Positions 1-64,000 of a DNA stretch of 64,000 nucleotides are shown one piece after another. The notes beneath the pieces are model-generated. The model was not told the DNA's origin. It saw only the letters and a program-made list of their open reading frames with translations, and searched no databases. How positions within the stretch are numbered: position 1 is the stretch's first letter; each line of letters opens with the position of its first letter. The stretch spans positions 1 to 64,000 of the forward strand of contig JAQVMW010000009.1 of NCBI GenBank assembly GCA_028703445.1, given 5' to 3'. The position numbers and the translations under genes were made by a program. The DNA is from Candidatus Peribacteraceae bacterium. GTDB taxonomy: Bacteria; Patescibacteriota; Gracilibacteria; Peribacterales; Peribacteraceae.

Positions 1-175
1 CACTGCCCCGCATCTTTTCTTCCAAGAGAAGGTGCGCTGCTCCCCTTTAAACTTTTACAGTTTTGCTGCTTCTCAGAGCAAACCCTGTAAATGGTGCGGG
101 GCCGCGTGAATCCACACACACAGCGGATCTGAGCTTGTTGGAAGGAGAGTTTTTCTCTCTTTCCCCCATTCTCGT
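1..175. other. Upstream region of pnp, no gene seen
   Basis: No convincing reading frame. A purine-rich GGAAGGAGAG near 139-148 lies 28 bases before the chosen pnp start, too far for a normal ribosome binding site. Short GC-rich hairpin-forming stretches are present (GGTGCGGGGC near 90-100), as expected for an untranslated leader; pnp leaders in other bacteria are structured and autoregulated, but I cannot show that here. Confidence 0.4.
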
Positions 176-2434
176 ATGCCTATTCTCTCCCGTTCCTCTT
201 CTGCCAGCGTACAGAAGGAGTTCACTCTGATGCTCGGCGACCTCGAGATGAAATTTAAGACCGGCCTCATCGGTACGCAGGCCAACTCTACCGTGCTCTG
301 CCAGATGGGCGGAACCGTTGCCATGGGCAACGTCACCGTGAGCCAAAAGCCCCGCGTGGGCGTCGACTTCCTGCCGCTGCAGGTCGTGTTTCAGGAGAAG
401 TACTACGCCGGCGGGCGCATCGGCGGCAGCCGCTTTCGCAAGCGCGAAGGCCGCCCGGCCGACCAGTTCGTTCTGCTCGGGCGCGTGGTGGATCGCGGAC
501 TGCGTCCCATGCTTCCGAAGCACATGAGGAACGACATCCAGGTGTTCTGCACGGTGCTTTCGTACGACAACGAGCAGGAGTATGACGTCGCGGCCGCGAA
601 CGCGGCCAACCTGGCCGTGGCGCTCTCCGATTGTCCGGCGGCAGGTCCGCTCGGCACGGTGCGCGTTGGACTCATCGGAGGCGAGCTCGTGCTCAATCCC
701 ACACGCGAGGCGAGGACCAGGAGCGATCTCGATATGTTCGTCACCGCTTCAACGGAGCGTGTCGTGATGATCGAGGCGGGGGCCAATCAGGTACCCGAGG
801 CCGAGATTCTCAAGGCCATCCAGTTCGGCAAGAAGTGGGCGCAGAAGATCGCCGCGTTCTTCGCCGACCTTGAGAAGAAGGAGGGCAAGAAGAAGTTCGA
901 AGTGGCGCCGCCGTATGAGCACAAAGAGGCCTATACGCTCCTCAAGCAGTCTGCGCTGTCCGTCATCACCAAGGCGATCAAGGATCCTTTGAAGAAGCTC
1001 GATCGCCGCGCGATTTTCACGAAGCTGATGGAAGGCGCCGCCGAAAAGCTCACCGAGAAATTCGGTCCCGCGGGCGAGAAAGAAGAGCTGATCGAGCTCT
1101 ACGCGCACGCATCCGAGATCATGGACAAGATCATCAAGGCCGAAGTGCGCCGCCTGATCCTCGAAGAGGGGATCCGCATGAGCAGCCGCAAGGTGAACGA
1201 AATCCGTCCGATCACCGTCACGCTCGATCCGCTGCCGAATTTCGTGCACGGTTCCGCGCTCTTCCAGCGCGGCGAGACGCAGGGGCTGACCACGACCACG
1301 CTGGGCGCGCCCGGCGACAAGCAGATCGTCGAGGGCATGGAGGGCGAGCGCAAGATGCGCTACATGCACCACTACAACTTCCCGCCGTTCTCGGTGGGCG
1401 AGACCAGTAACCGTCTCATGGTGGGCAACCGCGAGATCGGCCACGGCAATCTGGCCCAGCGCGCGATCGAGCCGGTGCTCCCGACCGAAGAGAACTTTCC
1501 CTACACCATCCGCACGGTTACCGAGATTCTGGAATCGAACGGTTCGTCCTCCATGGCGGCCACCTGCGGCTCGACCCTCGCGCTCATGGCGGCGGGCGTG
1601 CCGATTGCGGCTCCCGTGGCCGGCATTGCGCTGGGCTTAATTTCGGACGAGGAGAAGGGCAAGTACATCATTCTCTCCGATTTGCAGGATGAAGAGGACT
1701 TCGGCGGCGATATGGACTTCAAAGTCGGCGGCACCGAAAAGGGCATCACCGCGATCCAGATGGATATCAAGATCAAGGGCCTGCCCGACAGCGTGTTCGA
1801 GGAGGCCATTGCGCGTTCCCGCGAAGGGCGGCTGGAGATCATGAAGGTCATGACGACTGCCATTGCCGAGCCTCGCAAGGAGCTCTCGCCCCATGCGCCG
1901 CGCATCGAGGTGATCCAGATCAACCCGGAGGATATCCGCCTCGTCATCGGCAAGGGCGGAGAGATGATTCAGAAGATCACGGGCGAGCTTGGGGTCGAGA
2001 TCGATATCGAGGACAGCGGCCTCATCTTCGTCACCGCGCTCAACGGCGATGCGATGCAGAAGGCCAAGGAGTGGATCCAGGGGATCGTGGCCAAGCCGGA
2101 GGTTGGCAAAGTCTACGACTGCAAGGTGGTACGCATCATCGACGGCGTGGGAGCCATCGTGGAATTCCTGCGCGGCAAGGATGCCATGATTCATATTTCC
2201 GAGCTTCAGTGGCAGCGCACCGAGAAGGTGGAGGATGTCCTGAAGATGGGCGACGAGGTGAAGGCGAAATGCGTGGAGTACGATGCCGTCGAAGGCAAGA
2301 CGCGCATGTCCTTAAAGCAAATGACCGCGCCGCCCGAGGGGTTCACGCCCCGCCCGTCATTCGGCTCTGATCGCGGCGGACCGCGCCGCGGGGGATTTGG
2401 AGGAGGGGACAGACGGGGGCCGCCCAGACGATAG
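176..2434 (+). CDS. pnp: Polyribonucleotide nucleotidyltransferase (PNPase)
   Basis: 3'-5' phosphorolytic exoribonuclease of RNA turnover, normally a trimer that can join a degradosome. The 752 residues show the full family order: first RNase PH-like domain (FLPLQVVFQEKYYAGG, then GRVVDRGLRPM), helical linker, second RNase PH-like core (GSALFQRGETQ, ESNGSSSMAATCGS, and the acidic DEEDFGGDMDFKV metal/phosphate region), KH domain from about residue 577 (IGKGGEMIQKITG) and S1 domain from about 643 (VGAIVEFLRGKDAMIHISEL). The tail after about 720 is rich in RGG/RRG, probably RNA-binding. Start choice: AAGGAG at 215-220 could serve an ATG at 230, but that would remove the first beta strand of the family fold, so 176 is preferred. 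Length is typical. Confidence 0.97.
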   Translation: MPILSRSSSASVQKEFTLMLGDLEMKFKTGLIGTQANSTVLCQMGGTVAMGNVTVSQKPRVGVDFLPLQVVFQEKYYAGGRIGGSRFRKREGRPADQFVLLGRVVDRGLRPMLPKHMRNDIQVFCTVLSYDNEQEYDVAAANAANLAVALSDCPAAGPLGTVRVGLIGGELVLNPTREARTRSDLDMFVTASTERVVMIEAGANQVPEAEILKAIQFGKKWAQKIAAFFADLEKKEGKKKFEVAPPYEHKEAYTLLKQSALSVITKAIKDPLKKLDRRAIFTKLMEGAAEKLTEKFGPAGEKEELIELYAHASEIMDKIIKAEVRRLILEEGIRMSSRKVNEIRPITVTLDPLPNFVHGSALFQRGETQGLTTTTLGAPGDKQIVEGMEGERKMRYMHHYNFPPFSVGETSNRLMVGNREIGHGNLAQRAIEPVLPTEENFPYTIRTVTEILESNGSSSMAATCGSTLALMAAGVPIAAPVAGIALGLISDEEKGKYIILSDLQDEEDFGGDMDFKVGGTEKGITAIQMDIKIKGLPDSVFEEAIARSREGRLEIMKVMTTAIAEPRKELSPHAPRIEVIQINPEDIRLVIGKGGEMIQKITGELGVEIDIEDSGLIFVTALNGDAMQKAKEWIQGIVAKPEVGKVYDCKVVRIIDGVGAIVEFLRGKDAMIHISELQWQRTEKVEDVLKMGDEVKAKCVEYDAVEGKTRMSLKQMTAPPEGFTPRPSFGSDRGGPRRGGFGGGDRRGPPRR

Positions 2435-2487
2435 GGTTAGGATTAGGGTTAGGATTAGGGGGTAGGGAAACCTGCCCTCTTTTTGTT
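2435..2487 (+). terminator. pnp terminator preceded by TTAGGG-like words
   Basis: Directly after the pnp stop come repeated words of the type AGGGTTAGGATTAGGG, then an imperfect stem (AGGGGGTAGG / CCTGCCCTCT) followed by TTTTTGTTGTTT. This reads as a Rho-independent terminator on the plus strand. The same TTAGGG-like words recur at many other gene borders in the window. Confidence 0.6.
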
Positions 2488-2489
2488 GT

Positions 2490-2786
2490 TTATTTTTCGG
2501 GTTGTTCGTAATGCATGTTCCTTGGTGCGGGCTGCTCAGGTTTTGAAGGAGTCGTGGGTTTCGGTGTGTCCTGTAGAGGCTTTTTCAATTCCTTTTCCTT
2601 ATTCGGTTTGCGGCTGTCGGTCTTAAAGAATCCCGTACCTTTGAAATGAATTGCCGGTGATGAGATCAGTTTCTCCGTCTTCGCGTGCCTGCACTGCGGG
2701 CAAGGCGGGCGCACTTTGCTCCCGAAAGGGAGAAACACCTCAAAATGGTGGGAACACTTCGGACAGCGGAAATCGTAGGTGGGCAT
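2490..2786 (-). CDS. FmdB-family zinc-ribbon protein
   Basis: 98 residues. The first ~50 form a typical FmdB/CxxC regulatory zinc ribbon: MPTYDFRCPKCSHHFEVF, then PPCPQCRHAKTEKLISSP, giving two CxxC knuckles. The remainder is a proline/lysine-rich, probably disordered tail. The family is small, widespread and functionally unclear (putative regulatory or metal-handling). It lies 15 bases downstream of the 44-residue membrane peptide and may be the last gene of a three-gene minus-strand operon (3394 to 2490). Confidence 0.85.
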   Translation of the reverse strand: MPTYDFRCPKCSHHFEVFLPFGSKVRPPCPQCRHAKTEKLISSPAIHFKGTGFFKTDSRKPNKEKELKKPLQDTPKPTTPSKPEQPAPRNMHYEQPEK

Positions 2787-2801
2787 TGCATGTGCATCGT
2801 A

Positions 2802-2936
2802 TCACGACTGTCCTGTCATGCTCTTGAATATCTTCCAGCCGATCACTGCAGCAACCGCAGCGACGCCGACCACGGCAGCCGTATGCCAGTTGAAACCTAT
2901 TTCAGCTGTTACAGGTGCTTCACTGAGAGGGTGCAT
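2802..2936 (-). CDS. Small single-span membrane peptide, 44 aa
   Basis: Short frame starting MHPLSEAPVTAEIGFNW and continuing into an alanine/valine-rich stretch (HTAAVVGVAAVAAVIG) that would span the membrane once, ending WKIFKSMTGQS. The start lies 11 bases after the stop of the upstream gene and the stop 15 bases before FmdB, so the spacing fits an operon. No recognised family. Support is spacing plus a plausible N-out/C-in topology. Confidence 0.55.
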   Translation of the reverse strand: MHPLSEAPVTAEIGFNWHTAAVVGVAAVAAVIGWKIFKSMTGQS

Positions 2937-2947
2937 GAGCTGAGTGG

Positions 2948-3394
2948 TTAAGCGGCGAGCATGAGTGCAGAAGAGACTTTTCGCCTCGTGTGTCCCACGA
3001 TGCCCGATCCGATATCGAGTGCAGGATCCACCGCAACGATATCCAGCGCATCCATCCCTCCTTTCAGAACGTTCCCCGCCGCGCGCAGAGGGTGCAATGT
3101 GAGCAGGTTTCCGACTGCGCCGGCCGTATTGCCGATCAGCGACTTCACATCGCGAGTGGTGTATTTGAGGAATCCCTCTCCCAATGGATCTGCGGGACGG
3201 GGGCTGAATTCCCCTGCAATGGCATTCCCCACCTTGGTGATTGCGACCACGGGGGCCATCAAGACTGATCCTGCCATCGTAATCGGATCATCGGTGCGGA
3301 TGTGAAATTCATTCAAATCCTTGGCGAATTGCCCAAGGTCTCCTTTCCAAAGCAGCCTTCTCTCTGCCGATAGCGTGCGAGTGCGGAGGAACAT
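2948..3394 (-). CDS. Hypothetical protein, 148 aa
   Basis: I do not recognise this gene. Taking the ATG at 3394 (MFLRTRTLSAERRLLWKG) gives 148 residues; the frame stays open further upstream but that part is lysine/arginine-rich and reads like non-coding sequence. The body contains hydrophobic glycine/alanine segments (VLMAPVVAITKVGNAIAG, LIGNTAGAVGNLLTL) that could lie along or in a membrane. First gene of the likely operon with the 44-residue peptide and the FmdB-type protein. Confidence 0.6.
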   Translation of the reverse strand: MFLRTRTLSAERRLLWKGDLGQFAKDLNEFHIRTDDPITMAGSVLMAPVVAITKVGNAIAGEFSPRPADPLGEGFLKYTTRDVKSLIGNTAGAVGNLLTLHPLRAAGNVLKGGMDALDIVAVDPALDIGSGIVGHTRRKVSSALMLAA

Positions 3395-3451
3395 GAGAGG
3401 CACAGTGTACCACAATTTTGACCTCTCAGATTCCCTTTTGCACATTTTTTC

Positions 3452-3570
3452 TTGCGTTCCCTTTTCCGTTTCTGTATAAATTTCCCGCTTTCGATCCTTT
3501 TGGGACGACTGTATTGTTCTTTCCACCTTCGAATGACCGATTCCGCGTAAGCGGGCCGGTCATTTTTTTT
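3452..3570 (+). ncRNA. Candidate small RNA with own promoter and terminator
   Basis: A promoter TTGCGT (3452-3457), 17-base spacer, TATAAA (3475-3480) predicts a start near 3487. A strong terminator follows: TGACCG (3534-3539) pairing with CGGTCA (3557-3562), an inner CCGC-gtaa-GCGG hairpin, then eight T (3563-3570). The RNA would be about 84 nt and no convincing reading frame lies in it. Nothing plus-strand precedes it for which the terminator would otherwise be needed. Confidence 0.5.
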
Positions 3571-3572
3571 GA

Positions 3573-3601
3573 CCCTCATCCCCGGCCCTTCTCCCTCCTC
3601 A
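3573..3601. repeat. Left inverted repeat flanking the DUF559 gene
   Basis: CCCTCATCCCC followed by CCCTTCTCCCTCCTCA. The near-perfect reverse complement lies at 4152-4183 on the other side of the DUF559 gene. Related CCCTC/CTCTCCC hairpins occur at 23841-23873 and 53525-53563, so this belongs to a dispersed REP-like family. Confidence 0.65.
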
Positions 3602-3703
3602 GTGAAGATTGTATGAAAGATTCTGTTGTTGTCAGTTCATTGTGGGTGGGAGAAGGGAGAGATTTTTCTCGTCTTCTGGCTTATAGAAGGTATGTTGTTT
3701 TCT

Positions 3704-4126
3704 ATGGATGCTGAGCAACAAATGGCGAGAGCACGAAAGGAGAAAATTCTTTATGCACGGGCACTCAGGAGAGATATGACCAAGGCGGAAACGATTCTGT
3801 GGAATGCTCTTCGAGACAGAAAGTTCCTCCGCTTCAAATTCCGTCGCCAAGCACCGATCGGGCCGTACATTGCAGATTTTCTTTGTATGGCTCAACGTTT
3901 GATTATCGAGCTTGATGGACCGATCCATGAAGAGCAGAAAGAGTACGATCGTGAGCGCGAACGGGGGCTCTTTGAACTCGGTTACCGGGTTTTGCGTTTC
4001 CGCAACGATAAAGTATTCGCAGATCTTCCTTCGATTCTTTTGCGTATCGAGCGTTCTATCTTCCAAACAGGATGTATGACAAATCAAAAAAATTCCCCTT
4101 CTCCCAAACATCACCAAATCCTTTGA
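3704..4126 (+). CDS. DUF559 / Vsr-like endonuclease-domain protein
   Basis: 140 residues from the ATG at 3704 (MDAEQQMARARKEK); an alternative in-frame ATG at 3692 adds four residues. The family signature is clear: ALRRDMTKAETILWNALRDR, KFRRQAPIGPYIADFLC, LIIELDGPIHEEQKEYD, GYRVLRFRNDKVF. DUF559 proteins have the restriction-endonuclease-like fold of Vsr mismatch nucleases, with the D of IADF, the E/D of IELDG and the H of IHEEQ as likely active-site residues. The target is unknown. The gene sits alone between inverted repeats (3573-3601 and 4152-4183), which suggests a mobile or repeat-associated cassette. Confidence 0.88.
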   Translation: MDAEQQMARARKEKILYARALRRDMTKAETILWNALRDRKFLRFKFRRQAPIGPYIADFLCMAQRLIIELDGPIHEEQKEYDRERERGLFELGYRVLRFRNDKVFADLPSILLRIERSIFQTGCMTNQKNSPSPKHHQIL

Positions 4127-4151
4127 TGAACATTACTTGATATTCGTGTAA

Positions 4152-4183
4152 TGAGGAGGGAGAAGGGGGGAGGGGGATGAGGG
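4152..4183. repeat. Right inverted repeat flanking the DUF559 gene
   Basis: TGAGGAGGGAGAAGG ... GGGATGAGGG, the reverse complement of 3573-3601 with a few mismatches. It is followed by GCGCTTCGCCGCGGATTTTT (around 4199-4218), which matches the 3' part of the composite repeat found at 29426, 36111 and 36483. Confidence 0.65.
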
Positions 4184-4227
4184 CGAGGAAATGAGACTCG
4201 CGCTTCGCCGCGGATTTTTAAATACAT

Positions 4228-4420
4228 AAAAGTTGGAGGTGCACGAGCTTAAAGCAAGTGCACCCCCGTAAGACCAAGGATCGAACCAGACAGACGACCG
4301 AAGTCGAAGGTGCTTCAGGGTGAACCCCGAAACACCTGAACTCAGACGGGTGGCATACGATGCCTCCTATGTGAGAACAAACCAGATCCGGAATCGCTTG
4401 GGTAAGCACACTATATGTAT
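4228..4420 (+). ncRNA. Candidate structured RNA upstream of valS
   Basis: No reading frame, but dense local pairing: GGAGGTGCAC (4235-4244) with GTGCACCCCC (4258-4267); CGAC-cgaa-GTCG (4295-4306); TTCAGGGTG (4314-4322) with CACCTGAA (4333-4340); GGCAT-acg-ATGCC (4352-4364). A strong terminator-like hairpin follows at 4470-4499. I compared it by eye with 5S rRNA, SRP RNA, tmRNA, RNase P RNA and T-box leaders and none fits well. The strand is uncertain because all these pairings are symmetric. Confidence 0.35.
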
Positions 4421-4469
4421 CTTTTTCGCTTGGTCAAGCGCTAAAGCCATTCTTTCATTTGTTTTAAGT

Positions 4470-4505
4470 AGACCGGCATTCCAAGAGGAATGCCGGTCTT
4501 TCTCG
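4470..4505. terminator. 13-bp stem terminator, possibly bidirectional
   Basis: AGACCGGCATTCC, loop AAGA, GGAATGCCGGTCT, then TTTCTCGTCG on the plus strand. It could end the candidate RNA on the plus strand and also the short minus-strand unit that starts near 4769. Confidence 0.75.
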
Positions 4506-4550
4506 TCGTTGTCACACGCTTGGAGCCCTTCTTCGCTTAATCGCGCGAAG

Positions 4551-4652
4551 TTAGAGCCGCAGATGGGCCGCGTTCTTCTCGGCAACCTTCTTCATCGTGT
4601 TCTTGCTGGCCATCTTGAAGTCCGAGAGGCCGGGAAAACAGAAATTGCGCAT
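4551..4652 (-). CDS. Candidate 33-residue peptide in its own transcription unit
   Basis: Frame starting MRNFCFPGLSDFKMASKN and ending EKNAAHLRL. An AGGAG sits about 8 bases before the ATG, a very good minus-strand promoter lies at 4776-4805, and the 4470-4499 hairpin closes the unit. The peptide is basic and I recognise no family. The alternative is a small regulatory RNA of about 300 nt without a coding function. The presence of a proper Shine-Dalgarno site is notable because most genes here lack one. Confidence 0.4.
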   Translation of the reverse strand: MRNFCFPGLSDFKMASKNTMKKVAEKNAAHLRL

Positions 4653-4775
4653 GGGACGCTCCTTCCTTGCCTGCGAGGGCAAGGTTCTAGAGGAACCAGT
4701 GGTGACAGGGGCCAGACAAAGTCCGAGCCCCAAGGAACAACGAGTTGCGGGACCACGAGGATCCTGCTGATTGAA

Positions 4776-4805
4776 GTTATAGGATTCAAGCGGTGAATTT
4801 GTCAA
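4776..4805 (-). promoter_or_regulatory. Strong sigma70-type promoter, divergent from valS
   Basis: On the minus strand TTGACA (4800-4805), 18-base spacer, TATAAC (4776-4781). Expected start near 4769, giving a leader of about 117 nt before the 33-residue frame. The plus-strand valS promoter overlaps this region: a TACACT lies 11 bases before the valS ATG. Confidence 0.7.
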
Positions 4806-4842
4806 TGAATTTCCTCTTCTTGTAGTACACTCTGCGCATTCC

Positions 4843-7518
4843 ATGTTACCCAAGGCATACGATCCACAGGGCACAGAAGATCGCATCTACCAGATGTGGG
4901 AGGAGAGCGGAGCTTTCAAAGCCGATGCCAAAAGCAAAAAGGAGCCCTTTGTGATCAGCATGCCGCCGCCGAACGCCACAGGGCAGCTCCATCTGGGTCA
5001 CGCCGTGATGCTGGCGCTGGAGGATATCTTCACGCGCTTTGCGCGCATGCAGGGCAAAGAGGCGCTGTGGCTGCCCGGCACCGACCATGCGTCTATCGCC
5101 ACCGAGAGCGTTGTGATCAAGAAGATCCAGAAAGAGGAGAAGATCAAAGATCCCCGCGTGCACTACGGGCGCGAGAAGCTCGTTTCGAAGATCGCGGAAT
5201 TTGTCCAAGAGAGCCGGTCAGTCATCCGTTCGCAGGTGCGCAAGATGGGCGCCAGCTGCGACTGGAGCCGCGAGCGCTACACGCTGGATGCTTCGCTCAA
5301 CCGGTGCGTGAACGAGGTCTTTAAGAAGATGTACGGCGATGGGCTGATCTATCGCGGCCAGCGCATCGTGAACTGGGATCCACGAATGCAGACGACCGTG
5401 TCCGATGACGAAATCGAATATGTGGAGGAGAAGGCTCCCTTCTACACCTTCCAGTACGGCCCTTTCCAGATCTCCACGGCCCGGCCCGAGACCAAGTTCG
5501 GTGACAAGTACGTGGTGATGCACCCGGATGACGAGCGCTACAAGCAGTACAAAGACGGCGAAACGTTCACCGCGGAGTGGATCAACGGTCCCGTGCAGGC
5601 GACGGTCATCAAGGACCGCGATGCCATCGACCCCGCCTTCGGCACGGGGTGCATGACCATTACGCCGTGGCACGACATGACGGATTTCGAGCTCGCCGAG
5701 CGTCGCAATCTTCCCCGCGAGCAGATCATCGATTTCAACGGCAGGCTGATGCCGGTTGCCGGGGAATTTGCCGGCATGCCGATCGAGGAGGCGCGGCCGA
5801 AGGTGGTGGAAAAACTCAAAGAGAAGGGATTGCTCGTGAAAGTGGATGAGAACTACGTGCACCGCATCGCCGTGAGCTATCGCGGCAAGGGCGTCGTGGA
5901 GCCACAAATCAAGGAGCAGTGGTTCATTGATGTGAATAAGCCTGTCGTAGAGTGGAAGAAGAAAAAATTGAGCCTGAAGCAGGTGATGCAGGATGTCATC
6001 CGCTCGAAAGACATTCAGATCATTCCGGAGCGATTTGAGAAGGTGTACTTCCACTGGATCGACAACCTGCGTGACTGGTGCGTCAGCCGCCAGATCTGGT
6101 GGGGCCACCGCATTCCGGTCTGGTACAAAGGCGAAGAGAAGCATGTGGGCATCGATCCGCCGCAAGGTTTGGGCTGGACACAGGACCCCGACACGCTTGA
6201 TACGTGGTTCAGCTCGGGGCTGTGGACGTGGTCGACACTCATTGACCATGCACTGGCGGCAGATCCCTCTCTGTCGCTTGAGGATTTACTCAGGAAGAGC
6301 CCCGACTTCCAAAAATTCCACCCGACGACCGTCATGGAGACGGGCTACGACATCCTGTTCTTCTGGGTGGCGCGCATGATCCTGATGACGACCTACGGAA
6401 CGGGGCAGATTCCGTTCAGGCATGTGTACCTGCATGGACTCGTGCGCACCAGAGACGGCAAGAAGATGAGCAAGTCCGATCCGGCAACCACCATCGATCC
6501 TCTGGAAATTATCCCGAAGTACGGCGCGGATGCGCTCAGGCTTTCGATGATCGTCGGGCAGAGTCCGGGCAATGATTTCCGGCTCTACGATGAGAAGATC
6601 GCGGGCTACCGAAACTTTGTGAATAAACTCTGGAACGCATCGAGGTTTGTCCTACTGCAGTGCGAAAAGGCAGATATCGATCCGAAAGTTGTTAACGGTC
6701 AACAGTTAACAGTTAATTTGTCGGTCGCAGATCGGGCGCTCCTATCTTCACTCCAGCGTTTGATTGAGGATGTCACGCAGGGACTCAAAGAGTATCGCTT
6801 GAGTGAGGCGGGAGAGCGGGTCTACAGCTTCGTCTGGGATTACTTCTGCGACTGGTACCTGGAGTTCTCGAAGGGCGAGAGTAACCCCGCTGTGCTCGTG
6901 CATGCGCTTAGAACAATCGTCCACCTTCTGCATCCCTACTGTCCCTTTGTGACGGAGGAAATCTGGGCATCCATCACGCCGAAAGGCAGCGGCTTGCTCA
7001 TCCGGGAACCGTGGCCGACAGTGGAGAAGAAACTTGTGGATCGTGAAGCAGAAGAACAATTGCAGCTGCTCATCGATGTCATTTCTTCCATTCGCAGCCT
7101 GTGCGCGGAATACGGCGTCGCTCCTGAAGCCAAGATTCCGGCAGCCGTGCATGCGGTAAAGTCCGGCGATTTCCTCACGAAGCATCAGGCGCATGTGTTG
7201 CGCCTCGCGAACGTGAGTGAGCTTTCGATTGTTTCCAAGGCTCCCGCTCATCGACATGGAGTAGTGAGCACGTTCCTGAAGGGTGTCGATATTCATCTCT
7301 CGCTCGAGGGAGTCGTGGATCTTACGAAAGTGAAGGGCAACATGGAGGCCGAGCGCGTGCAACTGCAGAAATTCCTTGCGGGTGTGCAGGCCAAACTTTC
7401 GAACGAACAGTTCATTGCCCGCGCAAAACCGGAAGTCGTTGAGACCGAGAAGCAGAAGCTTAAAGATGCCGAGGCAAAACTGGCGAAGATTGAGGAGCGG
7501 CTAAAGGCGCTATCCTGA
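4843..7518 (+). CDS. valS: Valyl-tRNA synthetase
   Basis: Class I synthetase charging tRNA-Val; 891 residues, normal length. HIGH motif as HLGH at residue 50 (PPNATGQLHLGH), the CP1 editing domain around residues 190-340 (STARPETKFGD, DPAFGTGCMTITPWHD), the tungsten-bend region WCVSRQIWWGHRIPVW, and KMSKS at 541-545 (GKKMSKSDPATT). An anticodon-binding helical domain (VWDYFCDWYLEFSK) and the C-terminal coiled-coil arm follow. Oddity: residues near 616-628 (VVNGQQLTVNLSV) are encoded by a run of GTTAAC/GTTAACA words at 6689-6719, like the short-word repeats of the intergenic DNA, and look like an in-frame insertion. A -10-like TACACT lies 11 bases before the ATG. Confidence 0.98.
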   Translation: MLPKAYDPQGTEDRIYQMWEESGAFKADAKSKKEPFVISMPPPNATGQLHLGHAVMLALEDIFTRFARMQGKEALWLPGTDHASIATESVVIKKIQKEEKIKDPRVHYGREKLVSKIAEFVQESRSVIRSQVRKMGASCDWSRERYTLDASLNRCVNEVFKKMYGDGLIYRGQRIVNWDPRMQTTVSDDEIEYVEEKAPFYTFQYGPFQISTARPETKFGDKYVVMHPDDERYKQYKDGETFTAEWINGPVQATVIKDRDAIDPAFGTGCMTITPWHDMTDFELAERRNLPREQIIDFNGRLMPVAGEFAGMPIEEARPKVVEKLKEKGLLVKVDENYVHRIAVSYRGKGVVEPQIKEQWFIDVNKPVVEWKKKKLSLKQVMQDVIRSKDIQIIPERFEKVYFHWIDNLRDWCVSRQIWWGHRIPVWYKGEEKHVGIDPPQGLGWTQDPDTLDTWFSSGLWTWSTLIDHALAADPSLSLEDLLRKSPDFQKFHPTTVMETGYDILFFWVARMILMTTYGTGQIPFRHVYLHGLVRTRDGKKMSKSDPATTIDPLEIIPKYGADALRLSMIVGQSPGNDFRLYDEKIAGYRNFVNKLWNASRFVLLQCEKADIDPKVVNGQQLTVNLSVADRALLSSLQRLIEDVTQGLKEYRLSEAGERVYSFVWDYFCDWYLEFSKGESNPAVLVHALRTIVHLLHPYCPFVTEEIWASITPKGSGLLIREPWPTVEKKLVDREAEEQLQLLIDVISSIRSLCAEYGVAPEAKIPAAVHAVKSGDFLTKHQAHVLRLANVSELSIVSKAPAHRHGVVSTFLKGVDIHLSLEGVVDLTKVKGNMEAERVQLQKFLAGVQAKLSNEQFIARAKPEVVETEKQKLKDAEAKLAKIEERLKALS
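6689..6719 (+). repeat. GTTAACA-word repeat inside valS
   Basis: GTTAACGGTCAACAGTTAAC and one further GTTAAT word lie within the coding frame between the catalytic core and anticodon domain. Intergenic regions elsewhere carry comparable runs of 6-8 base words; here the run length keeps the frame. Confidence 0.55.
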
Positions 7519-7521
7519 AAC

Positions 7522-8127
7522 TCAATATTTCCGCATCACGCCGCGCACAACGCCCGCCACCTGCAGATCCTCCACAGCGTACATATCGGGGTAGGCGGTG
7601 TTCTCTGCCTGCAGGTAGAACTTCCCCTTATTTTTCTTGAGACGCTTTAAGGTGAATTCCCCGTCCAAGATACCCACGACGATATCATTCACTTTCGGTT
7701 CCCTGCCACGCTCCACGATCACGATGTCTCCCTCCTGGATGCCGGCGTTGATCATACTGTCGCCTTTGACGCGGAGCAGGAAAGTCTTGGCGCGGTCACG
7801 GACGAGAAAATCCTCGACAGTGATCTGTTCCTCCGCCTGTTCCTCCGCCGCCGTGGCGAAACCGGCCGCGATGGGACCGAAGAGCGGCAGAACCATGGGC
7901 TGCGGGCGCTCGAAGGTCTCCGGCATTTCGAGAATCTTGATGCGGCCTTTGGGATCCTTTTCCAGTTGCTTCTCACGCAGGAGTGCATTCACCACTTTGG
8001 CGATGGCGTTCTTGCTGCGCACGCCGAACGCGAGTGCGAGATCGGCAAGAGAGGGGGAGTATCCGCGCTTCGTCTGAAATTCGCGGATGTAGTTGAGCAC
8101 CGTGCGTTGATGGGGAGTGAGCGTCAT
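7522..8127 (-). CDS. lexA: LexA repressor, SOS regulator
   Basis: 201 residues. N-terminal winged helix (TPHQRTVLNYIREFQ, GYSPSLADLALAFGV), then the S24 autoprotease domain. The self-cleavage bond is A88-G89 (FGPIAAGFATAA), the catalytic serine is S124 (KGDSMINAGI) and the lysine is K161 (GEFTLKRL). All elements needed for RecA-stimulated self-cleavage are present. It is convergent with valS, only 3 bases apart. The promoter carries a palindrome (8164-8173) that is a good candidate operator, so autorepression is likely. Confidence 0.96.
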   Translation of the reverse strand: MTLTPHQRTVLNYIREFQTKRGYSPSLADLALAFGVRSKNAIAKVVNALLREKQLEKDPKGRIKILEMPETFERPQPMVLPLFGPIAAGFATAAEEQAEEQITVEDFLVRDRAKTFLLRVKGDSMINAGIQEGDIVIVERGREPKVNDIVVGILDGEFTLKRLKKNKGKFYLQAENTAYPDMYAVEDLQVAGVVRGVMRKY

Positions 8128-8153
8128 GAAGAGTGGGGGGACAACCGTCCACC

Positions 8154-8182
8154 ATCATAGGTGTACGATCGTATCCAATCAA
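8154..8182 (-). promoter_or_regulatory. lexA promoter with palindromic operator in the spacer
   Basis: Minus-strand TTGATT (8177-8182), 17-base spacer, TATGAT (8154-8159). The perfect 10-bp palindrome TACGATCGTA (8164-8173) lies between the two boxes, where a bound repressor would block RNA polymerase. The ATG follows 26 bases after the -10 box, an unusually long leader for this window. Confidence 0.65.
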
Positions 8183-8468
8183 GTGGACGAGTGCATGGGA
8201 ATCTGTCCCATTCTTTGGATGCTTTATCTTTTTCCACCTTTGTCGCCACAAAGGTGGAGCCAAAAGACTGGCGCGCCGACGCCCGCTCCGCTCGGCACCA
8301 CGCCTCCTCGGCGACTCCTCCAAGGATTCGGAGTCGCCTCGTCGGCCGCCCACCCTGCGGGATGGGCGAGATGGTGCCTTCCCCTTCACCCCCCGCGGCG
8401 CGCCCCTCCCGTTGTTGTGTACTGTTTCTGTGTGTTTTCTCCTATGTTTCTGCTGCTACTATTTCCTT
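8183..8468. other. Repeat-rich gap between lexA and the acetyltransferase
   Basis: No gene seen. It holds a perfect palindrome CCACCTTTGT (8234-8243) cgcc ACAAAGGTGG (8248-8257), then GC-rich sequence with further short inverted repeats (GGAGTCGCC, GGCGACTCC around 8308-8340). A related CCACCTTTGT hairpin lies near 49366. Confidence 0.5.
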
Positions 8469-9269
8469 ATGATCCGCGAGCTCCACGAAACCGACCGGCA
8501 GGCAATTCTCGATCTTGCGTACCAAAGAGAGCGGGAGAACCTGTTTCTGATTGGAAATCTGGAATCTTCTGCGGCGTTTTCGGAGAACCGTTTCTTCGGC
8601 GCATTCCGGAGGGACGATTTGCAGGCTGTGAGCGCATGGTTCGGGCGCTTCGGCTCGTTCGTGGCTGCTGGCGAAGAGGCGGCTATCCCTTCCGTTGTGG
8701 ATGCGGCGTTTGCCGCGAAAGTACACATCGAATCCGTGCCTATGGTTCAGCCGCGGGCTTCCATAGTCGTTCAGCATCTACGGCACCGTGGGTTTATTCC
8801 TCGGGTGGAACATTCGTCGCTGTTTCTGGAGCTCAAGCGGCAGGCATTCCGTCCGCAGGAATCAGCTGCACGACCCGCATGCGAGGCAGATCGCGATGCC
8901 CTGGTGCTCCTGCAGCGGGAACTCCACGATCAGACCAGCACTGCCCCTATTACTGAACGGGAACGTGGGAAGATCATGCTTGAAGGAGCGTTTGTCGTTG
9001 AGGAGGACGGACACATCGCCGCCACGGCGACGGCGGGGGTGCATTCGCGCCATTTTGTGCAGGCGGTTGGGGTCATCACCGATGTGCGGTTTCGCCGGCG
9101 CGGCCTCGCGGCGGGGTGCATGAGTGCGCTCTGTCAGCGCTGTTTTGCGGAAGGAAAAGAAGCCGTTTTGCTCTTCACGGAGGCCAATAATCTGGCCGCA
9201 CAGGCCCTCTATGCGAAGCTGGGATTTACGGTGATCGGGAAGTTTCTGCTGGCGGAGTATCAATCGTAG
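8469..9269 (+). CDS. GNAT-family N-acetyltransferase
   Basis: 266 residues from the ATG at 8469 (MIRELHETDRQAILDL). The C-terminal third is a GNAT acetyl-CoA fold: VVEEDGHIAATATAGVHS, then motif A as GVITDVRFRRRGLAAGCMSAL, then LLFTEANNLAAQALYAKLGF and TVIGKFLLAEY. The N-terminal part (ERENLFLIGNLESS) resembles the first half of two-domain GNAT proteins. The substrate is unknown. The frame is open upstream of 8469 but that part translates repeat DNA. Confidence 0.85.
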   Translation: MIRELHETDRQAILDLAYQRERENLFLIGNLESSAAFSENRFFGAFRRDDLQAVSAWFGRFGSFVAAGEEAAIPSVVDAAFAAKVHIESVPMVQPRASIVVQHLRHRGFIPRVEHSSLFLELKRQAFRPQESAARPACEADRDALVLLQRELHDQTSTAPITERERGKIMLEGAFVVEEDGHIAATATAGVHSRHFVQAVGVITDVRFRRRGLAAGCMSALCQRCFAEGKEAVLLFTEANNLAAQALYAKLGFTVIGKFLLAEYQS

Positions 9270-9313
9270 GTGCTTTTCCGGATTCCGAAACAGCATCCCT
9301 TCGCGGGTGCGAT

Positions 9314-10513
9314 TTAGGAAGGAATATTTCGCCAGACCGGTTGTATGAGAAGAAAGAGAAACAGAAGCAACGTTCCTCCGACGATGGCGACGAGAAGGAA
9401 TGCTAGGGAGAGGTTTCCGGTTTGGTCCGCAATTTTCCCGAGAAAAGGGATTGCTGCAGCAAAGAGAACGCGTCCGCTCAAGGATCTGATGGAGAGAACG
9501 GTCGCCCGTACGTCGGAGTTCGTCATGCGGTTCACCATATCGCTCGTAAGTGGAGAGAGAAATGCCCAGGCGATGCGCCCGAGGAAAAAGAACGCCATGC
9601 CCCAGAGTGCAGAAACCGCACCTAGGGCGAAGTAGCATCCGACGACGGTCAGTGCGATGAAGACGAGGAAAGAGCGGTCATCAATCGTTTTGGCGATAGC
9701 ATGTGTTTTTCGTGCAGCCAGAGCTCCGATAGTGACGATGGAGGCATGCATGACGCCGAAGAACGCCAAGGGAAGGCCAATGGCGATTTGGTAAGGTTGC
9801 GTGAGCCAAAAGAGCGAGAGTGTCATTGTGGAGATAACGGCGTGAAGGGCAATGATGCTACGGAGCGGGACATTGTGGAAAAGCGTATGCGTGCAGATTT
9901 TCCATATTTCTTTCATATGCTCTGTGCCCTGTAACTTATGTCGATGCGGTTCTACGAGGGAAATCGCCATGAGAACCCCGCAGATTGTCGTGCCGAAGGT
10001 CAGCCATGCGGAAAAGCGAAGACTCCAGAATGCAATGATGCCTCCGAGAATACTCGCGCACGCCTCGGCGAGCATCATGAAGAACGAGCGCAGACCTGCA
10101 ACATGACGATAGTGTTGAGTTTCACTCAGTTCTGCGAGTGAATCATACGCGATGGCTTCCGTTGTTCCTGAGGAGAGACTGGAGCCGATGCCCATGAGCA
10201 ATTCTCCCAAGAGAAAGTGAGCGAATGAGAATCCTGCTCCGTACCAGAACCATCCGGCACACCAGAAGATCGTTGCAGCGATGAGAGTATTACGTCTTCC
10301 CCAACGATCAGAAAGATAGCCGGTAGGCACTTCCAGAAGGACGATTTCCAGTGCAAAGATCGCTTCGATCAGATAGATTTGCGTGAGCGAGAGGTTGTTC
10401 TCGCGGTAGAAAGGGATGAGGACCGGAATCAGAAAGATAGCTCCTTGCAACGCTTCGAGCGCATAGAGCTTCCAGATATTGGCTCGGAGCAGATGTTTTC
10501 TTCGGACATCCAT
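9314..10513 (-). CDS. Major facilitator superfamily transporter
   Basis: 399 residues with about 12 hydrophobic segments. The loop 2-3 signature is present (GYLSDRWGRRNTLIAA) after an acidic/proline motif (LEVPTG). The overall look is of a drug/proton or unknown-solute exporter. It is a paralogue of the next gene upstream (10584-11768): both begin with an R-x-NIWKLYxLxA motif and share the EVP(T/S)GY-DRWGRRNTL block, so the pair arose by tandem duplication. The substrate cannot be inferred. Confidence 0.9.
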   Translation of the reverse strand: MDVRRKHLLRANIWKLYALEALQGAIFLIPVLIPFYRENNLSLTQIYLIEAIFALEIVLLEVPTGYLSDRWGRRNTLIAATIFWCAGWFWYGAGFSFAHFLLGELLMGIGSSLSSGTTEAIAYDSLAELSETQHYRHVAGLRSFFMMLAEACASILGGIIAFWSLRFSAWLTFGTTICGVLMAISLVEPHRHKLQGTEHMKEIWKICTHTLFHNVPLRSIIALHAVISTMTLSLFWLTQPYQIAIGLPLAFFGVMHASIVTIGALAARKTHAIAKTIDDRSFLVFIALTVVGCYFALGAVSALWGMAFFFLGRIAWAFLSPLTSDMVNRMTNSDVRATVLSIRSLSGRVLFAAAIPFLGKIADQTGNLSLAFLLVAIVGGTLLLFLFLLIQPVWRNIPS

Positions 10514-10544
10514 GTTCGAAGAATATCATAGCAGCAGCCGCCTG

Positions 10545-10564
10545 CCCTGAGCGAAGTCGAAGGG
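10545..10564. repeat. CTCAGGG/CCTTCGAC palindrome
   Basis: CCCTGAGCGAAGTCGAAGGG between the two transporter genes, one copy of a dispersed palindromic family also seen at 23142, 25525, 29504, 46528, 49742 and 54744. Confidence 0.75.
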
Positions 10565-10583
10565 TTCCTGGCCGCGGTTTTTG

Positions 10584-11768
10584 TCATTCGATCTTCGCCC
10601 TCCTCGTCATCACAAACGTAACCGCCAGCGCCGCAATGCCGATGCATCCGGTGAGCAGCAGCGCGAAGGAGAGTGAAAAGGCATCGGCCATGTATCCAAG
10701 AAAGGGTGTCAGGAGTGCAAAGAGGAGGCGGGCGGCGAAGGAGCGGATCGAGAGGACCGTTGCGCGGATATCGGAGGTGATGTGACGGTTCATCAGGTTG
10801 CTCGTGATCGGGTCGAAGAAGCCGAAGGCCATGCCTTCGATGATGAAGAACGCGAGTCCCCACGTGGCCGAAACGGCGCCCAAACCGAAGCAGGTGAGGA
10901 GCAGGACGAAGGCGATGATAAAGAGGCTTGAGAGGCTTTCCGCTTTCTTGCCCAGTCGGTGGGCTTCTTTATAGGCGAGCGCGCCCAGCAGGCACATGGC
11001 GGCGTTCGTAATACCGAAGGAGGTCAGTGGCAGACCGATCTCCAGCTGGTAGCTCTGCAAAAACCAGAACAGCTGCAAGTCGATTGCGGCGATGACCGTG
11101 AAGAGGACGATCAGACCCCGAAGAATTTTGTGGTGGACGAGGGCGTGCGTGAAGATTCTGCCCATGGCCTTGAGATGTTGTGTTTCTTTCATGATCATGC
11201 GGTTCGGTTCCACCAGAGTGAAGGAGATCAGGGTACTGAAGCCGAAGAGTGTGACGTCCGCCCAGAAGGGGAGCCGTAAGCTTACGACAGCCAGGAATCC
11301 GACAAGGAGAGAGGTCAAAGTCTTGCTTCCCAGTGCGAAGAATCCCTGCAGTCCGTTCACTTTGAGGTAGCGTTTCTCTTCACCAAGCGCCGAGAGCGTG
11401 TCGTAGGTGAGTGCCTCCGTCGTTCCCGAGTGGAAGCTCGATCCAATGGCCAACAACACTTCGGCGATGAGAAACCCCCAGAATCCCGACGTGACGGCGT
11501 AGGTGAGCATACCGAGAAAGAGTGCGAAGGAGCCGAGCAGGAGCGTATTCCTTCTGCCCCAGCGGTCTGCGGCGTAGCCGGAGGGTACCTCCAGCACGAC
11601 CAGGACGATCGAGTAGATCGATTGCAGCAGAAATGCCTGCTGAAGCGTGAGGCCGTATTTCTGCTGGAAGGGGAGCAGGATGGGCAGTGCGAAACCGAAC
11701 GTCGCAGTGGCGCTCAGAACGTAGAGTTTCCAGATGTTGCTACGGAGAGCGGTGTTGGGATTCTGCAC
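10584..11768 (-). CDS. Major facilitator superfamily transporter (paralogue)
   Basis: 394 residues, same architecture as 9314-10513: SNIWKLYVLSATATFGFA at the start, LEVPSGYAADRWGRRNTLLL as the loop 2-3 motif, and YDTLSALGEEKRYLKVNGLQG in the first half of the domain. It ends in a basic FVMTRRAKIE. Separated from the neighbour by 70 bases holding a palindromic repeat, so the two may be transcribed separately. Confidence 0.9.
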   Translation of the reverse strand: MQNPNTALRSNIWKLYVLSATATFGFALPILLPFQQKYGLTLQQAFLLQSIYSIVLVVLEVPSGYAADRWGRRNTLLLGSFALFLGMLTYAVTSGFWGFLIAEVLLAIGSSFHSGTTEALTYDTLSALGEEKRYLKVNGLQGFFALGSKTLTSLLVGFLAVVSLRLPFWADVTLFGFSTLISFTLVEPNRMIMKETQHLKAMGRIFTHALVHHKILRGLIVLFTVIAAIDLQLFWFLQSYQLEIGLPLTSFGITNAAMCLLGALAYKEAHRLGKKAESLSSLFIIAFVLLLTCFGLGAVSATWGLAFFIIEGMAFGFFDPITSNLMNRHITSDIRATVLSIRSFAARLLFALLTPFLGYMADAFSLSFALLLTGCIGIAALAVTFVMTRRAKIE

Positions 11769-11784
11769 GGGATAGAGTGTACAG

Positions 11785-11857
11785 GGAGGTAGCTCGTAGC
11801 TGGTAGCTGGTAGCTCGGAAACAGATCCCGAACTACTGGCTACGAACTACCAACTAC
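11785..11857. repeat. GTAGCT-word cluster with inverted arms
   Basis: GTAGCTCGTAGCTGGTAGCT on one arm, then GAACTACTGGCTACGAACTA and CCAACTACCC on the other. The arms pair imperfectly and may serve as the terminator of the minus-strand MFS leader or of the gene beyond. Not related in sequence to the TTAGGG-like clusters but built the same way. Confidence 0.55.
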
Positions 11858-12756
11858 CCTTCGATCACATCCAATTCCTTCAGCTTACTCAACTCCAGAT
11901 AGGTGATCGTCCACACGTTCTGGCGGAAGACCTCGATGTAGGCGAAGAGGTAGCTGGCGAATCCCAAAATGATCAGGCCGATCACGGCGCCGATGCCGAT
12001 GGCAATGCCTATCGGGAGGAAACTCGAGAAGAGGAAGACGATTCCAATGATGATGCCGGGGATGAGGAAGATCATGATGACATTCAGGAAGATTCGGAGA
12101 CTGATGAGGAAGCCCAAAATGAGCAGGAAGACCACGTGTCCCAGATAACTGATAACAAGTTTGAAGCTCGCTCGCATTGCCTGCCCGATGCCGAGTTTAC
12201 GAATGACCACGCCTTCCTCTGACATGATGAAGAAGAAACGAAGGACATTGGTGCCGATGAAGAAGAGAATCAAAAGGAAAATACCGAAAAGAGCAATCTC
12301 CGGACTATAACGGAGCAAGAGCGAACTTAAGGTGATGACCATCGAAATGCTGCTGAGGAAGAAGAATTCATGGATCGCGAAGAGCGGGAAGAAGTTGTAT
12401 ACGGAAAGCACCAGGCCGCCCTTCACCTCTTCCTTTTTGTAGGATTTTGCCGCGAGGCCGATGATTGCGCCTTTGGCAAAATGGGGGAAGATCCATTCGA
12501 TGAAGATCAGGATGAGGAAGAATGTGACGATGGCAACCACCCACCCGAATGAGAGATACTCACTCAGCAACTCCACGTCGGCGAAAAAGCCAATGGGGTC
12601 GCCCTGCAGGTAACTGATCAGAAACCAGGTCTGATAGACAAGGAGTTTGGTGTTGAGCAGTGTTTCCAGGAGCGACGAGGCGAACCCCCACCTGCGGAGT
12701 TGGCGCTCCTTGAGAGTAATCGCCCAGGCTTGTGCGATGATCTCGCGCGGATTCAT
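11854..12756 (-). CDS. Conserved-looking integral membrane protein
   Basis: 300 residues, about six membrane spans, several very isoleucine/leucine-rich (LIFIEWIFPHFAKGA; IFLNVIMIFLIPGIIIG). The N-terminus MNPREIIAQAWAITLKERQL resembles soluble starts of glycerophosphodiester-phosphodiesterase-type membrane domains, but I do not assign it. Its ATG overlaps the stop of the upstream LCP gene in an ATGA, so it is translationally coupled and probably acts in the same envelope process. Confidence 0.75.
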   Translation of the reverse strand: MNPREIIAQAWAITLKERQLRRWGFASSLLETLLNTKLLVYQTWFLISYLQGDPIGFFADVELLSEYLSFGWVVAIVTFFLILIFIEWIFPHFAKGAIIGLAAKSYKKEEVKGGLVLSVYNFFPLFAIHEFFFLSSISMVITLSSLLLRYSPEIALFGIFLLILFFIGTNVLRFFFIMSEEGVVIRKLGIGQAMRASFKLVISYLGHVVFLLILGFLISLRIFLNVIMIFLIPGIIIGIVFLFSSFLPIGIAIGIGAVIGLIILGFASYLFAYIEVFRQNVWTITYLELSKLKELDVIEG

Positions 12757-14300
12757 GGGGTGGTCAGGAGGTCCTGGAGGGGCTGGAATGCATAGTCGTC
12801 GAGCACGATCACGATCTGTTCCATCTGCCCTTCGGGAATGAACGGAACGGGATTCGTCACGATGGGGAAATGAAGAAGATCCGAGAAGAAGTTCTTCGCC
12901 ATGGCATCCTCCGGATTCTTGGCGTAGACATAGCTTCCCATGTTGGCGGCTTCCAGATTCGCTTTCGGCACATCCATATTTTCGATTCTCTCGACGTCAT
13001 AGCCGTACCGGATCAATTCGTTGCCGAGCTTGCGTGCCAGACCGCTCTTCGCGCCCGCGTTCAAGACGGCGATTTTCGGATGTGCGAGGAAGATCGCGCG
13101 TTGGCGGAAGAGGAGCGAACTGAGCGTCTCTACCTGTTTCCACGTCACCGGGAATTCCGGAATGGAAACGGGGAGCAGAATCGATGCTCCATCAAATTGG
13201 TCGCGTGGCGGGGTGTAGAGGAAACCGCCCGGTTCCACGATACTGTCGAAGAGGCCATTGCGGTCATTGAGCTGCATGGTGATGAGATGATCGGAAGTCA
13301 TATCCTCCGCAAGACCGGCCAGAGAGATGAGTTCGCGCACGGTCATCGTCATGAGGACGTTGTCCGAGAAGACCTTCAGCAGATCCGTGACGGTTGTAGG
13401 ATTTTTGTAGAGGCCTTTCTTCTGCACTTTTTCCCCGATGGCAACGATGATCTGCTGCTGGCGTGCGGAACGGTCGAAGTCGCTTGAGGTGTGCCGGCTG
13501 CGCGCGTACTTGAGGGCGGTTTTTCCGTCGAGGTGCGCGGGTCCGGCGGGAATTTCGAACGGCTCGTATCCGTAATTTTCGTCAGGGTACTCCGTGTCAT
13601 TGATAGCCTCGGGTACGATGACGTCGATACCGCCGATCGCATCCACGGCCTGCTCAAACCCGGTGAAGTTCGCCTTGATCACGTGGTGGATTGGAAGGTT
13701 GAGGTGCGCCCCGATCGTGGCGCCGAGCTCTTTCATCGCTTCCAGAGAGGCTTCGCGATCGTCCTTGCCCTGACGCTTCAGCAGGATTTTGTAGTCGCGG
13801 TACAGACTGTTGATGCGGCCCTTGCCCATCTTCTCGCTCTTGAGGAAGTACAGATCGCGGGGGAGCGAGAGCAGGACGATGCTCTTGGTGTTCGCGGGGT
13901 CGAAACTTGCCACCATGATCGTATCCGTCAGGTCTTTGCCGTCGTGGCCGGCATCCCCCTGGCCGAGCAGGAGGATGTTCGTGAAGCCCTGCTCATCCTT
14001 CGGCAGTTCCGTTCCCGTGAGCGAGACCAAAGAGCGCATGGAAATGATGTGCAAGCTCACGAGCGCTTTCACCGTTCCGGCAAAGAGCAGAAACGCGCAG
14101 AGGACGGCGATGAGCACGAGCAGGAAGCGCTTGAGCAGCAGCGTGCGGCGTGAGGAGCGCGCTTCTTCCTCTTTGCGCATTTTCCAACTTCGGTACCATC
14201 CCGTGAGCGGCCGCAGAATACCGATGATGAGCGGCAGCTTCGCCCACGGAAAACGATGTTTCTTGCGCGCCTCGGTGACGCGACGAACTTGGAAGGACAT
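12753..14300 (-). CDS. LytR-CpsA-Psr (LCP) family cell-wall polymer ligase
   Basis: 515 residues from the ATG at 14300 (MSFQVRRVTEARKK); an upstream ATG at 14336 is possible. A basic cytoplasmic segment, one membrane anchor (LLLKRFLLVLIAVLCAFLLF), then the extracytoplasmic LCP domain: NILLLGQGDAGHDG, LTDTIMVASFDPANT, LSLPRDLYF, FEQAVDAIGGIDVIVPE and the arginine-rich KYARSRHTSSDFDRSARQQQ. The C-terminal ~120 residues resemble the LytR_C domain (IAVLNAGAKSGLARKLGNEL). LCP enzymes move lipid-linked glycopolymers onto peptidoglycan or protein. Coupled to the downstream membrane protein by a 4-base overlap. Confidence 0.93.
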   Translation of the reverse strand: MSFQVRRVTEARKKHRFPWAKLPLIIGILRPLTGWYRSWKMRKEEEARSSRRTLLLKRFLLVLIAVLCAFLLFAGTVKALVSLHIISMRSLVSLTGTELPKDEQGFTNILLLGQGDAGHDGKDLTDTIMVASFDPANTKSIVLLSLPRDLYFLKSEKMGKGRINSLYRDYKILLKRQGKDDREASLEAMKELGATIGAHLNLPIHHVIKANFTGFEQAVDAIGGIDVIVPEAINDTEYPDENYGYEPFEIPAGPAHLDGKTALKYARSRHTSSDFDRSARQQQIIVAIGEKVQKKGLYKNPTTVTDLLKVFSDNVLMTMTVRELISLAGLAEDMTSDHLITMQLNDRNGLFDSIVEPGGFLYTPPRDQFDGASILLPVSIPEFPVTWKQVETLSSLLFRQRAIFLAHPKIAVLNAGAKSGLARKLGNELIRYGYDVERIENMDVPKANLEAANMGSYVYAKNPEDAMAKNFFSDLLHFPIVTNPVPFIPEGQMEQIVIVLDDYAFQPLQDLLTTP

Positions 14301-14369
14301 CGGAGACAGTCTAGAGAAAAACGATGCCCAAGACAAAGATTCTCCGCATCACGAAACCGCAGCGAAAGG

Positions 14370-14663
14370 TTATGCCTCCTTTTTTACACAAGATTCTATG
14401 GGTTGCTTTACAGACTCAATAACTCCGTCGAGTCTTGTGATGACAGTAATGGTGCCTTCTTCATTCTGCCACCTCCAACGTCCGTCACGGAATTGCAGGT
14501 TTGGCATGAAGGGCACTCCAAGGTTCGTACGCACGGCCTGTTCCCAAAAGTGAATGTCTGCTGCCACCATTGCTGCGCGATCCATCCACTCGAGCTTCTT
14601 TCCCACTTCGACGGTCTGCTCTGGAATATCGGCAATGGCTTTGTAGGGAGGCATTGGATTCAT
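14370..14663 (-). CDS. Hypothetical protein, 97 aa
   Basis: Starts MNPMPPYKAIADIPEQ. It contains a helix-like LEWMDRAAMVAADIHFWEQ and a strand-rich FRDGRWRWQNEEGTITVITR. No signal peptide or membrane span and no family recognised. It lies downstream of rplL but after a strong terminator, so probably not part of that operon. Confidence 0.6.
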   Translation of the reverse strand: MNPMPPYKAIADIPEQTVEVGKKLEWMDRAAMVAADIHFWEQAVRTNLGVPFMPNLQFRDGRWRWQNEEGTITVITRLDGVIESVKQPIESCVKKEA

Positions 14664-14718
14664 GAGAACGAAAGGAGTGCAGCGTATTTTTCCGCATGAC
14701 AGGCGCAAGGCAATAATC

Positions 14719-14763
14719 TCAAAAAAACCGCAGCCGAGGCTCCGTACGAACCCCAGCTGCGGT
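14719..14763 (-). terminator. rplL terminator
   Basis: On the minus strand CCGCAGC ... GCTGCGG with a central GTTCGTACGGAGCC, followed by seven T. It ends the rplJ-rplL unit 12 bases after the rplL stop. Confidence 0.85.
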
Positions 14764-14774
14764 ACAAACCAAAT

Positions 14775-15209
14775 TTACTTCAACGTGACCTTTGCACCGG
14801 CGGCCTCGAGCTTCTTCTTCATCTCGTCGGCATCCTTCTTGGCGACGCCCTCCTTGAGCACCTTGGGTGCGCTGTCCACGGCGGCCTTGGCCTCGCCGAG
14901 GCCCAGTCCCGTGATCTCGCGGACCACCTTGATCACGGCGATCTTTTGCGCGCCGGAATCGGTGAGTTCCACGTTGAACGAGGATTTCTCCTCGGCGGCT
15001 TCACCACCCCCTGCTGCGGGAGCGGCTGCCACGGCCACAGGGGCGGCGGCGGAAATGCCGTACACTTTTTCCATGTACTTCACGACGTTATTCAGCTGCA
15101 CGACATTCAGCTTCTCAACGGCGTCAATGACCGCTTTCTCTCCTGCGGAGAGGACCGGTGCCACGTCGCTCGCGAGCGACGGTGGCGGTGCGTCTGCGAC
15201 GTCTGCCAT
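14775..15209 (-). CDS. rplL: Ribosomal protein bL12 (L7/L12)
   Basis: 144 residues: N-terminal dimerisation helices ([19 protein letters not shown]), an alanine/proline-rich hinge ([16 protein letters not shown]), and the conserved C-terminal factor-binding domain ([38 protein letters not shown]). It is about 20 residues longer than usual because of an N-terminal extension ([15 protein letters not shown]). It binds bL10 to form the ribosome stalk and recruits translation GTPases. Second gene of the rplJ-rplL operon; the 30-base gap holds TTAGGG-like words. Confidence 0.97.
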
Positions 15210-15239
15210 GATAAGAGGGGGAAGGGGATAGGGGTAGGG

Positions 15240-15782
15240 TTAGGACGCGGAGGGAGTGGCTTCCTTCTTCTTGGCAAGCTCCGAGAGACCGCGGGCCATA
15301 CCGGTGAGCGGGGAGGAGCAGATGCTGGCAAAGGAAACCAATGGAGATTGCAGCATCGAAGCGAACATCGCGAGCAGTTGTTCCCTGCCCGGCATCTTGG
15401 CCATTTCGATGGCCTCTTCTTTTGTGAGGAGTTTGCCGTCGTAGATGCCGCCGATGATCTTCACCTGGGCGTGATCCTTGGCGAATTTGAAAGCGACCTG
15501 CGCGCCCGAGAGGGGATCGGCGAAACTGAAGATACAGGCGACCGGCCCCGTCAGATTCTTCTCAGAGATCTCGGGGAGGTTACTTGCCTTGGTGGCGAGG
15601 CGCATGAGCGTCTTCTTAGCCACTTTCATTTCGGCATTGGCTTCACGAAGTTTCTGGCGGAGTTCGCCGACTTCGCTCACTTTGAGCCCGATGTACTGGG
15701 CGAACATCAGCGACCGTGCTTTGTTCATTTTCTCTGTGAGCGTTGCGAGCTGTGCCTCTTTCTGTGCGCGGGTAACGGGCAT
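15240..15782 (-). CDS. rplJ: Ribosomal protein uL10
   Basis: 180 residues from the ATG at 15782 (MPVTRAQKEAQLATLTEKM). Conserved blocks: ARSLMFAQYIGLKVSEVGEL, LREANAEMKVAKKTLMRLA, LTGPVACIFSFADP and KIIGGIYDGKLLTKEEAIEM, then the C-terminal helix that binds bL12 dimers. The frame is open upstream, but that stretch translates the structured leader and TTAGGG-like words. Expression is probably controlled by the leader, where bL10 typically represses its own operon. Confidence 0.96.
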   Translation of the reverse strand: MPVTRAQKEAQLATLTEKMNKARSLMFAQYIGLKVSEVGELRQKLREANAEMKVAKKTLMRLATKASNLPEISEKNLTGPVACIFSFADPLSGAQVAFKFAKDHAQVKIIGGIYDGKLLTKEEAIEMAKMPGREQLLAMFASMLQSPLVSFASICSSPLTGMARGLSELAKKKEATPSAS

Positions 15783-15975
15783 GTTCTGGGGGGTAGGGTT
15801 AGGGTTAGGAGTAGGGGGTAGGGCGTAGGGGCAGATACAAAAATCTCCCGTTTGACCGGGAGACCAGCGAGGCACACGGCACGAAGCACCAAGTCGGAAC
15901 CGGGTGGCCGATGCTGTATGCCTCGGAGGGGCTTATTTCGGCCTGCGGCCTTGTGCCCTCGGTCTTCGGTCGAAG
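15783..15975 (-). promoter_or_regulatory. bL10 (rplJ) leader with attenuator-like hairpin
   Basis: The leader of about 190 nt contains a long stem (arms CGAGGCATAC and GTGTGCCTCG on the minus strand, 15868-15931) around a bulged region GGCCACCCGGTTCCGACTTG, as in L10-binding leaders. Immediately downstream is CTCCCG-gtcaaa-CGGGAG followed by ATTTTTGT (15838-15862), a Rho-independent terminator sited before the gene. This fits transcription attenuation of rplJ-rplL. TTAGGG-like words fill 15786-15830, between the hairpin and the ATG. Confidence 0.7.
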
Positions 15976-15979
15976 CCCA

Positions 15980-16007
15980 AGAATAGAGAGAAATAGCCGG
16001 GAGTCAA
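15980..16007 (-). promoter_or_regulatory. rplJ-rplL promoter
   Basis: Minus-strand TTGACT (16002-16007), 16-base spacer, TATTCT (15980-15985). The predicted start is near 15973, at the head of the structured leader. Confidence 0.65.
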
Positions 16008-16046
16008 TAATTCTGCACGGATTTATATTGCCCGGTAAGCAATCAA

Positions 16047-16475
16047 ATGAAAATATGTCAATATATGGGGATTCGTACCGTCAATGATCTCGCGGATTAT
16101 CAGGCGATTGCAGGCGATCACATCGATCACACGCTTACGGTTCTTCAACAGGTGAGGGATGAATGCAGAGACTGTGATTTTTTACAGGAGCTTCTCGCTC
16201 AACGGCCGCCGGATGTTCTGGATAATGCGGCAGCGCCACTCGCGTTTGCGTTCGGGCTTTCTTCGGAGGATAGGGTGACCCGGGCGTTTGAGCGCTTGTT
16301 TTCGACAGTCCTGATTCAGAGACACCAATTTGAGCGGCTTCTGTTCAACCTTTCGTACGCATCCGATCAACCCCGGCATCGAGAGAAGCCCTGTTGCGCT
16401 GAAATGTTAGAGATCAATGCGAAGTGGAATTCCCTCATGGCCAAGCTTCTAGCGTTAAGGGGAGAGGAAGAGTAG
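16047..16475 (+). CDS. Hypothetical protein, 142 aa
   Basis: Starts MKICQYMGIRTVNDLADYQ. It is predicted to be mostly helical (HIDHTLTVLQQVRDECRDCD, HQFERLLFNLSYASD), with a pair of cysteines in EKPCCAEML. No signal peptide, no span, no family recognised. A perfect 32-bp palindrome begins two bases after the stop and could act as its terminator. Confidence 0.65.
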   Translation: MKICQYMGIRTVNDLADYQAIAGDHIDHTLTVLQQVRDECRDCDFLQELLAQRPPDVLDNAAAPLAFAFGLSSEDRVTRAFERLFSTVLIQRHQFERLLFNLSYASDQPRHREKPCCAEMLEINAKWNSLMAKLLALRGEEE

Positions 16476-16476
16476 G

Positions 16477-16508
16477 TCGTAGCGGAAGATCGCGATCTTC
16501 CGCTACGA
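16477..16508. repeat. 32-bp perfect palindrome, copy 1
   Basis: Half-site TCGTAGCGGAAGATCG followed by its exact reverse complement. The inner 28 bp recur unchanged at 28946-28973. It lies between a hypothetical gene and dtd, and the sequence GTTCCGCTACACTTCC just after it supplies the dtd -10 box. Confidence 0.85.
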
Positions 16509-16534
16509 GTGGTGGGTTCCGCTACACTTCCTTC

Positions 16535-16978
16535 ATGCGTTTGGTTCTCCAAAGAGTTTCGTCCGCTTCCGTTTCCATCGATGATCGGACCGTCGGTGCA
16601 ATCGGTCGCGGTTACGTGATCCTCCTCTGTGTGATGCAGGGCGATACTTCCCTGCAGGCCCAGTGGCTCGCGGAAAAAATTGTGAAGCTGCGTCTCTTCG
16701 ACAGCCCAAGTGGCAAAGTGAATGACCAATCGATTCTGGATATTGGCGGAGAGGTGTTGGTCGTTTCTCAGTTCACGCTTGCAGGGGATACTCGAAAGGG
16801 CAACCGGCCCGATTACACGGCAGCTGCCGGTCTCGAGGATGCGAAAATTCTCTACGAGTACTTTATGCAGAAACTCCGGGAGGCAGGTGTGGCCAGGGTC
16901 GAGAGCGGACGATTCGGGGCTGAGATGTCCGTCCAACTCATCAATGAGGGTCCTGTGACCTTGATTCTCGAGAAGTAG
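16535..16978 (+). CDS. dtd: D-aminoacyl-tRNA deacylase
   Basis: 147 residues, typical length. It hydrolyses D-amino acids (and glycine on tRNA-Ala) from mischarged tRNAs. Family marks: MRLVLQRVSSASVSIDD, the SQFTL motif (LVVSQFTLAGDTRKGNRP) and the C-terminal NEGPVT, a form of the NxGPVT cross-subunit motif. The start is set by homology: upstream codons translate the palindrome. A TACACT at 16523-16528 ends six bases before the ATG, predicting a leaderless transcript. Confidence 0.96.
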   Translation: MRLVLQRVSSASVSIDDRTVGAIGRGYVILLCVMQGDTSLQAQWLAEKIVKLRLFDSPSGKVNDQSILDIGGEVLVVSQFTLAGDTRKGNRPDYTAAAGLEDAKILYEYFMQKLREAGVARVESGRFGAEMSVQLINEGPVTLILEK

Positions 16979-17102
16979 GTACCCCATGCGCTTTGTAGGT
17001 TTGGTAGGGAAGAAGCGAGGGCGAATGATGTCTTCTCCTGGTCGGAATAAAGCCTCTATTGGGCTATCCTCCCTATTCTGCTGTGCTAGAATGCGTCCCC
17101 CA

Positions 17103-18995
17103 ATGGAGCTTGCCACCACTGCAGAACTCACGGCCGTCCTGAGCCGGCTCGCCATCGATGGCAAAGCCCCTAAGCTCGATGAGCGACGCCTCCTGCGGGC
17201 GCTGAGTCTGGCGCAGGATCTCTACGGACACAGGATGCACCACTCCGGCGTGCGCATTCTCGATCACGCGTTCGAAACGCTTGGGGCATTGGCTCCGTTC
17301 CATCCCGATGAGGACTCAATCATTGCCGTACTTCTGCACCATGCGTTGGATGAAGGCGCCCTCTCGCTCACGCGCCTGCAGGAGGAGTTCGGTCCGACCG
17401 TGCGCTCGCTCGTGAGCAACGTACACCTTCTCTCGCACGTGACGCTGCGCGCACGGCGCAGCCGCATCGAGGATCTGCGCATCATGCTCCTCTCGGTATC
17501 GGATGACGTGCGGACGGTGCTCATCACGCTCTGTGACCGTGCGGCCATTCTGCGTTTGCTTGATGCAATTCCTCAGGAGGAGCGCAGAACTGTGTGCCAG
17601 GATGTCCTGCAACTCTTCGCGCCCGTCGCGGCTAGGCTCGGCATCTACTCGCTCAAGCATGAGCTCGAGAATCATGCGTTTCCGGTGATGTACCCTCTCG
17701 ATGCCGAACGGATAAAGGAGCAAATCTGGCAGTTCGATGAAGAGAAGGGGCACTTCCTCCCCGAAGCTGCCGAGGAACTGAGAGGGTTTTTCCGTGCCCG
17801 CGGCATGGAAGCCGAAATCGAGTGGCGCAGTAAGGAGATCTATTCGATCTTCCTCAAGATGCAGGAGAAAGCGATCACGCATATTCGGGATCTCTTCGAT
17901 CTGTACGCTCTGCGCGTCATCGTCGAGAGCGAGGCGGAGTGCTACCAGGTGCTTGGGCTCCTGCACCAGCTCGGCCGGCCGGTGCCGCATCGCTTCAAGG
18001 ATTACATCGCGTTCCCCAAGCCGAACGGTTACCAGAGCTTGCACACGACCATTCTGCAGTTGCCCGGCGCGCCGCCCGATGCCTTCGTGGAAGTCCAGAT
18101 TCGCACGCACGCCATGCATCGCGAATCGCAGTACGGCGTTGCCGCCCACTGGGCGTACAAGGAGGGCGTTACGGCCGAAGCTATACAAAACGCGCGGCTC
18201 AAGAAGATGCTGCTTTCGCAGGAGTCTGTAGCGGGCACGAGAGTCCATCCCTACGCGGATCATATCTTCGTCTTAACGCCCAAAGGTGAGATCGTGGAAT
18301 TGCCCGAAGGCGCCACACCGCTTGATTTCGCCTTCACTGTGCATACGGATCTCGGTCTTGCCTTCAGTGCCGCGCGCGTGAACGGGTCCATTGTCCCGCT
18401 TTCGTATAATCTCGAGAATGGCGATGTGGTCGAGATCCAGAAGCAATCGCCGCCCCATCCTTCCACGCGCTGGATGCAGCTTCTCAAAATGGCGTCCTCC
18501 CGCGCCAAGCTCAAGCGCTACCTTGCCGCGCTGGATCGTCCGCGTTTCGTGGATTGTGGACGGAAGATGCTCAATGAGGAATTGCGCAAGCACCACCGCT
18601 CGCCCCTCGATACGGATTTGACTCTCCTCAAGATCTGCGATGGCGAGGTGCTGACTGTGCAACAGCGTGAAGATCTGCTTATGAAGATTGGTCAGGGGGC
18701 AGAGAAACCATCGTCCTTCTTTCGTCGGCTTGAGGCGCTGCGCGACATTGTTGTCGAGGAGGAGCAGCGCAAAAAGCGCACAGGCAGATTGCAGCGTAAA
18801 GACAATGAAATCGCTGTGGAGGGGAGTGTCCCCATGCCCACGCGTTATGCCAAGTGCTGTTCGCCGGAGGCGGAACCGCGTGCCAAGATTGGCGGCGTCA
18901 TCAATCGTCTCGGCACGGTGATGGTGCACCGGGAGAAGTGCAAGATGTTCCGGCAGGCGAATCCGGAACGGAGGATTGGGGTAAAATGGAGATAG
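17103..18995 (+). CDS. RelA/SpoT homologue, (p)ppGpp synthetase with degenerate hydrolase domain
   Basis: 630 residues from the ATG at 17103 (MELATTAELTAV); 17091 is an alternative. Order: HD-type hydrolase region, synthetase, TGS (HIFVLTPKGEIVELPEGATP), and a CC/zinc-finger segment (TRYAKCCSPEAEPRAKIGG). The final ACT/RRM domain is missing. In the hydrolase region the usual HD..ED reads HHALDE (about residues 79-84) and the later N of the DRLHN motif is not kept (DRAAIL), so hydrolysis is probably lost. Synthetase residues are intact: RSKEIYSIFLKM, FDLYALR, RFKDYIAFPKPNGYQSLHT, EVQIRT. It therefore probably makes, but does not degrade, (p)ppGpp. Confidence 0.92.
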   Translation: MELATTAELTAVLSRLAIDGKAPKLDERRLLRALSLAQDLYGHRMHHSGVRILDHAFETLGALAPFHPDEDSIIAVLLHHALDEGALSLTRLQEEFGPTVRSLVSNVHLLSHVTLRARRSRIEDLRIMLLSVSDDVRTVLITLCDRAAILRLLDAIPQEERRTVCQDVLQLFAPVAARLGIYSLKHELENHAFPVMYPLDAERIKEQIWQFDEEKGHFLPEAAEELRGFFRARGMEAEIEWRSKEIYSIFLKMQEKAITHIRDLFDLYALRVIVESEAECYQVLGLLHQLGRPVPHRFKDYIAFPKPNGYQSLHTTILQLPGAPPDAFVEVQIRTHAMHRESQYGVAAHWAYKEGVTAEAIQNARLKKMLLSQESVAGTRVHPYADHIFVLTPKGEIVELPEGATPLDFAFTVHTDLGLAFSAARVNGSIVPLSYNLENGDVVEIQKQSPPHPSTRWMQLLKMASSRAKLKRYLAALDRPRFVDCGRKMLNEELRKHHRSPLDTDLTLLKICDGEVLTVQQREDLLMKIGQGAEKPSSFFRRLEALRDIVVEEEQRKKRTGRLQRKDNEIAVEGSVPMPTRYAKCCSPEAEPRAKIGGVINRLGTVMVHREKCKMFRQANPERRIGVKWR

Positions 18996-19113
18996 CGTGT
19001 GAGGGTGTAGGGGATAGGGATAGGGTTAGGGTTAGGAAATTACAAAAGATTGTTTGCATGAAACAGCTTGGTTCCTAACTCCTATCCCTAACTCCTATCC
19101 CTAACCCTATTCC
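18996..19113. repeat. TTAGGG-like word hairpin between rel and tig
   Basis: AGGGATAGGGTTAGGGTTAG (about 19016-19036) and, after a 30-base loop, CCTAACTCCTATCCCTAACT plus further CCTATCCCTAACCC (about 19071-19110). The arms are reverse complements built from 6-7 base words. It sits between converging genes and may act as a two-way terminator. Confidence 0.65.
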
Positions 19114-20394
19114 CTATGCAGCCAACATCTGCTCAAACAATTTTTCCACTCTTTTCTGCCACTTCAGTTGGTCATACGCCTGTTCACCTTTGGCGTAGGC
19201 CGGTTCCACTTCGACGCGTTCCTTTTCCGAGAGCGGGCTTAGAAGTCCGCTCACTGCTTCGCGCATCTCATCATCGCTCACGATGATCTGCTTCACTTCC
19301 AGCAACTCACGAATACCGAGGCGCAGTGTCAGCCGCTCTCTGGCGCGCTCCTCCAGTTCCTTCTTCACGTCCTCCGGTTTTTTCTTCGTCATCTCCATCC
19401 AGTCCTGCAGGGATTTTCCCTGACGCTTCAGCTGTTCTTCCATGTCCGAAAGAATGCTCCGCTCCTCCTCTTCAATCAGTTCCTTGGGCAGGTTCACCAC
19501 TGCTGCCTTGCCGATGGCCGTCATGAGCTCCTGTTCGCGCCGCTGATGATCCAGGTGTTCCTCCTGCGCCACCATCGAGCTCTGCAATTCCTTGCGGAAG
19601 GCTCCCGCAGATTCAACGTGCAGATGCTCTTTTACGAAAGCATCAGTCAGTTCCGGGATTTTCACTTCTTCCACCTTGGTGACGGTCACATGAAAGGTCA
19701 CGGGTTTCTCCGAGAGCTCCTTCGCGTGATAGTCCTTCGGGAACGTGAGCGTGAAAGCCTTCTCCTCCCCCTTTTTTGCGCCCAGGAGCGCCTCTTCGAA
19801 GCCCGGGATGAGCGAGCGGCTCCCCAATACGACGGCGTGGCCCTGCGTGCGGATCGGGGCGATTTCCTTCCCTTCGCTGTCCGCGCCCCAAAAATTCATG
19901 GTGACGCAATCCTTTTCTTGCGCGCCACGATCCACTTCGGTGGCGGTCTCGTGCTTGCGCAGGATGAATTCTGCCATGCGATCGACATCCTTCTCTTCGA
20001 CCTTCGGGGTTTTCTTGTCGATCTTGATCTTGTCGATTCCTTTGATGGTCACCGTCGGCCGCTCCACGAAGATGATCGAGAGAGTGAGCGGATCGCGCTT
20101 CTTCAACGCCACTTTGGGCGAGATGATCGTCTGGATCTTCTGCTCCTTCACGAGCGATTCCATCGTTTCCGGCAGCAGGCGGTGAATGGTTTCCTCCGTG
20201 AGGTCATCCGGGTTGATCTTGCCGAGCAGCATCTCGCGCGGGGCCTTGCCCGGCCGGAAACCCTGGATCTTCACCTGCTCCGAAAGCGCGGCCAGCGCCT
20301 TCTCCTCGGCGGCTTTCACCTCTTCCTTCGAGAATTCCACGGTGCACTCGATGCGACCGTTCTTCTCCCGTTCGATTTTCGGGGGATGCATCAT
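19114..20394 (-). CDS. tig: Trigger factor, ribosome-associated chaperone
   Basis: About 426 residues. Ribosome-binding domain with the signature GFRPGKAPREML, then the FKBP-type PPIase domain (LGSRSLIPGFEEALLGAKKG, FTLTFPKDYHAKELSEKPV) and the C-terminal chaperone arms (DAFVKEHLHVESAGAFRKEL). Start: an upstream in-frame GTG at 20418 overlaps the secF stop (GTGA) and would couple the two genes, whereas homology favours the ATG at 20394 or 20391 (MHPPKIEREKNGR). Directly follows secF, linking nascent-chain folding and export. Confidence 0.94.
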   Translation of the reverse strand: MMHPPKIEREKNGRIECTVEFSKEEVKAAEEKALAALSEQVKIQGFRPGKAPREMLLGKINPDDLTEETIHRLLPETMESLVKEQKIQTIISPKVALKKRDPLTLSIIFVERPTVTIKGIDKIKIDKKTPKVEEKDVDRMAEFILRKHETATEVDRGAQEKDCVTMNFWGADSEGKEIAPIRTQGHAVVLGSRSLIPGFEEALLGAKKGEEKAFTLTFPKDYHAKELSEKPVTFHVTVTKVEEVKIPELTDAFVKEHLHVESAGAFRKELQSSMVAQEEHLDHQRREQELMTAIGKAAVVNLPKELIEEEERSILSDMEEQLKRQGKSLQDWMEMTKKKPEDVKKELEERARERLTLRLGIRELLEVKQIIVSDDEMREAVSGLLSPLSEKERVEVEPAYAKGEQAYDQLKWQKRVEKLFEQMLAA

Positions 20395-20414
20395 AGGGAT
20401 CAATGCGGGGAGGC

Positions 20415-21317
20415 TCACTCCTTCTTCTTCAGGAAGATCAACAGAGGAGTGGCGATGAAGTACGAGGAGTAGTTGCCAAGTACGATACCGATGATGAGAG
20501 CGAGGATGAACCAGCGGATGCTCTCGGAACCCAGGAAGTAGAGACAGAAGAGGGTGATGAGCGTGGTGGTGGAGGTATTGAGCGTGCGCACGATGGTTTC
20601 TTTGAGGCTGCGTTCCGCGGTAACGGCGAAATCCTCGTGCTTGTCGGCAAAAACCATATTCTCGCGGATGCGGTCGAAGATGATGATCGTGTCATTGACG
20701 GAGTAGCCGAGCACGGTTAAGAGTGCCGTGATGAAGAGCGTGTCGAATTCGAAGTTCGTGAGTCTGCTCAAAACGATGAAGATGCCCGTGGTGATCGCAA
20801 GGTCGTGCATCATCGCCACGACGGCGAAGACGCCGAATCTCCACGGCGAGAGCTTGCGGGGGACGCGGTAGAAGGCGAAGGCGATGTAGAACACGATGCC
20901 GACGGAGGCGAGGATGAGGGCGTACACCGACTGACGCTTGAGCGTCGCACCCACGGTGGGGCCGATCGTCGTGAATTGTTTTTCCTCGATCGTGCCACCG
21001 ACCTGCTTTTCCAAGTGAGCGAGCAGCGCGAGGTGCTCCTCGTTACTGAGTGTACGCGAACGAATGAGCAGGTTGCCTTCGCGCGTCATCGAGAGCGTGA
21101 AGTTTCCGAATGATTTGTCGTCCACAGTGCGGAAGCTTTCTATGGCGCTCTGAATATCCGCTTTCGTTTTTCCGGTCGGAGGTACGATGTTCATGAGCGT
21201 GCCGCCGGTGAATTCCATGCTCAGCTTGGGGCCGGGAACGAAGAAGAGTACGACGCTGGCGATCACGGCGAGGCCGGAGATCGTCATGAGAACTTTGGAG
21301 AGTCTGATGAAGGACAT
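20415..21317 (-). CDS. secF: Protein translocase subunit SecF
   Basis: 300 residues. Six membrane spans with the periplasmic P1-like domain between spans 1 and 2. Conserved blocks: FTGGTLMNIV, TIGPTVGATLKRQSVYALI, MMHDLAITTGIFIVLS, LTVLGYSVNDTIIIFDRIREN and the long TLNTSTTTLITLFCLYFLG. SecF with SecD uses the proton motive force to pull exported proteins out of SecYEG. No secD is adjacent; it must be elsewhere or absent. Confidence 0.96.
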   Translation of the reverse strand: MSFIRLSKVLMTISGLAVIASVVLFFVPGPKLSMEFTGGTLMNIVPPTGKTKADIQSAIESFRTVDDKSFGNFTLSMTREGNLLIRSRTLSNEEHLALLAHLEKQVGGTIEEKQFTTIGPTVGATLKRQSVYALILASVGIVFYIAFAFYRVPRKLSPWRFGVFAVVAMMHDLAITTGIFIVLSRLTNFEFDTLFITALLTVLGYSVNDTIIIFDRIRENMVFADKHEDFAVTAERSLKETIVRTLNTSTTTLITLFCLYFLGSESIRWFILALIIGIVLGNYSSYFIATPLLIFLKKKE

Positions 21318-21429
21318 TCTTTTTAGGGGTAGGAGCAGGGCGAAGTTAATTCAGCGACGAGCCTAGCGGTTTACGCAATTCGAATCCAGAAAACAAGGCA
21401 GGAAGATCATGAAAAAATCATCGGATTTC

Positions 21430-22956
21430 TCAGGGAAGGGCTCCTCCGGCTCCGCTTTCTTCGATTCCGCTTACGACCTGCGACGGAACGGGGAGCAGTG
21501 TGAGCGTAAGAATGTCGCCCTGACGGGAGAGTGACCATTGGAGCGTGTCATCATTCGTCGGCAGGAGCGGCGAAGCAGGTAACAGCAGGGTCGGAAGGTC
21601 ACTGCCGAGCAGTAAAGAGAGAGAGGCAGAGGAGAACGTTCCCGCCGCGAGCGCGGAGGCTCCCGGACCCTGCGGTCGCTCAAGGATGGCATGCTCGAGC
21701 AGCATGCAGTCCGTCGAGAGCAGGAAGTCCTCTCCCTGGATCGCAGAGCAGAATTCTCCCTGAGTGGCATGGATGGTTTTGTGCATCTGCATGCCGCCCA
21801 CCGATACAAGTTCATCTGTAATCATATGCGTGTCATCGCGCACGTTGCGGAACGTGTACCGGCCATCGAAGACGCGCGTGACCGTGCGGGCGGTAGTGCG
21901 ACTGCCGCGGAATGCCTCATGCAGCCGCGCAATCGCAGGCGCTGCATCAGAGGCGCTTCCCTGCAATAGGAGGCTCAAGGTTCCAGAGGCGGTGCGCGAG
22001 AGTGAGAGCCGTGCGGGGCGCGCGAGGAGCGGCAGAACGTCATACAAAAAACTGACATCATCACCGAATGTTTCAGAGAAGAACGTGAGCATGCGGGTAT
22101 CGAGCATGATTCGGCTCTCTTGAGAGAGCTTGCCCTGTAGTTCTCCCAAGGTTGATTCCGGTCGCGCGAGGGCGATGGAGAATTCGGGGGTTCTTCCCAT
22201 CGGATGTGGAAGGGATAGAGACCGTCCATCCGTGCTTGCCGGGAACAGCCGCACGATCATGCCACTGCCTGATCGCGGGAAAATGCCGAGATGTGAGGTT
22301 GAGTGCAGGAAGAGCGTGTCCAGGACGGAATCCGTCAGCGTTGTGGGGGCGGGCAGGAGCGAACGTTCAACAAAGATCCACGGGGATTGTTCCGTTCCCC
22401 CCCGTGCGAGCAGGGTGAAGGCCTGCGAGGAGCGTAAGGGTCGTGCGGGTTCCTGGAGCAGCGGGAACACGGCGGGGGAGGAAGCCGAGACGAACAGCGG
22501 ACCCACTTCGTGCTGCGTCCACTTCGCACCGGAGGGCAGGGCATCGGGCGCGACAGGTCGTCTCGCGAAGACAACAAGAGCCTTTCCTTCGTTTGGAACC
22601 TGCACGACGGCAACGGTGCGGGGTATCTCTGCAACAGGCAGAGTCTTCAGAATAGGAAGCCATGTCTCGTACTGGCGCAGGAGCGCGTCATCCGTGGAAG
22701 AGAAGAGGATGAGTGTTTCGTCTGCAGGCAGAAGGTCGGCGGGCGTGAGAATGTAGGTGTGCAGTGAGGTGACGAGGACGGTGATCACACTGACCAGGAG
22801 CGTCCCTCCGAGGAGTGCGAGAGTCGTAATGAGGGTGGCGCGGAGCCACGGCGGTCGCGACTGCACGTGGCGGAGGAGGGAAAGCTTGTGTGACAGAGCG
22901 CGGCCATTGTAGATGTACTCACTCCAGATTGGCGATTCGTCGTGTTTTATGAGCAA
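21430..22956 (-). CDS. Single-pass membrane-anchored protein, unknown function
   Basis: 508 residues. A basic cytoplasmic N-terminus, one strong membrane span (ATLITTLALLGGTLLVSVI) and a large extracytoplasmic portion beginning PADLLPADETLILFSSTDD. That portion looks like a repeated alpha/beta fold (TVAVVQVPNEGKALVVFARR; PEFSIALARPESTLGELQGK), reminiscent of DUF3352-type proteins, but I do not assign a family. Monocistronic. Confidence 0.7.
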   Translation of the reverse strand: MLIKHDESPIWSEYIYNGRALSHKLSLLRHVQSRPPWLRATLITTLALLGGTLLVSVITVLVTSLHTYILTPADLLPADETLILFSSTDDALLRQYETWLPILKTLPVAEIPRTVAVVQVPNEGKALVVFARRPVAPDALPSGAKWTQHEVGPLFVSASSPAVFPLLQEPARPLRSSQAFTLLARGGTEQSPWIFVERSLLPAPTTLTDSVLDTLFLHSTSHLGIFPRSGSGMIVRLFPASTDGRSLSLPHPMGRTPEFSIALARPESTLGELQGKLSQESRIMLDTRMLTFFSETFGDDVSFLYDVLPLLARPARLSLSRTASGTLSLLLQGSASDAAPAIARLHEAFRGSRTTARTVTRVFDGRYTFRNVRDDTHMITDELVSVGGMQMHKTIHATQGEFCSAIQGEDFLLSTDCMLLEHAILERPQGPGASALAAGTFSSASLSLLLGSDLPTLLLPASPLLPTNDDTLQWSLSRQGDILTLTLLPVPSQVVSGIEESGAGGALP

Positions 22957-23608
22957 AAAATGTATTCATAAAACAATCTCAGGGCTCACGCCAGTGTAAA
23001 TCCTTGAAGCTCCTCGCTCAATCACGTACCATGGCCGGATTTGCATCAAGCAAATCATGGCCTGCGGCCTTAGACCCTTCACAAGAACACGGACACACAT
23101 ACAAACGCCTGCCCCGGGGCAGACACCAACAAGCTCCTTCACCCTTCGACTCACTTCGTTCGCTCCCGCCTTCGCTCCTTCGGAGCTACGGACGGGCAGG
23201 CAGGGTGAAAGATAAAGGATCTTTCACACCACCGGTTCCGTAGAGAGGAGGATGAACATCCTCCAGTAAGTCTCCATCAGAGGGACCGACGGGAAGCTTG
23301 AACCATTTTTAGGTTCCCTACTCCCTCATCCTAATCCTAATCCTATGTTCATCCTCCTCTCTGCTCTGCAACGTTGTGTCGCGGAAATCGAGGTGAATCC
23401 GCGACATACATTACCCCCCACTCCTCCCTGTTCCCTTCCGCTTGTCGGTTGTTGTGAGCAGTCAAGAGGAACTCGTCTGGTTGCGAGAATAAACAAGATA
23501 CCCAAGCAAGGCAGAGAACCGCGAGCGCCTCATCGCATCGCCTTCCCACACGAATTCGGCTCAGTCACCCATAGGCGTGACCGATAGCCCGGGGAGCGAA
23601 ACAAACAC
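22957..23608. other. Long gap without a convincing gene; structured DNA
   Basis: No gene supported over about 650 bases. It contains a CTCAGGG-family fragment (CACCCTTCGACTCACTTCG near 23139), an exact 18-bp inverted repeat (23242-23259 and 23345-23362) enclosing TTAGGG-like words (about 23308-23343), and a hairpin GTCGCGGA ... TCCGCGAC (23378-23405). The stretch 23345-23641 ends in a perfect terminator and could be a structured plus-strand RNA; I could not match it to a known RNA. Confidence 0.45.
23242..23362. repeat. 18-bp exact inverted repeat around word repeats
   Basis: Arms AGAGAGGAGGATGAACAT (23242-23259) and its exact reverse complement at 23345-23362. The left arm also overlaps its own small palindrome GGAGGATG-aa-CATCCTCC (23247-23264), so two alternative foldings are possible. 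Confidence 0.7.
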
Positions 23609-23641
23609 AAAAAAGACCAGAGGTTACATCTGGTCTTTTTT
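23609..23641. terminator. Perfect bidirectional terminator
   Basis: AAAAAAGACCAGA, loop GGTTACA, TCTGGTCTTTTTT. The A-run and T-run make it usable on both strands. No clear gene ends at it on either side, which supports an RNA gene upstream. Confidence 0.8.
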
Positions 23642-23643
23642 GC

Positions 23644-23750
23644 ATGAGGGGAAAACCTGCGGTTTTCCCCTCATGGGCACCCCTTTCCCTCAAAGGTATC
23701 GTTCCACCCCGCAACAAGTGCGGGGTTCGCGATGGATTATTTCACTGGAA
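23644..23750. repeat. Composite dispersed repeat, copy 1
   Basis: Begins with the palindrome ATGAGGGGAAAACCTGCGG... (23644-23674), continues GGCACCCCTTTCCCTCAAAG, contains CCCCGCAACAAGTGCGGGG (23707-23725) and ends TTCGCGATGGATTATTT. The same order (palindrome, TTTCCCT block, GC-rich hairpin, TTCGC-ATTATTT end) recurs at 29426, 36111 and 36483. Confidence 0.7.
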
Positions 23751-23840
23751 CATTGGTTTATCTGCTTTCAGGCCTCCCCGCCCTGCCGACAGTATGGAGT
23801 TTGACGACAGAAGAACGGGACCGGCTTCACGCCGGAGCCT

Positions 23841-23873
23841 TCCCTCTCCCGATGGGAGAGGGCTGGGTGAGGG
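23841..23873. repeat. CCCTCTCCC hairpin (REP-like)
   Basis: TCCCTCTCCCgatGGGAGAGGG then CTGGGTGAGGGA. Related to the inverted repeats around the DUF559 gene and to 53525-53563. Confidence 0.6.
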
Positions 23874-23874
23874 A

Positions 23875-23964
23875 TCAGTAAACTTCTTTGAGATAGCACT
23901 CATCGCAGCACACAACCTCAGGTCGATCGGAGACATACACAGTTTCAGTTGATTGTTGGCATTT
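23875..23964 (-). pseudogene. Orphan C-terminal tail of the cysteine-rich family
   Basis: The last 29 codons read KCQQSTETVYVSDRPEVV then CCDECYLKEVY and stop, aligning with the ends of the two full genes nearby (KCGKQMETTYAPERP...CYLKEVY and KCGKNIRTTYAPKRP...CYLKEVY). Nothing homologous to the rest of the family precedes it; upstream sequence overlaps the start region of the divergent HTH-repeat gene. Either the remnant of a deleted third copy or a separately duplicated 3' module. Confidence 0.75.
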
Positions 23965-24064
23965 TTTCCCCGGTCGGGAGTACTCTCCTTCGCCAGTGGA
24001 AAGAGAGAACATATCGGCGGTTTTTTCTGCGTCTGTTTCTCCGGATGCTTCGGGCGCTGCATGC

Positions 24065-25486
24065 ATGGAGCAACCCCAGTCAACGCGGAAGCATATGCGT
24101 CTCTGCTGCGGCGTCGTCCAGCTTCTTCGCGACCGTACCGGTTGCACGCTCGCCGAGGCGGCGCAGTGTCTGGGGGAACCGGAGGATCGCATCACAGACT
24201 GGCAGATGATTTTGCACGAGAGTAATGCTCCCTTGCCAACATTGGCGGAACTGAACGATTTTTGCCTTTTTTCTCTGGATATTGCGCAGCGCAGGGCTGT
24301 CATGACGCGTCTGAGTAACAGGCCTGCGGTACGGCGGTCGGAGCAATCGCAGAAGGCGCCGCATTCTTCGCACGAACATCATGTCTCGCCGGAGCAACGC
24401 ATGATTTGCGCGATGGCAAATTATCTCCGCGCGCAGTTCGGATTCCTGCAGAAGGATGCTGCCGCGGCGGTCGGCGTTTCGGCGCCGACACTCTCGACGT
24501 TGAACAGAAGGATCGAGGAGGACGGTGGGCAGGGCATCACGCAGGAAGAAGCACTTCGTCTGCTTGTGGAGAGAGTGGGGATCGAGGAGCTCACGAATCT
24601 CGCAGAAACGTCGCCGCGTATCGCACAGATGCGCGGAGAGGAACAGCAGAAACCTCTCCCTCCGCGAAACGAATTCATTCAGTCGGACTGGCGGCGGATC
24701 TGCGCCATGATCGAGGTGTTGCGGGTGCAGTTTCAGTACACGGTATCGCAGGCGGCGGGTATCCTCCGTGTCAATCTTCCGAGCTACTATGCATGGCTGC
24801 GAAAGCTCGGTCAGGACGGAGGTCACGGCATCGCGCCGGAGGAGGCACTTATCCTGCTCGAGAGGAGACTGGGATCGGAGAGGCTCGCACATCTCGCACA
24901 TACCTGTCCCCGCACCGAGCAGAGGATGGCCGCTGCACGGCACGAAGCCGACGTTCATGAACCGTATGACAGGGAAGATGCCGAGTGGCAGATGTTCCTC
25001 GCCGTCGAACTCCTGCTGCATGTCCCTGATGTTGATCAGGTGCTCGCATGCGCCGCGATGCAGATGAGTGAAGCGACGTATGAGCGGTATAGAGAGAGGT
25101 TTCGGGAGAGGGAACAAACGGTGGAGGACCGGCAGCGCGCAGCCGTATTGATCGTTGATCTCTTCGACGGAGAGTTACCGAAAACACAGGAGGAAATCTC
25201 GCAGCGTCTGGAGGAGCTCTATGGGCGAAAACCGGCTAGCCGTTTCTTCCGGAATGTTCTCGAAGCCATCCAGATGGGCGATGGTGAATCATTCGAAGGA
25301 TGCGCATCGGACGACTATGTGCCGACCGATGCGATACCAGGGTGCAGGGAGAAGCAAGAGGTGATACTGGGACGCATCCGGCGCGGCGATCCGTCTGGCT
25401 TCCATCCGGGGGACCGGTGTGCGTACCTGAACGTGAAGCGGGCAGATTTCATCCGAATGGCGATCGAAGAGGGAATGAAGAAATGA
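24065..25486 (+). CDS. Protein with four helix-turn-helix-like repeats, unknown function
   Basis: 473 residues from the ATG at 24065; an earlier ATG at 23996 overlaps the pseudogene fragment and is less likely. Four repeats of about 100 residues start near residues 11, 112, 211 and 306. Repeats 2 and 3 are plainly homologous: ICAMANYLRAQFGFLQKDAA...GITQEEALRLLVERVG and ICAMIEVLRVQFQYTVSQAA...GIAPEEALILLERRLG. Repeats 1 and 4 are diverged (CCGVVQLLRDRTGCTLAEAA; FLAVELLLHVPDVDQVLACA). Each resembles a helix-turn-helix unit, suggesting a multi-site DNA-binding protein. The last ~100 residues (GDPSGFHPGDRCAYLNVKRA) are unlike the repeats. No known family recognised. It sits beside the cysteine-rich gene pair and its fragments. 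Confidence 0.72.
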   Translation: MEQPQSTRKHMRLCCGVVQLLRDRTGCTLAEAAQCLGEPEDRITDWQMILHESNAPLPTLAELNDFCLFSLDIAQRRAVMTRLSNRPAVRRSEQSQKAPHSSHEHHVSPEQRMICAMANYLRAQFGFLQKDAAAAVGVSAPTLSTLNRRIEEDGGQGITQEEALRLLVERVGIEELTNLAETSPRIAQMRGEEQQKPLPPRNEFIQSDWRRICAMIEVLRVQFQYTVSQAAGILRVNLPSYYAWLRKLGQDGGHGIAPEEALILLERRLGSERLAHLAHTCPRTEQRMAAARHEADVHEPYDREDAEWQMFLAVELLLHVPDVDQVLACAAMQMSEATYERYRERFREREQTVEDRQRAAVLIVDLFDGELPKTQEEISQRLEELYGRKPASRFFRNVLEAIQMGDGESFEGCASDDYVPTDAIPGCREKQEVILGRIRRGDPSGFHPGDRCAYLNVKRADFIRMAIEEGMKK

Positions 25487-25491
25487 CTCCC

Positions 25492-25524
25492 TCAATACAC
25501 TTCTTTGAGGTAGCACTCCTCGTC
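25492..25524 (-). pseudogene. Second orphan ECYLKEVY tail
   Basis: Ten codons DEECYLKEVY plus stop, 40 bases beyond the stop of the full gene at 25564. It is followed on its 5' side directly by a CTCAGGG-family palindrome (25525-25555), so the coding homology ends at a repeat boundary. Confidence 0.7.
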
Positions 25525-25555
25525 CATTCGACTTCGCTGCGCTCCGCTCAGGGTG
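25525..25555. repeat. CTCAGGG/TTCGAC palindrome
   Basis: ATTCGACTTCGCTGCGCTCC then GCTCAGGG. It abuts the orphan ECYLKEVY tail on one side and the end of the full cysteine-rich gene on the other. Confidence 0.7.
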
Positions 25556-25563
25556 AAAATTGC

Positions 25564-27246
25564 TCAGTAAACTTCTTTCAGATAGCAATTTTCACAGTAC
25601 ACAATCTCCGGTCGCTCCGGCGCATACGTCGTTTCCATCTGTTTGCCGCACTTCATGCAGGGGCGGGTCCAGAGTTTCCATGGATTTCTCAGTGCCATCC
25701 TCCTCCGATGGCGTTCATTGGGGTGAAGGTGCGGAATGGGCAAGCACATCTGCCGGTAGAACATCAGTTCCTGTTTGACAATTTTGAACGGACGGCCAGT
25801 GGCCTCGCAGGTAATAGCCCAATGCAGGATCTCATCCGGAATATCTTGTATGGAGTCGGAAAGTCGGTTTGCGGGAATCGTCCTCGACACCTGCGGAATC
25901 TTTTCCGGGATGTCGCGCCACGCGTACCCCAGCGCGAGCGCCGCAGATCGTTCCAATGGATAGAATTCCTGTGCCATGGATTCGTTATAGGCGAACGGTG
26001 AGAGTGTATGCGGGAAAAAGAATCCCCATTCCCCGGTGTGTTGCATGTGCTGCGAGAGCTGCGCAGCGTTCCTCTGATACTCCTCTGCCGCATATTGTCG
26101 GTTGAGGATGCAGTACTGCTTGTGCCGAAGGCCGATGCACCCAAAAAGATCATGTGAGGAGTACACCGAGTCACAATAGACGAGTGCACTGTTCGCACTT
26201 CGGCAGTTCACACTGAAGAGAGAGTAATTCGTCGCTTCCGAACATGTGGCGCTTTCAAAATCTCTTTCACATTCCATGGTGACACATGAGCAGTCCATGG
26301 ATGATTTGAGGCCCGTGACTGCTTCGGTGCAATAGGTGCAATCTTCGGAATTGTGTGTATCAAAGCACAGAGAGCAGTTCTTGCAGTTCATAAGATAGTT
26401 TCCCCGGCAATTCTCCACCTGAAAGTTTTGGCTCGCTCGATGAACAGAGGAGAGTTTCAGCTTCCGGAACTGTTCCTGTAGTTTTCGGAGCGTGACTGTG
26501 TTCCCCATTGCCTGCATCTTTGCTTCATACTGTTCTTTGGTGAGTTGTTGATTCAGATAACAATACCTTTTATTGCGCAGATTGCTGCAGAGGAAACAGT
26601 GCTGAACACCGATACAGTCAAAGAGGAACGCGGAAAATGAACAATCCTTGCATAGTTCCGAGAAGAGAAGGTTGTATCCGTTGTAACAATCGATGCACTC
26701 GTAACAGAGCTCGAGTTTCTCGGAATAACTGCAATCCATCGTTTCGCGACTCTCGATCACTTTGCGCGTATGAAGACAACGCTCCGAACGCACGGTCGCA
26801 AAGACGAGATAGCAATCTTTATTGCTGATGGAGATGTTCGTGTATGAGCTGTTCTGGTTGTTGAGCACGTCGATGCCCAGTCGCGGAACGGCGCGCTTTA
26901 ATTCGGCGAACTGATCAAAGAATGGTTTGGAGAAATCGATTGTCTGTGCAAATGATTCAGCGTTCCACCGGTCGGAAAAGAAGCAGTCGGGACAGAACAC
27001 CGTAAAAGGTTTTTCCGGCGCGATCATAGAGATCATGTCTTTCAGACAGAGATCACATCGGCGATGGTAAAGATGCCGTTCGTTGCGGAATGAATAGCGC
27101 AAACGGTCACGACACTCCGGGCACTTTGTCGGTGGAGGGATCAGCTCCTTCTTTCCGTTAAATACCGGTGAGACCAAGTCATAGAAGGCGAAATCATCCT
27201 GCGTGACCTCGAATGCGGAGCCACATTGCTTACAGGAGCGTTGCAT
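25564..27246 (-). CDS. Large cysteine-rich zinc-ribbon protein (CPR family), copy A
   Basis: 560 residues. N-terminal zinc ribbon MQRSCKQCGSAFEV..., a second knuckle CPECRDRLRYSFRNERHLY, a third CDLCLKDMIS, then a long central part with many regularly spaced cysteines and aromatic residues (CYECIDCYNGYNLLFSELC; CFLCSNLRNKRYCYLNQQ) and a final zinc knuckle CMKCGKQMETTYAPERP...CYLKEVY. This pattern matches proteins common in CPR genomes, sometimes mislabelled CaiB/BaiF; no function is established to my knowledge. The many CxxC pairs imply several structural zinc sites. A TATACT in the tail of the upstream gene ends nine bases before this ATG. Confidence 0.8.
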   Translation of the reverse strand: MQRSCKQCGSAFEVTQDDFAFYDLVSPVFNGKKELIPPPTKCPECRDRLRYSFRNERHLYHRRCDLCLKDMISMIAPEKPFTVFCPDCFFSDRWNAESFAQTIDFSKPFFDQFAELKRAVPRLGIDVLNNQNSSYTNISISNKDCYLVFATVRSERCLHTRKVIESRETMDCSYSEKLELCYECIDCYNGYNLLFSELCKDCSFSAFLFDCIGVQHCFLCSNLRNKRYCYLNQQLTKEQYEAKMQAMGNTVTLRKLQEQFRKLKLSSVHRASQNFQVENCRGNYLMNCKNCSLCFDTHNSEDCTYCTEAVTGLKSSMDCSCVTMECERDFESATCSEATNYSLFSVNCRSANSALVYCDSVYSSHDLFGCIGLRHKQYCILNRQYAAEEYQRNAAQLSQHMQHTGEWGFFFPHTLSPFAYNESMAQEFYPLERSAALALGYAWRDIPEKIPQVSRTIPANRLSDSIQDIPDEILHWAITCEATGRPFKIVKQELMFYRQMCLPIPHLHPNERHRRRMALRNPWKLWTRPCMKCGKQMETTYAPERPEIVYCENCYLKEVY

Positions 27247-27253
27247 CGGAGGC

Positions 27254-28936
27254 TCAGTATACCTCCTTCAAATAGCACTCCCGGCAGTAGATTTTTTCCG
27301 GGCGCTTCGGCGCGTAGGTCGTACGGATGTTCTTCCCACACTTGTCGCAGTTTCTCGGCCAGAGCCGGGTGGGAGTTTTGCGCCGGAAGCGGGCAAGATG
27401 CCGGCAGTTGGGGCATTGTCGGGGAAGCGGACAGGGCATCTGCCGGTAGAACGTGAGTTCCTGCGGGGTGATCTTGTAATTCGTGCCGCAGGACGTGCAG
27501 GCGAGCACTTCACCCACAATCGTTTCAGGCACATTCGCGATGTCATCCGCGATCTGTTTCCACTGAATCGTTTCCTTGCTGGTCGTGTACGGGAGCGCAT
27601 CAGACCATCGCCAACCGTGTGATTGCACTTCTTCCTGCGTGAGTGGGAAGTACTCGCTCGCCGCGGATTCGTTGTAGGCGAAGGGTGATAAGTGGACGGG
27701 GAGAAGTTCCCCCCAGGTACCATCCTTACGCAGGGAATCGATGATTGCGGCCGCAAGCCTTTCATACTCCTCTTTCGTATATTGCTTGTTGAGGATGCAG
27801 TACTTATTTCGGTGCATCGAGATGCATCCGAGGAGATGTTCGCTGCTGTGACAGTTATCCGAGAGAAGGATGTTCTTGCTCTTCCAGCACCAAATAGAGA
27901 AGTGGGTCATGTACGAATCATCGGGAGTCACGCAATCACAGCACCACTGCGCGCCGCCCGTATTGATGATGTCGTAGCAGTAGAGCGGGCGATCCGATCG
28001 GTCAATGAACTTGCTATACTCGCTACTGAACACGCTGTAGCCGAGTACTGCTTTGCAGTTGAAGAGGTTGTTCCCTTCGCAATCCTCGCAATTTTGCAGG
28101 TTTGCGAAGAGGCGGGGGAACCGCAGAATCCACGCATCGAACTTCTGACGCGTGTCCTGTACCGAGGAGTACGAACCCAAATCGAATGCCTGCATCTTGG
28201 CGCGATACGACTCTTCCGAATACTGTTCATTGAAGATGCAGAATCGTTTCTGCCTGAGCCCGAAACAGGCGAAACAATCCGAGCACCCCTTAAGGTCGAA
28301 TCCAAAGAAGCAGTCGAAGCAGTTCTCGCAACTCTGCAGATAGGCGCAGTGATAGAGATGCTGGGAATCCAGCGACTCGTAGACCAGTTCCGAACGGACA
28401 CTGACGGTATTGCAGTCGACGACGTTCTTCGATTGATTGACGTTCAATGAGTAATGGCAGTCCTGGTCGTACCAGCTCCCGACCAGGCGGTAACAATTCT
28501 TGCAGCGCGAAATATCGTAAGAATATTCGCTATTCTCACTCTCAATGCCGTTGTCGTTCTGGATTGCCAGTTTCGGAACAGCGCGGTGGAGTGCAGCCCA
28601 CTGATCGAGAAAAGGTTTGCCTGGATCGTACTGGATTCCGCAATCTGACGGCTTCCATCGGTCCCCCCACCAGCACTGAATGCAGTAGACAGGGAACGGA
28701 ACCGAAGCCGGATAGACCGAGATGATATGTTTCCTGCAGAGGTCGCACTCCCGGCCATACAGATTCCTCTCATTGCGCCATGCGAGCCGACGCTGTTGTC
28801 GGCATTGGGGACACAACGTAGGGGAAGAGATCGTTTCTTTCTTTCCTGTGAAGACAGGCGAGATTTTGTCATAGAAATCCAGATCATCCTGCGTGACCTC
28901 GAATGCGGAGCCACACTGCTTACAGGAGCGTTGCAC
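27254..28936 (-). CDS. Large cysteine-rich zinc-ribbon protein (CPR family), copy B
   Basis: 560 residues, the same length and architecture as copy A, starting at a GTG (28936). Ends match closely (MQRSCKQCGSAFEVTQDD; ECYLKEVY), while the middle is much more diverged (for example CRKHIISVYPASVPFPVYC versus CLKDMISMIAPEKPFTVFC). The first ~50 bases are almost identical to copy A, which suggests gene conversion of the 5' end. Only 7 bases separate it from copy A, so the two form an operon or at least a tandem pair. A 28-bp palindrome stands just upstream of the start. Confidence 0.8.
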   Translation of the reverse strand: MQRSCKQCGSAFEVTQDDLDFYDKISPVFTGKKETISSPTLCPQCRQQRRLAWRNERNLYGRECDLCRKHIISVYPASVPFPVYCIQCWWGDRWKPSDCGIQYDPGKPFLDQWAALHRAVPKLAIQNDNGIESENSEYSYDISRCKNCYRLVGSWYDQDCHYSLNVNQSKNVVDCNTVSVRSELVYESLDSQHLYHCAYLQSCENCFDCFFGFDLKGCSDCFACFGLRQKRFCIFNEQYSEESYRAKMQAFDLGSYSSVQDTRQKFDAWILRFPRLFANLQNCEDCEGNNLFNCKAVLGYSVFSSEYSKFIDRSDRPLYCYDIINTGGAQWCCDCVTPDDSYMTHFSIWCWKSKNILLSDNCHSSEHLLGCISMHRNKYCILNKQYTKEEYERLAAAIIDSLRKDGTWGELLPVHLSPFAYNESAASEYFPLTQEEVQSHGWRWSDALPYTTSKETIQWKQIADDIANVPETIVGEVLACTSCGTNYKITPQELTFYRQMPCPLPRQCPNCRHLARFRRKTPTRLWPRNCDKCGKNIRTTYAPKRPEKIYCRECYLKEVY

Positions 28937-28945
28937 CTGTATACC

Positions 28946-28973
28946 GTAGCGGAAGATCGCGATCTTCCGCTAC
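28946..28973. repeat. 28-bp perfect palindrome, copy 2
   Basis: GTAGCGGAAGATCG and its reverse complement, identical to the core of 16477-16508. It lies between the cysteine-rich gene copy B and a promoter for the coiled-coil gene. Confidence 0.85.
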
Positions 28974-29123
28974 AGAGGCGGTTCTGCTCCTGTATGGAAC
29001 GTCTTTTTCCTTTCCCTGAAGCGCAAAAGTCCATGCTTCTTTTTTTGGTTTGCACCGGACGGTTTGAGCGGGCAAAACCCATGCTACACTGACGCTCCCA
29101 TGTTTCGATTCTGCTCAGCATAA

Positions 29124-29429
29124 ATGGCCAACCGCCCCAAAGCCACCGGCGTGACGAATGCTGTTCTGTTGCAGCACATACAGGGCATGCGGTATTCCTT
29201 GGAGACACGGTTGGATGGTCTGGAGAAGCGCATGGGCGGCACGGAGACACGCATGGGCGGCACGGAGACACGCATCGGCGGACTGGAGCGGCGCGTGACA
29301 GAAGGTTTTGCTGATATGCATGCCCGATTCAAGCGTGTCGATGATTCCCTTCAACGCCTCTACGTGCACCGCGTGAATATGCTTGGGCGTATCGAGCGGC
29401 TGGAGGAAACGGTGGGGATCTCTTCGTGA
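29124..29429 (+). CDS. Small coiled-coil protein with duplicated heptads
   Basis: 101 residues: MANRPKATGVTNAVLLQHIQ, then LETRLDGLEKRMGGTETRMG GTETRIGGLERRV, then VDDSLQRLYVHRVNMLGRIE. The middle consists of near-identical 21-base units, each coding one heptad (RMGGTET), so the coiled coil has grown by slippage in steps of one heptad. Upstream TACACT (about 29085-29090) predicts a transcript that would begin with a seven-codon frame (MFRFCSA) whose TAA directly abuts this ATG. The stop lies inside a dispersed repeat. Function unknown; such short coiled coils are often structural partners. Confidence 0.65.
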   Translation: MANRPKATGVTNAVLLQHIQGMRYSLETRLDGLEKRMGGTETRMGGTETRIGGLERRVTEGFADMHARFKRVDDSLQRLYVHRVNMLGRIERLEETVGISS

Positions 29430-29578
29430 AGGGACAACCTGCGGTTTTCCCCTCACGGACACCTCTTTCCCTCATAGGGGCGGCTCCAGCGTGGGAACCC
29501 GCGCCCTTCGACGGCGCTCAGGGCGGTCTGAGCCTGTCGAAGACCGAGACCCACGCTTCGCCGCGAATTATTTCTTCA
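29426..29578. repeat. Composite dispersed repeat, copy 2
   Basis: Palindrome GTGAAGGGACAACCTGCGG... (29426-29456), TTTCCCTCATAGGGGCGGCT, GCGTGGGAACCCGC, an inserted CTCAGGG-family unit (CCCTTCGACGGCGCTCAGGG, 29504-29523) and the end CACGCTTCGCCGCGAATTAT. Thus one dispersed element carries another. Confidence 0.72.
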
Positions 29579-30895
29579 TTATTTCAGCTTTTCGATTCTT
29601 TCTTTGGCACTCAAAAGATACGGATCGATTTCGAGTGCCTTCGTGAGGGCGGTGTGGGCTTCTTCCTTCTTGCCGGCCTCGACGTATGCCCACCCGAGCA
29701 GATCGAAGGCTCTCGCATTTCCGGAAAGCCTCTGCGTGGCCAGAGTCGCCAGGGCGATTGCCTCGTCGTTGCGTTTGAGCGCGACGGCCGTCGAGACGGC
29801 TCCGTCGAATGCCTCAATACTGGCATCCGGCTCCTCCACGAGCGCCTTGTACTGGCCGAGCGCGGCTGCGGCATCACCTTTCTTCAGGGCTTCGGCCGCG
29901 ATGAGCCGACGGATCTCGCTCTTGGGGGTGAAGCCGTTCTGCAGCGCGTACTCGAAGAAGGTGATGGCGTTCTCGTGCTGATTAAGGGTGGCGTGGGCGC
30001 GGGCGAGGAAGTACTGGATCTCGGGTTTTTCGGGATTCAGGTTGTAGGCGCGCTCGAGTGAGGTGAGAGCCTGCTGTGGACGCTCGGTGGTGAGTTCGCA
30101 GTAGCCCTGCACAATCCACGCGTCGCGGTAGTCCTCTTTTTCCTTGGTCACCTGCGCGAGGAGCGGAAGAGCCAGCTCGCACTCCTGCACCTGGGCGAGA
30201 GAACGCGAGAGCAGGGTGATCAAGTGGAGGTCGCTGCTCTCGGGGAAGAGCGCGAATTCCTCATATGCGGCGATGAGCGTACGCGCGTTCGTCCGGAGCG
30301 TCGGTTCCCATTCCGTGGTCACCGTCGTGAGTTCCTGCTGCGCGACTACGTGGTTCCCCTCAATGATGCTGAGCAGAGCGAGAGCGTAGTGTTTCTGGGG
30401 GGAATCCGTCGCGTCGTCCAGGCGCTTGCGGGCAGTTCCGAGTTCACCGGTGCGCAAGAGCAGGATGTTCTCGATGAGGGTGACATCTTCCGCACGCGCG
30501 CCTGCGGCTTTCATCTTGCGGATAGTTTCCTGCAGGCCGCCCATGTCGCGGCGCTGAAGCTCTGCAAGCGCGAGTTTGCGCAACGCCGGCAGACCACCAT
30601 CCATCGCTACAGCCTGCTCGTAGGACACGGCTGCATCGGCCCATTCGCCGCGCACGGCGTAGAGATCGCCTTCCCGCAAATGCAGGAGCGCGAGATCACG
30701 TGAATCGGCGGGGCTGAGCGCGGTTTCGATACCGCCGGATCCCGTCAGGCTGTCTGATTGCGTTCCCGGTTCTGCGGTGCGTCGAATGACCGAGTGCGAA
30801 GCGGCGGTGAGCTGCCACCAGAGGAACGCAAGCAGGAGGGCAGTGCACAGGAGTGCGAAGAGAACGGGAATGAGGATGCGAGCAGGGATCTTCAT
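29579..30895 (-). CDS. Membrane-anchored TPR-repeat protein
   Basis: 438 residues. N-terminal anchor RILIPVLFALLCTALLLAFL, a short linker, then tetratricopeptide repeats across most of the rest: LREGDLYAVRGEWADAAVSY, VQGYCELTTERPQQALTSLE, YFLARAHATLNQHENAITFF, LLGWAYVEAGKKEEAHTALT. TPR arrays bind partner proteins; here it would act outside the membrane as a scaffold. No enzymatic domain. A TATCGT ends eight bases before the ATG. Confidence 0.85.
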   Translation of the reverse strand: MKIPARILIPVLFALLCTALLLAFLWWQLTAASHSVIRRTAEPGTQSDSLTGSGGIETALSPADSRDLALLHLREGDLYAVRGEWADAAVSYEQAVAMDGGLPALRKLALAELQRRDMGGLQETIRKMKAAGARAEDVTLIENILLLRTGELGTARKRLDDATDSPQKHYALALLSIIEGNHVVAQQELTTVTTEWEPTLRTNARTLIAAYEEFALFPESSDLHLITLLSRSLAQVQECELALPLLAQVTKEKEDYRDAWIVQGYCELTTERPQQALTSLERAYNLNPEKPEIQYFLARAHATLNQHENAITFFEYALQNGFTPKSEIRRLIAAEALKKGDAAAALGQYKALVEEPDASIEAFDGAVSTAVALKRNDEAIALATLATQRLSGNARAFDLLGWAYVEAGKKEEAHTALTKALEIDPYLLSAKERIEKLK

Positions 30896-30925
30896 CGAAG
30901 CGAACGATACAGGTGAACGCGCGAA

Positions 30926-31016
30926 GGTTCTAGAGGTTGTAGAGGTTAGAGAGGCCTGAAAGGTTATGGAAAAACACCTCTCAGGCTTTCCTAACTTCTC
31001 AAACTTCTACAACCTC
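30926..31016. repeat. AGAGGTT-word hairpin
   Basis: TTCTAGAGGTTGTAGAGGTT AGAGAGGCCTGAAAGG on one arm, then CCTCTCAGGCTTTCC and CTTCTACAACCTCTCACAG on the other. The arms are reverse complements, giving a long imperfect stem between two minus-strand genes; a likely terminator of 31017-31616. Confidence 0.65.
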
Positions 31017-31616
31017 TCACAGAGGTTTCAACTCGCCATCCTCGCTCTGCGCGCGGCTGACTGTGACACGCGCGGCTGCCTCCGAGAAGTGTTTGGGGAT
31101 CACGGCTTCCACGGCGCCCCACCGTGCTTCTCCCTCTTCGGGAAGCAGGATGGTCACCTGATCGCCCACTTCCGCGCGGTAGAACGTCACCGAGGCCAAG
31201 AGCACGCGAAACGCCTTGCCCTCCGCGAGCACTTTGTACTGGCCGTCCTCCTGGATGAGCACGCCGACGATTGTCCGGCGCTTGACCGGCGCGATCTGTT
31301 TGTAGATGAACTTGCCTTCATCGGTGATGGTGAGCTTCATGCCGTCGCCCTCCACGAGTTTGCTCTTCGAGGCGTAGTTCGCCGGCACGGGATAGGTGTT
31401 GCCTTCGCTATCCACCATGTTCTGTCCGTCGAAGCTGCCCTCCACCACTTTGCCGCTCACAGATCCGCCACCCATGGAACCGGCGCGCGTCATGTGGCGC
31501 TCCCGGTCAGTATCGGAAATTCCTGTCATCGTGCGCAGCAGTGCATTGGCGGTCTTGAGGGAGGACGCCGCACTTTCGATAAGTTCCTGAATTTGGAGGA
31601 GCTGATCATCGGGCAT
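31017..31616 (-). CDS. Conserved CPR-type hypothetical protein, 199 aa
   Basis: N-terminal helical segment (LLQIQELIESAASSLKTANA), then a beta-rich domain with the stretch VVEGSFDGQNMVDSEGNTYP, VPANYASKSKLVEGDGMKLT, FIYKQIAPVKRRTIVGVL, RAEVGDQVTILLPEEGEARW. I recall very similar sequences in other CPR genomes, where they are annotated only as hypothetical. No membrane span or signal. The VPANYASKSKLVEGD motif is a good search handle. Confidence 0.72.
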   Translation of the reverse strand: MPDDQLLQIQELIESAASSLKTANALLRTMTGISDTDRERHMTRAGSMGGGSVSGKVVEGSFDGQNMVDSEGNTYPVPANYASKSKLVEGDGMKLTITDEGKFIYKQIAPVKRRTIVGVLIQEDGQYKVLAEGKAFRVLLASVTFYRAEVGDQVTILLPEEGEARWGAVEAVIPKHFSEAAARVTVSRAQSEDGELKPL

Positions 31617-31619
31617 GGG

Positions 31620-31721
31620 AGTGTGTGGGAGGCTTGGAAAGTAAGGTAGGTATTGAAGGTAAGAAAGGTAAGGGAAGTAAGGTAGGTATTGAAGGTAAGG
31701 AAGGTAGGTATGAAGGTGAAG
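31620..31721. repeat. GTAAGGTAGGT-word cluster
   Basis: Runs such as AAGTAAGGTAGGTATTGAAG and GGTAAGAAAGGTAAGGGAAG, with the word GGTAGGTATTGAAGGTAAG occurring twice (31644 and 31682). It lies between two minus-strand genes and is built like the other word clusters but from different words and without an inverted arm. Confidence 0.6.
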
Positions 31722-32753
31722 TCAGAGGGGATTGTCGGTGACAGAGAGAGTGGAGGATTCGAGGCGGCTCTGCATGAGAGTTTCTGTCAGGAGTCCCGCC
31801 TGCGCACCGAATGCGCCCACCACACTGGCCGCGTTTAGCGTACCCGCCTTCAATGCGGTTGGGAAGGGAAATCCCTTCAAAAGAGCCCATGTGACGCCGG
31901 TGCCGAATGCGTCTCCTGCGCCTGTGGTATCCATCACTTCTACGGTGTCGTCACAGGGGCACTGGTATCGTTTCATGCCGTCGGTAGCGGTGACGCCTCT
32001 GCGCCCATCCGTCACACAGATCAGCTTGGCGCCGCTCTTGAGGAGTTTTCGGATGGCATCATCGGGCGAACTCGTGTGCGTGAATTCCAGTGCCTCCTCC
32101 AGATTGAGCAGCAGCAGATCGGCGAAGGGGAGCAGGCGGCTGTTCATCTTGGCCCCGATGCCCGCGGCAATCTGGCGTCCGCCCGGATTCCAGGTGAGAC
32201 GGGGGCGTTCTTGCGAGAGAATTTCGACGATGTCTTCCTGGATGTCATGCGAGGATTCCTGAATGTGGTTCAGGTACACCCAGTCCATCTGTCGCATGAC
32301 TTCCCGGTCGAAATTGGACTTGTGGAGGTGCGCGTTCGCGCCGGGTGTGTAGAGGATTACGCGTTCTCCTTTGCTGGCGGAGAGGATGATCGAGAAACTC
32401 GACATTTCGTGTTCCACGATCAGGGCGTACTGCGTGTTCACTCCCTCCTTCTGCAGGTTTCGGAGCAGGCGCTCCCCCCACAGATCGGAGCCGATCACGC
32501 CCTCGAAGAGCGCGGAACATCCCAGGCGTGCAAGCCCGACACTGGTGTTCGATGCGCCGCCTCCGCAGGTCTCGATCACTTCATCCACGTGCACCTTCTC
32601 GCCGAGCGGGAGGGCGAACATGGCTTTTCCACTTTCCTTCCAGAGAGAATCCTGCCGTATGCGCACGAACAAATCATAGGTTGCCCCCCCGATGGACATC
32701 GTTCTCGAACGATTGGTTGCCCGGTGTATGGAGGGGTGTTCCTTGGGGGACAT
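31722..32753 (-). CDS. PfkB-family sugar/nucleoside kinase
   Basis: 343 residues of the ribokinase fold. N-terminal MSIGGATYDLFVRI, substrate-side GGGASNTSVGLARLGCSALF, and the C-terminal PfkB signature with the catalytic aspartate: DTTGAGDAFGTGVTWALLKG. The family phosphorylates ribose, fructose derivatives, adenosine and similar; the substrate is not predictable here. Length normal. Start at 32753 is favoured by a TATAAC nine bases upstream; an internal ATG at 32699 (MSIGGAT) is an alternative. Confidence 0.9.
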   Translation of the reverse strand: MSPKEHPSIHRATNRSRTMSIGGATYDLFVRIRQDSLWKESGKAMFALPLGEKVHVDEVIETCGGGASNTSVGLARLGCSALFEGVIGSDLWGERLLRNLQKEGVNTQYALIVEHEMSSFSIILSASKGERVILYTPGANAHLHKSNFDREVMRQMDWVYLNHIQESSHDIQEDIVEILSQERPRLTWNPGGRQIAAGIGAKMNSRLLPFADLLLLNLEEALEFTHTSSPDDAIRKLLKSGAKLICVTDGRRGVTATDGMKRYQCPCDDTVEVMDTTGAGDAFGTGVTWALLKGFPFPTALKAGTLNAASVVGAFGAQAGLLTETLMQSRLESSTLSVTDNPL

Positions 32754-32755
32754 GA

Positions 32756-32850
32756 TGACATTGTTATATTGCTACATGGTTACATGGTTGAGGATTCCAC
32801 GACCCGAATGAACGCTTGCGAGCCATTCAACAATGTAACCATGTAACAAT
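32756..32850. repeat. TACATGGT-word inverted cluster
   Basis: TGCTACATGGTTACATGGTT on one side and CAATGTAACCATGTAACAAT on the other, pairing across about 50 bases. It overlaps the promoter region of the PfkB gene. Confidence 0.6.
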
Positions 32851-32900
32851 GGCGTCGTCTTTTGTCTCGTCCCTTCCATGGCAGCCAGGGGTGCCATCGC

Positions 32901-35315
32901 TTACAGTTGGTAGCGTCGCTGCATGTCCTGCATGAAAGCGGAAGTTACATGTAACGTCCGACGGCGCTGCCAGTGCACGAGCCCGAAGAGCAGGATCGCG
33001 GCACCCGCGACAACGCCCGCCCACGCGATGGGCGGCATGCCGGGTTTCACGACGGTCGTGGGCGGAGGAAGCGGAGGGGGAATCTCAAATGACGATCCCG
33101 ATCCTGCCACAGGGTGGAATCCAGCGCCGTTCGGCGTTCCTTCGGCTGAGGCAGCGAGATCACTCAGTACTTCGCCGGGGACGGTGATGGGTGTCAAACG
33201 AAGAGAATACGTCACGCCGTTGATCAGGTCGCGAAGCGTGTAGCTTTCCGCATTACCGTTGATCATTCGCTTTTCCGTCAGGTTGTCCGCCTCCACTCCG
33301 TACTCCAGCAGGTAGGTGGAGAGGGGGGTGGATTTCTTCATGGATGACCATTGCAGCATCAGATTGGTGTCGCCGGGCACGACTGCCAGTCGAAGCCCCA
33401 GCACGGTGGCGCTGGCGATATTGCTCTTTTCGGCACTCTCGATGTCGTTCTTCAGTGCCGTGACGGCGAAGTAGTAGGTGGAGGCCTGTTTGAGGCCGGC
33501 CACGGTGGCTGCCGACACGGAAGCATCCGTATCCAGCGAATAGGTGAAGTTGTCGGCCTTGTCCCCCACATAGACGCGGTAGGTATCGGCCTCATCCTTT
33601 TCGACCTGTTCCCACTTGAGCGCGACGGAATTCATCTTTGCTTCGGCGGTGAGGTTTTGGATCGTCGGAGGGGTCTTGGGTTTCACCGTGAGATTCGAGA
33701 GCATCTCCGTCTTGTTGCCAAGGCTGTCCGTTGCGGTGATCAGGGGTTGGTACGTCCCCACCTTTACCGGTGCGGTGAAGTTCGCCGTGTACGTTCCGGG
33801 CTGAGATGGCGTTTCGTTCAGCGTGTAGGAAGCTCCTTCGATGGTCATGGTAACGGGGGCGCTCCCGGAATCTCCTTTTACGGTGACCTGCGTCGTCTGA
33901 ACCTCGACCGGTTGCGGAGGCGAGAATTCCACAGCGGCGATGCGCGGACCAATGAGATCAATGAGCAGGTGGAGAGGATTCGATTTGTATTTTCCACTCG
34001 CTTCCTCAATCTGCAGCAGAGCACCGGTAACGGTGGTATTCAGCGTAACGGCGATTTGGAATCCTCCGGTTTCATCGCTGTCTCCACGCGCGATTTCCTT
34101 GCCGCCGGTGACGAGCAAATTGACGAGAGGGGGGGCAATGCCGCGCAGGTTCACCATGGAGGAATTCACCGTAGTCCCTTCGATGGGTTCGGTGATGGTG
34201 ACGCGGGACGTATCGGAAGTTTGGCTCCCGCCGGTTACGGTGACAGTCGCGCTTCCTCGCACATTGCCGGACGCGTCTTCGACGGCGAGCGTCTGTTCTC
34301 CGCCGGTATTAAACCGGAGTCCCAGCGTGAATGTTTTTATGCCGAGATCTTTGAGCGTGAATTGGCGGGTGCCGAAGGGCAGGATCGCTTTCGGATCGGT
34401 GGAGGAGAACCGGACGGTTCCCACATAATCCTCCACGGTCTGGCCGGAACGGTCCTCGGCGACGACACGGAACGTGACATCCTGACGGATGGGAACACTC
34501 GTCTTGCCACCCTCGATCTCCACGCGGAAATGATCCACGACGTCGAACGTATTGTTCAGCTGTCCGAAGAGTGTGCGTCCTTGGTATTCGCCCACGGGTA
34601 CGGCTTCAGACTGATTCCATGTATCCCAGCCACTCCGCGTATCAGAGGTGAACGAAGGATCGCTGGTTCCGCCCTGTCCCCACTCTTCCCCGGCGGTGAT
34701 CGCGAGGGGGGCATCCAGAGGTTTACCGGAGAGAAGGTCGATCGCGCGAAGATTGGCTTCTCCCGGTTTCAAGGTCGAGAACGAGAAGGTCTGCTGTCCT
34801 TCGCTATCCGTCTGCGCGGTGAGTGCACGCACCTGATCTTCCGTCCTGCCCGAGAGCAGTTGCACCGGTCGGTTGCCCAGCGGATTCAAGTACCGGTCAC
34901 GCAGGATGACGGTGATGCGCACCTCGTCCACGCCATCGGCGGCCACGGAAGTGCGAACGGTTTCGATGCTGCTCTCGCGCTGATCGAGTGTATCGGGGAG
35001 CACGGTGAGCGCATCACAGGATCCCGTTCCGTCCGTTTGTACCGCATAGGAGCCTGCCATTTGCGTCTCTTCCCCGTTCACGTGCAGGACGGCTTTGCCC
35101 TGTGCGTCGGCGGTTATTGTGAGTGAGAGCGGAGCCCCCAGGGGTGGCAAGATTCGGACGGAAATTTCTTCACCCTGTGTAAAACCCCGACAGGCGATTT
35201 CCGCACCCAGGCCGGCCACCGTCTGCGTTTCTCCGGTGGAGGGGGCGCTGACCGCGTGGAGCGGGATAACGCCGCACAGCGCGACGAATAAAGTGAGGGC
35301 AGTGAGTTTCTTCAT
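32901..35315 (-). CDS. Secreted surface protein with Ig-like and fibronectin type III domains
   Basis: 804 residues from the ATG at 35315. Signal peptide MKKLTALTLFVALCGVIPLH, several beta-sandwich domains (DGVDEVRITVILRDRYLNPL, typical of Big-like invasin repeats; VNSSMVNLRGIAPPLVNLLV), then two Fn3-like units (ALKWEQVEKDEADTYRVYVG; LMLQWSSMKKSTPLSTYLLE). A proline-rich linker (PPPLPPPTTVVKPGMPPI), a C-terminal span (AWAGVVAGAAILLFGLVHW) and a short basic tail keep it in the membrane facing out. Probable adhesion or surface-layer role. An excellent promoter lies 10 bases upstream. Confidence 0.85.
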   Translation of the reverse strand: MKKLTALTLFVALCGVIPLHAVSAPSTGETQTVAGLGAEIACRGFTQGEEISVRILPPLGAPLSLTITADAQGKAVLHVNGEETQMAGSYAVQTDGTGSCDALTVLPDTLDQRESSIETVRTSVAADGVDEVRITVILRDRYLNPLGNRPVQLLSGRTEDQVRALTAQTDSEGQQTFSFSTLKPGEANLRAIDLLSGKPLDAPLAITAGEEWGQGGTSDPSFTSDTRSGWDTWNQSEAVPVGEYQGRTLFGQLNNTFDVVDHFRVEIEGGKTSVPIRQDVTFRVVAEDRSGQTVEDYVGTVRFSSTDPKAILPFGTRQFTLKDLGIKTFTLGLRFNTGGEQTLAVEDASGNVRGSATVTVTGGSQTSDTSRVTITEPIEGTTVNSSMVNLRGIAPPLVNLLVTGGKEIARGDSDETGGFQIAVTLNTTVTGALLQIEEASGKYKSNPLHLLIDLIGPRIAAVEFSPPQPVEVQTTQVTVKGDSGSAPVTMTIEGASYTLNETPSQPGTYTANFTAPVKVGTYQPLITATDSLGNKTEMLSNLTVKPKTPPTIQNLTAEAKMNSVALKWEQVEKDEADTYRVYVGDKADNFTYSLDTDASVSAATVAGLKQASTYYFAVTALKNDIESAEKSNIASATVLGLRLAVVPGDTNLMLQWSSMKKSTPLSTYLLEYGVEADNLTEKRMINGNAESYTLRDLINGVTYSLRLTPITVPGEVLSDLAASAEGTPNGAGFHPVAGSGSSFEIPPPLPPPTTVVKPGMPPIAWAGVVAGAAILLFGLVHWQRRRTLHVTSAFMQDMQRRYQL

Positions 35316-35325
35316 AAATCCAACC

Positions 35326-35354
35326 ATTGTACCAGTTTTGCCTTTCTGACTCAA
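35326..35354 (-). promoter_or_regulatory. Promoter of the Fn3 surface protein
   Basis: Minus-strand TTGAGT (35349-35354), 17-base spacer, TACAAT (35326-35331), then 10 bases to the ATG at 35315. The upstream ATG at 35327 falls inside the -10 box, which argues for 35315 as the start and for a 5' leader of only about 3-4 bases. Confidence 0.7.
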
Positions 35355-35529
35355 TGCACGGGGTATTATCCGCACTATCATTTAGCATTCTGTCCAGTAC
35401 ACATGAAGGGCTTTGTGAGGCGAAAATATTTCTTTCGTCGGGACTCCTCCTCTTTTCGTTTGGTTGCGGAGAACCGGACATCTCTGCGAATGGATTCCTC
35501 TCTTTGTGTTGTTCACACTCTCCAGTATC

Positions 35530-36108
35530 ATGGAGTTCGTGCGTCGATTCTCTCCACTTCTGCTGCTCCTCTCCCTTTTTCTCGTATCCTGCGGGTCGAG
35601 CAGCAGCGGAGAAGCAACTCAGTGCCAGACCTATTGGTTCGAACAGATCGGCACCTGTCTGCCGAGTTCCTGGAAGCTCCTTGATGCTGTTGAGCTTGCG
35701 CAGCGCGGTGTTCCCGAAGATGTGATCATTGCCTTCCAGAGCGATACGTCGGTCTCGGGTCAGTATCCGACAATCAGCGTCACGCGCGAACCCTTGAGCA
35801 CGGTCGTGACTCCCGCCGATTACAGTGATGCGACCATCCGTTCCGTTTCGGTGCTCCCTGGCTACAAGCTCATCGATCAGAAGAAGGTCACGATTGACGG
35901 CGTTTCGCTTCCGGTACACGTTTTCTTCGCGCAGCCCGTGAGCGGCGAGCCGCAGCGCCGGTTTCTGCAAGTGAGTACCGTGGTCGGGCAGAACGGCTAC
36001 GCCATCACAGCGCTTACGCCTCTCACGGTGAGCAGTTCACTTGAGAGCGAGATCCTCACGATTCTCGGGAGCATCACGTTCAAGGCGCCGGAGGCGACGA
36101 CGAAATAA
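35530..36108 (+). CDS. Probable lipoprotein, 192 aa
   Basis: Starts MEFVRRFSPLLLLLSLFLVS with a lipobox LVSC followed by GSSSSGEATQ, so the cysteine should be lipidated after signal cleavage. The mature part has the pattern CQTYWFEQIGTCLPSSWKLL, then RGVPEDVIIAFQSDT and a C-terminal SSSLESEILTILGSITF, similar to PsbP-like or DUF1795-type small lipoproteins; no firm assignment. Monocistronic; a composite repeat begins two bases after the stop. Confidence 0.8.
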   Translation: MEFVRRFSPLLLLLSLFLVSCGSSSSGEATQCQTYWFEQIGTCLPSSWKLLDAVELAQRGVPEDVIIAFQSDTSVSGQYPTISVTREPLSTVVTPADYSDATIRSVSVLPGYKLIDQKKVTIDGVSLPVHVFFAQPVSGEPQRRFLQVSTVVGQNGYAITALTPLTVSSSLESEILTILGSITFKAPEATTK

Positions 36109-36110
36109 TT

Positions 36111-36230
36111 CATGAGAGACAAACCTACGGTTTTTCTCTCATGAGCTCTCTTTTCCCTTAAATGGTGCGGCTCCAGTGCTGGGTCCCGTCAGAGCCACCC
36201 AGCGCTTCGCCGCGATTATCTCATTTTTCC
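36111..36230. repeat. Composite dispersed repeat, copy 3
   Basis: CATGAGAGACAAACCTACGG... palindrome (36111-36143), CTCTCTTTTCCCTTAAATGG, TGCGGCTCCAGTGCTGGGTC and the end AGCGCTTCGCCGCGATTATC. The most compact copy, useful as the reference for the others. Confidence 0.75.
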
Positions 36231-36316
36231 AGATTATTCTTCTTCTAATGTTCGCCGAACGAAATACAGTTGCGGATGTCCGTGCCACAATTGTTCTGGT
36301 ACTCTGGAAATACACC

Positions 36317-36355
36317 GGTGCCGTAGCCAAGTAGCCCGTCCTTCGCTAAAGCTAC
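36317..36355 (+). repeat. 5' fragment of tRNA-Cys joined to a palindrome
   Basis: GGTGCCGTAGCCAAGTAG (36317-36334) is identical to the first 18 bases of the real tRNA-Cys at 36403. It then continues into CCCGTCCTTCGCTAAAGCTA and GGAGGGCTA, which form a hairpin with the preceding TAGCCC. It cannot form a tRNA. Confidence 0.75.
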
Positions 36356-36402
36356 GGAGGGCTATCGCAGATTGTTCCTTCTGTTACGCTGGTTCTGATC
36401 TT

Positions 36403-36477
36403 GGTGCCGTAGCCAAGTAGTAAGGCAGGGGTCTGCAAAACCCCCATACGCGAGTGCAATTCTCGCCGGCACCTCCA
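36403..36477 (+). tRNA. tRNA-Cys (GCA)
   Basis: Acceptor GGTGCCG pairs with CGGCACC; D arm TAGCCAAGTAGTAAGGC; anticodon arm GGGGT-CTGCAAA-ACCCC with anticodon GCA; T arm GCGAG-TGCAATT-CTCGC; discriminator T followed by an encoded CCA. 75 nt including CCA. Confidence 0.95.
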
Positions 36478-36482
36478 CGTTT

Positions 36483-36675
36483 CGTGAGAGACAAACCTGC
36501 GGTTTTTCTCTCACGGGCTCTCTTTTCCAGCCTTCGCGCAGCGGAGGCTGCCCACCGTAGCCTTGGCGGAGGTGGGCCTCTCAATACCAGTGTTGGCTGC
36601 GCTACGGCCGGCAAGCCCTTAAGTGGTGTCGCTCCAGCGCGGGAACCCGCGAGACCCACGCTTCGCGACTCTTAT
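36483..36675. repeat. Composite dispersed repeat, copy 4, with internal insertion
   Basis: Starts CGTGAGAGACAAACCTGCGG (36483), five bases after tRNA-Cys. Relative to copy 3 it carries about 80 extra GC-rich bases (from near 36535 to 36612) after CTCTCTTTTCC, then resumes GCCCTTAAGTGGTGTCGCTC and ends CACGCTTCGCGACTCTTATT. A repeat inside a repeat. Confidence 0.72.
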
Positions 36676-36701
36676 TTGTTGTCGCTCTTGCGATACAATA
36701 C

Positions 36702-37055
36702 TCAATCTCTTCTTCCGCTCCGCGGATCAAAGCCACGATTGAAGAGATTGAAGAATGTCCGTTGATACTGGCGGGCGATTTTGGCGGCTTCTTCCGCTGC
36801 GCGCATGTCGCCTCGGTTTGCCGCATCAAATGCGCTTTGCGCAGCGTCCACGAAATCCTGTGCTCCATGCGCACAGCCGTAAATTCTTCTTCCTTGAGCA
36901 GAAAATCGAATCCCTTTTATTTCCAGATCATTCGCATTGGTTGCCATATCCCTTGCCTGAGCGAGCTTACGTTCAAACGCCTCCACACCACCATAGTTTC
37001 TCGTAAGCGAGAGTAGTTCTTCGTAGGCCGGAAACGCTTCCTGCGAGTCAGTCAT
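36702..37055 (-). CDS. Hypothetical protein, 117 aa
   Basis: Starts MTDSQEAFPAYEELLSLTRN. Helical, with GGVEAFERKLAQARDMATNA, a strand-like IKGIRFSAQGRRIYGCAHG, and an alanine-rich helical end DAAQSAFDAANRGDMRAAEE reminiscent of TPR-type helices. No family recognised. Monocistronic. Confidence 0.6.
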   Translation of the reverse strand: MTDSQEAFPAYEELLSLTRNYGGVEAFERKLAQARDMATNANDLEIKGIRFSAQGRRIYGCAHGAQDFVDAAQSAFDAANRGDMRAAEEAAKIARQYQRTFFNLFNRGFDPRSGRRD

Positions 37056-37130
37056 TTGAATAATAAATTACACCTTTCTCTCTAATTGTCAAATAGCGAT
37101 AATCCATTCTGGGCAGCGGAGATTCCCACT

Positions 37131-38375
37131 TCATGCGAAGGTCAAAACCTCGGGAGCGAAGAGTAAGAGTGCCCCCAGCGCGTACATCAGGAATCCGCCG
37201 AAGATCAACGTGAAGCGGGCGTACTTCTTGGTGAGGCCGGTGGCATGCAGCGTCCACACCGCAATCGTGAAAACCACGACGTCGTCAATCATGTAGAGCA
37301 GGATGTAGAGTGCCATGTAGCCGTAGCGCGCCAGAGGAGTCACTTCATTGAAGGCAAGGATCTGGGTGAAGATGGCGGGCAGCCCGGCCGTGCACACCAG
37401 TTCGATGGCGTTCACCGAGACGGCGAGCACGGCAACACCCAGGAGCATGGCGGGCCACGCGGATTTTTCGAGGATCGCCTTCATCCGGTCGATGATGCGT
37501 TTCTTCTGCTGGAAATCCGTCACGGCACAGGCATTGGGATCTTTGCCGAAGGCTTCGTAGAAGTAGAAGCCGCCTCCGCCGATCGCCACGAGCCCGATAG
37601 CCTTTTGCACCCATGCGTTAAACCCGATCACGAGGAAGGCATTGAGCCACGCGGCGATGAAGAGGTAGTACATAACTCCACTGACGATCAGGAAGGTGCC
37701 GCCGATCATCCATACTTTCTTCGGATCGCGCGTGGCGACGAGCAGGGTTAAGAGAGTCACCAGCACCCACATGGCGCACGGATTGAAGCCATCCAAAAAC
37801 CCGAGAAGAATTGAGAGGGTGGGGAGTGACAGGAGCGCCAGATCCACTTCGCCAAGCAGAGGCACATCGAGCAGGTACGAGCCCAGATCCACGGTGCATC
37901 CACCGTCACACGTCCCTTCGGCCGTTTCCAGCTTCACCGTGCCAGAACTTGCGAGAAATGCATCGAAGGTCAGACCGTCTGCGGGGCTCTTCCGGTAATC
38001 CTTCTTTAGCGCTGCGAGCCTCTTGCCCGTGGTCGCGTCATCCTTGTATCCCTGAATCACGTGCCCGTTGATCACGATGGTCGGCACACCCTGTTGCAGG
38101 TTCGGCACGCGGTCCTGCACTTTCCGGAAGAGCGCCTGGCTCTCCGCCTCCGCGATATCATGCAATTCCACCTCCCACTCCTGTGCCAGTGCGAATGCCT
38201 TGAAGGCGGCGCAGTGCGGGCAATCTTTGCTGACGAAGGCCACGATGTCCGCCCCCGTCGCCGTCGCAGGTTCGGCGACCGCAGGGGCGCGGAGCGCCCG
38301 GTCAGGGAAGAGGAGCGCGAGTGCCGCGATTGGAAGGAATGCGGCGACGAAGAAGAGCGTGAGTCGCTTATTCAT
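37131..38375 (-). CDS. Glutaredoxin/thioredoxin-like domain fused to a DsbD/CcdA-like membrane domain
   Basis: 414 residues. Signal anchor (LTLFFVAAFLPIAALALL), then a thioredoxin-fold domain with CPHC at 52-55 (VAFVSKDCPHCAAFKAFALA) and the cis-proline GVPTIVINGHVIQGY. A short CDGGC follows, then six or more spans: SILLGFLDGFNPCAMWVLV is the DsbD/CcdA-type NPC motif and VNAIELVCTAGLPAIF holds the second functional cysteine. Together this would pass electrons from cytoplasmic thiols through the membrane to an extracytoplasmic thiol domain on the same chain. TATACT ends 11 bases before the ATG. Confidence 0.85.
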   Translation of the reverse strand: MNKRLTLFFVAAFLPIAALALLFPDRALRAPAVAEPATATGADIVAFVSKDCPHCAAFKAFALAQEWEVELHDIAEAESQALFRKVQDRVPNLQQGVPTIVINGHVIQGYKDDATTGKRLAALKKDYRKSPADGLTFDAFLASSGTVKLETAEGTCDGGCTVDLGSYLLDVPLLGEVDLALLSLPTLSILLGFLDGFNPCAMWVLVTLLTLLVATRDPKKVWMIGGTFLIVSGVMYYLFIAAWLNAFLVIGFNAWVQKAIGLVAIGGGGFYFYEAFGKDPNACAVTDFQQKKRIIDRMKAILEKSAWPAMLLGVAVLAVSVNAIELVCTAGLPAIFTQILAFNEVTPLARYGYMALYILLYMIDDVVVFTIAVWTLHATGLTKKYARFTLIFGGFLMYALGALLLFAPEVLTFA

Positions 38376-38405
38376 AGTGTTGCGGCAGTATAGGGAAACT
38401 TTGTC

Positions 38406-38885
38406 TCAGTGTGAAACAGAAGGTGGTTCTGTTGTTTTGCAGTACGGCATCGTCTCGATGTGGCAAGTGCCGTTTTCCGCATCGAACGTGAACTCGGTGA
38501 GCGTATCATCCGCCGCCCATTGAGCATCCATGGGAATTCCCGCCTGTGCAAAAAAATCCTCGAGGACCCTGCGTCCGTTTCTCTGGGCTGCCTGCAGGCG
38601 CTCATCCCAGTGCGTGAAGACGGCAGCTCCCCTGGCAACGACGTAAATTTCCCCCAGTTTTTTCCGGGAGGCCCGCAAAAAACGATGCACCGAATCGTCG
38701 ATTTTTCCTGCGGCAACCGGCGAGAGAATATGCGCCGCGAATCCTCCCCGGGAAACATCATGCGGATGTCGTGTCACCAGAAACGTACCGGCGGATGTCC
38801 ATCCCATCTCCACCTCTTCGGTGCCTTTCACCCACTTGAAGTACGTATACGCTTCATTACCACCTGATTCTTGTTTCCGGTCCAT
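38406..38885 (-). CDS. Hypothetical protein, 159 aa
   Basis: Starts MDRKQESGGNEAYTYFKWVK. Contains FLVTRHPHDVSRGGFAAHIL, FLRASRKKLGEIYVVARGAA, FTHWDERLQAAQRNGRRVLE. Looks like a soluble alpha/beta protein of about one domain. No family recognised. Confidence 0.6.
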   Translation of the reverse strand: MDRKQESGGNEAYTYFKWVKGTEEVEMGWTSAGTFLVTRHPHDVSRGGFAAHILSPVAAGKIDDSVHRFLRASRKKLGEIYVVARGAAVFTHWDERLQAAQRNGRRVLEDFFAQAGIPMDAQWAADDTLTEFTFDAENGTCHIETMPYCKTTEPPSVSH

Positions 38886-38954
38886 AGTGATACCATAATC
38901 TTCTTATTGTAATTGTCAATATTTCAGTTAATAGCACTGCAGCCCATGAAGATT

Positions 38955-38998
38955 GCATCTTCTGGCGCTTGATTTTCGATCAAGAAATGATAAGATGC
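38955..38998 (+). promoter_or_regulatory. purP promoter overlapped by nested inverted repeats
   Basis: Outer pair GCATCTT (38955-38961) with AAGATGC (38992-38998); inner pair CTTGAT (38968-38973) with ATCAAG (38979-38984). Promoter boxes TTGATT (38969-38974) and TAAGAT (38991-38996) with a 16-base spacer lie inside the repeats, 12 bases before the ATG. A repressor site is plausible. Confidence 0.55.
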
Positions 38999-39008
38999 AC
39001 GAAATACC

Positions 39009-40064
39009 ATGACAAAGCCGAAGCCCATTCTGCCGGCCTCCACGAACACCAAAGACTACTGCATTGTCACCATGGGGAGTCATTCGGCGTTGCAGATTTT
39101 GAAAGGTGCCCGTGACGAGGGCATCCGCAATCTCGTCATCTGCAAGAAGGGGCAGGAGCGGCCCTACAAGAGTTACGGCGTCGCCGACGAGATCCTGTTC
39201 GTCAACGACTGGTCCGAGTGGAACGATACGCTGGAGGAGGAGCTCATTCGCCGCAATGCCATTGTCATTCCCCACGGGTCGTTTGTCGCGTACCTCGGGC
39301 CCGAGCGGGTGATGAAGACGCAGGCGATGTACTACGGCACCAAAGAGATTCTGAAATGGGAGAGCGACCGCACGCTGGAGCGCAAATGGCTGGAGAGTGC
39401 GGGCATCCAGATGCCGACGCTCTTCGCAAAGCCCGAGGACATCGATCGGCCCGTGATCGTCAAATTCCACGGCGCGTTGGGTGGATTCGGCTACTTCATC
39501 GCCAAATCCGCGGAGCAGTTCTACGAGGTGAAGAACCGCAAATACCCTGAACAGAATGAATACGCCCTGCAGGAGTACATCGTCGGCGTGCCGCTCTACG
39601 TGCACTACTTCTACTCGCCGATCACCAGGGAGCTCGAGATCATGAGCTTCGATAAACGGTACGAATCCAATGCAGACTCCATCGGCCGTATCCGCGCCGA
39701 AGATCAGCTGGCAGCCAATATCTTCACAAGCTACACCATCGTCGGCAACATTCCCGTGGTCGTGCGCGAGTCGCTTCTGCCGCGCTTTTTCGAGATGGGG
39801 GAGCGGGTGGTCGAGCAGAGCCGCCACCTCAAGGCGGGCAAAGGCCTCTTCGGTCCCTTCTGTCTGGAGTGCATCATCACCAGAAAACTGCAGATCTTCG
39901 TCTTCGAGATTTCCGCCCGCATCGTGGCCGGCACCAACCCGTTCATCGAGGGGTCGCCCTACACGGCGCTTCGGTACAAAGAACCCATGAGCACGGGGCG
40001 GCGCCTCGCACGTGACATCAAGCAGGCGATTGAGCAGGGGAGGCTGGAAGAGGTGTTGGGGTAG
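39009..40064 (+). CDS. purP: PurP-type formate-dependent IMP-pathway ligase (FAICAR synthetase)
   Basis: 351 residues matching archaeal PurP along its length: MGSHSALQILKGARDEGIRN, VVCKKG-like LVICKKGQERPYKSYGVAD, VIPHGSFVAYLGPERV, KEILKWESDRTLERKWL, VIVKFHGALGGFGYFIA, YVHYFYSPITRELEIMSFDK, GNIPVVVRESLLPRFFEMGE, FEISARIVAGTNPFIEGSPY. An ATP-grasp enzyme that makes FAICAR from AICAR, formate and ATP, replacing the folate-dependent step of PurH. It is typical of Archaea and unusual in Bacteria. Followed after 48 bases by a second PurP-like gene. No other purine genes are in the window, so the pathway is not shown to be complete. Confidence 0.88.
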   Translation: MTKPKPILPASTNTKDYCIVTMGSHSALQILKGARDEGIRNLVICKKGQERPYKSYGVADEILFVNDWSEWNDTLEEELIRRNAIVIPHGSFVAYLGPERVMKTQAMYYGTKEILKWESDRTLERKWLESAGIQMPTLFAKPEDIDRPVIVKFHGALGGFGYFIAKSAEQFYEVKNRKYPEQNEYALQEYIVGVPLYVHYFYSPITRELEIMSFDKRYESNADSIGRIRAEDQLAANIFTSYTIVGNIPVVVRESLLPRFFEMGERVVEQSRHLKAGKGLFGPFCLECIITRKLQIFVFEISARIVAGTNPFIEGSPYTALRYKEPMSTGRRLARDIKQAIEQGRLEEVLG

Positions 40065-40112
40065 ACCGGGTCATTGGTTCTTCGTTCCTTTTCTTCTACA
40101 CTTTCCACACAC

Positions 40113-41270
40113 ATGGATATTTCCGCACTCCTCAAAGGCCTCGATCCCAAAAACATCACCGTCGGCGTGCTTGGAGGGCACAGTGCACTGGATGTCTGTC
40201 ACGGAGCGAAGAAGTACGGATTCAAGACGGTGTGTGTAGCACGAAAGGGAAGAGAAAAAACATACGCACAGTATTTTCGAGCTCAAAACTCAAAACTCAA
40301 AACTCAAAGCTTTCACGGCTGCATTGATGAAGTGATCCTCGTCGATAAGTTTGAGGATGTACTGAAGGGAGACGTCCAGAAGAAGCTGAAAAGTCTGAAT
40401 ACAATCTTTGTACATAATCGCTATTTCTGGGTCTATTTTTCCGATTATTCCAAGCTGGAGAATGACTTTCAGATTCCCATCTTCGGCTCACGGACATTCG
40501 TGAAGTTGGAGGAGCGTGATCAATCCTACAACCAGTATCACCTGCTCAAAGATGCGGGGATCCGCACGCCGAAAATTTTTAAGAAACCCGAAGATATCGA
40601 CCGGCCGGTGCTGGTGAAAGCGGCCGAGGCGAAGCGCGGGTACGAGCGGGCATTCTTCGTGGTCGGCGGCAAAGAAGAATGGGAACGTGAGGGAACGAAA
40701 TTGGAGAAAGAGGGCAAGGTCGGCCCGAAGTGGCGGCAAGCGACCATTGAGGAGTTCGTCGTCGGCGCACCGATCAATTTCAATTTCTTCTATTCTCCCC
40801 TCACCAAAGAACTCGAACTCCTTGGCACCGATACCAGACGTCAGACGAACTTGGACGGGTTCCTCCGCATGACGGCACCGGAGCAAACGAAGGCACTCCA
40901 CTCCGGGATTCCCTTGAAGATGATCGAGACCGGCCATATCGCCTGCACCGTGAAGGAGTCCATTCTCGAAAAAGCCTTCGACCTCGGCGAAAAATTCGTG
41001 AAGGCCACGCAGAAACTGCCGAAGTCGCTCGATCCATCGGGCAAGGGCATCATCGGTCCCTTTGCGTTGCAGGGAGCGGTGGTGGCCGATGATGGCAAAG
41101 AAGACATCGTGATTTTCGATGTGTCGCTCCGGATTCCCGGATCGCCGGGCACGTTTGCGACTCCCTATTCGCGCTATCTGTATGGTGAGGCGATGAGTGT
41201 TGGGGAGCGGATCGGTTTGGAACTACAGAGAGCAGTTGCGGAGAAAGTGCTGGAGAAAGTAGTGACGTGA
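40113..41270 (+). CDS. PurP paralogue, ATP-grasp protein
   Basis: 385 residues from the ATG at 40113 (MDISALLKGLDPKNITVGVL). It keeps the PurP frame: GGHSALDVCHGAKKYGFKTV, VARKGREKTYAQYF, FGSRTFVKLEERDQSYNQYH, DIDRPVLVKAAEAKRGYERA, NFNFFYSPLTKELELLGTDT and VSLRIPGSPGTFATPYSRYL. It resembles the second archaeal PurP-like group, whose role is less certain. Near residues 56-66 the sequence AQNSKLKTQS is encoded by three AAAACTC words (40279-40305), an apparent in-frame repeat insertion. TACACT (40097-40102) ends 10 bases before the ATG, with TTGGTT 17 bases further up, so it has its own promoter. Confidence 0.8.
   Translation: MDISALLKGLDPKNITVGVLGGHSALDVCHGAKKYGFKTVCVARKGREKTYAQYFRAQNSKLKTQSFHGCIDEVILVDKFEDVLKGDVQKKLKSLNTIFVHNRYFWVYFSDYSKLENDFQIPIFGSRTFVKLEERDQSYNQYHLLKDAGIRTPKIFKKPEDIDRPVLVKAAEAKRGYERAFFVVGGKEEWEREGTKLEKEGKVGPKWRQATIEEFVVGAPINFNFFYSPLTKELELLGTDTRRQTNLDGFLRMTAPEQTKALHSGIPLKMIETGHIACTVKESILEKAFDLGEKFVKATQKLPKSLDPSGKGIIGPFALQGAVVADDGKEDIVIFDVSLRIPGSPGTFATPYSRYLYGEAMSVGERIGLELQRAVAEKVLEKVVT
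40279..40310 (+). repeat. AAAACTC-word repeat inside the PurP paralogue
   Basis: CTCAAAACTCAAAACTCAAA and a following ACTCAAAG. The surrounding protein family has a loop here, which would tolerate the extra residues. Built like the intergenic word clusters. Confidence 0.55.
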
Positions 41271-41317
41271 TGCTTTTCATTGACGGGCAGAAAAAGACGC
41301 CGTAGCGTCGCTTTCCT

Positions 41318-41509
41318 ATGGTGAGCAGGAATGCGCTGCCGGATCTCACGCATCTGACCGATGCGGAGGTGATCGAGGAACTGCGCCGGCATGCGCAATT
41401 GACCTTCAATCAGGCACTCCGCTGCAAGCAACGCATCGACGACATGCAGGGTGAAGCATACGCAGAAGCCTTGCGCCTGGTCATGCAGTTGGAGCCTCCG
41501 GGTGAGTAG
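41318..41509 (+). CDS. Small helical protein, 63 aa
   Basis: MVSRNALPDLTHLTDAEVIE, then ELRRHAQLTFNQALRCKQRI, ending MQLEPPGE. A single helical hairpin by eye; unknown. Its end overlaps the end of the convergent 41481-41753 gene by 29 bases. Confidence 0.55.
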   Translation: MVSRNALPDLTHLTDAEVIEELRRHAQLTFNQALRCKQRIDDMQGEAYAEALRLVMQLEPPGE

Positions 41510-41753
41510 ATTGCGTGGGTGCCGATTCCGGATTGTGCTCCGCCGGAGTCAACAAGTTGCGGTATTTGTGGACGACGTCATCTATCACGCCGGGGATTCT
41601 CTCGGAGGTGGATTCCAATGCTCTCAAGAGTTCGGCATTGTTCTGCGGATTGGCCTCGATCAGTTGAAAGATCGGATTGCCGTGGCCATTCCCGCTTCTG
41701 CCCTTGAGGTCACTGATGACTGCCTGTTTCATCTGATCGAATTCAAGAGTCAT
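41481..41753 (-). CDS. Hypothetical protein, 90 aa
   Basis: MTLEFDQMKQAVISDLKGRS, then NPIFQLIEANPQNNAELLRA and IPGVIDDVVHKYRNLLTPAE with a proline/threonine-rich tail. Looks like a helical protein with a disordered end. It overlaps the plus-strand gene 41318-41509 tail to tail; both can be real. Confidence 0.5.
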   Translation of the reverse strand: MTLEFDQMKQAVISDLKGRSGNGHGNPIFQLIEANPQNNAELLRALESTSERIPGVIDDVVHKYRNLLTPAEHNPESAPTQSTHPEAPTA

Positions 41754-41916
41754 GGTGTAGAGAGAATGAAAAGAGCGGCCATGATAACGTCCAAAATACG
41801 CCGATCAAGCATTTATCCGCTTTGAAAGCGACAGGTTGGACATTCAAGTCCTCCTTGAGCGAAGAAGGCGGGCAGGGGGATGTCAGGTTTGATTTGCTTA
41901 ACTGAACGCGTGGCGT
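41754..41916. other. Gap before the TrmH segment, no gene seen
   Basis: Contains ATCCGCTTTGAAAGCGACAG and other short imperfect hairpins but no supported gene. Confidence 0.4.
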
Positions 41917-41970
41917 AGGTGAAGCGACTGGAACCTCTCGGGTCTTCAGAACTTTGTACCTCTTGGCCTA
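41917..41970. repeat. 54-bp direct repeat, left copy
   Basis: AGGTGAAGCGACTGGAACCT CTCGGGTCTTCAGAACTTTG and a further 14 bases. About 46 of 54 positions match 43053-43106 in the same orientation. The last three bases are the stop codon of the TrmH gene. Confidence 0.8.
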
Positions 41971-42504
41971 ACGCTTTGTCATTTGTGAGAGTTCGTAGAG
42001 CAGAACACTTGCCGTTGAAGCAACATTCAATGAGTTGGTCATGCCATAAATGGGCAGAGAAACAATGGAGTCAGCCAAACCCAATATTTCCGGTGACACA
42101 CCGTCATATTCTCGTCCGAGTATGAGACAAACCGGGAACGAAGGGCAGATTTTCTTGTAATCGATGCTTTCTGCTGTGAGTTCAGCACACAGTATGAATA
42201 CGCCAGCCTCTTTGAGCCCTCGTACCGTTTCTACTGCTGATTTGCGATATTCCCAAGGAACCCACCGTTCAGTGCCTCGCGAAGTTGTTTTAAGTTTGTG
42301 ATTAGGCGGTATGATTGTTTGTCCACAGATATACACTTTCGTAATGAGTAGGGCATCAGCTAATCGGAAAATAGATCCCACATTGTATGCTGATTTTAGA
42401 CTATCTAATACAATGTAAATTGGTGCTCTTATTACTTGGGAGAATGAATTTCTATCAGTCTTATTTTTCCGTAATTCGCCTTTGCTGGATGCTTCTTTCA
42501 CCAA
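41968..42504 (-). CDS. TrmH/SpoU-family RNA 2'-O-methyltransferase
   Basis: 178 residues with the three SPOUT motifs: SAYNVGSIFRLADALLI (motif 1), VCLILGREYDGVSPEIL (motif 2) and LPIYGMTNSLNVASTASVLL (motif 3), the deep-knot SAM site. It methylates a ribose in tRNA or rRNA; the target is not predictable. Shorter than RlmB because it has no N-terminal substrate domain. The gene and its flanks are visibly AT-richer than neighbours and lie between 54-bp direct repeats, suggesting acquisition. Confidence 0.88.
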   Translation of the reverse strand: MVKEASSKGELRKNKTDRNSFSQVIRAPIYIVLDSLKSAYNVGSIFRLADALLITKVYICGQTIIPPNHKLKTTSRGTERWVPWEYRKSAVETVRGLKEAGVFILCAELTAESIDYKKICPSFPVCLILGREYDGVSPEILGLADSIVSLPIYGMTNSLNVASTASVLLYELSQMTKR

Positions 42505-42738
42505 CTCATACTAGACCAGTCTTGGAGACAAGACAGCAGTTAGCATTTCGCTTGAAAAAGATTGACGAATTAAGATTTAAGTATAAAATATGCTAGTCTG
42601 AGGTATGATCATTGACATCAAGGCAGACCAATTCTTTTTCTTGAAAGGAGGACAATTTCGGCAAGAAAGCGATGTGTCCAACTTGTGTTGGATATGCAAT
42701 GCCACACACTGAACTCTTTATGAAAGTGGTGAATTCAA
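42505..42738 (+). other. AT-rich leader region with a promoter
   Basis: TTGACG (about 42563-42568), 16-base spacer, TAAAAT, then a strong AAAGGAGG (about 42643-42650) with no ATG at normal distance. An overlapping frame from 42672 begins MCPTCVGYAMPHTELF and could be a short zinc-knuckle peptide or chance. Much of this stretch appears non-coding. Confidence 0.4.
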
Positions 42739-42930
42739 ATGAACGAAGAACGCGCTGTCGACAGCCACCGCGATACGATTCGAGAACACATCGAAAAGTA
42801 CAAGCGGTACGAAGGTTCGGAGAAGAATACTGCACTGAGCACAATCGAGAATGCTCAGCAGCAGATCAGCGACATCCGTCGCCGCAAGTCGAGCATTCCC
42901 AGCAGTTGGGAGGATGATTGGCGTCCGTAA
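42739..42930 (+). CDS. Hypothetical protein, 63 aa
   Basis: MNEERAVDSHRDTIREHIEK, then YKRYEGSEKNTALSTIENAQ and RRKSSIPSSWEDDWRP. Charged and helical, with a tryptophan-rich end. Its upstream frame is closed by a stop, which supports this ATG. Lies inside the region bounded by the direct repeats. Confidence 0.5.
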   Translation: MNEERAVDSHRDTIREHIEKYKRYEGSEKNTALSTIENAQQQISDIRRRKSSIPSSWEDDWRP

Positions 42931-43052
42931 AGTCTCCCTCTGGCCTTCCTAAGCATTGATCGGATCTCAGGCACTCGCCCTGCACGCATTCGTGTGTAGG
43001 GCATAATAACTCTAACCTTTTCTTTTACTGCATTTTCTGAAGTTCATGACGA

Positions 43053-43106
43053 AGGTGAAGCGACTCAAGCCTCTCGGGTCCTCAGAACTTTGTGTCTATT
43101 GGTCTA
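43053..43106. repeat. 54-bp direct repeat, right copy
   Basis: AGGTGAAGCGACTCAAGCCT CTCGGGTCCTCAGAACTTTG and a further 14 bases, about 46 of 54 identical to 41917-41970. It lies just past the 3' end of the broken tRNA on the minus strand. Confidence 0.8.
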
Positions 43107-43136
43107 GGTGTCGGGTTGCCCAATACGGGCACGTAA

Positions 43137-43333
43137 TGGTGGAGCTGAGGAGATTCGAACTCCTGACCCACTGCTTGCAACCCCGCACCTTCTTGTTCAC
43201 GATTGAAGTGTGATGGTGGAGCATGCCGGATTCGAACCGGCGACCTTCTGGTTGCAAACCAGACGCTCTACCAACTGAGCTAATGCCCCGACAATGGTAA
43301 AGAAGGTGCGGGGCTACCAACTGCTACAGCCCC
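43137..43333 (-). pseudogene. tRNA-Ala-like gene split in two around an intact tRNA-Ala
   Basis: On the minus strand a 5' half GGGGCTGTAGCAGTTGGTAG begins at 43333, and a 3' half TTGCAAGCAGTGGGTC, T arm AGGAG-TTCGAAT-CTCCT, CAGCTCC-A-CCA ends at 43137. The outer seven bases (GGGGCTG/CAGCTCC) pair as an acceptor stem with one G-U. Between them are exact 14-bp inverted arms CCCCGCACCTTCTT (43300-43313 on the minus strand) and AAGAAGGTGCGGGG (43181-43194), with a complete tRNA-Ala in the loop. The 5' anticodon strand is missing, so as it stands this is a decayed tRNA unless processed in an unusual way. Confidence 0.65.
43214..43289 (-). tRNA. tRNA-Ala (TGC)
   Basis: Acceptor GGGGCAT/ATGCTCC (one G-U), D arm TAGCTCAGTTGGTAGAGC, anticodon arm TCTGG-TTTGCAA-CCAGA with anticodon TGC, T arm GCCGG-TTCGAAT-CCGGC, discriminator A and an encoded CCA. 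Complete and canonical although it sits inside the split tRNA-like element. Confidence 0.96.
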
Positions 43334-43437
43334 ATGTGCCGTATAGTACTGGAACGGCGAAGCTCTGCACAGATGACGGAAGACGAAGTTGGAGAAAAGC
43401 GTATTGGCATGCTGTTTCTGGTTTATGCTCTCCGTTT

Positions 43438-43695
43438 TTAGGGCATATCCAGCAAGGTGTCCCTCGAGGAGGTCGGCAGAAGCCAGCGAACAGGCGTCAG
43501 AAAAAAGTCGAGCGTCCCCGTGAGCGCGGCTACAGAGAAGAAGAAGATGAAGATGGCCGTGATGATAATCACGTTGTACACGCCTCCCAGATTATCCATC
43601 CATTCCGCTGCGCCGATCATTTCCGCTGCGCGCTCGCGGTAAATGATCAGGGCGATGGAGGATACGATGCCGACGAAGCCGAGAAAGGTGGTCAT
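43438..43695 (-). CDS. Small membrane protein, 85 aa, next to thioredoxin
   Basis: MTTFLGFVGIVSSIALIIYR is the first span, a short basic/acidic loop (ERAAEMIGAAEWMDN) follows, then VIIITAIFIFFFSVAALTG as the second span and a C-terminal LDFFLTPVRWLLPTSS. Starts 7 bases after the trxA stop, so co-transcribed. Possibly a membrane partner for thioredoxin; no family recognised. Confidence 0.7.
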   Translation of the reverse strand: MTTFLGFVGIVSSIALIIYRERAAEMIGAAEWMDNLGGVYNVIIITAIFIFFFSVAALTGTLDFFLTPVRWLLPTSSRDTLLDMP

Positions 43696-43701
43696 GGCGT
43701 T

Positions 43702-44022
43702 TTAGGCAATAGCGCGGTCAATTTCCTGCTTCACACTCTCTTTTGGCTTGGCGCCGATGAAGGAAGACAGAGGCTTACCTTCCTTGAAGAGGATGAAGGT
43801 GGGGATGCTCATGATATTGAACTGGCCGGGGGTTTCGGGATTCTCATCCACGTTCACTTTCACGATTTTCACTCTGCCTTCGTACTCTGTGGAAAGCTCG
43901 TCCACGATCGGTGCCATCATCTTGCAGGGTCCGCACCACGGCGCCCAAAAATCCACGAGCACGGGGAGTGGCGACTCGAGCACTTCGGTCTGGAAATTCG
44001 CGTCGGTGACGGAAGAGGCCAT
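43702..44022 (-). CDS. trxA: Thioredoxin
   Basis: 106 residues, classic thioredoxin: VLVDFWAPWCGPCKMMAPIV with catalytic C30 and C33, DENPETPGQFNIMSIPTFIL with the cis-proline, and a C-terminal helix. General cytoplasmic disulfide reductase; it could feed electrons to the membrane fusion protein at 37131. TTAGGG-like words lie just upstream (44023-44054). Confidence 0.97.
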   Translation of the reverse strand: MASSVTDANFQTEVLESPLPVLVDFWAPWCGPCKMMAPIVDELSTEYEGRVKIVKVNVDENPETPGQFNIMSIPTFILFKEGKPLSSFIGAKPKESVKQEIDRAIA

Positions 44023-44054
44023 GGTAAGGGTTAGGGTTAGGAATAGGATGTGGG
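44023..44054. repeat. TTAGGG-like words upstream of trxA
   Basis: GGTAAGGGTTAGGGTTAGGA followed by ATAGGATG, one of the gene-border word clusters. Confidence 0.6.
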
Positions 44055-44119
44055 AAGGATAGCGGAAAAATTACAAATATAAACTTTTACCGACAACTTT
44101 TCATTTTCAATGATCCATT

Positions 44120-44359
44120 TCATTGGATGGTTGCTGCAGGGGTCCGGGCAGCGAGGACGGCCTGTCCTGCTTGGGTGAGATAAAACGCCATGTCACAATC
44201 GGCGCATGTGACGCAACGACAGCGATACCCGATTTTGCCGGCTTCTGCATTGATAACGACCGCAGGTGTCTTGAACTCCTCGCCATCTTTTATGCCCTGT
44301 TGTTCCAGCGCTGCAACCTGATCGAGTGCATTTTGCACGGCATCAAAATTCAATACCAT
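44120..44359 (-). CDS. Small cysteine-containing protein, 79 aa
   Basis: MVLNFDAVQNALDQVAALEQ, then FKTPAVVINAEAGKIGYRCR followed by CVTCADCDMAFYLTQAGQ. The CxCxxCxxC cluster suggests a metal site. Unknown family; lies alone between trxA and pgi. Confidence 0.55.
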   Translation of the reverse strand: MVLNFDAVQNALDQVAALEQQGIKDGEEFKTPAVVINAEAGKIGYRCRCVTCADCDMAFYLTQAGQAVLAARTPAATIQ

Positions 44360-44420
44360 ATGTATAAAGAAAAAATAGGGAGGGAATCTATACCTATTTT
44401 TCGGTGGAATCCACAGCGAA

Positions 44421-45707
44421 TCACGCCTCTGTCCGGCCTTTCGTCAGAATGTCTTTGGTGATCTTCTTGCCGATCTCCACGGCGGGTTGTCCGTAGGGAT
44501 CCAGGCGGTAGAGCTTGCCGAGGAAAATCACTTCGGCGAGGAGAAGGAAGAAGAGCTGCCCCAGGTGGCGCTCATCCAATCGTGGGAGCGTGATGGTTGC
44601 GTGCGGGCGCTTGGCGGACGTGAGAGCGGAGGATGTTCCGGCGAAGCAGGCATCGAGCAGCTGGCCAAAGGTCTTTCCCTGAAGGTACGCGAAGGGTTCC
44701 GGCAGGTGCTCGGGCAGATGCACGCGCGATTTTTCCTCCTCACGGATGAAGAGGTGCCACTGCATCCTCGGGCCGGCCATCCACTGCTGCAGGAGCGAGT
44801 GCTGATCCTGCGTGCCGATGGCGGCGGCGGGAATGGGGTTCTTCGTCTCGGTCTTGCCCAGACTCTCGGCGATGAGCTGCTGGTCCCACCGCGCGATGGA
44901 GGCGAGGCGAGAGCTATAGGGCATGATCACGCGCACGCAGTACCCCCGCTTGAAGTCGAGCAGGTACTGAACCGCGGCGAGGAGCGCGGCGGGATTTTCG
45001 TCAATTGATGTGTTCTGGCAGAGCGTATCTATTTCTTTCGCTCCTCGGACGAAGCTTCCGATATTAGCATCGAGGAGAGCCAAGGGGAGCAGCCCCACGG
45101 GCGTGAAGATCGAGAAGCGGCCACCCACATCCGCCGGAATCGCGAGCATGCGGATGTCCTCTTCGAGGCAGAAGCTCCTCAGGGGTCCTCCAAAGGGATC
45201 CGTGATGGCAATCGTGAAACGAGCTGCGTTATTCCCACGAGCCGCTTTCATCTTTTCGTAGCAGGTGAAGAAGAGACTCATCGGCTCCAAGGTCGAACCG
45301 GATTTGCTGGCCACGACGAGCAGCGCGGAACGCCAGTCGACGATCTTGAGGACGGTCTCGACGAAAGAGGGATCGATGGAATCGAGCACGATGAACTCCA
45401 CTGTTTCGGGTGTTTCGAACACTTCCTGAATTACTTTGGGACCGAGACCCGATCCACCGATGCCCACCCAGATGACGGTGCGGATGCGCTCGGCTTTCGC
45501 CCAGACGGCAACTTCCTTCACGGCTTCGAGTGTATTTTTGTCGTAGGGGGTCATGGCCCATGTGTGCTGGCCTTTCTCGCGTTCCTTAAGCCACTCCTGC
45601 ACGTAGCGTCTGATACCGGTGCGCAAGGCGCTCAGTTCCTGATCGGGGACGCCGAAGGAAGGCGTGATGGCCTTGGCGAGTGCCTGTGAGACGGAGAGAT
45701 CCAGCAA
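44421..45707 (-). CDS. pgi: Glucose-6-phosphate isomerase
   Basis: 428 residues, the compact bacterial form. Two SIS-type halves: VIWVGIGGSGLGPKVIQEVF, LLVVASKSGSTLEPMSLFFT, ADVGGRFSIFTPVGLLPLAL, AAIGTQDQHSLLQQWMAGPR and DPYGQPAVEIGKKITKDIL, covering the phosphate loop, catalytic glutamate/histidine region and C-terminal lysine. Interconverts glucose-6-P and fructose-6-P in glycolysis. TTAGGG-like words occupy the 30 bases between it and ruvA, and the two may share a transcript. Confidence 0.95.
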   Translation of the reverse strand: MLDLSVSQALAKAITPSFGVPDQELSALRTGIRRYVQEWLKEREKGQHTWAMTPYDKNTLEAVKEVAVWAKAERIRTVIWVGIGGSGLGPKVIQEVFETPETVEFIVLDSIDPSFVETVLKIVDWRSALLVVASKSGSTLEPMSLFFTCYEKMKAARGNNAARFTIAITDPFGGPLRSFCLEEDIRMLAIPADVGGRFSIFTPVGLLPLALLDANIGSFVRGAKEIDTLCQNTSIDENPAALLAAVQYLLDFKRGYCVRVIMPYSSRLASIARWDQQLIAESLGKTETKNPIPAAAIGTQDQHSLLQQWMAGPRMQWHLFIREEEKSRVHLPEHLPEPFAYLQGKTFGQLLDACFAGTSSALTSAKRPHATITLPRLDERHLGQLFFLLLAEVIFLGKLYRLDPYGQPAVEIGKKITKDILTKGRTEA

Positions 45708-45737
45708 GGGAGTAGGGAGTGGAGTAGGGTTAGGGAA
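45708..45737. repeat. TTAGGG-like words between ruvA and pgi
   Basis: GGGAGTAGGGAGTGGAGTAG followed by GGTTAGGG. Confidence 0.6.
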
Positions 45738-46316
45738 TCAGAGGGAGCGAAGCGCCGCGGCCACGCGGTCTTCGGTTGTTGCAAGATCCAGGGGCAGGGA
45801 TTTGAGTGCGTGGGCGATGGTTGGAGCGTCGTAGCCCAGCGTTTCCAGTGCGGCGACTGCGTCGAGGTCGAGGGACGGGTGTGCAGAATGAGATCCGGTT
45901 TCCTCGAAGAGCGCGGGGAGTTTCTCCGCGAGGGATTTCAGTTCCAGAAGGAGCTTCTCGGCCGTTTTCTTGCCGATTCCTTTGATCGACGTGAGTTGCG
46001 TGGAATCCTGTTCCCGAATGGCCAGAGAGATGAGACTACGCGGGACGCTGCAGATCTCGAGTGCCGTGCGCGGTCCGATGCCTGGAACACCGAGGAGCTC
46101 ATTGAAGAGCGTACGACTGTGTTGTGAAAGGAAGCCGAAGAGATCGAAGCGATCTTCCCGCACGAATGTCGAAATCCAGAGCTTCGCCACAACTCCTTCT
46201 TCCAGTTGTTCCCAGACATCAAGCGGTACGAGCGCGCGGTAACCCACCCCGTTCACGTCCACGGTGACTTCGCCGGGGCGGTGCCGCGTCACGGTTCCGT
46301 GAAGGTGGGCAATCAT
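45738..46316 (-). CDS. ruvA: Holliday junction branch migration protein RuvA
   Basis: 192 residues: OB-fold domain (MIAHLHGTVTRHRPGEVTVD; GYRALVPLDVWEQLEEG), helix-hairpin-helix region (LLGVPGIGPRTALEICSV; LTSIKGIGKKTAEKLLLELK) and the C-terminal RuvB-contacting domain (VAALETLGYDAPTIAHALKS). It holds Holliday junctions for RuvB. ruvB and ruvC are not in the window. TACACT (46325-46330) ends eight bases before the ATG. Confidence 0.96.
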   Translation of the reverse strand: MIAHLHGTVTRHRPGEVTVDVNGVGYRALVPLDVWEQLEEGVVAKLWISTFVREDRFDLFGFLSQHSRTLFNELLGVPGIGPRTALEICSVPRSLISLAIREQDSTQLTSIKGIGKKTAEKLLLELKSLAEKLPALFEETGSHSAHPSLDLDAVAALETLGYDAPTIAHALKSLPLDLATTEDRVAAALRSL

Positions 46317-46384
46317 AGGAAGGGAGTGTAGCAGAAGATTATGTGATCGTGCAGCACAACGTACTTAACACATGCTACTGAGGT

Positions 46385-46494
46385 GGAGTGAAATAATTGT
46401 CCATTGGCGATTTGGCAATGGTCGATAGATTATTGTTTTCCACATGAGATTGCCAATGGGAATATCGCCAATCGCCAATCGGAGCATTTTCCGC
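46385..46494. repeat. ATTGGCGAT/TTGCCAAT word cluster
   Basis: ATTGGCGATTTGGCAATGG upstream and GATTGCCAATGGG plus ATCGCCAATCGCCAATCGG downstream, imperfect inverted arms around ATTATTGTTTTCCACATGA. The promoter -10 box of the M23 gene lies at its right edge. Confidence 0.6.
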
Positions 46495-46510
46495 TATAAT
46501 GAGAGGGAAA

Positions 46511-47773
46511 ATGAACACCAAGACCAACCCTTCGGCTCGCCCTGCGCGGCAGGGCTCGCTCAGGGCAAGTCGTATCGCTGTTGCGGCAGTCTTGCTCGCT
46601 GGGTGTGTCCCGCTCTTCGCGTTCGCCATCGTGTTTTCGGATGAGAAGCTCGATGCCGAGCGGGCATTTCACGTAGCGGTTGGTGAGGCGTCAGCCGAAT
46701 ATCAGCGTACGCGCAGTCTGCCTTCCCTCAAGCGTCGCTACGAAGCGGAATTGAAAGAGGCGCAGGCGCGTCTTCCTGTGCTCATGCAGGAGAAGCGGAC
46801 ACTGCGTTTGAAGATCGCGCAGCTCCAGCGATCCATCGTCGCCCTTGAGCAGCGATTCGGATGGAGTGCCACTGCCGATGCTCCGGCATCCATCGTGCAG
46901 TCGGCGGACATTGCCGAAGCGTTTCGCTCCGCGGAGAACGCGCAGTCCGTTCTGGGTACAAATCCCCTTGGCCGATCATTTTTCCGCCGCGTGTTGGTCG
47001 CTTCATTCAGTGAAGTGCTCGAGGAGGACCTGCAAACCGGGATACGCAGGAGTGTTCTACTGGCTCGCGTGCGGGTGGATGACCTGCAGCGCCAATGGAG
47101 TGAGTTGAAGCAGCAACACGAAACTCTCTGCGCGGATACGCTGCGTTTGAGCGAACAGGAGGAGCGCGCAACGCGCGGGCTTGCGGCAACCGAAGAGCAA
47201 CTCAAGAACATTCAAGCCACCGTTGAGGAGGTTCACACACAGGTGTTGAAAATGCAGGGCGCGCTGGCGCGCATCGATGCAAAAATCCGCAGCCGCATCG
47301 AACGGGAGTTGCTTTCGAAGGGGCTCTTAACGCCCGGCATAATCGACCGTTCGACCATTGCCGTCGCTCCTCAGTTCGCCTGGCCGGCATACGGTCCGCA
47401 CTCCGCCGGTTTCCTCGATGCGTCGTACCAGGAGCACTTCGGTATTCCGCATTACGGATTGGATATCGTCATTGGACAGGGATCTCCCGTCTTCAGCGCG
47501 GCGGATGGCGTGGTGTTCTTGGCGCGTAACGGTGGTCAGCGTGGATACTCCTACGTGCTGGTGGGGCATCGCGGCGGCTACGCCACGCTCTACGGTCACC
47601 TGTCGAAGATGACCGTGACGAGCGGGCAGGATCTTCGGCAGGGCGAGGCCATTGGCCTGAGCGGAGGTGCGGTGGGAGCCTACGGTTCGGGTCCCACGAC
47701 CACGGGGGCACACCTGCATTTCGAAGTCATCAAGGATGGCACGAATATCGACCCGAAGTTGGTGCTTCCGTAG
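46511..47773 (+). CDS. Coiled-coil M23 murein hydrolase (EnvC-like)
   Basis: 420 residues. Signal anchor IAVAAVLLAGCVPLFAFAIV, then a long coiled coil (KRRYEAELKEAQARLPVLMQ; LQRQWSELKQQHETLCADTL) and a C-terminal peptidase M23 domain with zinc ligands H314 and D318 (PHYGLDIVIG in the form HYGLD) and H401-L-H403 (GAHLHFEVIKDG). It therefore looks catalytically intact. Residues 6-19 (NPSARPARQGSLRAS) are coded by a CTCAGGG-family palindrome (46528-46565), so the cytoplasmic N-terminus has absorbed a repeat. TATAAT (46495-46500) ends 10 bases before the ATG; an ATG at 46499 would overlap the -10 box. Confidence 0.88.
   Translation: MNTKTNPSARPARQGSLRASRIAVAAVLLAGCVPLFAFAIVFSDEKLDAERAFHVAVGEASAEYQRTRSLPSLKRRYEAELKEAQARLPVLMQEKRTLRLKIAQLQRSIVALEQRFGWSATADAPASIVQSADIAEAFRSAENAQSVLGTNPLGRSFFRRVLVASFSEVLEEDLQTGIRRSVLLARVRVDDLQRQWSELKQQHETLCADTLRLSEQEERATRGLAATEEQLKNIQATVEEVHTQVLKMQGALARIDAKIRSRIERELLSKGLLTPGIIDRSTIAVAPQFAWPAYGPHSAGFLDASYQEHFGIPHYGLDIVIGQGSPVFSAADGVVFLARNGGQRGYSYVLVGHRGGYATLYGHLSKMTVTSGQDLRQGEAIGLSGGAVGAYGSGPTTTGAHLHFEVIKDGTNIDPKLVLP
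46528..46565 (+). repeat. CTCAGGG-family palindrome inside the M23 gene
   Basis: CCCTTCGGCTCGCCCTGCGC then GGCAGGGCTCGCTCAGGG, an expanded version of the CCCTTCGAC...GCTCAGGG unit, in frame. Confidence 0.65.
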
Positions 47774-47895
47774 TGATGGTCAGGTGCAGTTCTTTGCGGG
47801 AATACTTTGACGAATCCTGTAAAAAGCAGGATGATAACCCGTCCGATCAGGATCTCGATCATTTTTTTGTCGCTAAAAAAGAAAGGAGGTGGCTC

Positions 47896-48156
47896 ATGAG
47901 TTACCTCTTCATGGTTCTCGCCGGGGGTATCGCGGGGATGAGCTATGAATGGTTTCATAGCGAATCCATTTTGGATAACGTGGGAAGCGGGTGCTTCCAC
48001 GGCTGCCTCATAGGCCTCGGCATCTTTGTGGCCACGATGACGATCAGTACTGTGGTCGCTCAGCCGCTGAATTACTGGTGCCACGTCGCCGTGCTGTACG
48101 GGAGTTTCTACAGCACGTTCTTTCTGTTCTGGTTCTGGAGAAAAAGATTTTCCTGA
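47896..48156 (+). CDS. Small membrane protein, 86 aa
   Basis: Start at 47896 set by a perfect AAAGGAGGTG (47882-47891) four bases before the ATG. MSYLFMVLAGGIAGMSYEWF, then GCFHGCLIGLGIFVATMTIS and VAVLYGSFYSTFFLFWFWRK form about three spans. Unknown function. It is followed by a strong terminator and by another small membrane protein, also with a Shine-Dalgarno site. Confidence 0.7.
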   Translation: MSYLFMVLAGGIAGMSYEWFHSESILDNVGSGCFHGCLIGLGIFVATMTISTVVAQPLNYWCHVAVLYGSFYSTFFLFWFWRKRFS

Positions 48157-48190
48157 TCGGGGAGGAGAGACGTGTCTCTCCTCTTTTTCC
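48157..48190 (+). terminator. Terminator after 47896-48156
   Basis: GGAGGAGAGAC-gt-GTCTCTCCTC followed by TTTTTCC. Confidence 0.85.
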
Positions 48191-48320
48191 TATGCTGAAG
48201 GCAGTGATCCGCATGCAGTCTTTTCCGCCCAATGTTCTTTGACATTCGTACAGAATTATGTCTGACTGTTTGTCACCGATCTTTCCCATCCACGTTCAAC
48301 AGCAAGAGGAGTTTAGAACG

Positions 48321-48593
48321 ATGAATAGTATTGCCTTGTTTCTGTGCGGCTTGATGTTTTGCATTGGTTGTCTTCTGGCAATCAGCGGTCACCACACGGG
48401 CTCGTTGGCTAAGTGTGCCGGTGCCTCTCTCGTCTTCGTGGCGGGTTCGGCTGCCATTTTGCTGATCCGGAGCCAACCGGAAACCTTCTCGTTCACACCT
48501 TTTGCATGGGGGGCTGGTGCCCTTTTCTTAGGGGCACTCGGTTTCGCTGTGTTGATCGTAATCGAGCTACTGAGGAAAGGGATTCCTCCATGA
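48321..48593 (+). CDS. Small membrane protein, 90 aa
   Basis: ATG at 48321 preceded by GAGGAG about 10 bases upstream. MNSIALFLCGLMFCIGCLLA, GASLVFVAGSAAILLIRS and WGAGALFLGALGFAVLIVIE are three spans. Unknown; its size and layout (SD site, short gene, terminator) parallel the gene before it. Confidence 0.65.
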   Translation: MNSIALFLCGLMFCIGCLLAISGHHTGSLAKCAGASLVFVAGSAAILLIRSQPETFSFTPFAWGAGALFLGALGFAVLIVIELLRKGIPP

Positions 48594-48609
48594 CATCATG
48601 GGTTGTCGA

Positions 48610-48652
48610 TCGGTCGATAGAGGAGGCGGACATCGTTCGTCTCCTCTTTTTC
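48610..48652 (+). terminator. Terminator after 48321-48593
   Basis: AGAGGAG (from about 48618) pairs with CTCCTCT ahead of TTTTTC; the inner loop GCGGACATCGTTCGT can pair further. Confidence 0.75.
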
Positions 48653-49322
48653 ACTGTGCTCCGATGACAAGGACGAATTCGCCTTTCTTTGTAATCGACT
48701 GAGCCACCGCGGGAAGCCCGGCGGCCGTCGTTGGAACGATTTCTTCGTACATCTTCGTCAGTTCGCGCGCAATGACTACGGGACGGTCCGGTTGATCCTT
48801 CAGCGCCTCGGCAAGTTCCATGATTGTTTTTTCGATGCGGTGTACGGATTCATAGAAAACAATCGTCCGTTCTTCATCCTTCAGGGAGTGGAGCAGCGTC
48901 TGGCGTCCTTTTTTCATCGGCAGGAAGCCCAGGTACACGAAGCGGTTGATGGGGAGTCCACTGGCACTTAAAGCCGCGAGGAATGCTGCCGGTCCTGGAA
49001 TCACCTCGATCGGAACCCTCTCGGTGCGGGCACGCGATACGAGGGCGAAACCCGGGTCGCTGATACCCGGCGTTCCGGCGTCGCTGACCAGAACAAGGTG
49101 TTGACCTTCCATGAGTCTGCGCACGATATTATCCACTTTTCGGGGGTCGCTGTAGCCGTGGCAGCTCAAAAGTTCTTTCTTGGGGAGATTCAGAAGTTTC
49201 AGAAGCTGACCCGTTACTCGTGTGTCCTCGCAGACCATGGCATCACACTTTTTCAGTGTTTCAATGGCCCGCAGGGTGATGTCACCCAGATTGCCGATCG
49301 GTGTGGAGACGATGGAGAGCAT
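48651..49322 (-). CDS. rsmI: 16S rRNA (cytidine-1402 2'-O)-methyltransferase RsmI
   Basis: 223 residues of the tetrapyrrole-methylase fold: MLSIVSTPIGNLGDITLRAI, MVCEDTRVTGQLLKLLNLPK, LVSDAGTPGISDPGFALVSR, VIPGPAAFLAALSASGLPIN, FYESVHRIEKTIMELAEAL and ARELTKMYEEI. It methylates C1402 in the decoding centre of 16S rRNA. About 50 residues shorter than usual because the C-terminal RsmI-specific domain is absent. TATTCT ends seven bases before the ATG. Confidence 0.93.
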   Translation of the reverse strand: MLSIVSTPIGNLGDITLRAIETLKKCDAMVCEDTRVTGQLLKLLNLPKKELLSCHGYSDPRKVDNIVRRLMEGQHLVLVSDAGTPGISDPGFALVSRARTERVPIEVIPGPAAFLAALSASGLPINRFVYLGFLPMKKGRQTLLHSLKDEERTIVFYESVHRIEKTIMELAEALKDQPDRPVVIARELTKMYEEIVPTTAAGLPAVAQSITKKGEFVLVIGAQ

Positions 49323-49693
49323 TGGGCCCAGAATACACTTTTTCTCCTATTTCTCTGTTTATTCTCCACCTTTGTCAGTGAGACCAAAGGGGGATCATTC
49401 CCTCGTTGAATCATGTATGAATCAGTTTCTTCCGTCAGGGGACTTAGGGAACCTTGTTCGGTTCCCTCAGCCCCCCGACACCTCCCTCACCCTCCTAACC
49501 CAAACTGGGAGGCAAACCTGCGGGTTTTCCTCCCTCCCATCCCACCTTTCCATCCGGTTTTGTTTTTGTTTCTGTTTTGATTTTTTGTGTTGTTTTGTTT
49601 GTTTTGCGATTGGCGGGATTTCCGGGTGCCGGGGACTTTTTTCCTTCCAAAAAATCTGTATCATCCCTCTGATCATTAACGCTCCGATTTTCC
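49323..49693. other. Repeat-rich gap upstream of gyrA
   Basis: No gene seen. Contains a CCACCTTTGT...ACCAAAGGGGG hairpin (about 49366-49392), CCCTCAGCCCC-type REP sequence (about 49466-49496), a degenerate palindrome of the dispersed family (GGGAGGCAAACCTGCGGGTT..., 49507-49534) and a T/G-rich run (49558-49610). Near the right end TGTATCAT (about 49657) may be the gyrA -10 box. Confidence 0.5.
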
Positions 49694-52399
49694 ATGCCCA
49701 AGAAATCCGACAAGCCCCAAGAGCCCGAAAAAAATGAGAAGCCCCTCGACTCTGCTCAGGGTAAAAAAGAGAAGGGCGGTGAGGCAACTCCCGAAGCGGA
49801 AAGCGTTTCGGTGCATGGTCTTCCTGTGTTGGATGCTGCCGCGCTAGCCAAAATCGGCAAAATTGCCCCACGGCCGATCGTGCAGGAGATGGAAGCGAGT
49901 TACCTGGATTACGCGATGAGCGTCATCGTTTCGCGCGCTTTACCGGATGCGCGTGACGGACTCAAGCCCGTGCATCGCCGCATTCTGTACTCCATGTCGG
50001 AGCTGGGGCTGCGGTCTTCCGCCAAATTCCGCAAGTGCGCCCTCGTCGTCGGAGACGTTTTGGGTAAGTACCACCCGCACGGCGACAGTGCCGTATACGA
50101 GGCGCTCGTGCGCATGGCGCAGGATTTCTCGATGCGCTACCCCATCATCCACGGGCAGGGGAACTTCGGTTCCATCGACGGGGACGGCGCAGCCGCCATG
50201 CGGTACACCGAGGCCAAGATGGCCCGGTTTGCCGATGAGCTTTTGCAGGATATCGACAAAGAGACGGTCAATTTCATGCCGAACTACGATGCCACGCGCA
50301 AGGAGCCGACTGTGATGCCTGCCAAGCTGCCGCACCTTCTCCTCAACGGGACCGTCGGCATCGCCGTGGGCATGGCCACGAACATCCCGCCGCACAACTT
50401 GGGGGAGCTCGTGGATGCCTCCGTGCATCTGCTGGAGCATCCCGATGCCACGGTGGAGGAGCTGCTCGAGTTCGTGCAGGGGCCGGATTTCCCCACGGGC
50501 GGCATCGTCTACAACAAAGAGGCGATCAAGCAGGCGTACCTCACGGGTCGCGGGTCCATCGTGGTGCGCGCCAAGGCGCAGATCGAGGAGATCAAAGGAC
50601 GCTACGTCATCCGCGTTTCCGAGATTCCCTACCAGGTGAACAAGTCCACGATGATCGAGAAGATGGCGCATCTGGTGCAAGACAAGGCTATCGATGGTAT
50701 TTCCGACATTCGCGACGAATCCGACCGCACGGGCATCCGCATCATCGTGGAGCTGAAGAAGGACAGCTATCCGCAGAAGGTCCTGAATCAGCTCTTCAAG
50801 CACACCGATTTACAGACGAGTTTCGGCTACAACATGATCGCCCTCGACGGGGGGTTGCAGCCGCGGCTCCTCAACTTGCAGGAGGCGCTGGAGCTCTTCA
50901 TCGCGCACCGCCGCGAGGTCGTGCGACGCCGCGTCACCTTCGACCGCGACCGGGCCAGGGAGCGCGCGCACATCCTCGAGGGGCTGAGCATCGCGCTCAA
51001 CGACATCGACAAGGTCATCGCGACCATCAAGAAGAGCGAGACGAAAGAGATCGCCAAAGAGAACCTCGTGAAGAAGTTCAAATTGAGTGAGATCCAGGCC
51101 GATGCCATCCTGCAGATGCGCCTGCAGACGCTGGCGGGACTGGAACGGAAGAAGATCGAGGATGAACTGGCCGAAAAGAAGAAGTTCATCGCCGAGTGCG
51201 AGGCGATTCTCAAAGATCCCAAAAAGATCGACAAGATCATCAAGACCGAGCTCACCGATATCAAAGGAACATTCGGCGATGCGCGCCGCACGACGATCGT
51301 GAAGCACGACGTGGGCGATTTCTCGGCCAAAGATACGATCCCGAACGCGCCGATGATCGTCACCCTCACGCAGACGGGCTACGTGAAACGCTTGAGTCCC
51401 ATGCAATTCAGAGCCCAGCAGCGCGGCGGCAAGGGGGTGAAGGGCATGACCACCAAAGACGAGGATGAAGTGACGGCACTCCTCCACGTGATGAACCATG
51501 ATGACCTGCTCTTCTTCACCAATACAGGGCGTGTCTTCCAGCTGCCGACGTACGAACTGCCGCAGGGAAGCCGGGTCGCCAAGGGTCAGGCGATTGTCAA
51601 TCTTCTTCAGCTGCAGCCCGAAGAGCGCGTGACCGCAATCCTGCGTGCGGGGATTGAGGGGAAGAAGTACCTTTTCATGGCCACCCGTGGCGGCACGGTG
51701 AAGCGCACGGAATTGAGCGAGTTCGAGAACATCCGTCGATCCGGCCTCATCGCACAGAAGATGCCTGCCGGTGATGAACTGCGGTGGGTCGTCGAGACCG
51801 ACGGCAAGAACGAGATCATCCTGCTCACGCAGAAGGGCAAGGCTATTCGTTTCAAAGAGGATGATGTTCGTTCGATGGGTCGCGCGGCGGCGGGTGTGCG
51901 TGGCATCAAGCTTGGTACCGGCGACAAGGTGGTGGAGGCCGCGGCGATTCTGGATCCGGCAAAATCAAAACTCCTTGTGGTGATGGAGAACGGACTCGGC
52001 AAGATGACGCCTGTTTCGCAGTACCGTTTCCAGGGCCGTGGCGGTACGGGAGTCAAGGCCGCGCAACTCACGGCGAAGACGGGTGATATCGTGGGCGGGT
52101 GCGTGCTGGAGGAGGGCGCGGAAGGCGATCTGCTGTGTCTGAGCAAGCAGGGGCAGGCCATTCGTATGGAACTCAAGGACATCCCGTCCCTCGGCCGTGC
52201 CACGCAGGGCGTGATCATCATGCGCTTGAATGGGAAGGATAAAGTCGCGACGGTGAGCGTGGTGATGTACGACAAGGAAGCGGAAGAAGCGGTGCTCGAG
52301 GCGGCAGAGGAGCAGCGCACCGAAGAAGTCGAGGCGATTGAGAAGGAAGAGCGCAGGGTGAAAAGAGCTGCTCGGCAAGTATCTAGTGCGGATAAATGA
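49694..52399 (+). CDS. gyrA: DNA gyrase subunit A
   Basis: 901 residues. Type IIA topoisomerase subunit that cuts and rejoins DNA during ATP-driven negative supercoiling. Breakage-reunion domain with catalytic Y171 ([11 protein letters not shown]), the quinolone region [17 protein letters not shown] (S132 and E136 correspond to E. coli S83 and D87), and a C-terminal six-bladed domain with the GyrA box QQRGGKG ([15 protein letters not shown]), which marks gyrase rather than topoisomerase IV. The first ~50 residues are a charged extension; residues 17-23 (PLDSAQG) are coded by a CTCAGGG-family unit (49742-49761). gyrB is not in the window. Confidence 0.96.
49742..49761 (+). repeat. CTCAGGG-family palindrome inside gyrA
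   Basis: CCCCTCGACTCTGCTCAGGG in the disordered N-terminal extension, in frame. Confidence 0.65.
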
Positions 52400-52480
52400 A
52401 GCGAACACGTTTGAATGATGAATAAGGAATTATGCTCATTTTCTCGTCATTCTTCATTCATAATTCTTGATTCTTCCTTC
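52400..52480. repeat. ATGATGAAT/ATTCTTCATT word hairpin
   Basis: GAATGATGAATAAGGAATTA on one arm, GTCATTCTTCATTCATAATT on the other; likely gyrA terminator and overlapping the rpmE promoter (TTGATT 52467-52472, TACACT 52489-52494). Confidence 0.6.
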
Positions 52481-52503
52481 TTCGTTGCTACACTCCTCCC
52501 GCT

Positions 52504-52725
52504 ATGAAGAAAGGCATTCATCCGCAAATGTTCAAGGACGCCAAAGCGACATGCACCGCTTGTGGTGCCGTTTTTGCCATCCCCTCCACGGTGAAGGAGG
52601 TGACCATCGAAATCTGCAGGATGTGCCATCCGGTCTACACGGGCAAGAAGCAGGGCGAGGCCCGTGGCGGGCGTATCGAGCGCTTCCGCAAGCGCATGGC
52701 GGCGGGAAAGACCAAATCGAAGTAA
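52504..52725 (+). CDS. rpmE: Ribosomal protein bL31
   Basis: 73 residues: MKKGIHPQMFKDAKATCTAC, then VKEVTIEICRMCHPVYTGKK and GRIERFRKRMAAGK. The zinc-binding C+ form, with cysteines in CTAC and CRMC. Promoter TTGATT (52467-52472), 16-base spacer, TACACT (52489-52494), nine bases to the ATG. Probably transcribed with hrcA 47 bases downstream, though hrcA has its own -10 box. Confidence 0.95.
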   Translation: MKKGIHPQMFKDAKATCTACGAVFAIPSTVKEVTIEICRMCHPVYTGKKQGEARGGRIERFRKRMAAGKTKSK

Positions 52726-52772
52726 ACGGCAGAGCGCTGGCACTCCTCAACGTCGACTGCTATACTTTCGAC

Positions 52773-53483
52773 ATGGATGCACGGCAAGGAAAGCTCCTCG
52801 TGGCGATCATTGACCAGTTCATCGAAACAGCGCTTCCGGTAGGGAGCAAGCGCCTGCTTGAGGCGGGCGAATTCTGCTGCTCTTCGGCGACATTGCGCAG
52901 TGAGATGGCGCGTCTCGAAGACGAAGGTTTTCTGCTGCAGCCGCACGTTTCTGCAGGGCGCGTTCCCACGGCACAGGGATACCGCATGTACGTGCGGGAA
53001 TACCTCGAGCCATCGCGCCATGAAACCGTCGTGCGCAAGCGCTTCGAGACACTCAAAGAGCAGTACTTCAAACGCAAGGATCAGGAGCGCGTCTACGAAG
53101 CCGTATCGTTGCTCGCCCACATGATCCCTACTGTGGCGTTCGCGAAGGTCCCGCACAAATCGCAGGTGTACTACTTGGGCCTCAGTAACGTGCTCAAACA
53201 GCCGGAATTCCAGGGCGATCCCCGGCTTGTGAGTGAAGTGGCGGAAGTGCTCGAGGAGCATTTAAGTTCCATTCTTGGACGCATCGAGGTGGATGAAGAA
53301 ATCCGCTACTACATCGGCGACGAGCACCTGCTTCCCCAGATCCCGAGTTGCAGCCTGATCGTGACGGAGTACGCCGTCCGCGGCGAGAAGGGCGTGATCG
53401 GGATCCTCGGTCCCATGCGCATGGACTACTCTTACAATGCCGTGGCACTGGAACTCGCGGCCGATCTTCTCCGCTCACACTAA
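52773..53483 (+). CDS. hrcA: Heat-inducible transcription repressor HrcA
   Basis: 236 residues. N-terminal winged helix (MDARQGKLLVAIIDQFIETA; PVGSKRLLEAG), then the family hallmark SSATLRSEMARLEDEGFLLQ, PHVSAGRVPTAQGYRMYV. The middle and C-terminal GAF-like parts follow (YYIGDEHLLPQIPSCSLIVT; GVIGILGPMRMDYSYNAVAL). About 100 residues shorter than typical HrcA, the missing part being in the middle. It represses chaperone operons by binding CIRCE; no CIRCE site or groE/dnaK gene is visible here. TATACT (52761-52766) ends six bases before the ATG, predicting a leaderless mRNA. Confidence 0.92.
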   Translation: MDARQGKLLVAIIDQFIETALPVGSKRLLEAGEFCCSSATLRSEMARLEDEGFLLQPHVSAGRVPTAQGYRMYVREYLEPSRHETVVRKRFETLKEQYFKRKDQERVYEAVSLLAHMIPTVAFAKVPHKSQVYYLGLSNVLKQPEFQGDPRLVSEVAEVLEEHLSSILGRIEVDEEIRYYIGDEHLLPQIPSCSLIVTEYAVRGEKGVIGILGPMRMDYSYNAVALELAADLLRSH

Positions 53484-53637
53484 TACCATTCTCTAGGTGG
53501 ATGATTTTATTCTCCCGTTCCGGCCCCCCTCACCCACCTCTCCCCCTTCTGAGGTGGAGAGGAGCAGCGGATTCGCCCATTCTTGTTTTGAGATGATGTT
53601 CTGCGGATATTCGTTATTTCCGTTTTTTTGTTAGCGC
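53484..53637. other. Gap with a REP-like hairpin
   Basis: Contains CCCCCCTCACCCACCTCTCC...GAGGTGGAGAGG (53525-53563), related to the inverted repeats of the DUF559 cassette, and a T-rich stretch before the ATG. No gene. Confidence 0.5.
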
Positions 53638-56358
53638 ATGTCCACTGTTTTCCTCAAGGTACGGCCGGCTCTCGAGAATGAGCGGGGACCGCTGTACGTG
53701 GAGTCGATGATTGCTTCACTCCATTCCTTCCGTGGACGCTGCGCGCGCGTTTCGCTCGAGATCGGTGTGGGGCGGGATCGCAAGATCGCGCTCTTCGTGC
53801 GTGCAGATGAAGAAACGGTTGGACTCATCGAGAGTCAGCTCTACGCGCAGTTCCCCGATATCGATATTGAGGAGCTCCATGAAGATCCTTTTGCGACTTC
53901 GGAGGATGAGGAGGCGGTTTCGGCGGATCTCGTGCTTCATGCGCCGGAGATCTTCCCCATCAAACGTCATCCACAGTTTGACGATATGCTCGCGCGGGTG
54001 AACATCGATCCGATTGCGGGTATCACTTCCTCTCTGGCACGCTATCCGTTTGCCGGAATGCGTGGGCATATTCAGATTGTCCTGTATCCGCTGGGCGGAA
54101 GTTTTAGAACACGGGCGCTGTGTTTTCTGCCCCTGCTCCAGAAGGGTTTGCCGTCGCTCTCCCGCCGATTCGCGAATTTTTACACGCGCATCGTGCTCGC
54201 GCGGGGGTGGCGTCGTTTCGCGTACTGGCCGCTCTCGATGCTGCTCGGGGGATTTCGGGCTTCTCCGTTCCTGCGCAAAGTTCGTGCTTCCACGATTGAT
54301 CTCATTGAACGTTCTCAGGAGGATGAAGAACGCGAGGGAGAGCGGATTGCCGGTCGCACCCACGATCGTGAAGACACGGTCTCGGGCGCTGTGGACAAGG
54401 TCAATCGTCTCCTCTTCACCTGTAACATCCGCGTGAGCGTGATCGCCCCGAAGGACAAATCCGTTGAAGCGGGACGCAAAGTACGCGAAGTCGTGGGGAG
54501 TTTCCGCCAGTTTGCGCTCCCGCACTCAAACGCGTTCGCTTCGTTGCCCGAGCGTACGTCTTCCGCGATTCCTTTCGGCTTCGCCGCCCGGCCATTCGCC
54601 CTCTCTGTGGAGGAGGTGGCGACCATCTGGCACATGCCGACACTCCTCGTCCAGACGCCGAATATCGATTGGGTGCTCAGTAAGAAGCTCGAACCGCCTG
54701 TCAATCTTCCGCTGCCCCTCCCTGAGGAAAAGGGAGCCTCTCACCCTTCGACAGGCTCAGGGTCAACTGCCGAGCAGTTGACGATCCTCGGGGAAGCGGT
54801 GTACCACGGACAGCGTACCAAATTCGGCATCCGGCCGGATGATCGCCGCCGGCATCTCTACACGCTGGGAAAGACGGGCATGGGAAAGTCCACGCTCCTC
54901 GAAAACATGATTTACTCCGATATCCAGGCGGGCAGGGGAGTGGCTTATCTCGATCCTCATGGGGATACCGCAGAGATCATCCCGTCTTTCGTCCCCAAGC
55001 ACCGGAGCAATGATGTCATCTTCTTCGATCCGGCTGACCGGGACTTCCCGCTTTCCTTCAACGTGCTGGACTGCCCCGATCCGAACCAGCGCCCGCTCGT
55101 GGCCTCCGGGCTGATGGGCGTGTTCACCAAGCTCTGGCCGGGGATGTTCAGCGGACGCATGGAGCACATCCTCCGCAACACACTCCTCGCGCTGCTGGAA
55201 TATCAGGGATCCTCCATGCTCGGCATCATGCGGATGTTTGCCGACGACGTGTACCGCAGGAAGGTCGTCGCGAAAGTGACGGATCCCATGGTGAAGAGCT
55301 TCTGGGAGCAGGAGTACGCATCGTGGAACGACAAGTACCGCACCGAGGCCACGGCGGCGATCCAGAACAAGGTCGGCCAGCTCCTTTCGACCCCGCTCAT
55401 CCGCAATATCGTCGGGCAGGTGAAGAACGGGCTCGACCTGCGGCACGCCATGGACACCGGCAAGATCATCATCGTGAATCTGAGCAAAGGCAGACTCGGG
55501 GAGGACACGTCCGCCTTTCTCGGTTCCATGCTCGTCACCAAGTTCCAGATCGACGCCATGAGTCGTGCGGATATTCCCGAATCCGAACGCAGGGATTTCT
55601 ACCTCTACGTGGACGAATTCCAGAACTTTGCCACCGAGTCATTCGCTTCCATTCTCTCCGAGGCGCGCAAGTACCGCTTGAACCTTACCATGGCCAACCA
55701 GTATGTGGCGCAACTGCTCATCGGTGAGGGCAAGACCACGCTCAAGGATGCGGTTTTCGGCAACGTCGGTTCCATCGTTTGCTTCCAGGTGGGCTCGGAT
55801 GACGCGGAGGATTTGAGTTTGCAGTTCGAGGAACTGGCCATGCCCAAGGATATTCTGAGCCTGCCCAAGTACCACGCGTATGTCCGGCTCATGATCGACG
55901 GCATGCCCAGTAAGCCCTTCTCCGTCACGACACTTCCGCAACCGGAAGGAGACAGAGATCCGCGGAGGGTCGAGATTCTCCGCAAGCTTTCCCGCGAGCG
56001 TTACACCGAGAAGCGGTCGGTGGTCGAAGAGAAGATTTCCAAGTGGGCGGCAAGCTCCTACGAAGCTGCGGCACATGCCAAGGCAGACGAGAAATCCAAA
56101 GAGAAGGAAGAGGAAGAAGTGAAGAAGGCGAAGAAGAAGGGAATGGGACTCAAGGAGTACCGCGCGTGGCGTGACCGGGAGATGTGGACCAACGAATATA
56201 ACTCTCTGCGCAAGAAGCAGATTCTGGGTGAAGCCTTCTCGTCCGAAGAAGAGAAACTGTGGAAGGAACTTGAGAAGAAGCTGGAGATGAGCGGGGGAGT
56301 GCCTGCTTTAAGCAAAGCGCTGCAGGAGCTTCAGGAGCGCAGGAAGAATGTTGCTTGA
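53638..56358 (+). CDS. VirD4/TraD-like ATPase (type IV secretion or DNA-transfer coupling family)
   Basis: 906 residues. An N-terminal domain of about 390 residues without clear membrane spans, then a RecA-like motor: Walker A at 411-419 (GKTGMGKST), Walker B with D659-E660 (FYLYVDEFQNFATESFASIL), and TraM-recognition/TraG-type sequence in between (AYLDPHGDTAEIIPSFVPKH; IIIVNLSKGRLGEDTSAFLG). The C-terminus is a charged coiled coil. Such ATPases are common in CPR genomes and are usually annotated as type IV secretion DNA-binding proteins; no other secretion gene is nearby, so a role in conjugation, DNA uptake or pilus-like machinery is open. The linker before the motor (HPSTGSGSTAEQLT) is coded by a CTCAGGG unit plus a GTCAACTGC/GCAGTTGAC palindrome (54744-54784). 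Confidence 0.88.
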   Translation: MSTVFLKVRPALENERGPLYVESMIASLHSFRGRCARVSLEIGVGRDRKIALFVRADEETVGLIESQLYAQFPDIDIEELHEDPFATSEDEEAVSADLVLHAPEIFPIKRHPQFDDMLARVNIDPIAGITSSLARYPFAGMRGHIQIVLYPLGGSFRTRALCFLPLLQKGLPSLSRRFANFYTRIVLARGWRRFAYWPLSMLLGGFRASPFLRKVRASTIDLIERSQEDEEREGERIAGRTHDREDTVSGAVDKVNRLLFTCNIRVSVIAPKDKSVEAGRKVREVVGSFRQFALPHSNAFASLPERTSSAIPFGFAARPFALSVEEVATIWHMPTLLVQTPNIDWVLSKKLEPPVNLPLPLPEEKGASHPSTGSGSTAEQLTILGEAVYHGQRTKFGIRPDDRRRHLYTLGKTGMGKSTLLENMIYSDIQAGRGVAYLDPHGDTAEIIPSFVPKHRSNDVIFFDPADRDFPLSFNVLDCPDPNQRPLVASGLMGVFTKLWPGMFSGRMEHILRNTLLALLEYQGSSMLGIMRMFADDVYRRKVVAKVTDPMVKSFWEQEYASWNDKYRTEATAAIQNKVGQLLSTPLIRNIVGQVKNGLDLRHAMDTGKIIIVNLSKGRLGEDTSAFLGSMLVTKFQIDAMSRADIPESERRDFYLYVDEFQNFATESFASILSEARKYRLNLTMANQYVAQLLIGEGKTTLKDAVFGNVGSIVCFQVGSDDAEDLSLQFEELAMPKDILSLPKYHAYVRLMIDGMPSKPFSVTTLPQPEGDRDPRRVEILRKLSRERYTEKRSVVEEKISKWAASSYEAAAHAKADEKSKEKEEEEVKKAKKKGMGLKEYRAWRDREMWTNEYNSLRKKQILGEAFSSEEEKLWKELEKKLEMSGGVPALSKALQELQERRKNVA
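54744..54784 (+). repeat. CTCAGGG-family palindrome plus GTCAACTGC palindrome inside the ATPase gene
   Basis: CCCTTCGACAGGCTCAGGG (54744-54762) directly followed by GTCAACTGC-cga-GCAGTTGAC. Both are in frame in a linker between domains. Confidence 0.7.
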
Positions 56359-56423
56359 AGAAACTGCTCGCTCTTGAGTACATTCACCATTTCTTGTTTT
56401 TGAGTATGTTTTTCCACCTTTTG

Positions 56424-56558
56424 TATAATTTCCTCCGAACCACCCCCTGCGTAAGCCGGGGCATGACACGTTGCTGCTTGCCGGCCGTAGCTCGAAGGAC
56501 GAAGGCTGAAGGTTTGTCTCTCATGAATAAAAAAGACCGGAACGTGTCCGGCCTTTTT
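56424..56558 (+). ncRNA. Candidate small RNA after the ATPase gene
   Basis: TGTATAAT (-10 at 56424-56429) predicts a start near 56436; the transcript would end at AAAAAGACCGG-aacgtgt-CCGGCCTTTTTG (about 56528-56558), some 120 nt. It contains an inverted fragment of the dispersed palindrome (AAGGTTTGTCTCTCATGAA, 56511-56529). It may simply be the terminator region of the ATPase gene with a chance promoter. Confidence 0.35.
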
Positions 56559-57347
56559 GTGTGGGTGTTCCCCTCTTGTGCTATCGGAAGCAAGGAATCT
56601 GCTTCACGAGCGCGAGAGGGAGAAGAGCGAAGGGAGGAAACCTTCATCTTTCTGCCGTGCTGTGGTCCTTGTTTCTCCTCGTGACCGGCCGAGGTCCCCG
56701 GACCAGGATCTTTAAACCTCGCAAATGCGGAGGGATCCATGGGGAGGTGGGGGTGATGCGTCCAGCCGACTCCTTGAGGTCGGTGGGCGACAGTGCACAG
56801 CAGAGAGGATGGTAGTCACATGGGAGCCTCAGTTCCGGAGCGAATCCAAGAACGAAGCGAATGTGTCACGGAGTGATCAATGGTGAGCGTGGAGAGGACG
56901 TTCCTATGCCCATGCATTCCTGAGGAGGATGGATAGGTGAATGGGAGGAACGCGGCACGCTTTCAGTGTGACCACCATTCTCTCTGCGTTTCTTCTGTGA
57001 TGTGAAGGGGCTGGTCGGTAGGAGGTGGCTCCGGTCCCCGCACTTTTGAATCTCAAGAGTGCGGGGCGGAGCTTGTGTGTGTTTGTCTTTCTGTGAGAAG
57101 GAACGACCCCGGCACTCTTGCTGGCAAAAGTGCGGGGTTGATTTGCCGTCGAAGCAAATCTGGTCATTGTACCTCGCAAAGTTCTCGTGGCAAATTCTTC
57201 CTCTGGCTCGAGAATAGATTTCGTATTATTGATCACATTTATTGAACAATGATAATGGTTTGTTTTTCGTATAAACAAGCCACTTTTCCGCTATATGCAG
57301 TCTGTACAGTCCGCTTAACTTCTTACAGGACAACTCTACATGACATT
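56559..57347. other. Long gap with palindromes; possible structured RNA
   Basis: No convincing gene over about 790 bases. The left part (56600-57000) is GC-rich with many local stems, for example GGATC...CCTCGCAaaTGCGGAGG...GATCC (56708-56740) and CCGAC-tccttga-GGTCGG (about 56767-56785); GACAGTGCACAGCAGAGAGG near 56789 faintly resembles a conserved RNase P RNA segment, but other conserved parts are not found. The right part holds two CCCCGCACTTTTG/CAAGAGTGCGGGG palindromes (57036-57066 and 57107-57137). Confidence 0.4.
57036..57137. repeat. Pair of GTGCGGGG palindromes
   Basis: CCCCGCACTTTTGAATCTCA...GTGCGGGG (57036-57066) and CCCCGGCACTCTTGCTGGCA...GTGCGGGG (57107-57137). Same ends as the arms of the split tRNA (43181-43194, 43300-43313) and the hairpin at 23707-23725. 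Confidence 0.7.
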
Positions 57348-58739
57348 TCAGTTGCTGCTTGTAGACACCAACTCAATGCCCTCCTCTGCAAATCTCCTGA
57401 GCATCTCCTGTGTGATCTGTGTCACAACCGCACGACGCCTGCCGATGGGGGCGGGGAAGCACAGGCGGAATTCGATTTCTCCTTCCGAGGTGACCTCCAT
57501 GTACACCCGCGGGGCGGGGGAGATTTGGGTGAAGTAGTACCCGCGCATGCGTCGATCCATCTGGCGCTGTGCTTGCGAGGCGAAGTCACCCGTCTCCTTT
57601 TCCAGGATATCTTCCAAAATATTTTTTGCCTTATCGCTCTGTATCAGTTTGCGCAGGCGAATAGGTATCTCGACGTTTTCGAAGTCGGAGGTTGAGTGGA
57701 AGTTCACGAACGGGTCGGTGAGGATCTTCTGGTTCGGGACGCGAACGATGTTGCCCACCTGGCCCATGGGGTCATCATGCCCCGAGCGGGAGACGATGAG
57801 AGTCGTGTAGAGAATGCCCACATCAATCACGTCACCCATCATGTCTCCGATGGCCACTCGCTGGCCGATGGAGACGGAATTCTTCAGGCCGAACCATCCT
57901 ACGGCGCCTTTAATGATGTCCTGCAAGACAATGATGAGGGCGGCGCCCACGAGAGCGATGATGGTCGAAAGGCCAGGATGTTCTGAGAAGATGCGCTGGA
58001 TGAACCAGAAGCAGAGTGTGATGTACACGACGAAGGTGAAGGCCTTCGTGGCGGCGTAGCGCACGCGCCGATGGCGGATGTGATTGAGCAGGAGATTTCT
58101 GACGAGGCGCTCTACCCAGAAGACCGCGAGGAAAATGGCGAGATAGGTGAGAATGTTGAAGAGCACGCCGATGTCCCGGACCTGCTGTTCCTGTTTTAAG
58201 GTGCTGAGCCGGTCATTCTGCGTTTTTTGGAAGGCCTGCAGTACCGCGAGGCGCTCTTCAAGAATAGCTTTCTTCGCCAAGAGCTCCGGGTAGGACTTGG
58301 TGAGTAGGATCTCATCGGACGGGAGCGAGCCCGTGCCGCTCTTCTGGATATCCTTGTAGTAGGATTCCTCTTTCTCCAAGAGAGCGAGATCCGCTTTTGT
58401 CTCGTCGATCTGTTGATTGATGGAATCTACGATCGATCGCTCCCGGTCGAGTGCCTGAACGAGATCTGCAGGTTCTGTCTGGCTCTCTTCTAACTCTTTC
58501 ACCGTTTTGGCGAATTCCTTTTCGAATTCCGAGCGAATCGAGGCGCGTTCCGCTTCGATGTTTTCCTGAATGGAGCCGGCGGTTTGGGGAGTTTTCGCCT
58601 TTAGGAGGCTGTCGAAGCGCCACTGCAGTCTGGGAACATCTCTCTGGATGTCACTTTGGGCGGCGGCTGACACGCTCGCAAACAGCAAGGTGCACAGCAG
58701 AAGAATGCGGGACCACAAATGAAGGTGTGAACGGGACAT
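57348..58739 (-). CDS. MscS-family mechanosensitive channel
   Basis: 463 residues from the ATG at 58739. Signal peptide (ILLLCTLLFASVSAAAQ), a long periplasmic coiled coil (ADLVQALDRERSIVDSINQQ; LAKKAILEERLAVLQAFQKT), three or four spans, then the MscS pore helix and beta domain: ALVGAALIIVLQDIIKGAVG, FGLKNSVSIGQRVAIGDMMG, VPNQKILTDPFVNFHSTSDF. Releases solutes on osmotic downshock. The coiled-coil extension is of the MscK/YbdG-like kind. TACAGT ends eight bases before the ATG. Confidence 0.88.
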   Translation of the reverse strand: MSRSHLHLWSRILLLCTLLFASVSAAAQSDIQRDVPRLQWRFDSLLKAKTPQTAGSIQENIEAERASIRSEFEKEFAKTVKELEESQTEPADLVQALDRERSIVDSINQQIDETKADLALLEKEESYYKDIQKSGTGSLPSDEILLTKSYPELLAKKAILEERLAVLQAFQKTQNDRLSTLKQEQQVRDIGVLFNILTYLAIFLAVFWVERLVRNLLLNHIRHRRVRYAATKAFTFVVYITLCFWFIQRIFSEHPGLSTIIALVGAALIIVLQDIIKGAVGWFGLKNSVSIGQRVAIGDMMGDVIDVGILYTTLIVSRSGHDDPMGQVGNIVRVPNQKILTDPFVNFHSTSDFENVEIPIRLRKLIQSDKAKNILEDILEKETGDFASQAQRQMDRRMRGYYFTQISPAPRVYMEVTSEGEIEFRLCFPAPIGRRRAVVTQITQEMLRRFAEEGIELVSTSSN

Positions 58740-58806
58740 GTGTGAGCACTGTAGCACAGCACGGAAGTCTAAGAGAGGAACGAAATCCATTTTTCCCTTC
58801 AACCGG

Positions 58807-60132
58807 CTATAACCGCGACATTGCCACCTGCTTTTCGGCATTCTTCGCGGAGTGAGGGGCATCGTCGGCCCAGTTACGCGGATCCATGCCCGGGCAGATG
58901 AAACTCTTGCAGAATTCCGCGATTTCGCCAGCGATCCTGTCCAAGACGGCTTCGTCTTTTGCGTTCGTGAGCACGGCGTTGATCCAGTCACCGATCTTGA
59001 TCATCTCGGCCTCTTTCATCCCGCGCGAGGTGACGGATGGAGTGCCGATGCGCACGCCGGAGGGGTTCATGGGTGTCTGGGTATCGAAGGGCACGAGGTT
59101 GCAGTTGGCGACGATGCCGGCGCGGTCGAGTGCCCGCGAGGCGTCACGGCCGAGGATGCCCTTGCTCTTGAAGGTTTCAAAGAGGATCAGGTGGTTGTCG
59201 GTTCCCCCGGTGATCAGCCGAAAGCCGTGCTTGAGGAGCTGGTCGGCCAGTGCCTTCGCATTCTTCACAATCTGCGCGGCATATTCTTTAAAGGCAGGCT
59301 GGCTTGCTTCTTTGAAGGCGACAGCGATTGCGGCCGTCGTCTGGTTGTGAGGTCCGCCCTGCAGGCCCGGCATGATCGCCTTGTCGATGGCCTGCGCAAA
59401 CTTGGCCTTGCATATCATCATGGCTCCGCGCGGCCCCCTGAGCGATTTATGTGACGTGGTGATGCCGGTATCGGCCATCGGGAAGGGGCTGGGATGCACG
59501 CCGCCGAGGATCAATCCCGTAATGTGCGAGATGTCGGCATGGAAGATCGCGCCGACGTCATCGCAGATTTGTCGGAACTTCTGCCAGTCGATGGTGCGGG
59601 GATAGGCGGTGTAACCGGCCACGATGATCTTTGGCTTCGCTTCTTTCGCCAGCTTCCAGATCTGGTCGTAATCCAGTCGCTCCGTCTGCGGGTTGAGTTC
59701 GTAGGGTGCGGAGTGATAGAGCTTGCCCGAGAAGTTCACTTTCCACCCGTGCGTGAGGTGACCGCCCTGCGCGAGAGCAAGTCCCATGATCGTGTCGCCC
59801 GGTTGCAGCACGGCCGTATACACGGCCATGTTTGCCGGACTGCCCGAGTACGGTTGCACGTTGACGTGATCTACGCCGAAAGCGGCCTTCGCCCGTTCGA
59901 TGGCGAGCGTCTCGATCTGGTCCGTGTTCTGCTGACCCTCGTAGTACCGTTTGCCCGGATACCCTTCGGAGTAGATGTTCGTGAGCACGCTTCCCGAGGC
60001 TTCCAGCACCGCGGCAGATGCATAGTTCTCGGAGGGGATGAGGCGGACTTTCGACCATTGCCGCTTCTCCTCGGCGATGATGAGATCGCGAATCTGCGGA
60101 TCCGTCTTCTGAAGCGCGGGGAGGTAGGTCAT
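58807..60132 (-). CDS. glyA: Serine hydroxymethyltransferase
   Basis: 441 residues, PLP enzyme making glycine and 5,10-methylene-THF from serine and THF. Blocks: LIPSENYASAAVLEASGSVL, NIYSEGYPGKRYYEGQQNTD, VNVQPYSGSPANMAVYTAVL, IFHADISHITGLILGGVHPS, and the PLP lysine K229 in TTSHKSLRGPRGAMMI. The usual TTTHKTLRGPR is slightly altered (TTSHKSLRGPR) but the lysine is kept. Next to 5-formyl-THF cyclo-ligase, so one-carbon genes cluster here. Confidence 0.96.
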   Translation of the reverse strand: MTYLPALQKTDPQIRDLIIAEEKRQWSKVRLIPSENYASAAVLEASGSVLTNIYSEGYPGKRYYEGQQNTDQIETLAIERAKAAFGVDHVNVQPYSGSPANMAVYTAVLQPGDTIMGLALAQGGHLTHGWKVNFSGKLYHSAPYELNPQTERLDYDQIWKLAKEAKPKIIVAGYTAYPRTIDWQKFRQICDDVGAIFHADISHITGLILGGVHPSPFPMADTGITTSHKSLRGPRGAMMICKAKFAQAIDKAIMPGLQGGPHNQTTAAIAVAFKEASQPAFKEYAAQIVKNAKALADQLLKHGFRLITGGTDNHLILFETFKSKGILGRDASRALDRAGIVANCNLVPFDTQTPMNPSGVRIGTPSVTSRGMKEAEMIKIGDWINAVLTNAKDEAVLDRIAGEIAEFCKSFICPGMDPRNWADDAPHSAKNAEKQVAMSRL

Positions 60133-60224
60133 GGGAAGGGGAGGGGAAAGGAGGAGGAAGAGCGAAGACGGTTTCAGCCTACCACGCGTTTTTCCTTAGA
60201 AAAGCCCAATGAACACAAAGGTTG

Positions 60225-60806
60225 TTATCTCTGTGCTCTCTCAAGTCCCCGGACAGTCACGATGCCGTCTAACGGAGCGTCGTGGGCTTCCGTGGGTACG
60301 GCGCTCACGATCTGGCACTCGAAAGCGACGCCGTAGTAGAGCGATTGCCCGTTCTCTTTGCGGTGAGCGGTGATCCACCGGTCGTAGCCTCCGTTGCCGC
60401 GTCCCAGACGCTTGCCTGTTCTGTCGAAGGCGCGTCCCGGAATGAGGACAACCGCCGGTTCTTTTGGATCGAGGGGCGGGCAGGCGGGTGGCGGCTCGGG
60501 AATTCCAAAGGTGCTTTGGATGAGGTCAGAGAGTGTTTCGATCTTTCGCATGACGAGATGGCGGCCGTCGAATGACGGGAGAAAGAGTAACCGGCCACTC
60601 TGGAGCAGCTGCTCAAGCAGAGGCCGGATGTCGGGTTCGGTCTTCATGGGGACGAAGGCACAGATCGCTCCGTCCGTCGGCAATACTTCAAGAATGCGTC
60701 GCACGATCGAGCGACTTTCGGCGGCCTTCGATTGCTCATTCATGTGCTGAATGCGCTCGAGGATGGCCTGACGGAGCTTTTGCTTCTGCTCGGAGGTGTG
60801 GGGCAT
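60225..60806 (-). CDS. 5-formyltetrahydrofolate cyclo-ligase
   Basis: 193 residues. N-terminal helix (EQKQKLRQAILERIQHMNEQ), AICAFVPMKTEPDIRPLLEQ, and the ATP/folate signature VVLIPGRAFDRTGKRLGRGN GGYDRW. Converts 5-formyl-THF (a by-product of GlyA) back to 5,10-methenyl-THF, which fits its place upstream of glyA on the same strand. Confidence 0.92.
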   Translation of the reverse strand: MPHTSEQKQKLRQAILERIQHMNEQSKAAESRSIVRRILEVLPTDGAICAFVPMKTEPDIRPLLEQLLQSGRLLFLPSFDGRHLVMRKIETLSDLIQSTFGIPEPPPACPPLDPKEPAVVLIPGRAFDRTGKRLGRGNGGYDRWITAHRKENGQSLYYGVAFECQIVSAVPTEAHDAPLDGIVTVRGLERAQR

Positions 60807-60895
60807 GGGCGAAATGTAGAATTGAGAATGTAAAATGTAGAATGAAAATGATCAAAGGCCACCCAATTCTGAATTCTACATTCAACATTCTACAT
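60807..60895. repeat. GAATGTAGAAT-word inverted cluster
   Basis: GTAGAATTGAGAATGTAAAA TGTAGAATG on one arm and GAATTCTACATTCAACATTC TACATTC on the other. Lies between the cyclo-ligase and dnaX; a likely terminator of dnaX. Confidence 0.65.
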
Positions 60896-62359
60896 TCAGA
60901 AGACTTCCGCCGCCGCATCGGCCAAATTCACTACATTCTCCTTCGCCCCGTCTTTCTCGCGATCCTTCTCGAGCACACATTCGATCTTGAGGGAGCGCTT
61001 GAAGATTTTGTGCATGACCTGCTCGATCGTCCGGCTCGCCTCGGTTGCCGCGACTTTGTCACGATGGAAGGAGGAGGTGAACCCCACGGTCACCGTTGTT
61101 CCCGCTACGTGCTGCAACTCGCCGTTCTTGAGTGACATACGCACGGAAGCAGGCACCGTTTCTTCCAGAATCTGCTCCCATGCGGCAGTGATGGTTTCTT
61201 GCGTCACTTCCGGTGCCTCGATTTCGGCTGCGGAGAGCGGAGATTCCTCTTTCTTCTCCTGTTTCGCTGCGGCGCTGTCTTCCCGCGGTACCTCTTTCGC
61301 CTGCTTTTCGATTTTTTCCGTCGCTTTTGCCGGAAGGACTTCGGGTCGGCCATTCGGTGTCGAAGTGCAGAGGGTGAGCAGGGCGGATTCCACCACGAGT
61401 CCGGGCACGGGGGAGAGGCGCAGGTTCCGGATGGCTTCGAGCAGAACATCGAGCGCCCGAATGGAGTCTTCGATCGGTTTCTTCTGTTCGATTGCGCGGT
61501 GTAGTTCTGCGCGCACGAGTGACAGGAGTTCTCTGAGGAAGAGATCGAGCGGAGTGCCGACCTCCTCCAGCTCACGTACGGCCTTGAGTAATGCGGTCGG
61601 ATCAGAGCGTCGGATCGCATCGGCCACCGCCTCGATGTAGGCCTGTCCGGTGGCGCCGATGCGCTGCGAAACGTCCTCCGCCGTGATCTTTTGGAGCGAG
61701 CGCATCTGGTCCAAGAGCGAGATCGCGTCCCGCAGTCCTCCTTCCACGTGCCGCGCGACGAGCCGGAGTGCCTCGCGGTCGACAATGATGTGTTCCTGAT
61801 CGGCGATGTACTGGAGCCGGCGCACGATGTCCTCCTCTTCAATGGGTCGGAAGGGGAAACACTGGCAGCGGCTCTGGATGGTGGCGGGGATCTTCTGAAG
61901 TTCCGTCGTGGCGAGGATGAAATGCGCGTACGCGGGCGGTTCCTCGAGTGTTTTGAGGAGCGCGTTGAAGGCATCTTTGGTGATCATATGCGCCTCGTCG
62001 ATGATGTAGACCTTGGCGGCGGCCACCACGGGGGAGAACTGGATCTTGCCGATCAAATCGCGCACGTCATCGATGCCGCGGTTCGATGCCGCGTCGATTT
62101 CGAGCAGGTCCACGAGCGATCCTTCTTCGATGCCTTTGATGATCTGACGCTTGAGCGTCTCATCCGCGATGCCGTGCGTCATGATGTGCTTGGCGAGGAT
62201 GCGCGCGACCGAAGTCTTGCCCGTGCCGCGGCTGCCGGCGAAGAGATAGGCGTGCGAGAGTTTGTTCTGTGTCACCGCCTGCTCCAGTGTCGTGACAACG
62301 GCATCTTGTCCTACGACATCCGCGAAGCTTAATGGCCGGTAGGTGCGGTAGAGAGCCAT
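60896..62359 (-). CDS. dnaX: DNA polymerase III subunit gamma/tau
   Basis: 487 residues, clamp-loader ATPase. MALYRTYRPLSFADVVGQDA, Walker A at 42-50 (GSRGTGKTS), Walker B VYIIDEAHMITKDAFNALLK, sensor 1 (FILATTELQKIPATIQSRCQ, with the SRC motif) and sensor 2 (GGLRDAISLLDQM). Oddity: the four-cysteine zinc module normally found between Walker A and the DLxEIDAAS motif is replaced by IMTHGIADETLKRQIIKGIE, without any cysteine. A charged linker leads to a tau-like C-terminal part (VTQETITAAWEQILEETVPA). The gene is isolated by word clusters on both sides. Confidence 0.95.
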   Translation of the reverse strand: MALYRTYRPLSFADVVGQDAVVTTLEQAVTQNKLSHAYLFAGSRGTGKTSVARILAKHIMTHGIADETLKRQIIKGIEEGSLVDLLEIDAASNRGIDDVRDLIGKIQFSPVVAAAKVYIIDEAHMITKDAFNALLKTLEEPPAYAHFILATTELQKIPATIQSRCQCFPFRPIEEEDIVRRLQYIADQEHIIVDREALRLVARHVEGGLRDAISLLDQMRSLQKITAEDVSQRIGATGQAYIEAVADAIRRSDPTALLKAVRELEEVGTPLDLFLRELLSLVRAELHRAIEQKKPIEDSIRALDVLLEAIRNLRLSPVPGLVVESALLTLCTSTPNGRPEVLPAKATEKIEKQAKEVPREDSAAAKQEKKEESPLSAAEIEAPEVTQETITAAWEQILEETVPASVRMSLKNGELQHVAGTTVTVGFTSSFHRDKVAATEASRTIEQVMHKIFKRSLKIECVLEKDREKDGAKENVVNLADAAAEVF

Positions 62360-62507
62360 TTCTAGGGATTGGGGATTAGGGATTGGAGATTAGGACTAAG
62401 GGATTGGGGATTAGGACGAAGAACGAAGGAAGGCATCATAGCATACGCTCCTCTACTTCTTTTGTTTCTTTTCCTTTCTTCCGTTCCTTTGCATCTTCTG
62501 CATCCTC
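62360..62507. repeat. GATTAGGG-word cluster upstream of dnaX
   Basis: GGGATTGGGGATTAGGGATT GGAGATTAGG and GGGATTGGGGATTAGGAC (about 62364-62417), a TTAGGG-like cluster in a gap without a gene; the rest is T/C-rich. Confidence 0.55.
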
Positions 62508-64000
62508 CTAATTGAGCGACGGCGGACTGCCTGTCAGCGTGAACATCAGCCCCTGTTCCTTGAGCTTCTTCGCGCCGCGCTTGAGCACCCAGTTCACGTT
62601 GCGGACGAGATGCAGCTGCTGTTCGTAGGTCACGTCCGTGGGAATGAGCGTCGTCCAGTACCGAAAGGCGTGATTGTTCTTTCGCGTCTCCAGAATGGTA
62701 TTGAAGTGCTGGTGGGAGTTCGGCGGCATGTGGATGATGGTGGGAGCCCACTCGCCCTCGTCGTACCGGCGCACCGCCGGGTCGTGCTGCGTATCCGTCA
62801 CCACGCCCAGCTTCACATTGTCGAGCCCCTTCTTGCGGTGCCTGCCTTCCCTGGCGAGGTTTTGCGTTTCGGTGGTTGCCTGCCGTTCGAGCTCTTTCTC
62901 GCGGTCATCCGTCAGATACCCGTGTTCGCGGCACCACACGCGGTTGAAGGTGCAGGCCGCGATCGCCCCCAGCTTGTCGGGGTCGTTCATGGAGGAGAGG
63001 TACAGAGGTTGAAGAGGGGTGGGAATCTGATCGTACGCCATGCGCATTTGCTCCAGTGTTTCGCGGGCGTTCTTCATGGGCTGCTGTTCCTCGTGTTCCT
63101 TTGTCCGGAATTCCTTGAGGTTGCGTTCCATGGAATCAAGCTCGAAGCGGTCCCGTTCGATGCCTTTGCCCTGCGCGAAGAGCGTACGTGCCTGCCTGAG
63201 AAGATCCTCCGCCTCATCCCACTCCTTGGTGTCGAGCGCGTGACGGATGCCCAGCTTGATGTTCTCCATCTCGCGCGGCGACGGCGCTTCGGTGAGCTTG
63301 AGGCGCTGCTTGGCCTGTTCGACGTAGCTCCTGCGCTGGGGGTAGCTCAGCAGGAGGAATTTCTGTGGTGTGAGCCGGTTGAATCCCTGCGGAACTTTGC
63401 CTTTCATCTCGTTCTCCACCCAGTCGTACTCCGTCCGGAGTTTCATCCAGGTTTTGATGTATTCCGGCATCTGATGCTCGATGTAATCCTTGAGCTCGGT
63501 CATGTTCGGGAATTTGCGCAGCCTTCCCAGGAGCAAGCGCCCGACTTTGTCATGGTTGATGGCACCGGCGTCGGCGGCCGCTTCGAGCATGGATTTTGCT
63601 TTGCTCAGCAGGTGCTCGACGTTGCGTTCTTTGGCGACCAGTGCGGCTTCGATATGCGCATTGAGGTCTTCGCGTTTCTCGAAGTGGAGGTCCAAAAAGT
63701 CTTTGCCACGCTGGAATGTCTCCAGGTCGGAGACGTCTGCTTTGGTGAGAAACTTGAATCGGGGATCATTCAGCAGTTTCACGCGTTTCTTCGCCACGCG
63801 TTCCCATGCGGCAAGGTACGACGGCAGCTGGTGCAGCACGAAATACTCCTTCGCTTTGTAGTTGAGTGACGGGTCCGTAAAGCGGTCGATCCATCGTTGC
63901 CTGGATTCGCGGGTGATGCAGTGTTCTGTGTTGGCGCGGTCGAGCTGAGCGTGCAGTTGATCCGAAAGCTGGCGGGCGGATGCGCGCTGCCGCTCGGCGA
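62508..64000 (-). CDS. Large helical protein, 5' end beyond the window
   Basis: The frame runs open to the right edge of the window; at least 497 residues are visible. It is highly charged and helical with tryptophans (YLAAWERVAKKRVKLLND; FQRGKDFLDLHFEKREDLNA; EWDEAEDLLRQARTLFAQGK) and ends VLKRGAKKLKEQGLMFTLTG SPPSLN. The spacing of basic and acidic residues suggests long helical bundles or coiled coils. Near the C-terminus HMPPNSHQHFNTILETRKNN looks like a folded segment. No family recognised. Confidence 0.75.
   Translation of the reverse strand, partial: AERQRASARQLSDQLHAQLDRANTEHCITRESRQRWIDRFTDPSLNYKAKEYFVLHQLPSYLAAWERVAKKRVKLLNDPRFKFLTKADVSDLETFQRGKDFLDLHFEKREDLNAHIEAALVAKERNVEHLLSKAKSMLEAAADAGAINHDKVGRLLLGRLRKFPNMTELKDYIEHQMPEYIKTWMKLRTEYDWVENEMKGKVPQGFNRLTPQKFLLLSYPQRRSYVEQAKQRLKLTEAPSPREMENIKLGIRHALDTKEWDEAEDLLRQARTLFAQGKGIERDRFELDSMERNLKEFRTKEHEEQQPMKNARETLEQMRMAYDQIPTPLQPLYLSSMNDPDKLGAIAACTFNRVWCREHGYLTDDREKELERQATTETQNLAREGRHRKKGLDNVKLGVVTDTQHDPAVRRYDEGEWAPTIIHMPPNSHQHFNTILETRKNNHAFRYWTTLIPTDVTYEQQLHLVRNVNWVLKRGAKKLKEQGLMFTLTGSPPSLN

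Follow-up and report, generated by a model that had tools for sequence, protein, structure and literature searches.

A tandem pair of PurP-like ATP-grasp genes alongside an intact PurH in a Peribacteria genome

Introduction

The PurP-like proteins of Archaea fall into two clusters, I and II, which are set by the identity of residue 258 (Asn versus His) and by the length of the loop at residues 161-165 (Brown et al., 2011; PMC3261824). The two formyl contacts, His27 and Arg314, are 100% conserved in both clusters (PMC3261824). In P. furiosus, PF1517 represents cluster Ib and PF0421 represents cluster II, and neither protein showed AICAR formyltransferase activity in the tests reported by Brown et al. 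(2011; PMC3261824). For several Archaea, no IMP cyclohydrolase is known (PMC3261824; PMC6797443). Archaea use the PurP family to make purines from free formate. A survey from 2014 described PurP as exclusively archaeal (PMC4177761). The Peribacteria genome paper portrays nucleotide synthesis in these bacteria as essentially complete, and PurP is not named in the accessible passages of that paper.

Here, we describe a tandem pair of genes, PurP-I and PurP-II, in a bacterial genome of this group. We lean, by a small measure, towards reading the pair as a conserved purine module that has been inherited as one unit across the class Peregrinibacteria/Peribacteria and that stands beside an intact PurH without replacing it.

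The host genome and the gene pair

The window, i.e., the whole stretch of DNA that was analysed, is 64,000 nucleotides long. It belongs to a tiny, groundwater-type bacterium, whose genome is a MAG of Peribacteria (CPR) of 1.37 Mb with a completeness of 98.75%, and the bacterial host claimed in an earlier sequence-only reading of this DNA is thereby confirmed. The nearest named relatives of the host are Candidatus Peribacter MAGs, with a protein identity of 93%. The features considered are as follows.

39009..40064, plus strand: PurP-I (A), cluster I PurP-like ATP-grasp protein, 351 aa, ATG start
40065..40109, plus strand: gap from the PurP-I stop to the PurP-II ATG, 45 nt
40110..41270, plus strand: PurP-II (B), cluster II PurP-like ATP-grasp protein, 386 aa, ATG start
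58807..60132, minus strand: glyA, serine hydroxymethyltransferase, folate one-carbon supply, context only (Pfam SHMT, E=3.6e-149)
60225..60806, minus strand: 5-formyltetrahydrofolate cyclo-ligase, folate context only (Pfam 5-FTHF_cyc-lig, E=2.6e-36)

For PurP-II, the ATG at 40110 is preferred over a TTG at 40074. Both folate genes, which had been placed in the window beforehand, were located by their Pfam matches. Each PurP gene had also been credited with a promoter of its own close to its ATG; however, a sigma-70 scan of positions 38800-41500 gave no promoter-like site on the plus strand, and none in the 45-nt gap, as its three matches (versus 1.5 expected by chance) all lie on the minus strand. 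A search of Rfam around the pair gave two tRNAs only and no riboswitch.

Both proteins belong to the PurP family

The two Pfam domains of the PurP family, DUF1246 and DUF1297, together span the whole of each protein and score far above the gathering thresholds, with E=1.7e-40 and E=3.7e-66, respectively, for PurP-I and E=1.9e-35 and E=5.8e-52 for PurP-II. Sequence searches of the PDB gave only PurP structures as solved relatives, namely P. furiosus 2r84 (9e-106) and M. jannaschii 2r7k (2e-99) for A and 2r7k (5e-61) for B, while the identity between the two proteins is 29%. The match of both proteins to the PurP family is far beyond chance. AlphaFold2 models (pLDDT 87 for A and 85 for B) find their best matches in the PurP proteins of M. 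jannaschii and P. furiosus, with PurK and PurT far behind: the best Foldseek match of A is 2r7k at a TM of 0.88, and B matches 2r7k with a Z of 41.5 (VIA) and an rmsd of 2.2 over 352 residues, the next family after PurP being PurK at a Z of 20. Domains, sequence matches and models thus agree in calling both genes archaeal-type PurP, as had been proposed.

Membership of the family is a broader statement than identity of function. Against the NCBIfam equivalog models for FAICAR synthetase (EC 6.3.4.23), A reaches 417.6 bits, below the cut-off of 580, and B reaches 253.6 bits, below the cut-off of 556. Therefore, the two proteins are filed here as PurP-like proteins of clusters I and II and not as proven FAICAR synthetases.

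Residues and phylogeny separate A from B

More than 80 homologues were aligned, and positions are numbered after M. jannaschii PurP. In this alignment, A retains His27, Ser94 (within the motif HGSF), Asn258 (within GNIPVV), Ser266 and Arg314, i.e., every published AICAR and formyl contact among those checked. Its glycine loop, GALGGFG, is of the short form, and the (K/R)GG(K/R)G P-loop reads LGGFG, so that the glycines are kept and both basic residues are gone; these positions vary among bacterial homologues. B retains His27 and Arg314, but has His at position 258 (TGHIACT), Tyr at position 94 and a loop, EAKRGYERAFF, that is two residues longer. Its ATP-grasp core and its formyl-contact residues are thus kept, whereas its AICAR-contact residues are not. 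The published residue criteria place A in cluster I and B in cluster II. The replacement of Ser94, a phosphate contact, by Tyr extends across the clade of B, whereas cluster II proteins of other CPR families and one Micrarchaeota protein keep Ser94, and Tyr94 therefore marks a subtype of cluster II.

In a maximum-likelihood tree, in which Archaea were sampled by the two solved proteins and two DPANN contigs, clusters I and II are split at a support of 100/100, and parallel clades recur in the two halves. This split, together with Asn258 in A and with His258 and the longer loop in B, bears out the proposal that the pair mirrors the two archaeal PurP groups. A single bacterial PurP-I clade is not rejected (p-AU 0.4), and the grouping of bacteria with Woesearchaeota has a support of 78/54 only.

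The same genome encodes PurH and folate enzymes

A full-length PurH is encoded elsewhere in the genome, outside the window (contig C2), with all checked motifs of both catalytic domains intact and with scores far above the cut-offs (671.8 bits versus 402 for NF002049 and 596 versus 528 for TIGR00355). The genome also encodes formyltransferases with the lengths of PurN (215 aa) and Fmt (321 aa), FolD, and AIRS_C proteins of PurL size (846 aa) and PurM size (397 aa). The PurO type of IMP cyclohydrolase (PF07826) gave no match in this genome or its relatives, in which the positive controls were matched.

With a PurP pair and folate genes in one window, the organism had been proposed to handle folate yet perhaps to avoid it at the AICAR step. 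Such a folate bypass is a tempting metabolic reading, but an intact-looking folate-dependent enzyme for the conversion of AICAR to IMP is present, together with PurN- and Fmt-type formyltransferases, FolD, GlyA and 5-formyl-THF cyclo-ligase, and the reading is therefore corrected as unsupported. The PurN-type protein implies that the earlier GAR step remains folate-dependent. Since PurH is kept in the same genome, the PurP pair supplements the ordinary bacterial route and has not taken its place.

Distribution and constraint

Two sets of genomes were used, one comprising the genome of the window and 38 relatives (39 genomes), the other a sample of 380 genomes of the phylum. DUF1297 occurs in 23 of the 39 genomes (the host and 22 of its 38 relatives, including the single-contig genome G004), typically in two copies that are adjacent or lie close together. 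In the phylum sample, PurP was found in 38 of 380 genomes, a count that excludes sub-threshold and fragmentary matches, and 37 of these 38 have two copies; beyond the class to which the window belongs, the pair occurs in at least four further families (f27, f28, f73 and f106) of the phylum. The single-copy exception, G022, is without PurP-I and without PurH, and what is left is a degenerate cluster II gene (L040:3963-5240) that has lost His27 and is apparently a decaying remnant. Among close relatives with estimable dS, dN/dS is about 0.04-0.12 for both PurP genes, which indicates strong purifying selection; the corresponding values for PurH are 0.09-0.11.

Given that the literature calls the family exclusively archaeal (PMC4177761), one might think of a recent foreign acquisition or of an artefact of MAG contamination. 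This would be hard to reconcile with PurP in 22 of the 38 relatives, mostly as closely linked pairs and also in a genome that consists of a single contig, or with a class-wide clade under low dN/dS, and we regard it as extremely improbable; contamination or a one-off transfer is ruled out by the distribution across relatives and phylum.

A PurP pair on a Woesearchaeota contig (L018:110-2268) is approximately 59% identical to that of the window and is nearer to it than P. furiosus PurP is to A. This similarity suggests that DPANN archaea and CPR bacteria may have exchanged the pair.

The near-perfect pairing, in genes that are adjacent or closely linked, and the parallel clades in the tree could also mean that PurP-I and PurP-II are subunits of a single, obligately hetero-oligomeric enzyme, in which each protein alone is inactive and PurP-II is a PurP-derived subunit with a regulatory or substrate-channelling role. 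Archaeal cluster Ib and cluster II proteins tested singly were reported to be inactive (PMC3261824), and B has kept the ATP-grasp core while losing the AICAR contacts. However, two consecutive enzymes would pair equally, and M. jannaschii PurP is active alone, without a cluster II partner, so that we offer the hetero-oligomer as a tentative alternative only.

Linkage to purine synthesis

PurH is found in 36 of the 38 genomes with PurP versus 43 of the 342 others (Fisher p=6e-26, a significance inflated by relatedness), and, outside the class, in 5 of 6 versus 39 of 337 (p=1.5e-4, again with genomes that are not independent). The 36 genomes with both indicate that the pair belongs to de novo purine synthesis and is not a replacement of PurH here.

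In Peribacteria, the PurP pair stands alone, but in relatives it lies among purine genes. In G210, guaA lies upstream of PurP-I, PurP-II, PurH and PurB, which overlap one another; the order is PurB/PurH/PurP-II/PurP-I in G258 and PurP-I/PurA/PurP-II/PurB in G114; and, in many genomes of the class, purH is a few kb from the pair and a PurN-sized formyltransferase is on the same contig. On the Woesearchaeota contig, purP-I, purP-II and guaA are accompanied by a purD-like gene and by a transcription factor B-like gene, which was assigned by eye as archaeal.

Several class members carry, directly downstream of the pair, a gene for a GlmU-like sugar-1-phosphate nucleotidylyltransferase/acetyltransferase, which matches the archaeal model TIGR03992 below its cut-off:

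L089:7752-9041: GlmU-like gene
L037:9636-10919: GlmU-like gene
L014:10271-11695: GlmU-like gene
L092:712-2079: GlmU-like gene

The linkage to purine genes bears on whether the pair has been recruited to another ATP-grasp reaction, on a different ribonucleotide, with IMP made by PurH alone. The intact PurH and the PurN-type protein, the altered ATP loop of A and altered AICAR pocket of B, and the scores of both proteins below the equivalog cut-offs would all fit such a change of function. Strong purine synteny, in operons with PurH, PurB, PurA, GuaA and PurL, and the retention in A of all checked published AICAR and formyl contacts argue the other way, and recruitment is therefore considered unlikely. 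The sequence-only reading had named a full bacterial purH, combined with another ATP-grasp function for these genes, as the outcome that would speak against it: the purH is present, whereas the other function is not borne out, because synteny in the relatives ties both genes to purines.

An unclassified bacterial MAG contains a compact operon (L017:241-10249) in the order purL-purQ-purC/purE fusion-purM-purB-purP-I-purP-II. Neither PurH nor PurO was found in the genome of this MAG or in that of the Woesearchaeota contig, although these absences are weak evidence for both genomes, and the former bin is in short contigs. The position of the pair after purB, these absences, and the Crenarchaeota and Pyrococci that have the pair and no known cyclohydrolase (PMC3261824) can be combined into the proposal that PurP-II is an IMP cyclohydrolase and that the pair carries out both final steps, from AICAR via FAICAR to IMP, a possibility on which Brown et al. 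(2011) had speculated for Archaea. However, a PurH IMP cyclohydrolase domain is encoded by the host and by almost every CPR genome that carries the pair (split off as a separate gene in G114 and G127), and cyclohydrolysis is ATP-free, yet B keeps its ATP-grasp core. We regard this proposal as improbable, and a cyclohydrolase role of PurP-II is not needed in the genome of the window. The wider proposal, that cluster II is the long-missing IMP cyclohydrolase of CPR and Archaea (or, with PurP-I, a two-subunit formate-dependent enzyme from AICAR to IMP) and the sole AICAR-to-IMP route in some genomes, for example those of L017 and L018, likewise earns little credence.

Split and divergent PurH in other CPR genomes

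Some CPR genomes encode the AICAR formyltransferase and IMP cyclohydrolase halves of PurH as two separate genes, with the order reversed in G114 and G127; PurH domains on their own have been described as a frequent occurrence in Archaea only. Truncated PurH matches had pointed to a missing IMP cyclohydrolase in G114 and G127, which was rejected when the domain was found as a separate adjacent gene. In other CPR genomes, an IMP cyclohydrolase-like frame of approximately 200-265 aa occurs alone, with no AICAR formyltransferase or PurP match.

L083:1847-3581, minus strand: split PurH
L084:2804-4382, plus strand: split PurH
G213:C1:180341-180886: stand-alone cyclohydrolase-like frame
G269:C22:280282-280824: stand-alone cyclohydrolase-like frame
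G094:C6:17072-17620: stand-alone cyclohydrolase-like frame

Split PurH is likewise found in G286, G259 and G291, and stand-alone frames in G054, G159 and G316 were recognized by PF01808 alone. In addition, a divergent full-length PurH-like family (L088:1569-3197 in G240, and approximately 20 more CPR genomes) scores near 100-170 bits. The G240 protein has lost the residue aligned to the catalytic Lys66, so that its cyclohydrolase half may be inactive; this genome also carries the PurP pair.

Proposed function of the pair

The purine module beside PurH draws on family identity, pairing, conservation, the purine synteny of relatives and coexistence with PurH. Judged from sequence, the pair is most likely an ATP- and formate-dependent AICAR-formylating module that works alongside PurH. 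PurP-I would convert formate, AICAR and ATP to FAICAR, ring closure of FAICAR to IMP would fall to the cyclohydrolase half of PurH or to a downstream partner, and PurP-II would be either an obligate partner of PurP-I or the next enzyme. Formate-THF ligase (FTHFS) was not found in the 39 genomes of the host and its relatives, and the module may therefore bring free formate into purines. Formate arises in cells from, for example, peptide deformylase and riboflavin synthesis, and the benefit would then be the reuse of free formate that the cell cannot load onto folate.

Several points count against this purine module: the tested archaeal cluster Ib and II proteins were reported to be inactive as AICAR formyltransferases, the loop of A has lost both basic residues, and the scores of both proteins are below the equivalog cut-offs. 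In addition, with PurH present, a route through formate is biochemically redundant in this genome.

Comparison with known systems

Despite the label "exclusively archaeal," PurP is here a stable, class-wide feature of bacteria that also keep PurH. Our search of the open-access literature found no description of PurP in CPR, and automated PurP annotation in public MAGs presumably exists. This is likely the first clear bacterial description of the PurP pair and of the Ser94-to-Tyr subtype of cluster II. The bacterial pairs, the operons with PurH and PurB, and the Tyr94 subtype provide new proteins and natural contrasts for probing the role of cluster II.

M. jannaschii PurP (MJ0136; 2r7k/2r7l/2r7m), a FAICAR synthetase of cluster Ia, has the ATP-grasp fold and domain order in common with A and B, and shares His27 and Arg314 with both and Asn258, Ser94 and Ser266 with A. 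A is 47% identical to it and has GALGGFG in place of GARGGRG, whereas B differs by His258, Tyr94 and the longer loop. M. jannaschii has one PurP and is without PurH (PMC3261824), whereas the host has two PurP proteins and PurH.

The closest solved protein to A is P. furiosus PF1517 (2r84-2r87) of cluster Ib, 55% identical over the aligned part, and its genome likewise has a cluster II partner (PMC3261824). Unlike PF1517, A lacks both basic loop residues, and its host is a bacterium with PurH. Archaeal cluster II proteins such as PF0421 share with B the His258, the loop longer by two residues and the cluster I partner, whereas B and its clade have Tyr at position 94, for which almost all archaeal proteins are reported to have Ser or Thr.

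Bacterial PurH (PurHJ) catalyses the steps from AICAR to IMP that a PurP route would serve, but is unrelated to PurP and is folate-dependent. The coexistence of PurH with two PurP proteins is already known from Methanosarcinales, which have a full-length PurH and typically two PurP-like genes (PMC3261824), the same combination as in the host. The difference is that the host described here is a bacterium (CPR) and that its two PurP genes are arranged in tandem.
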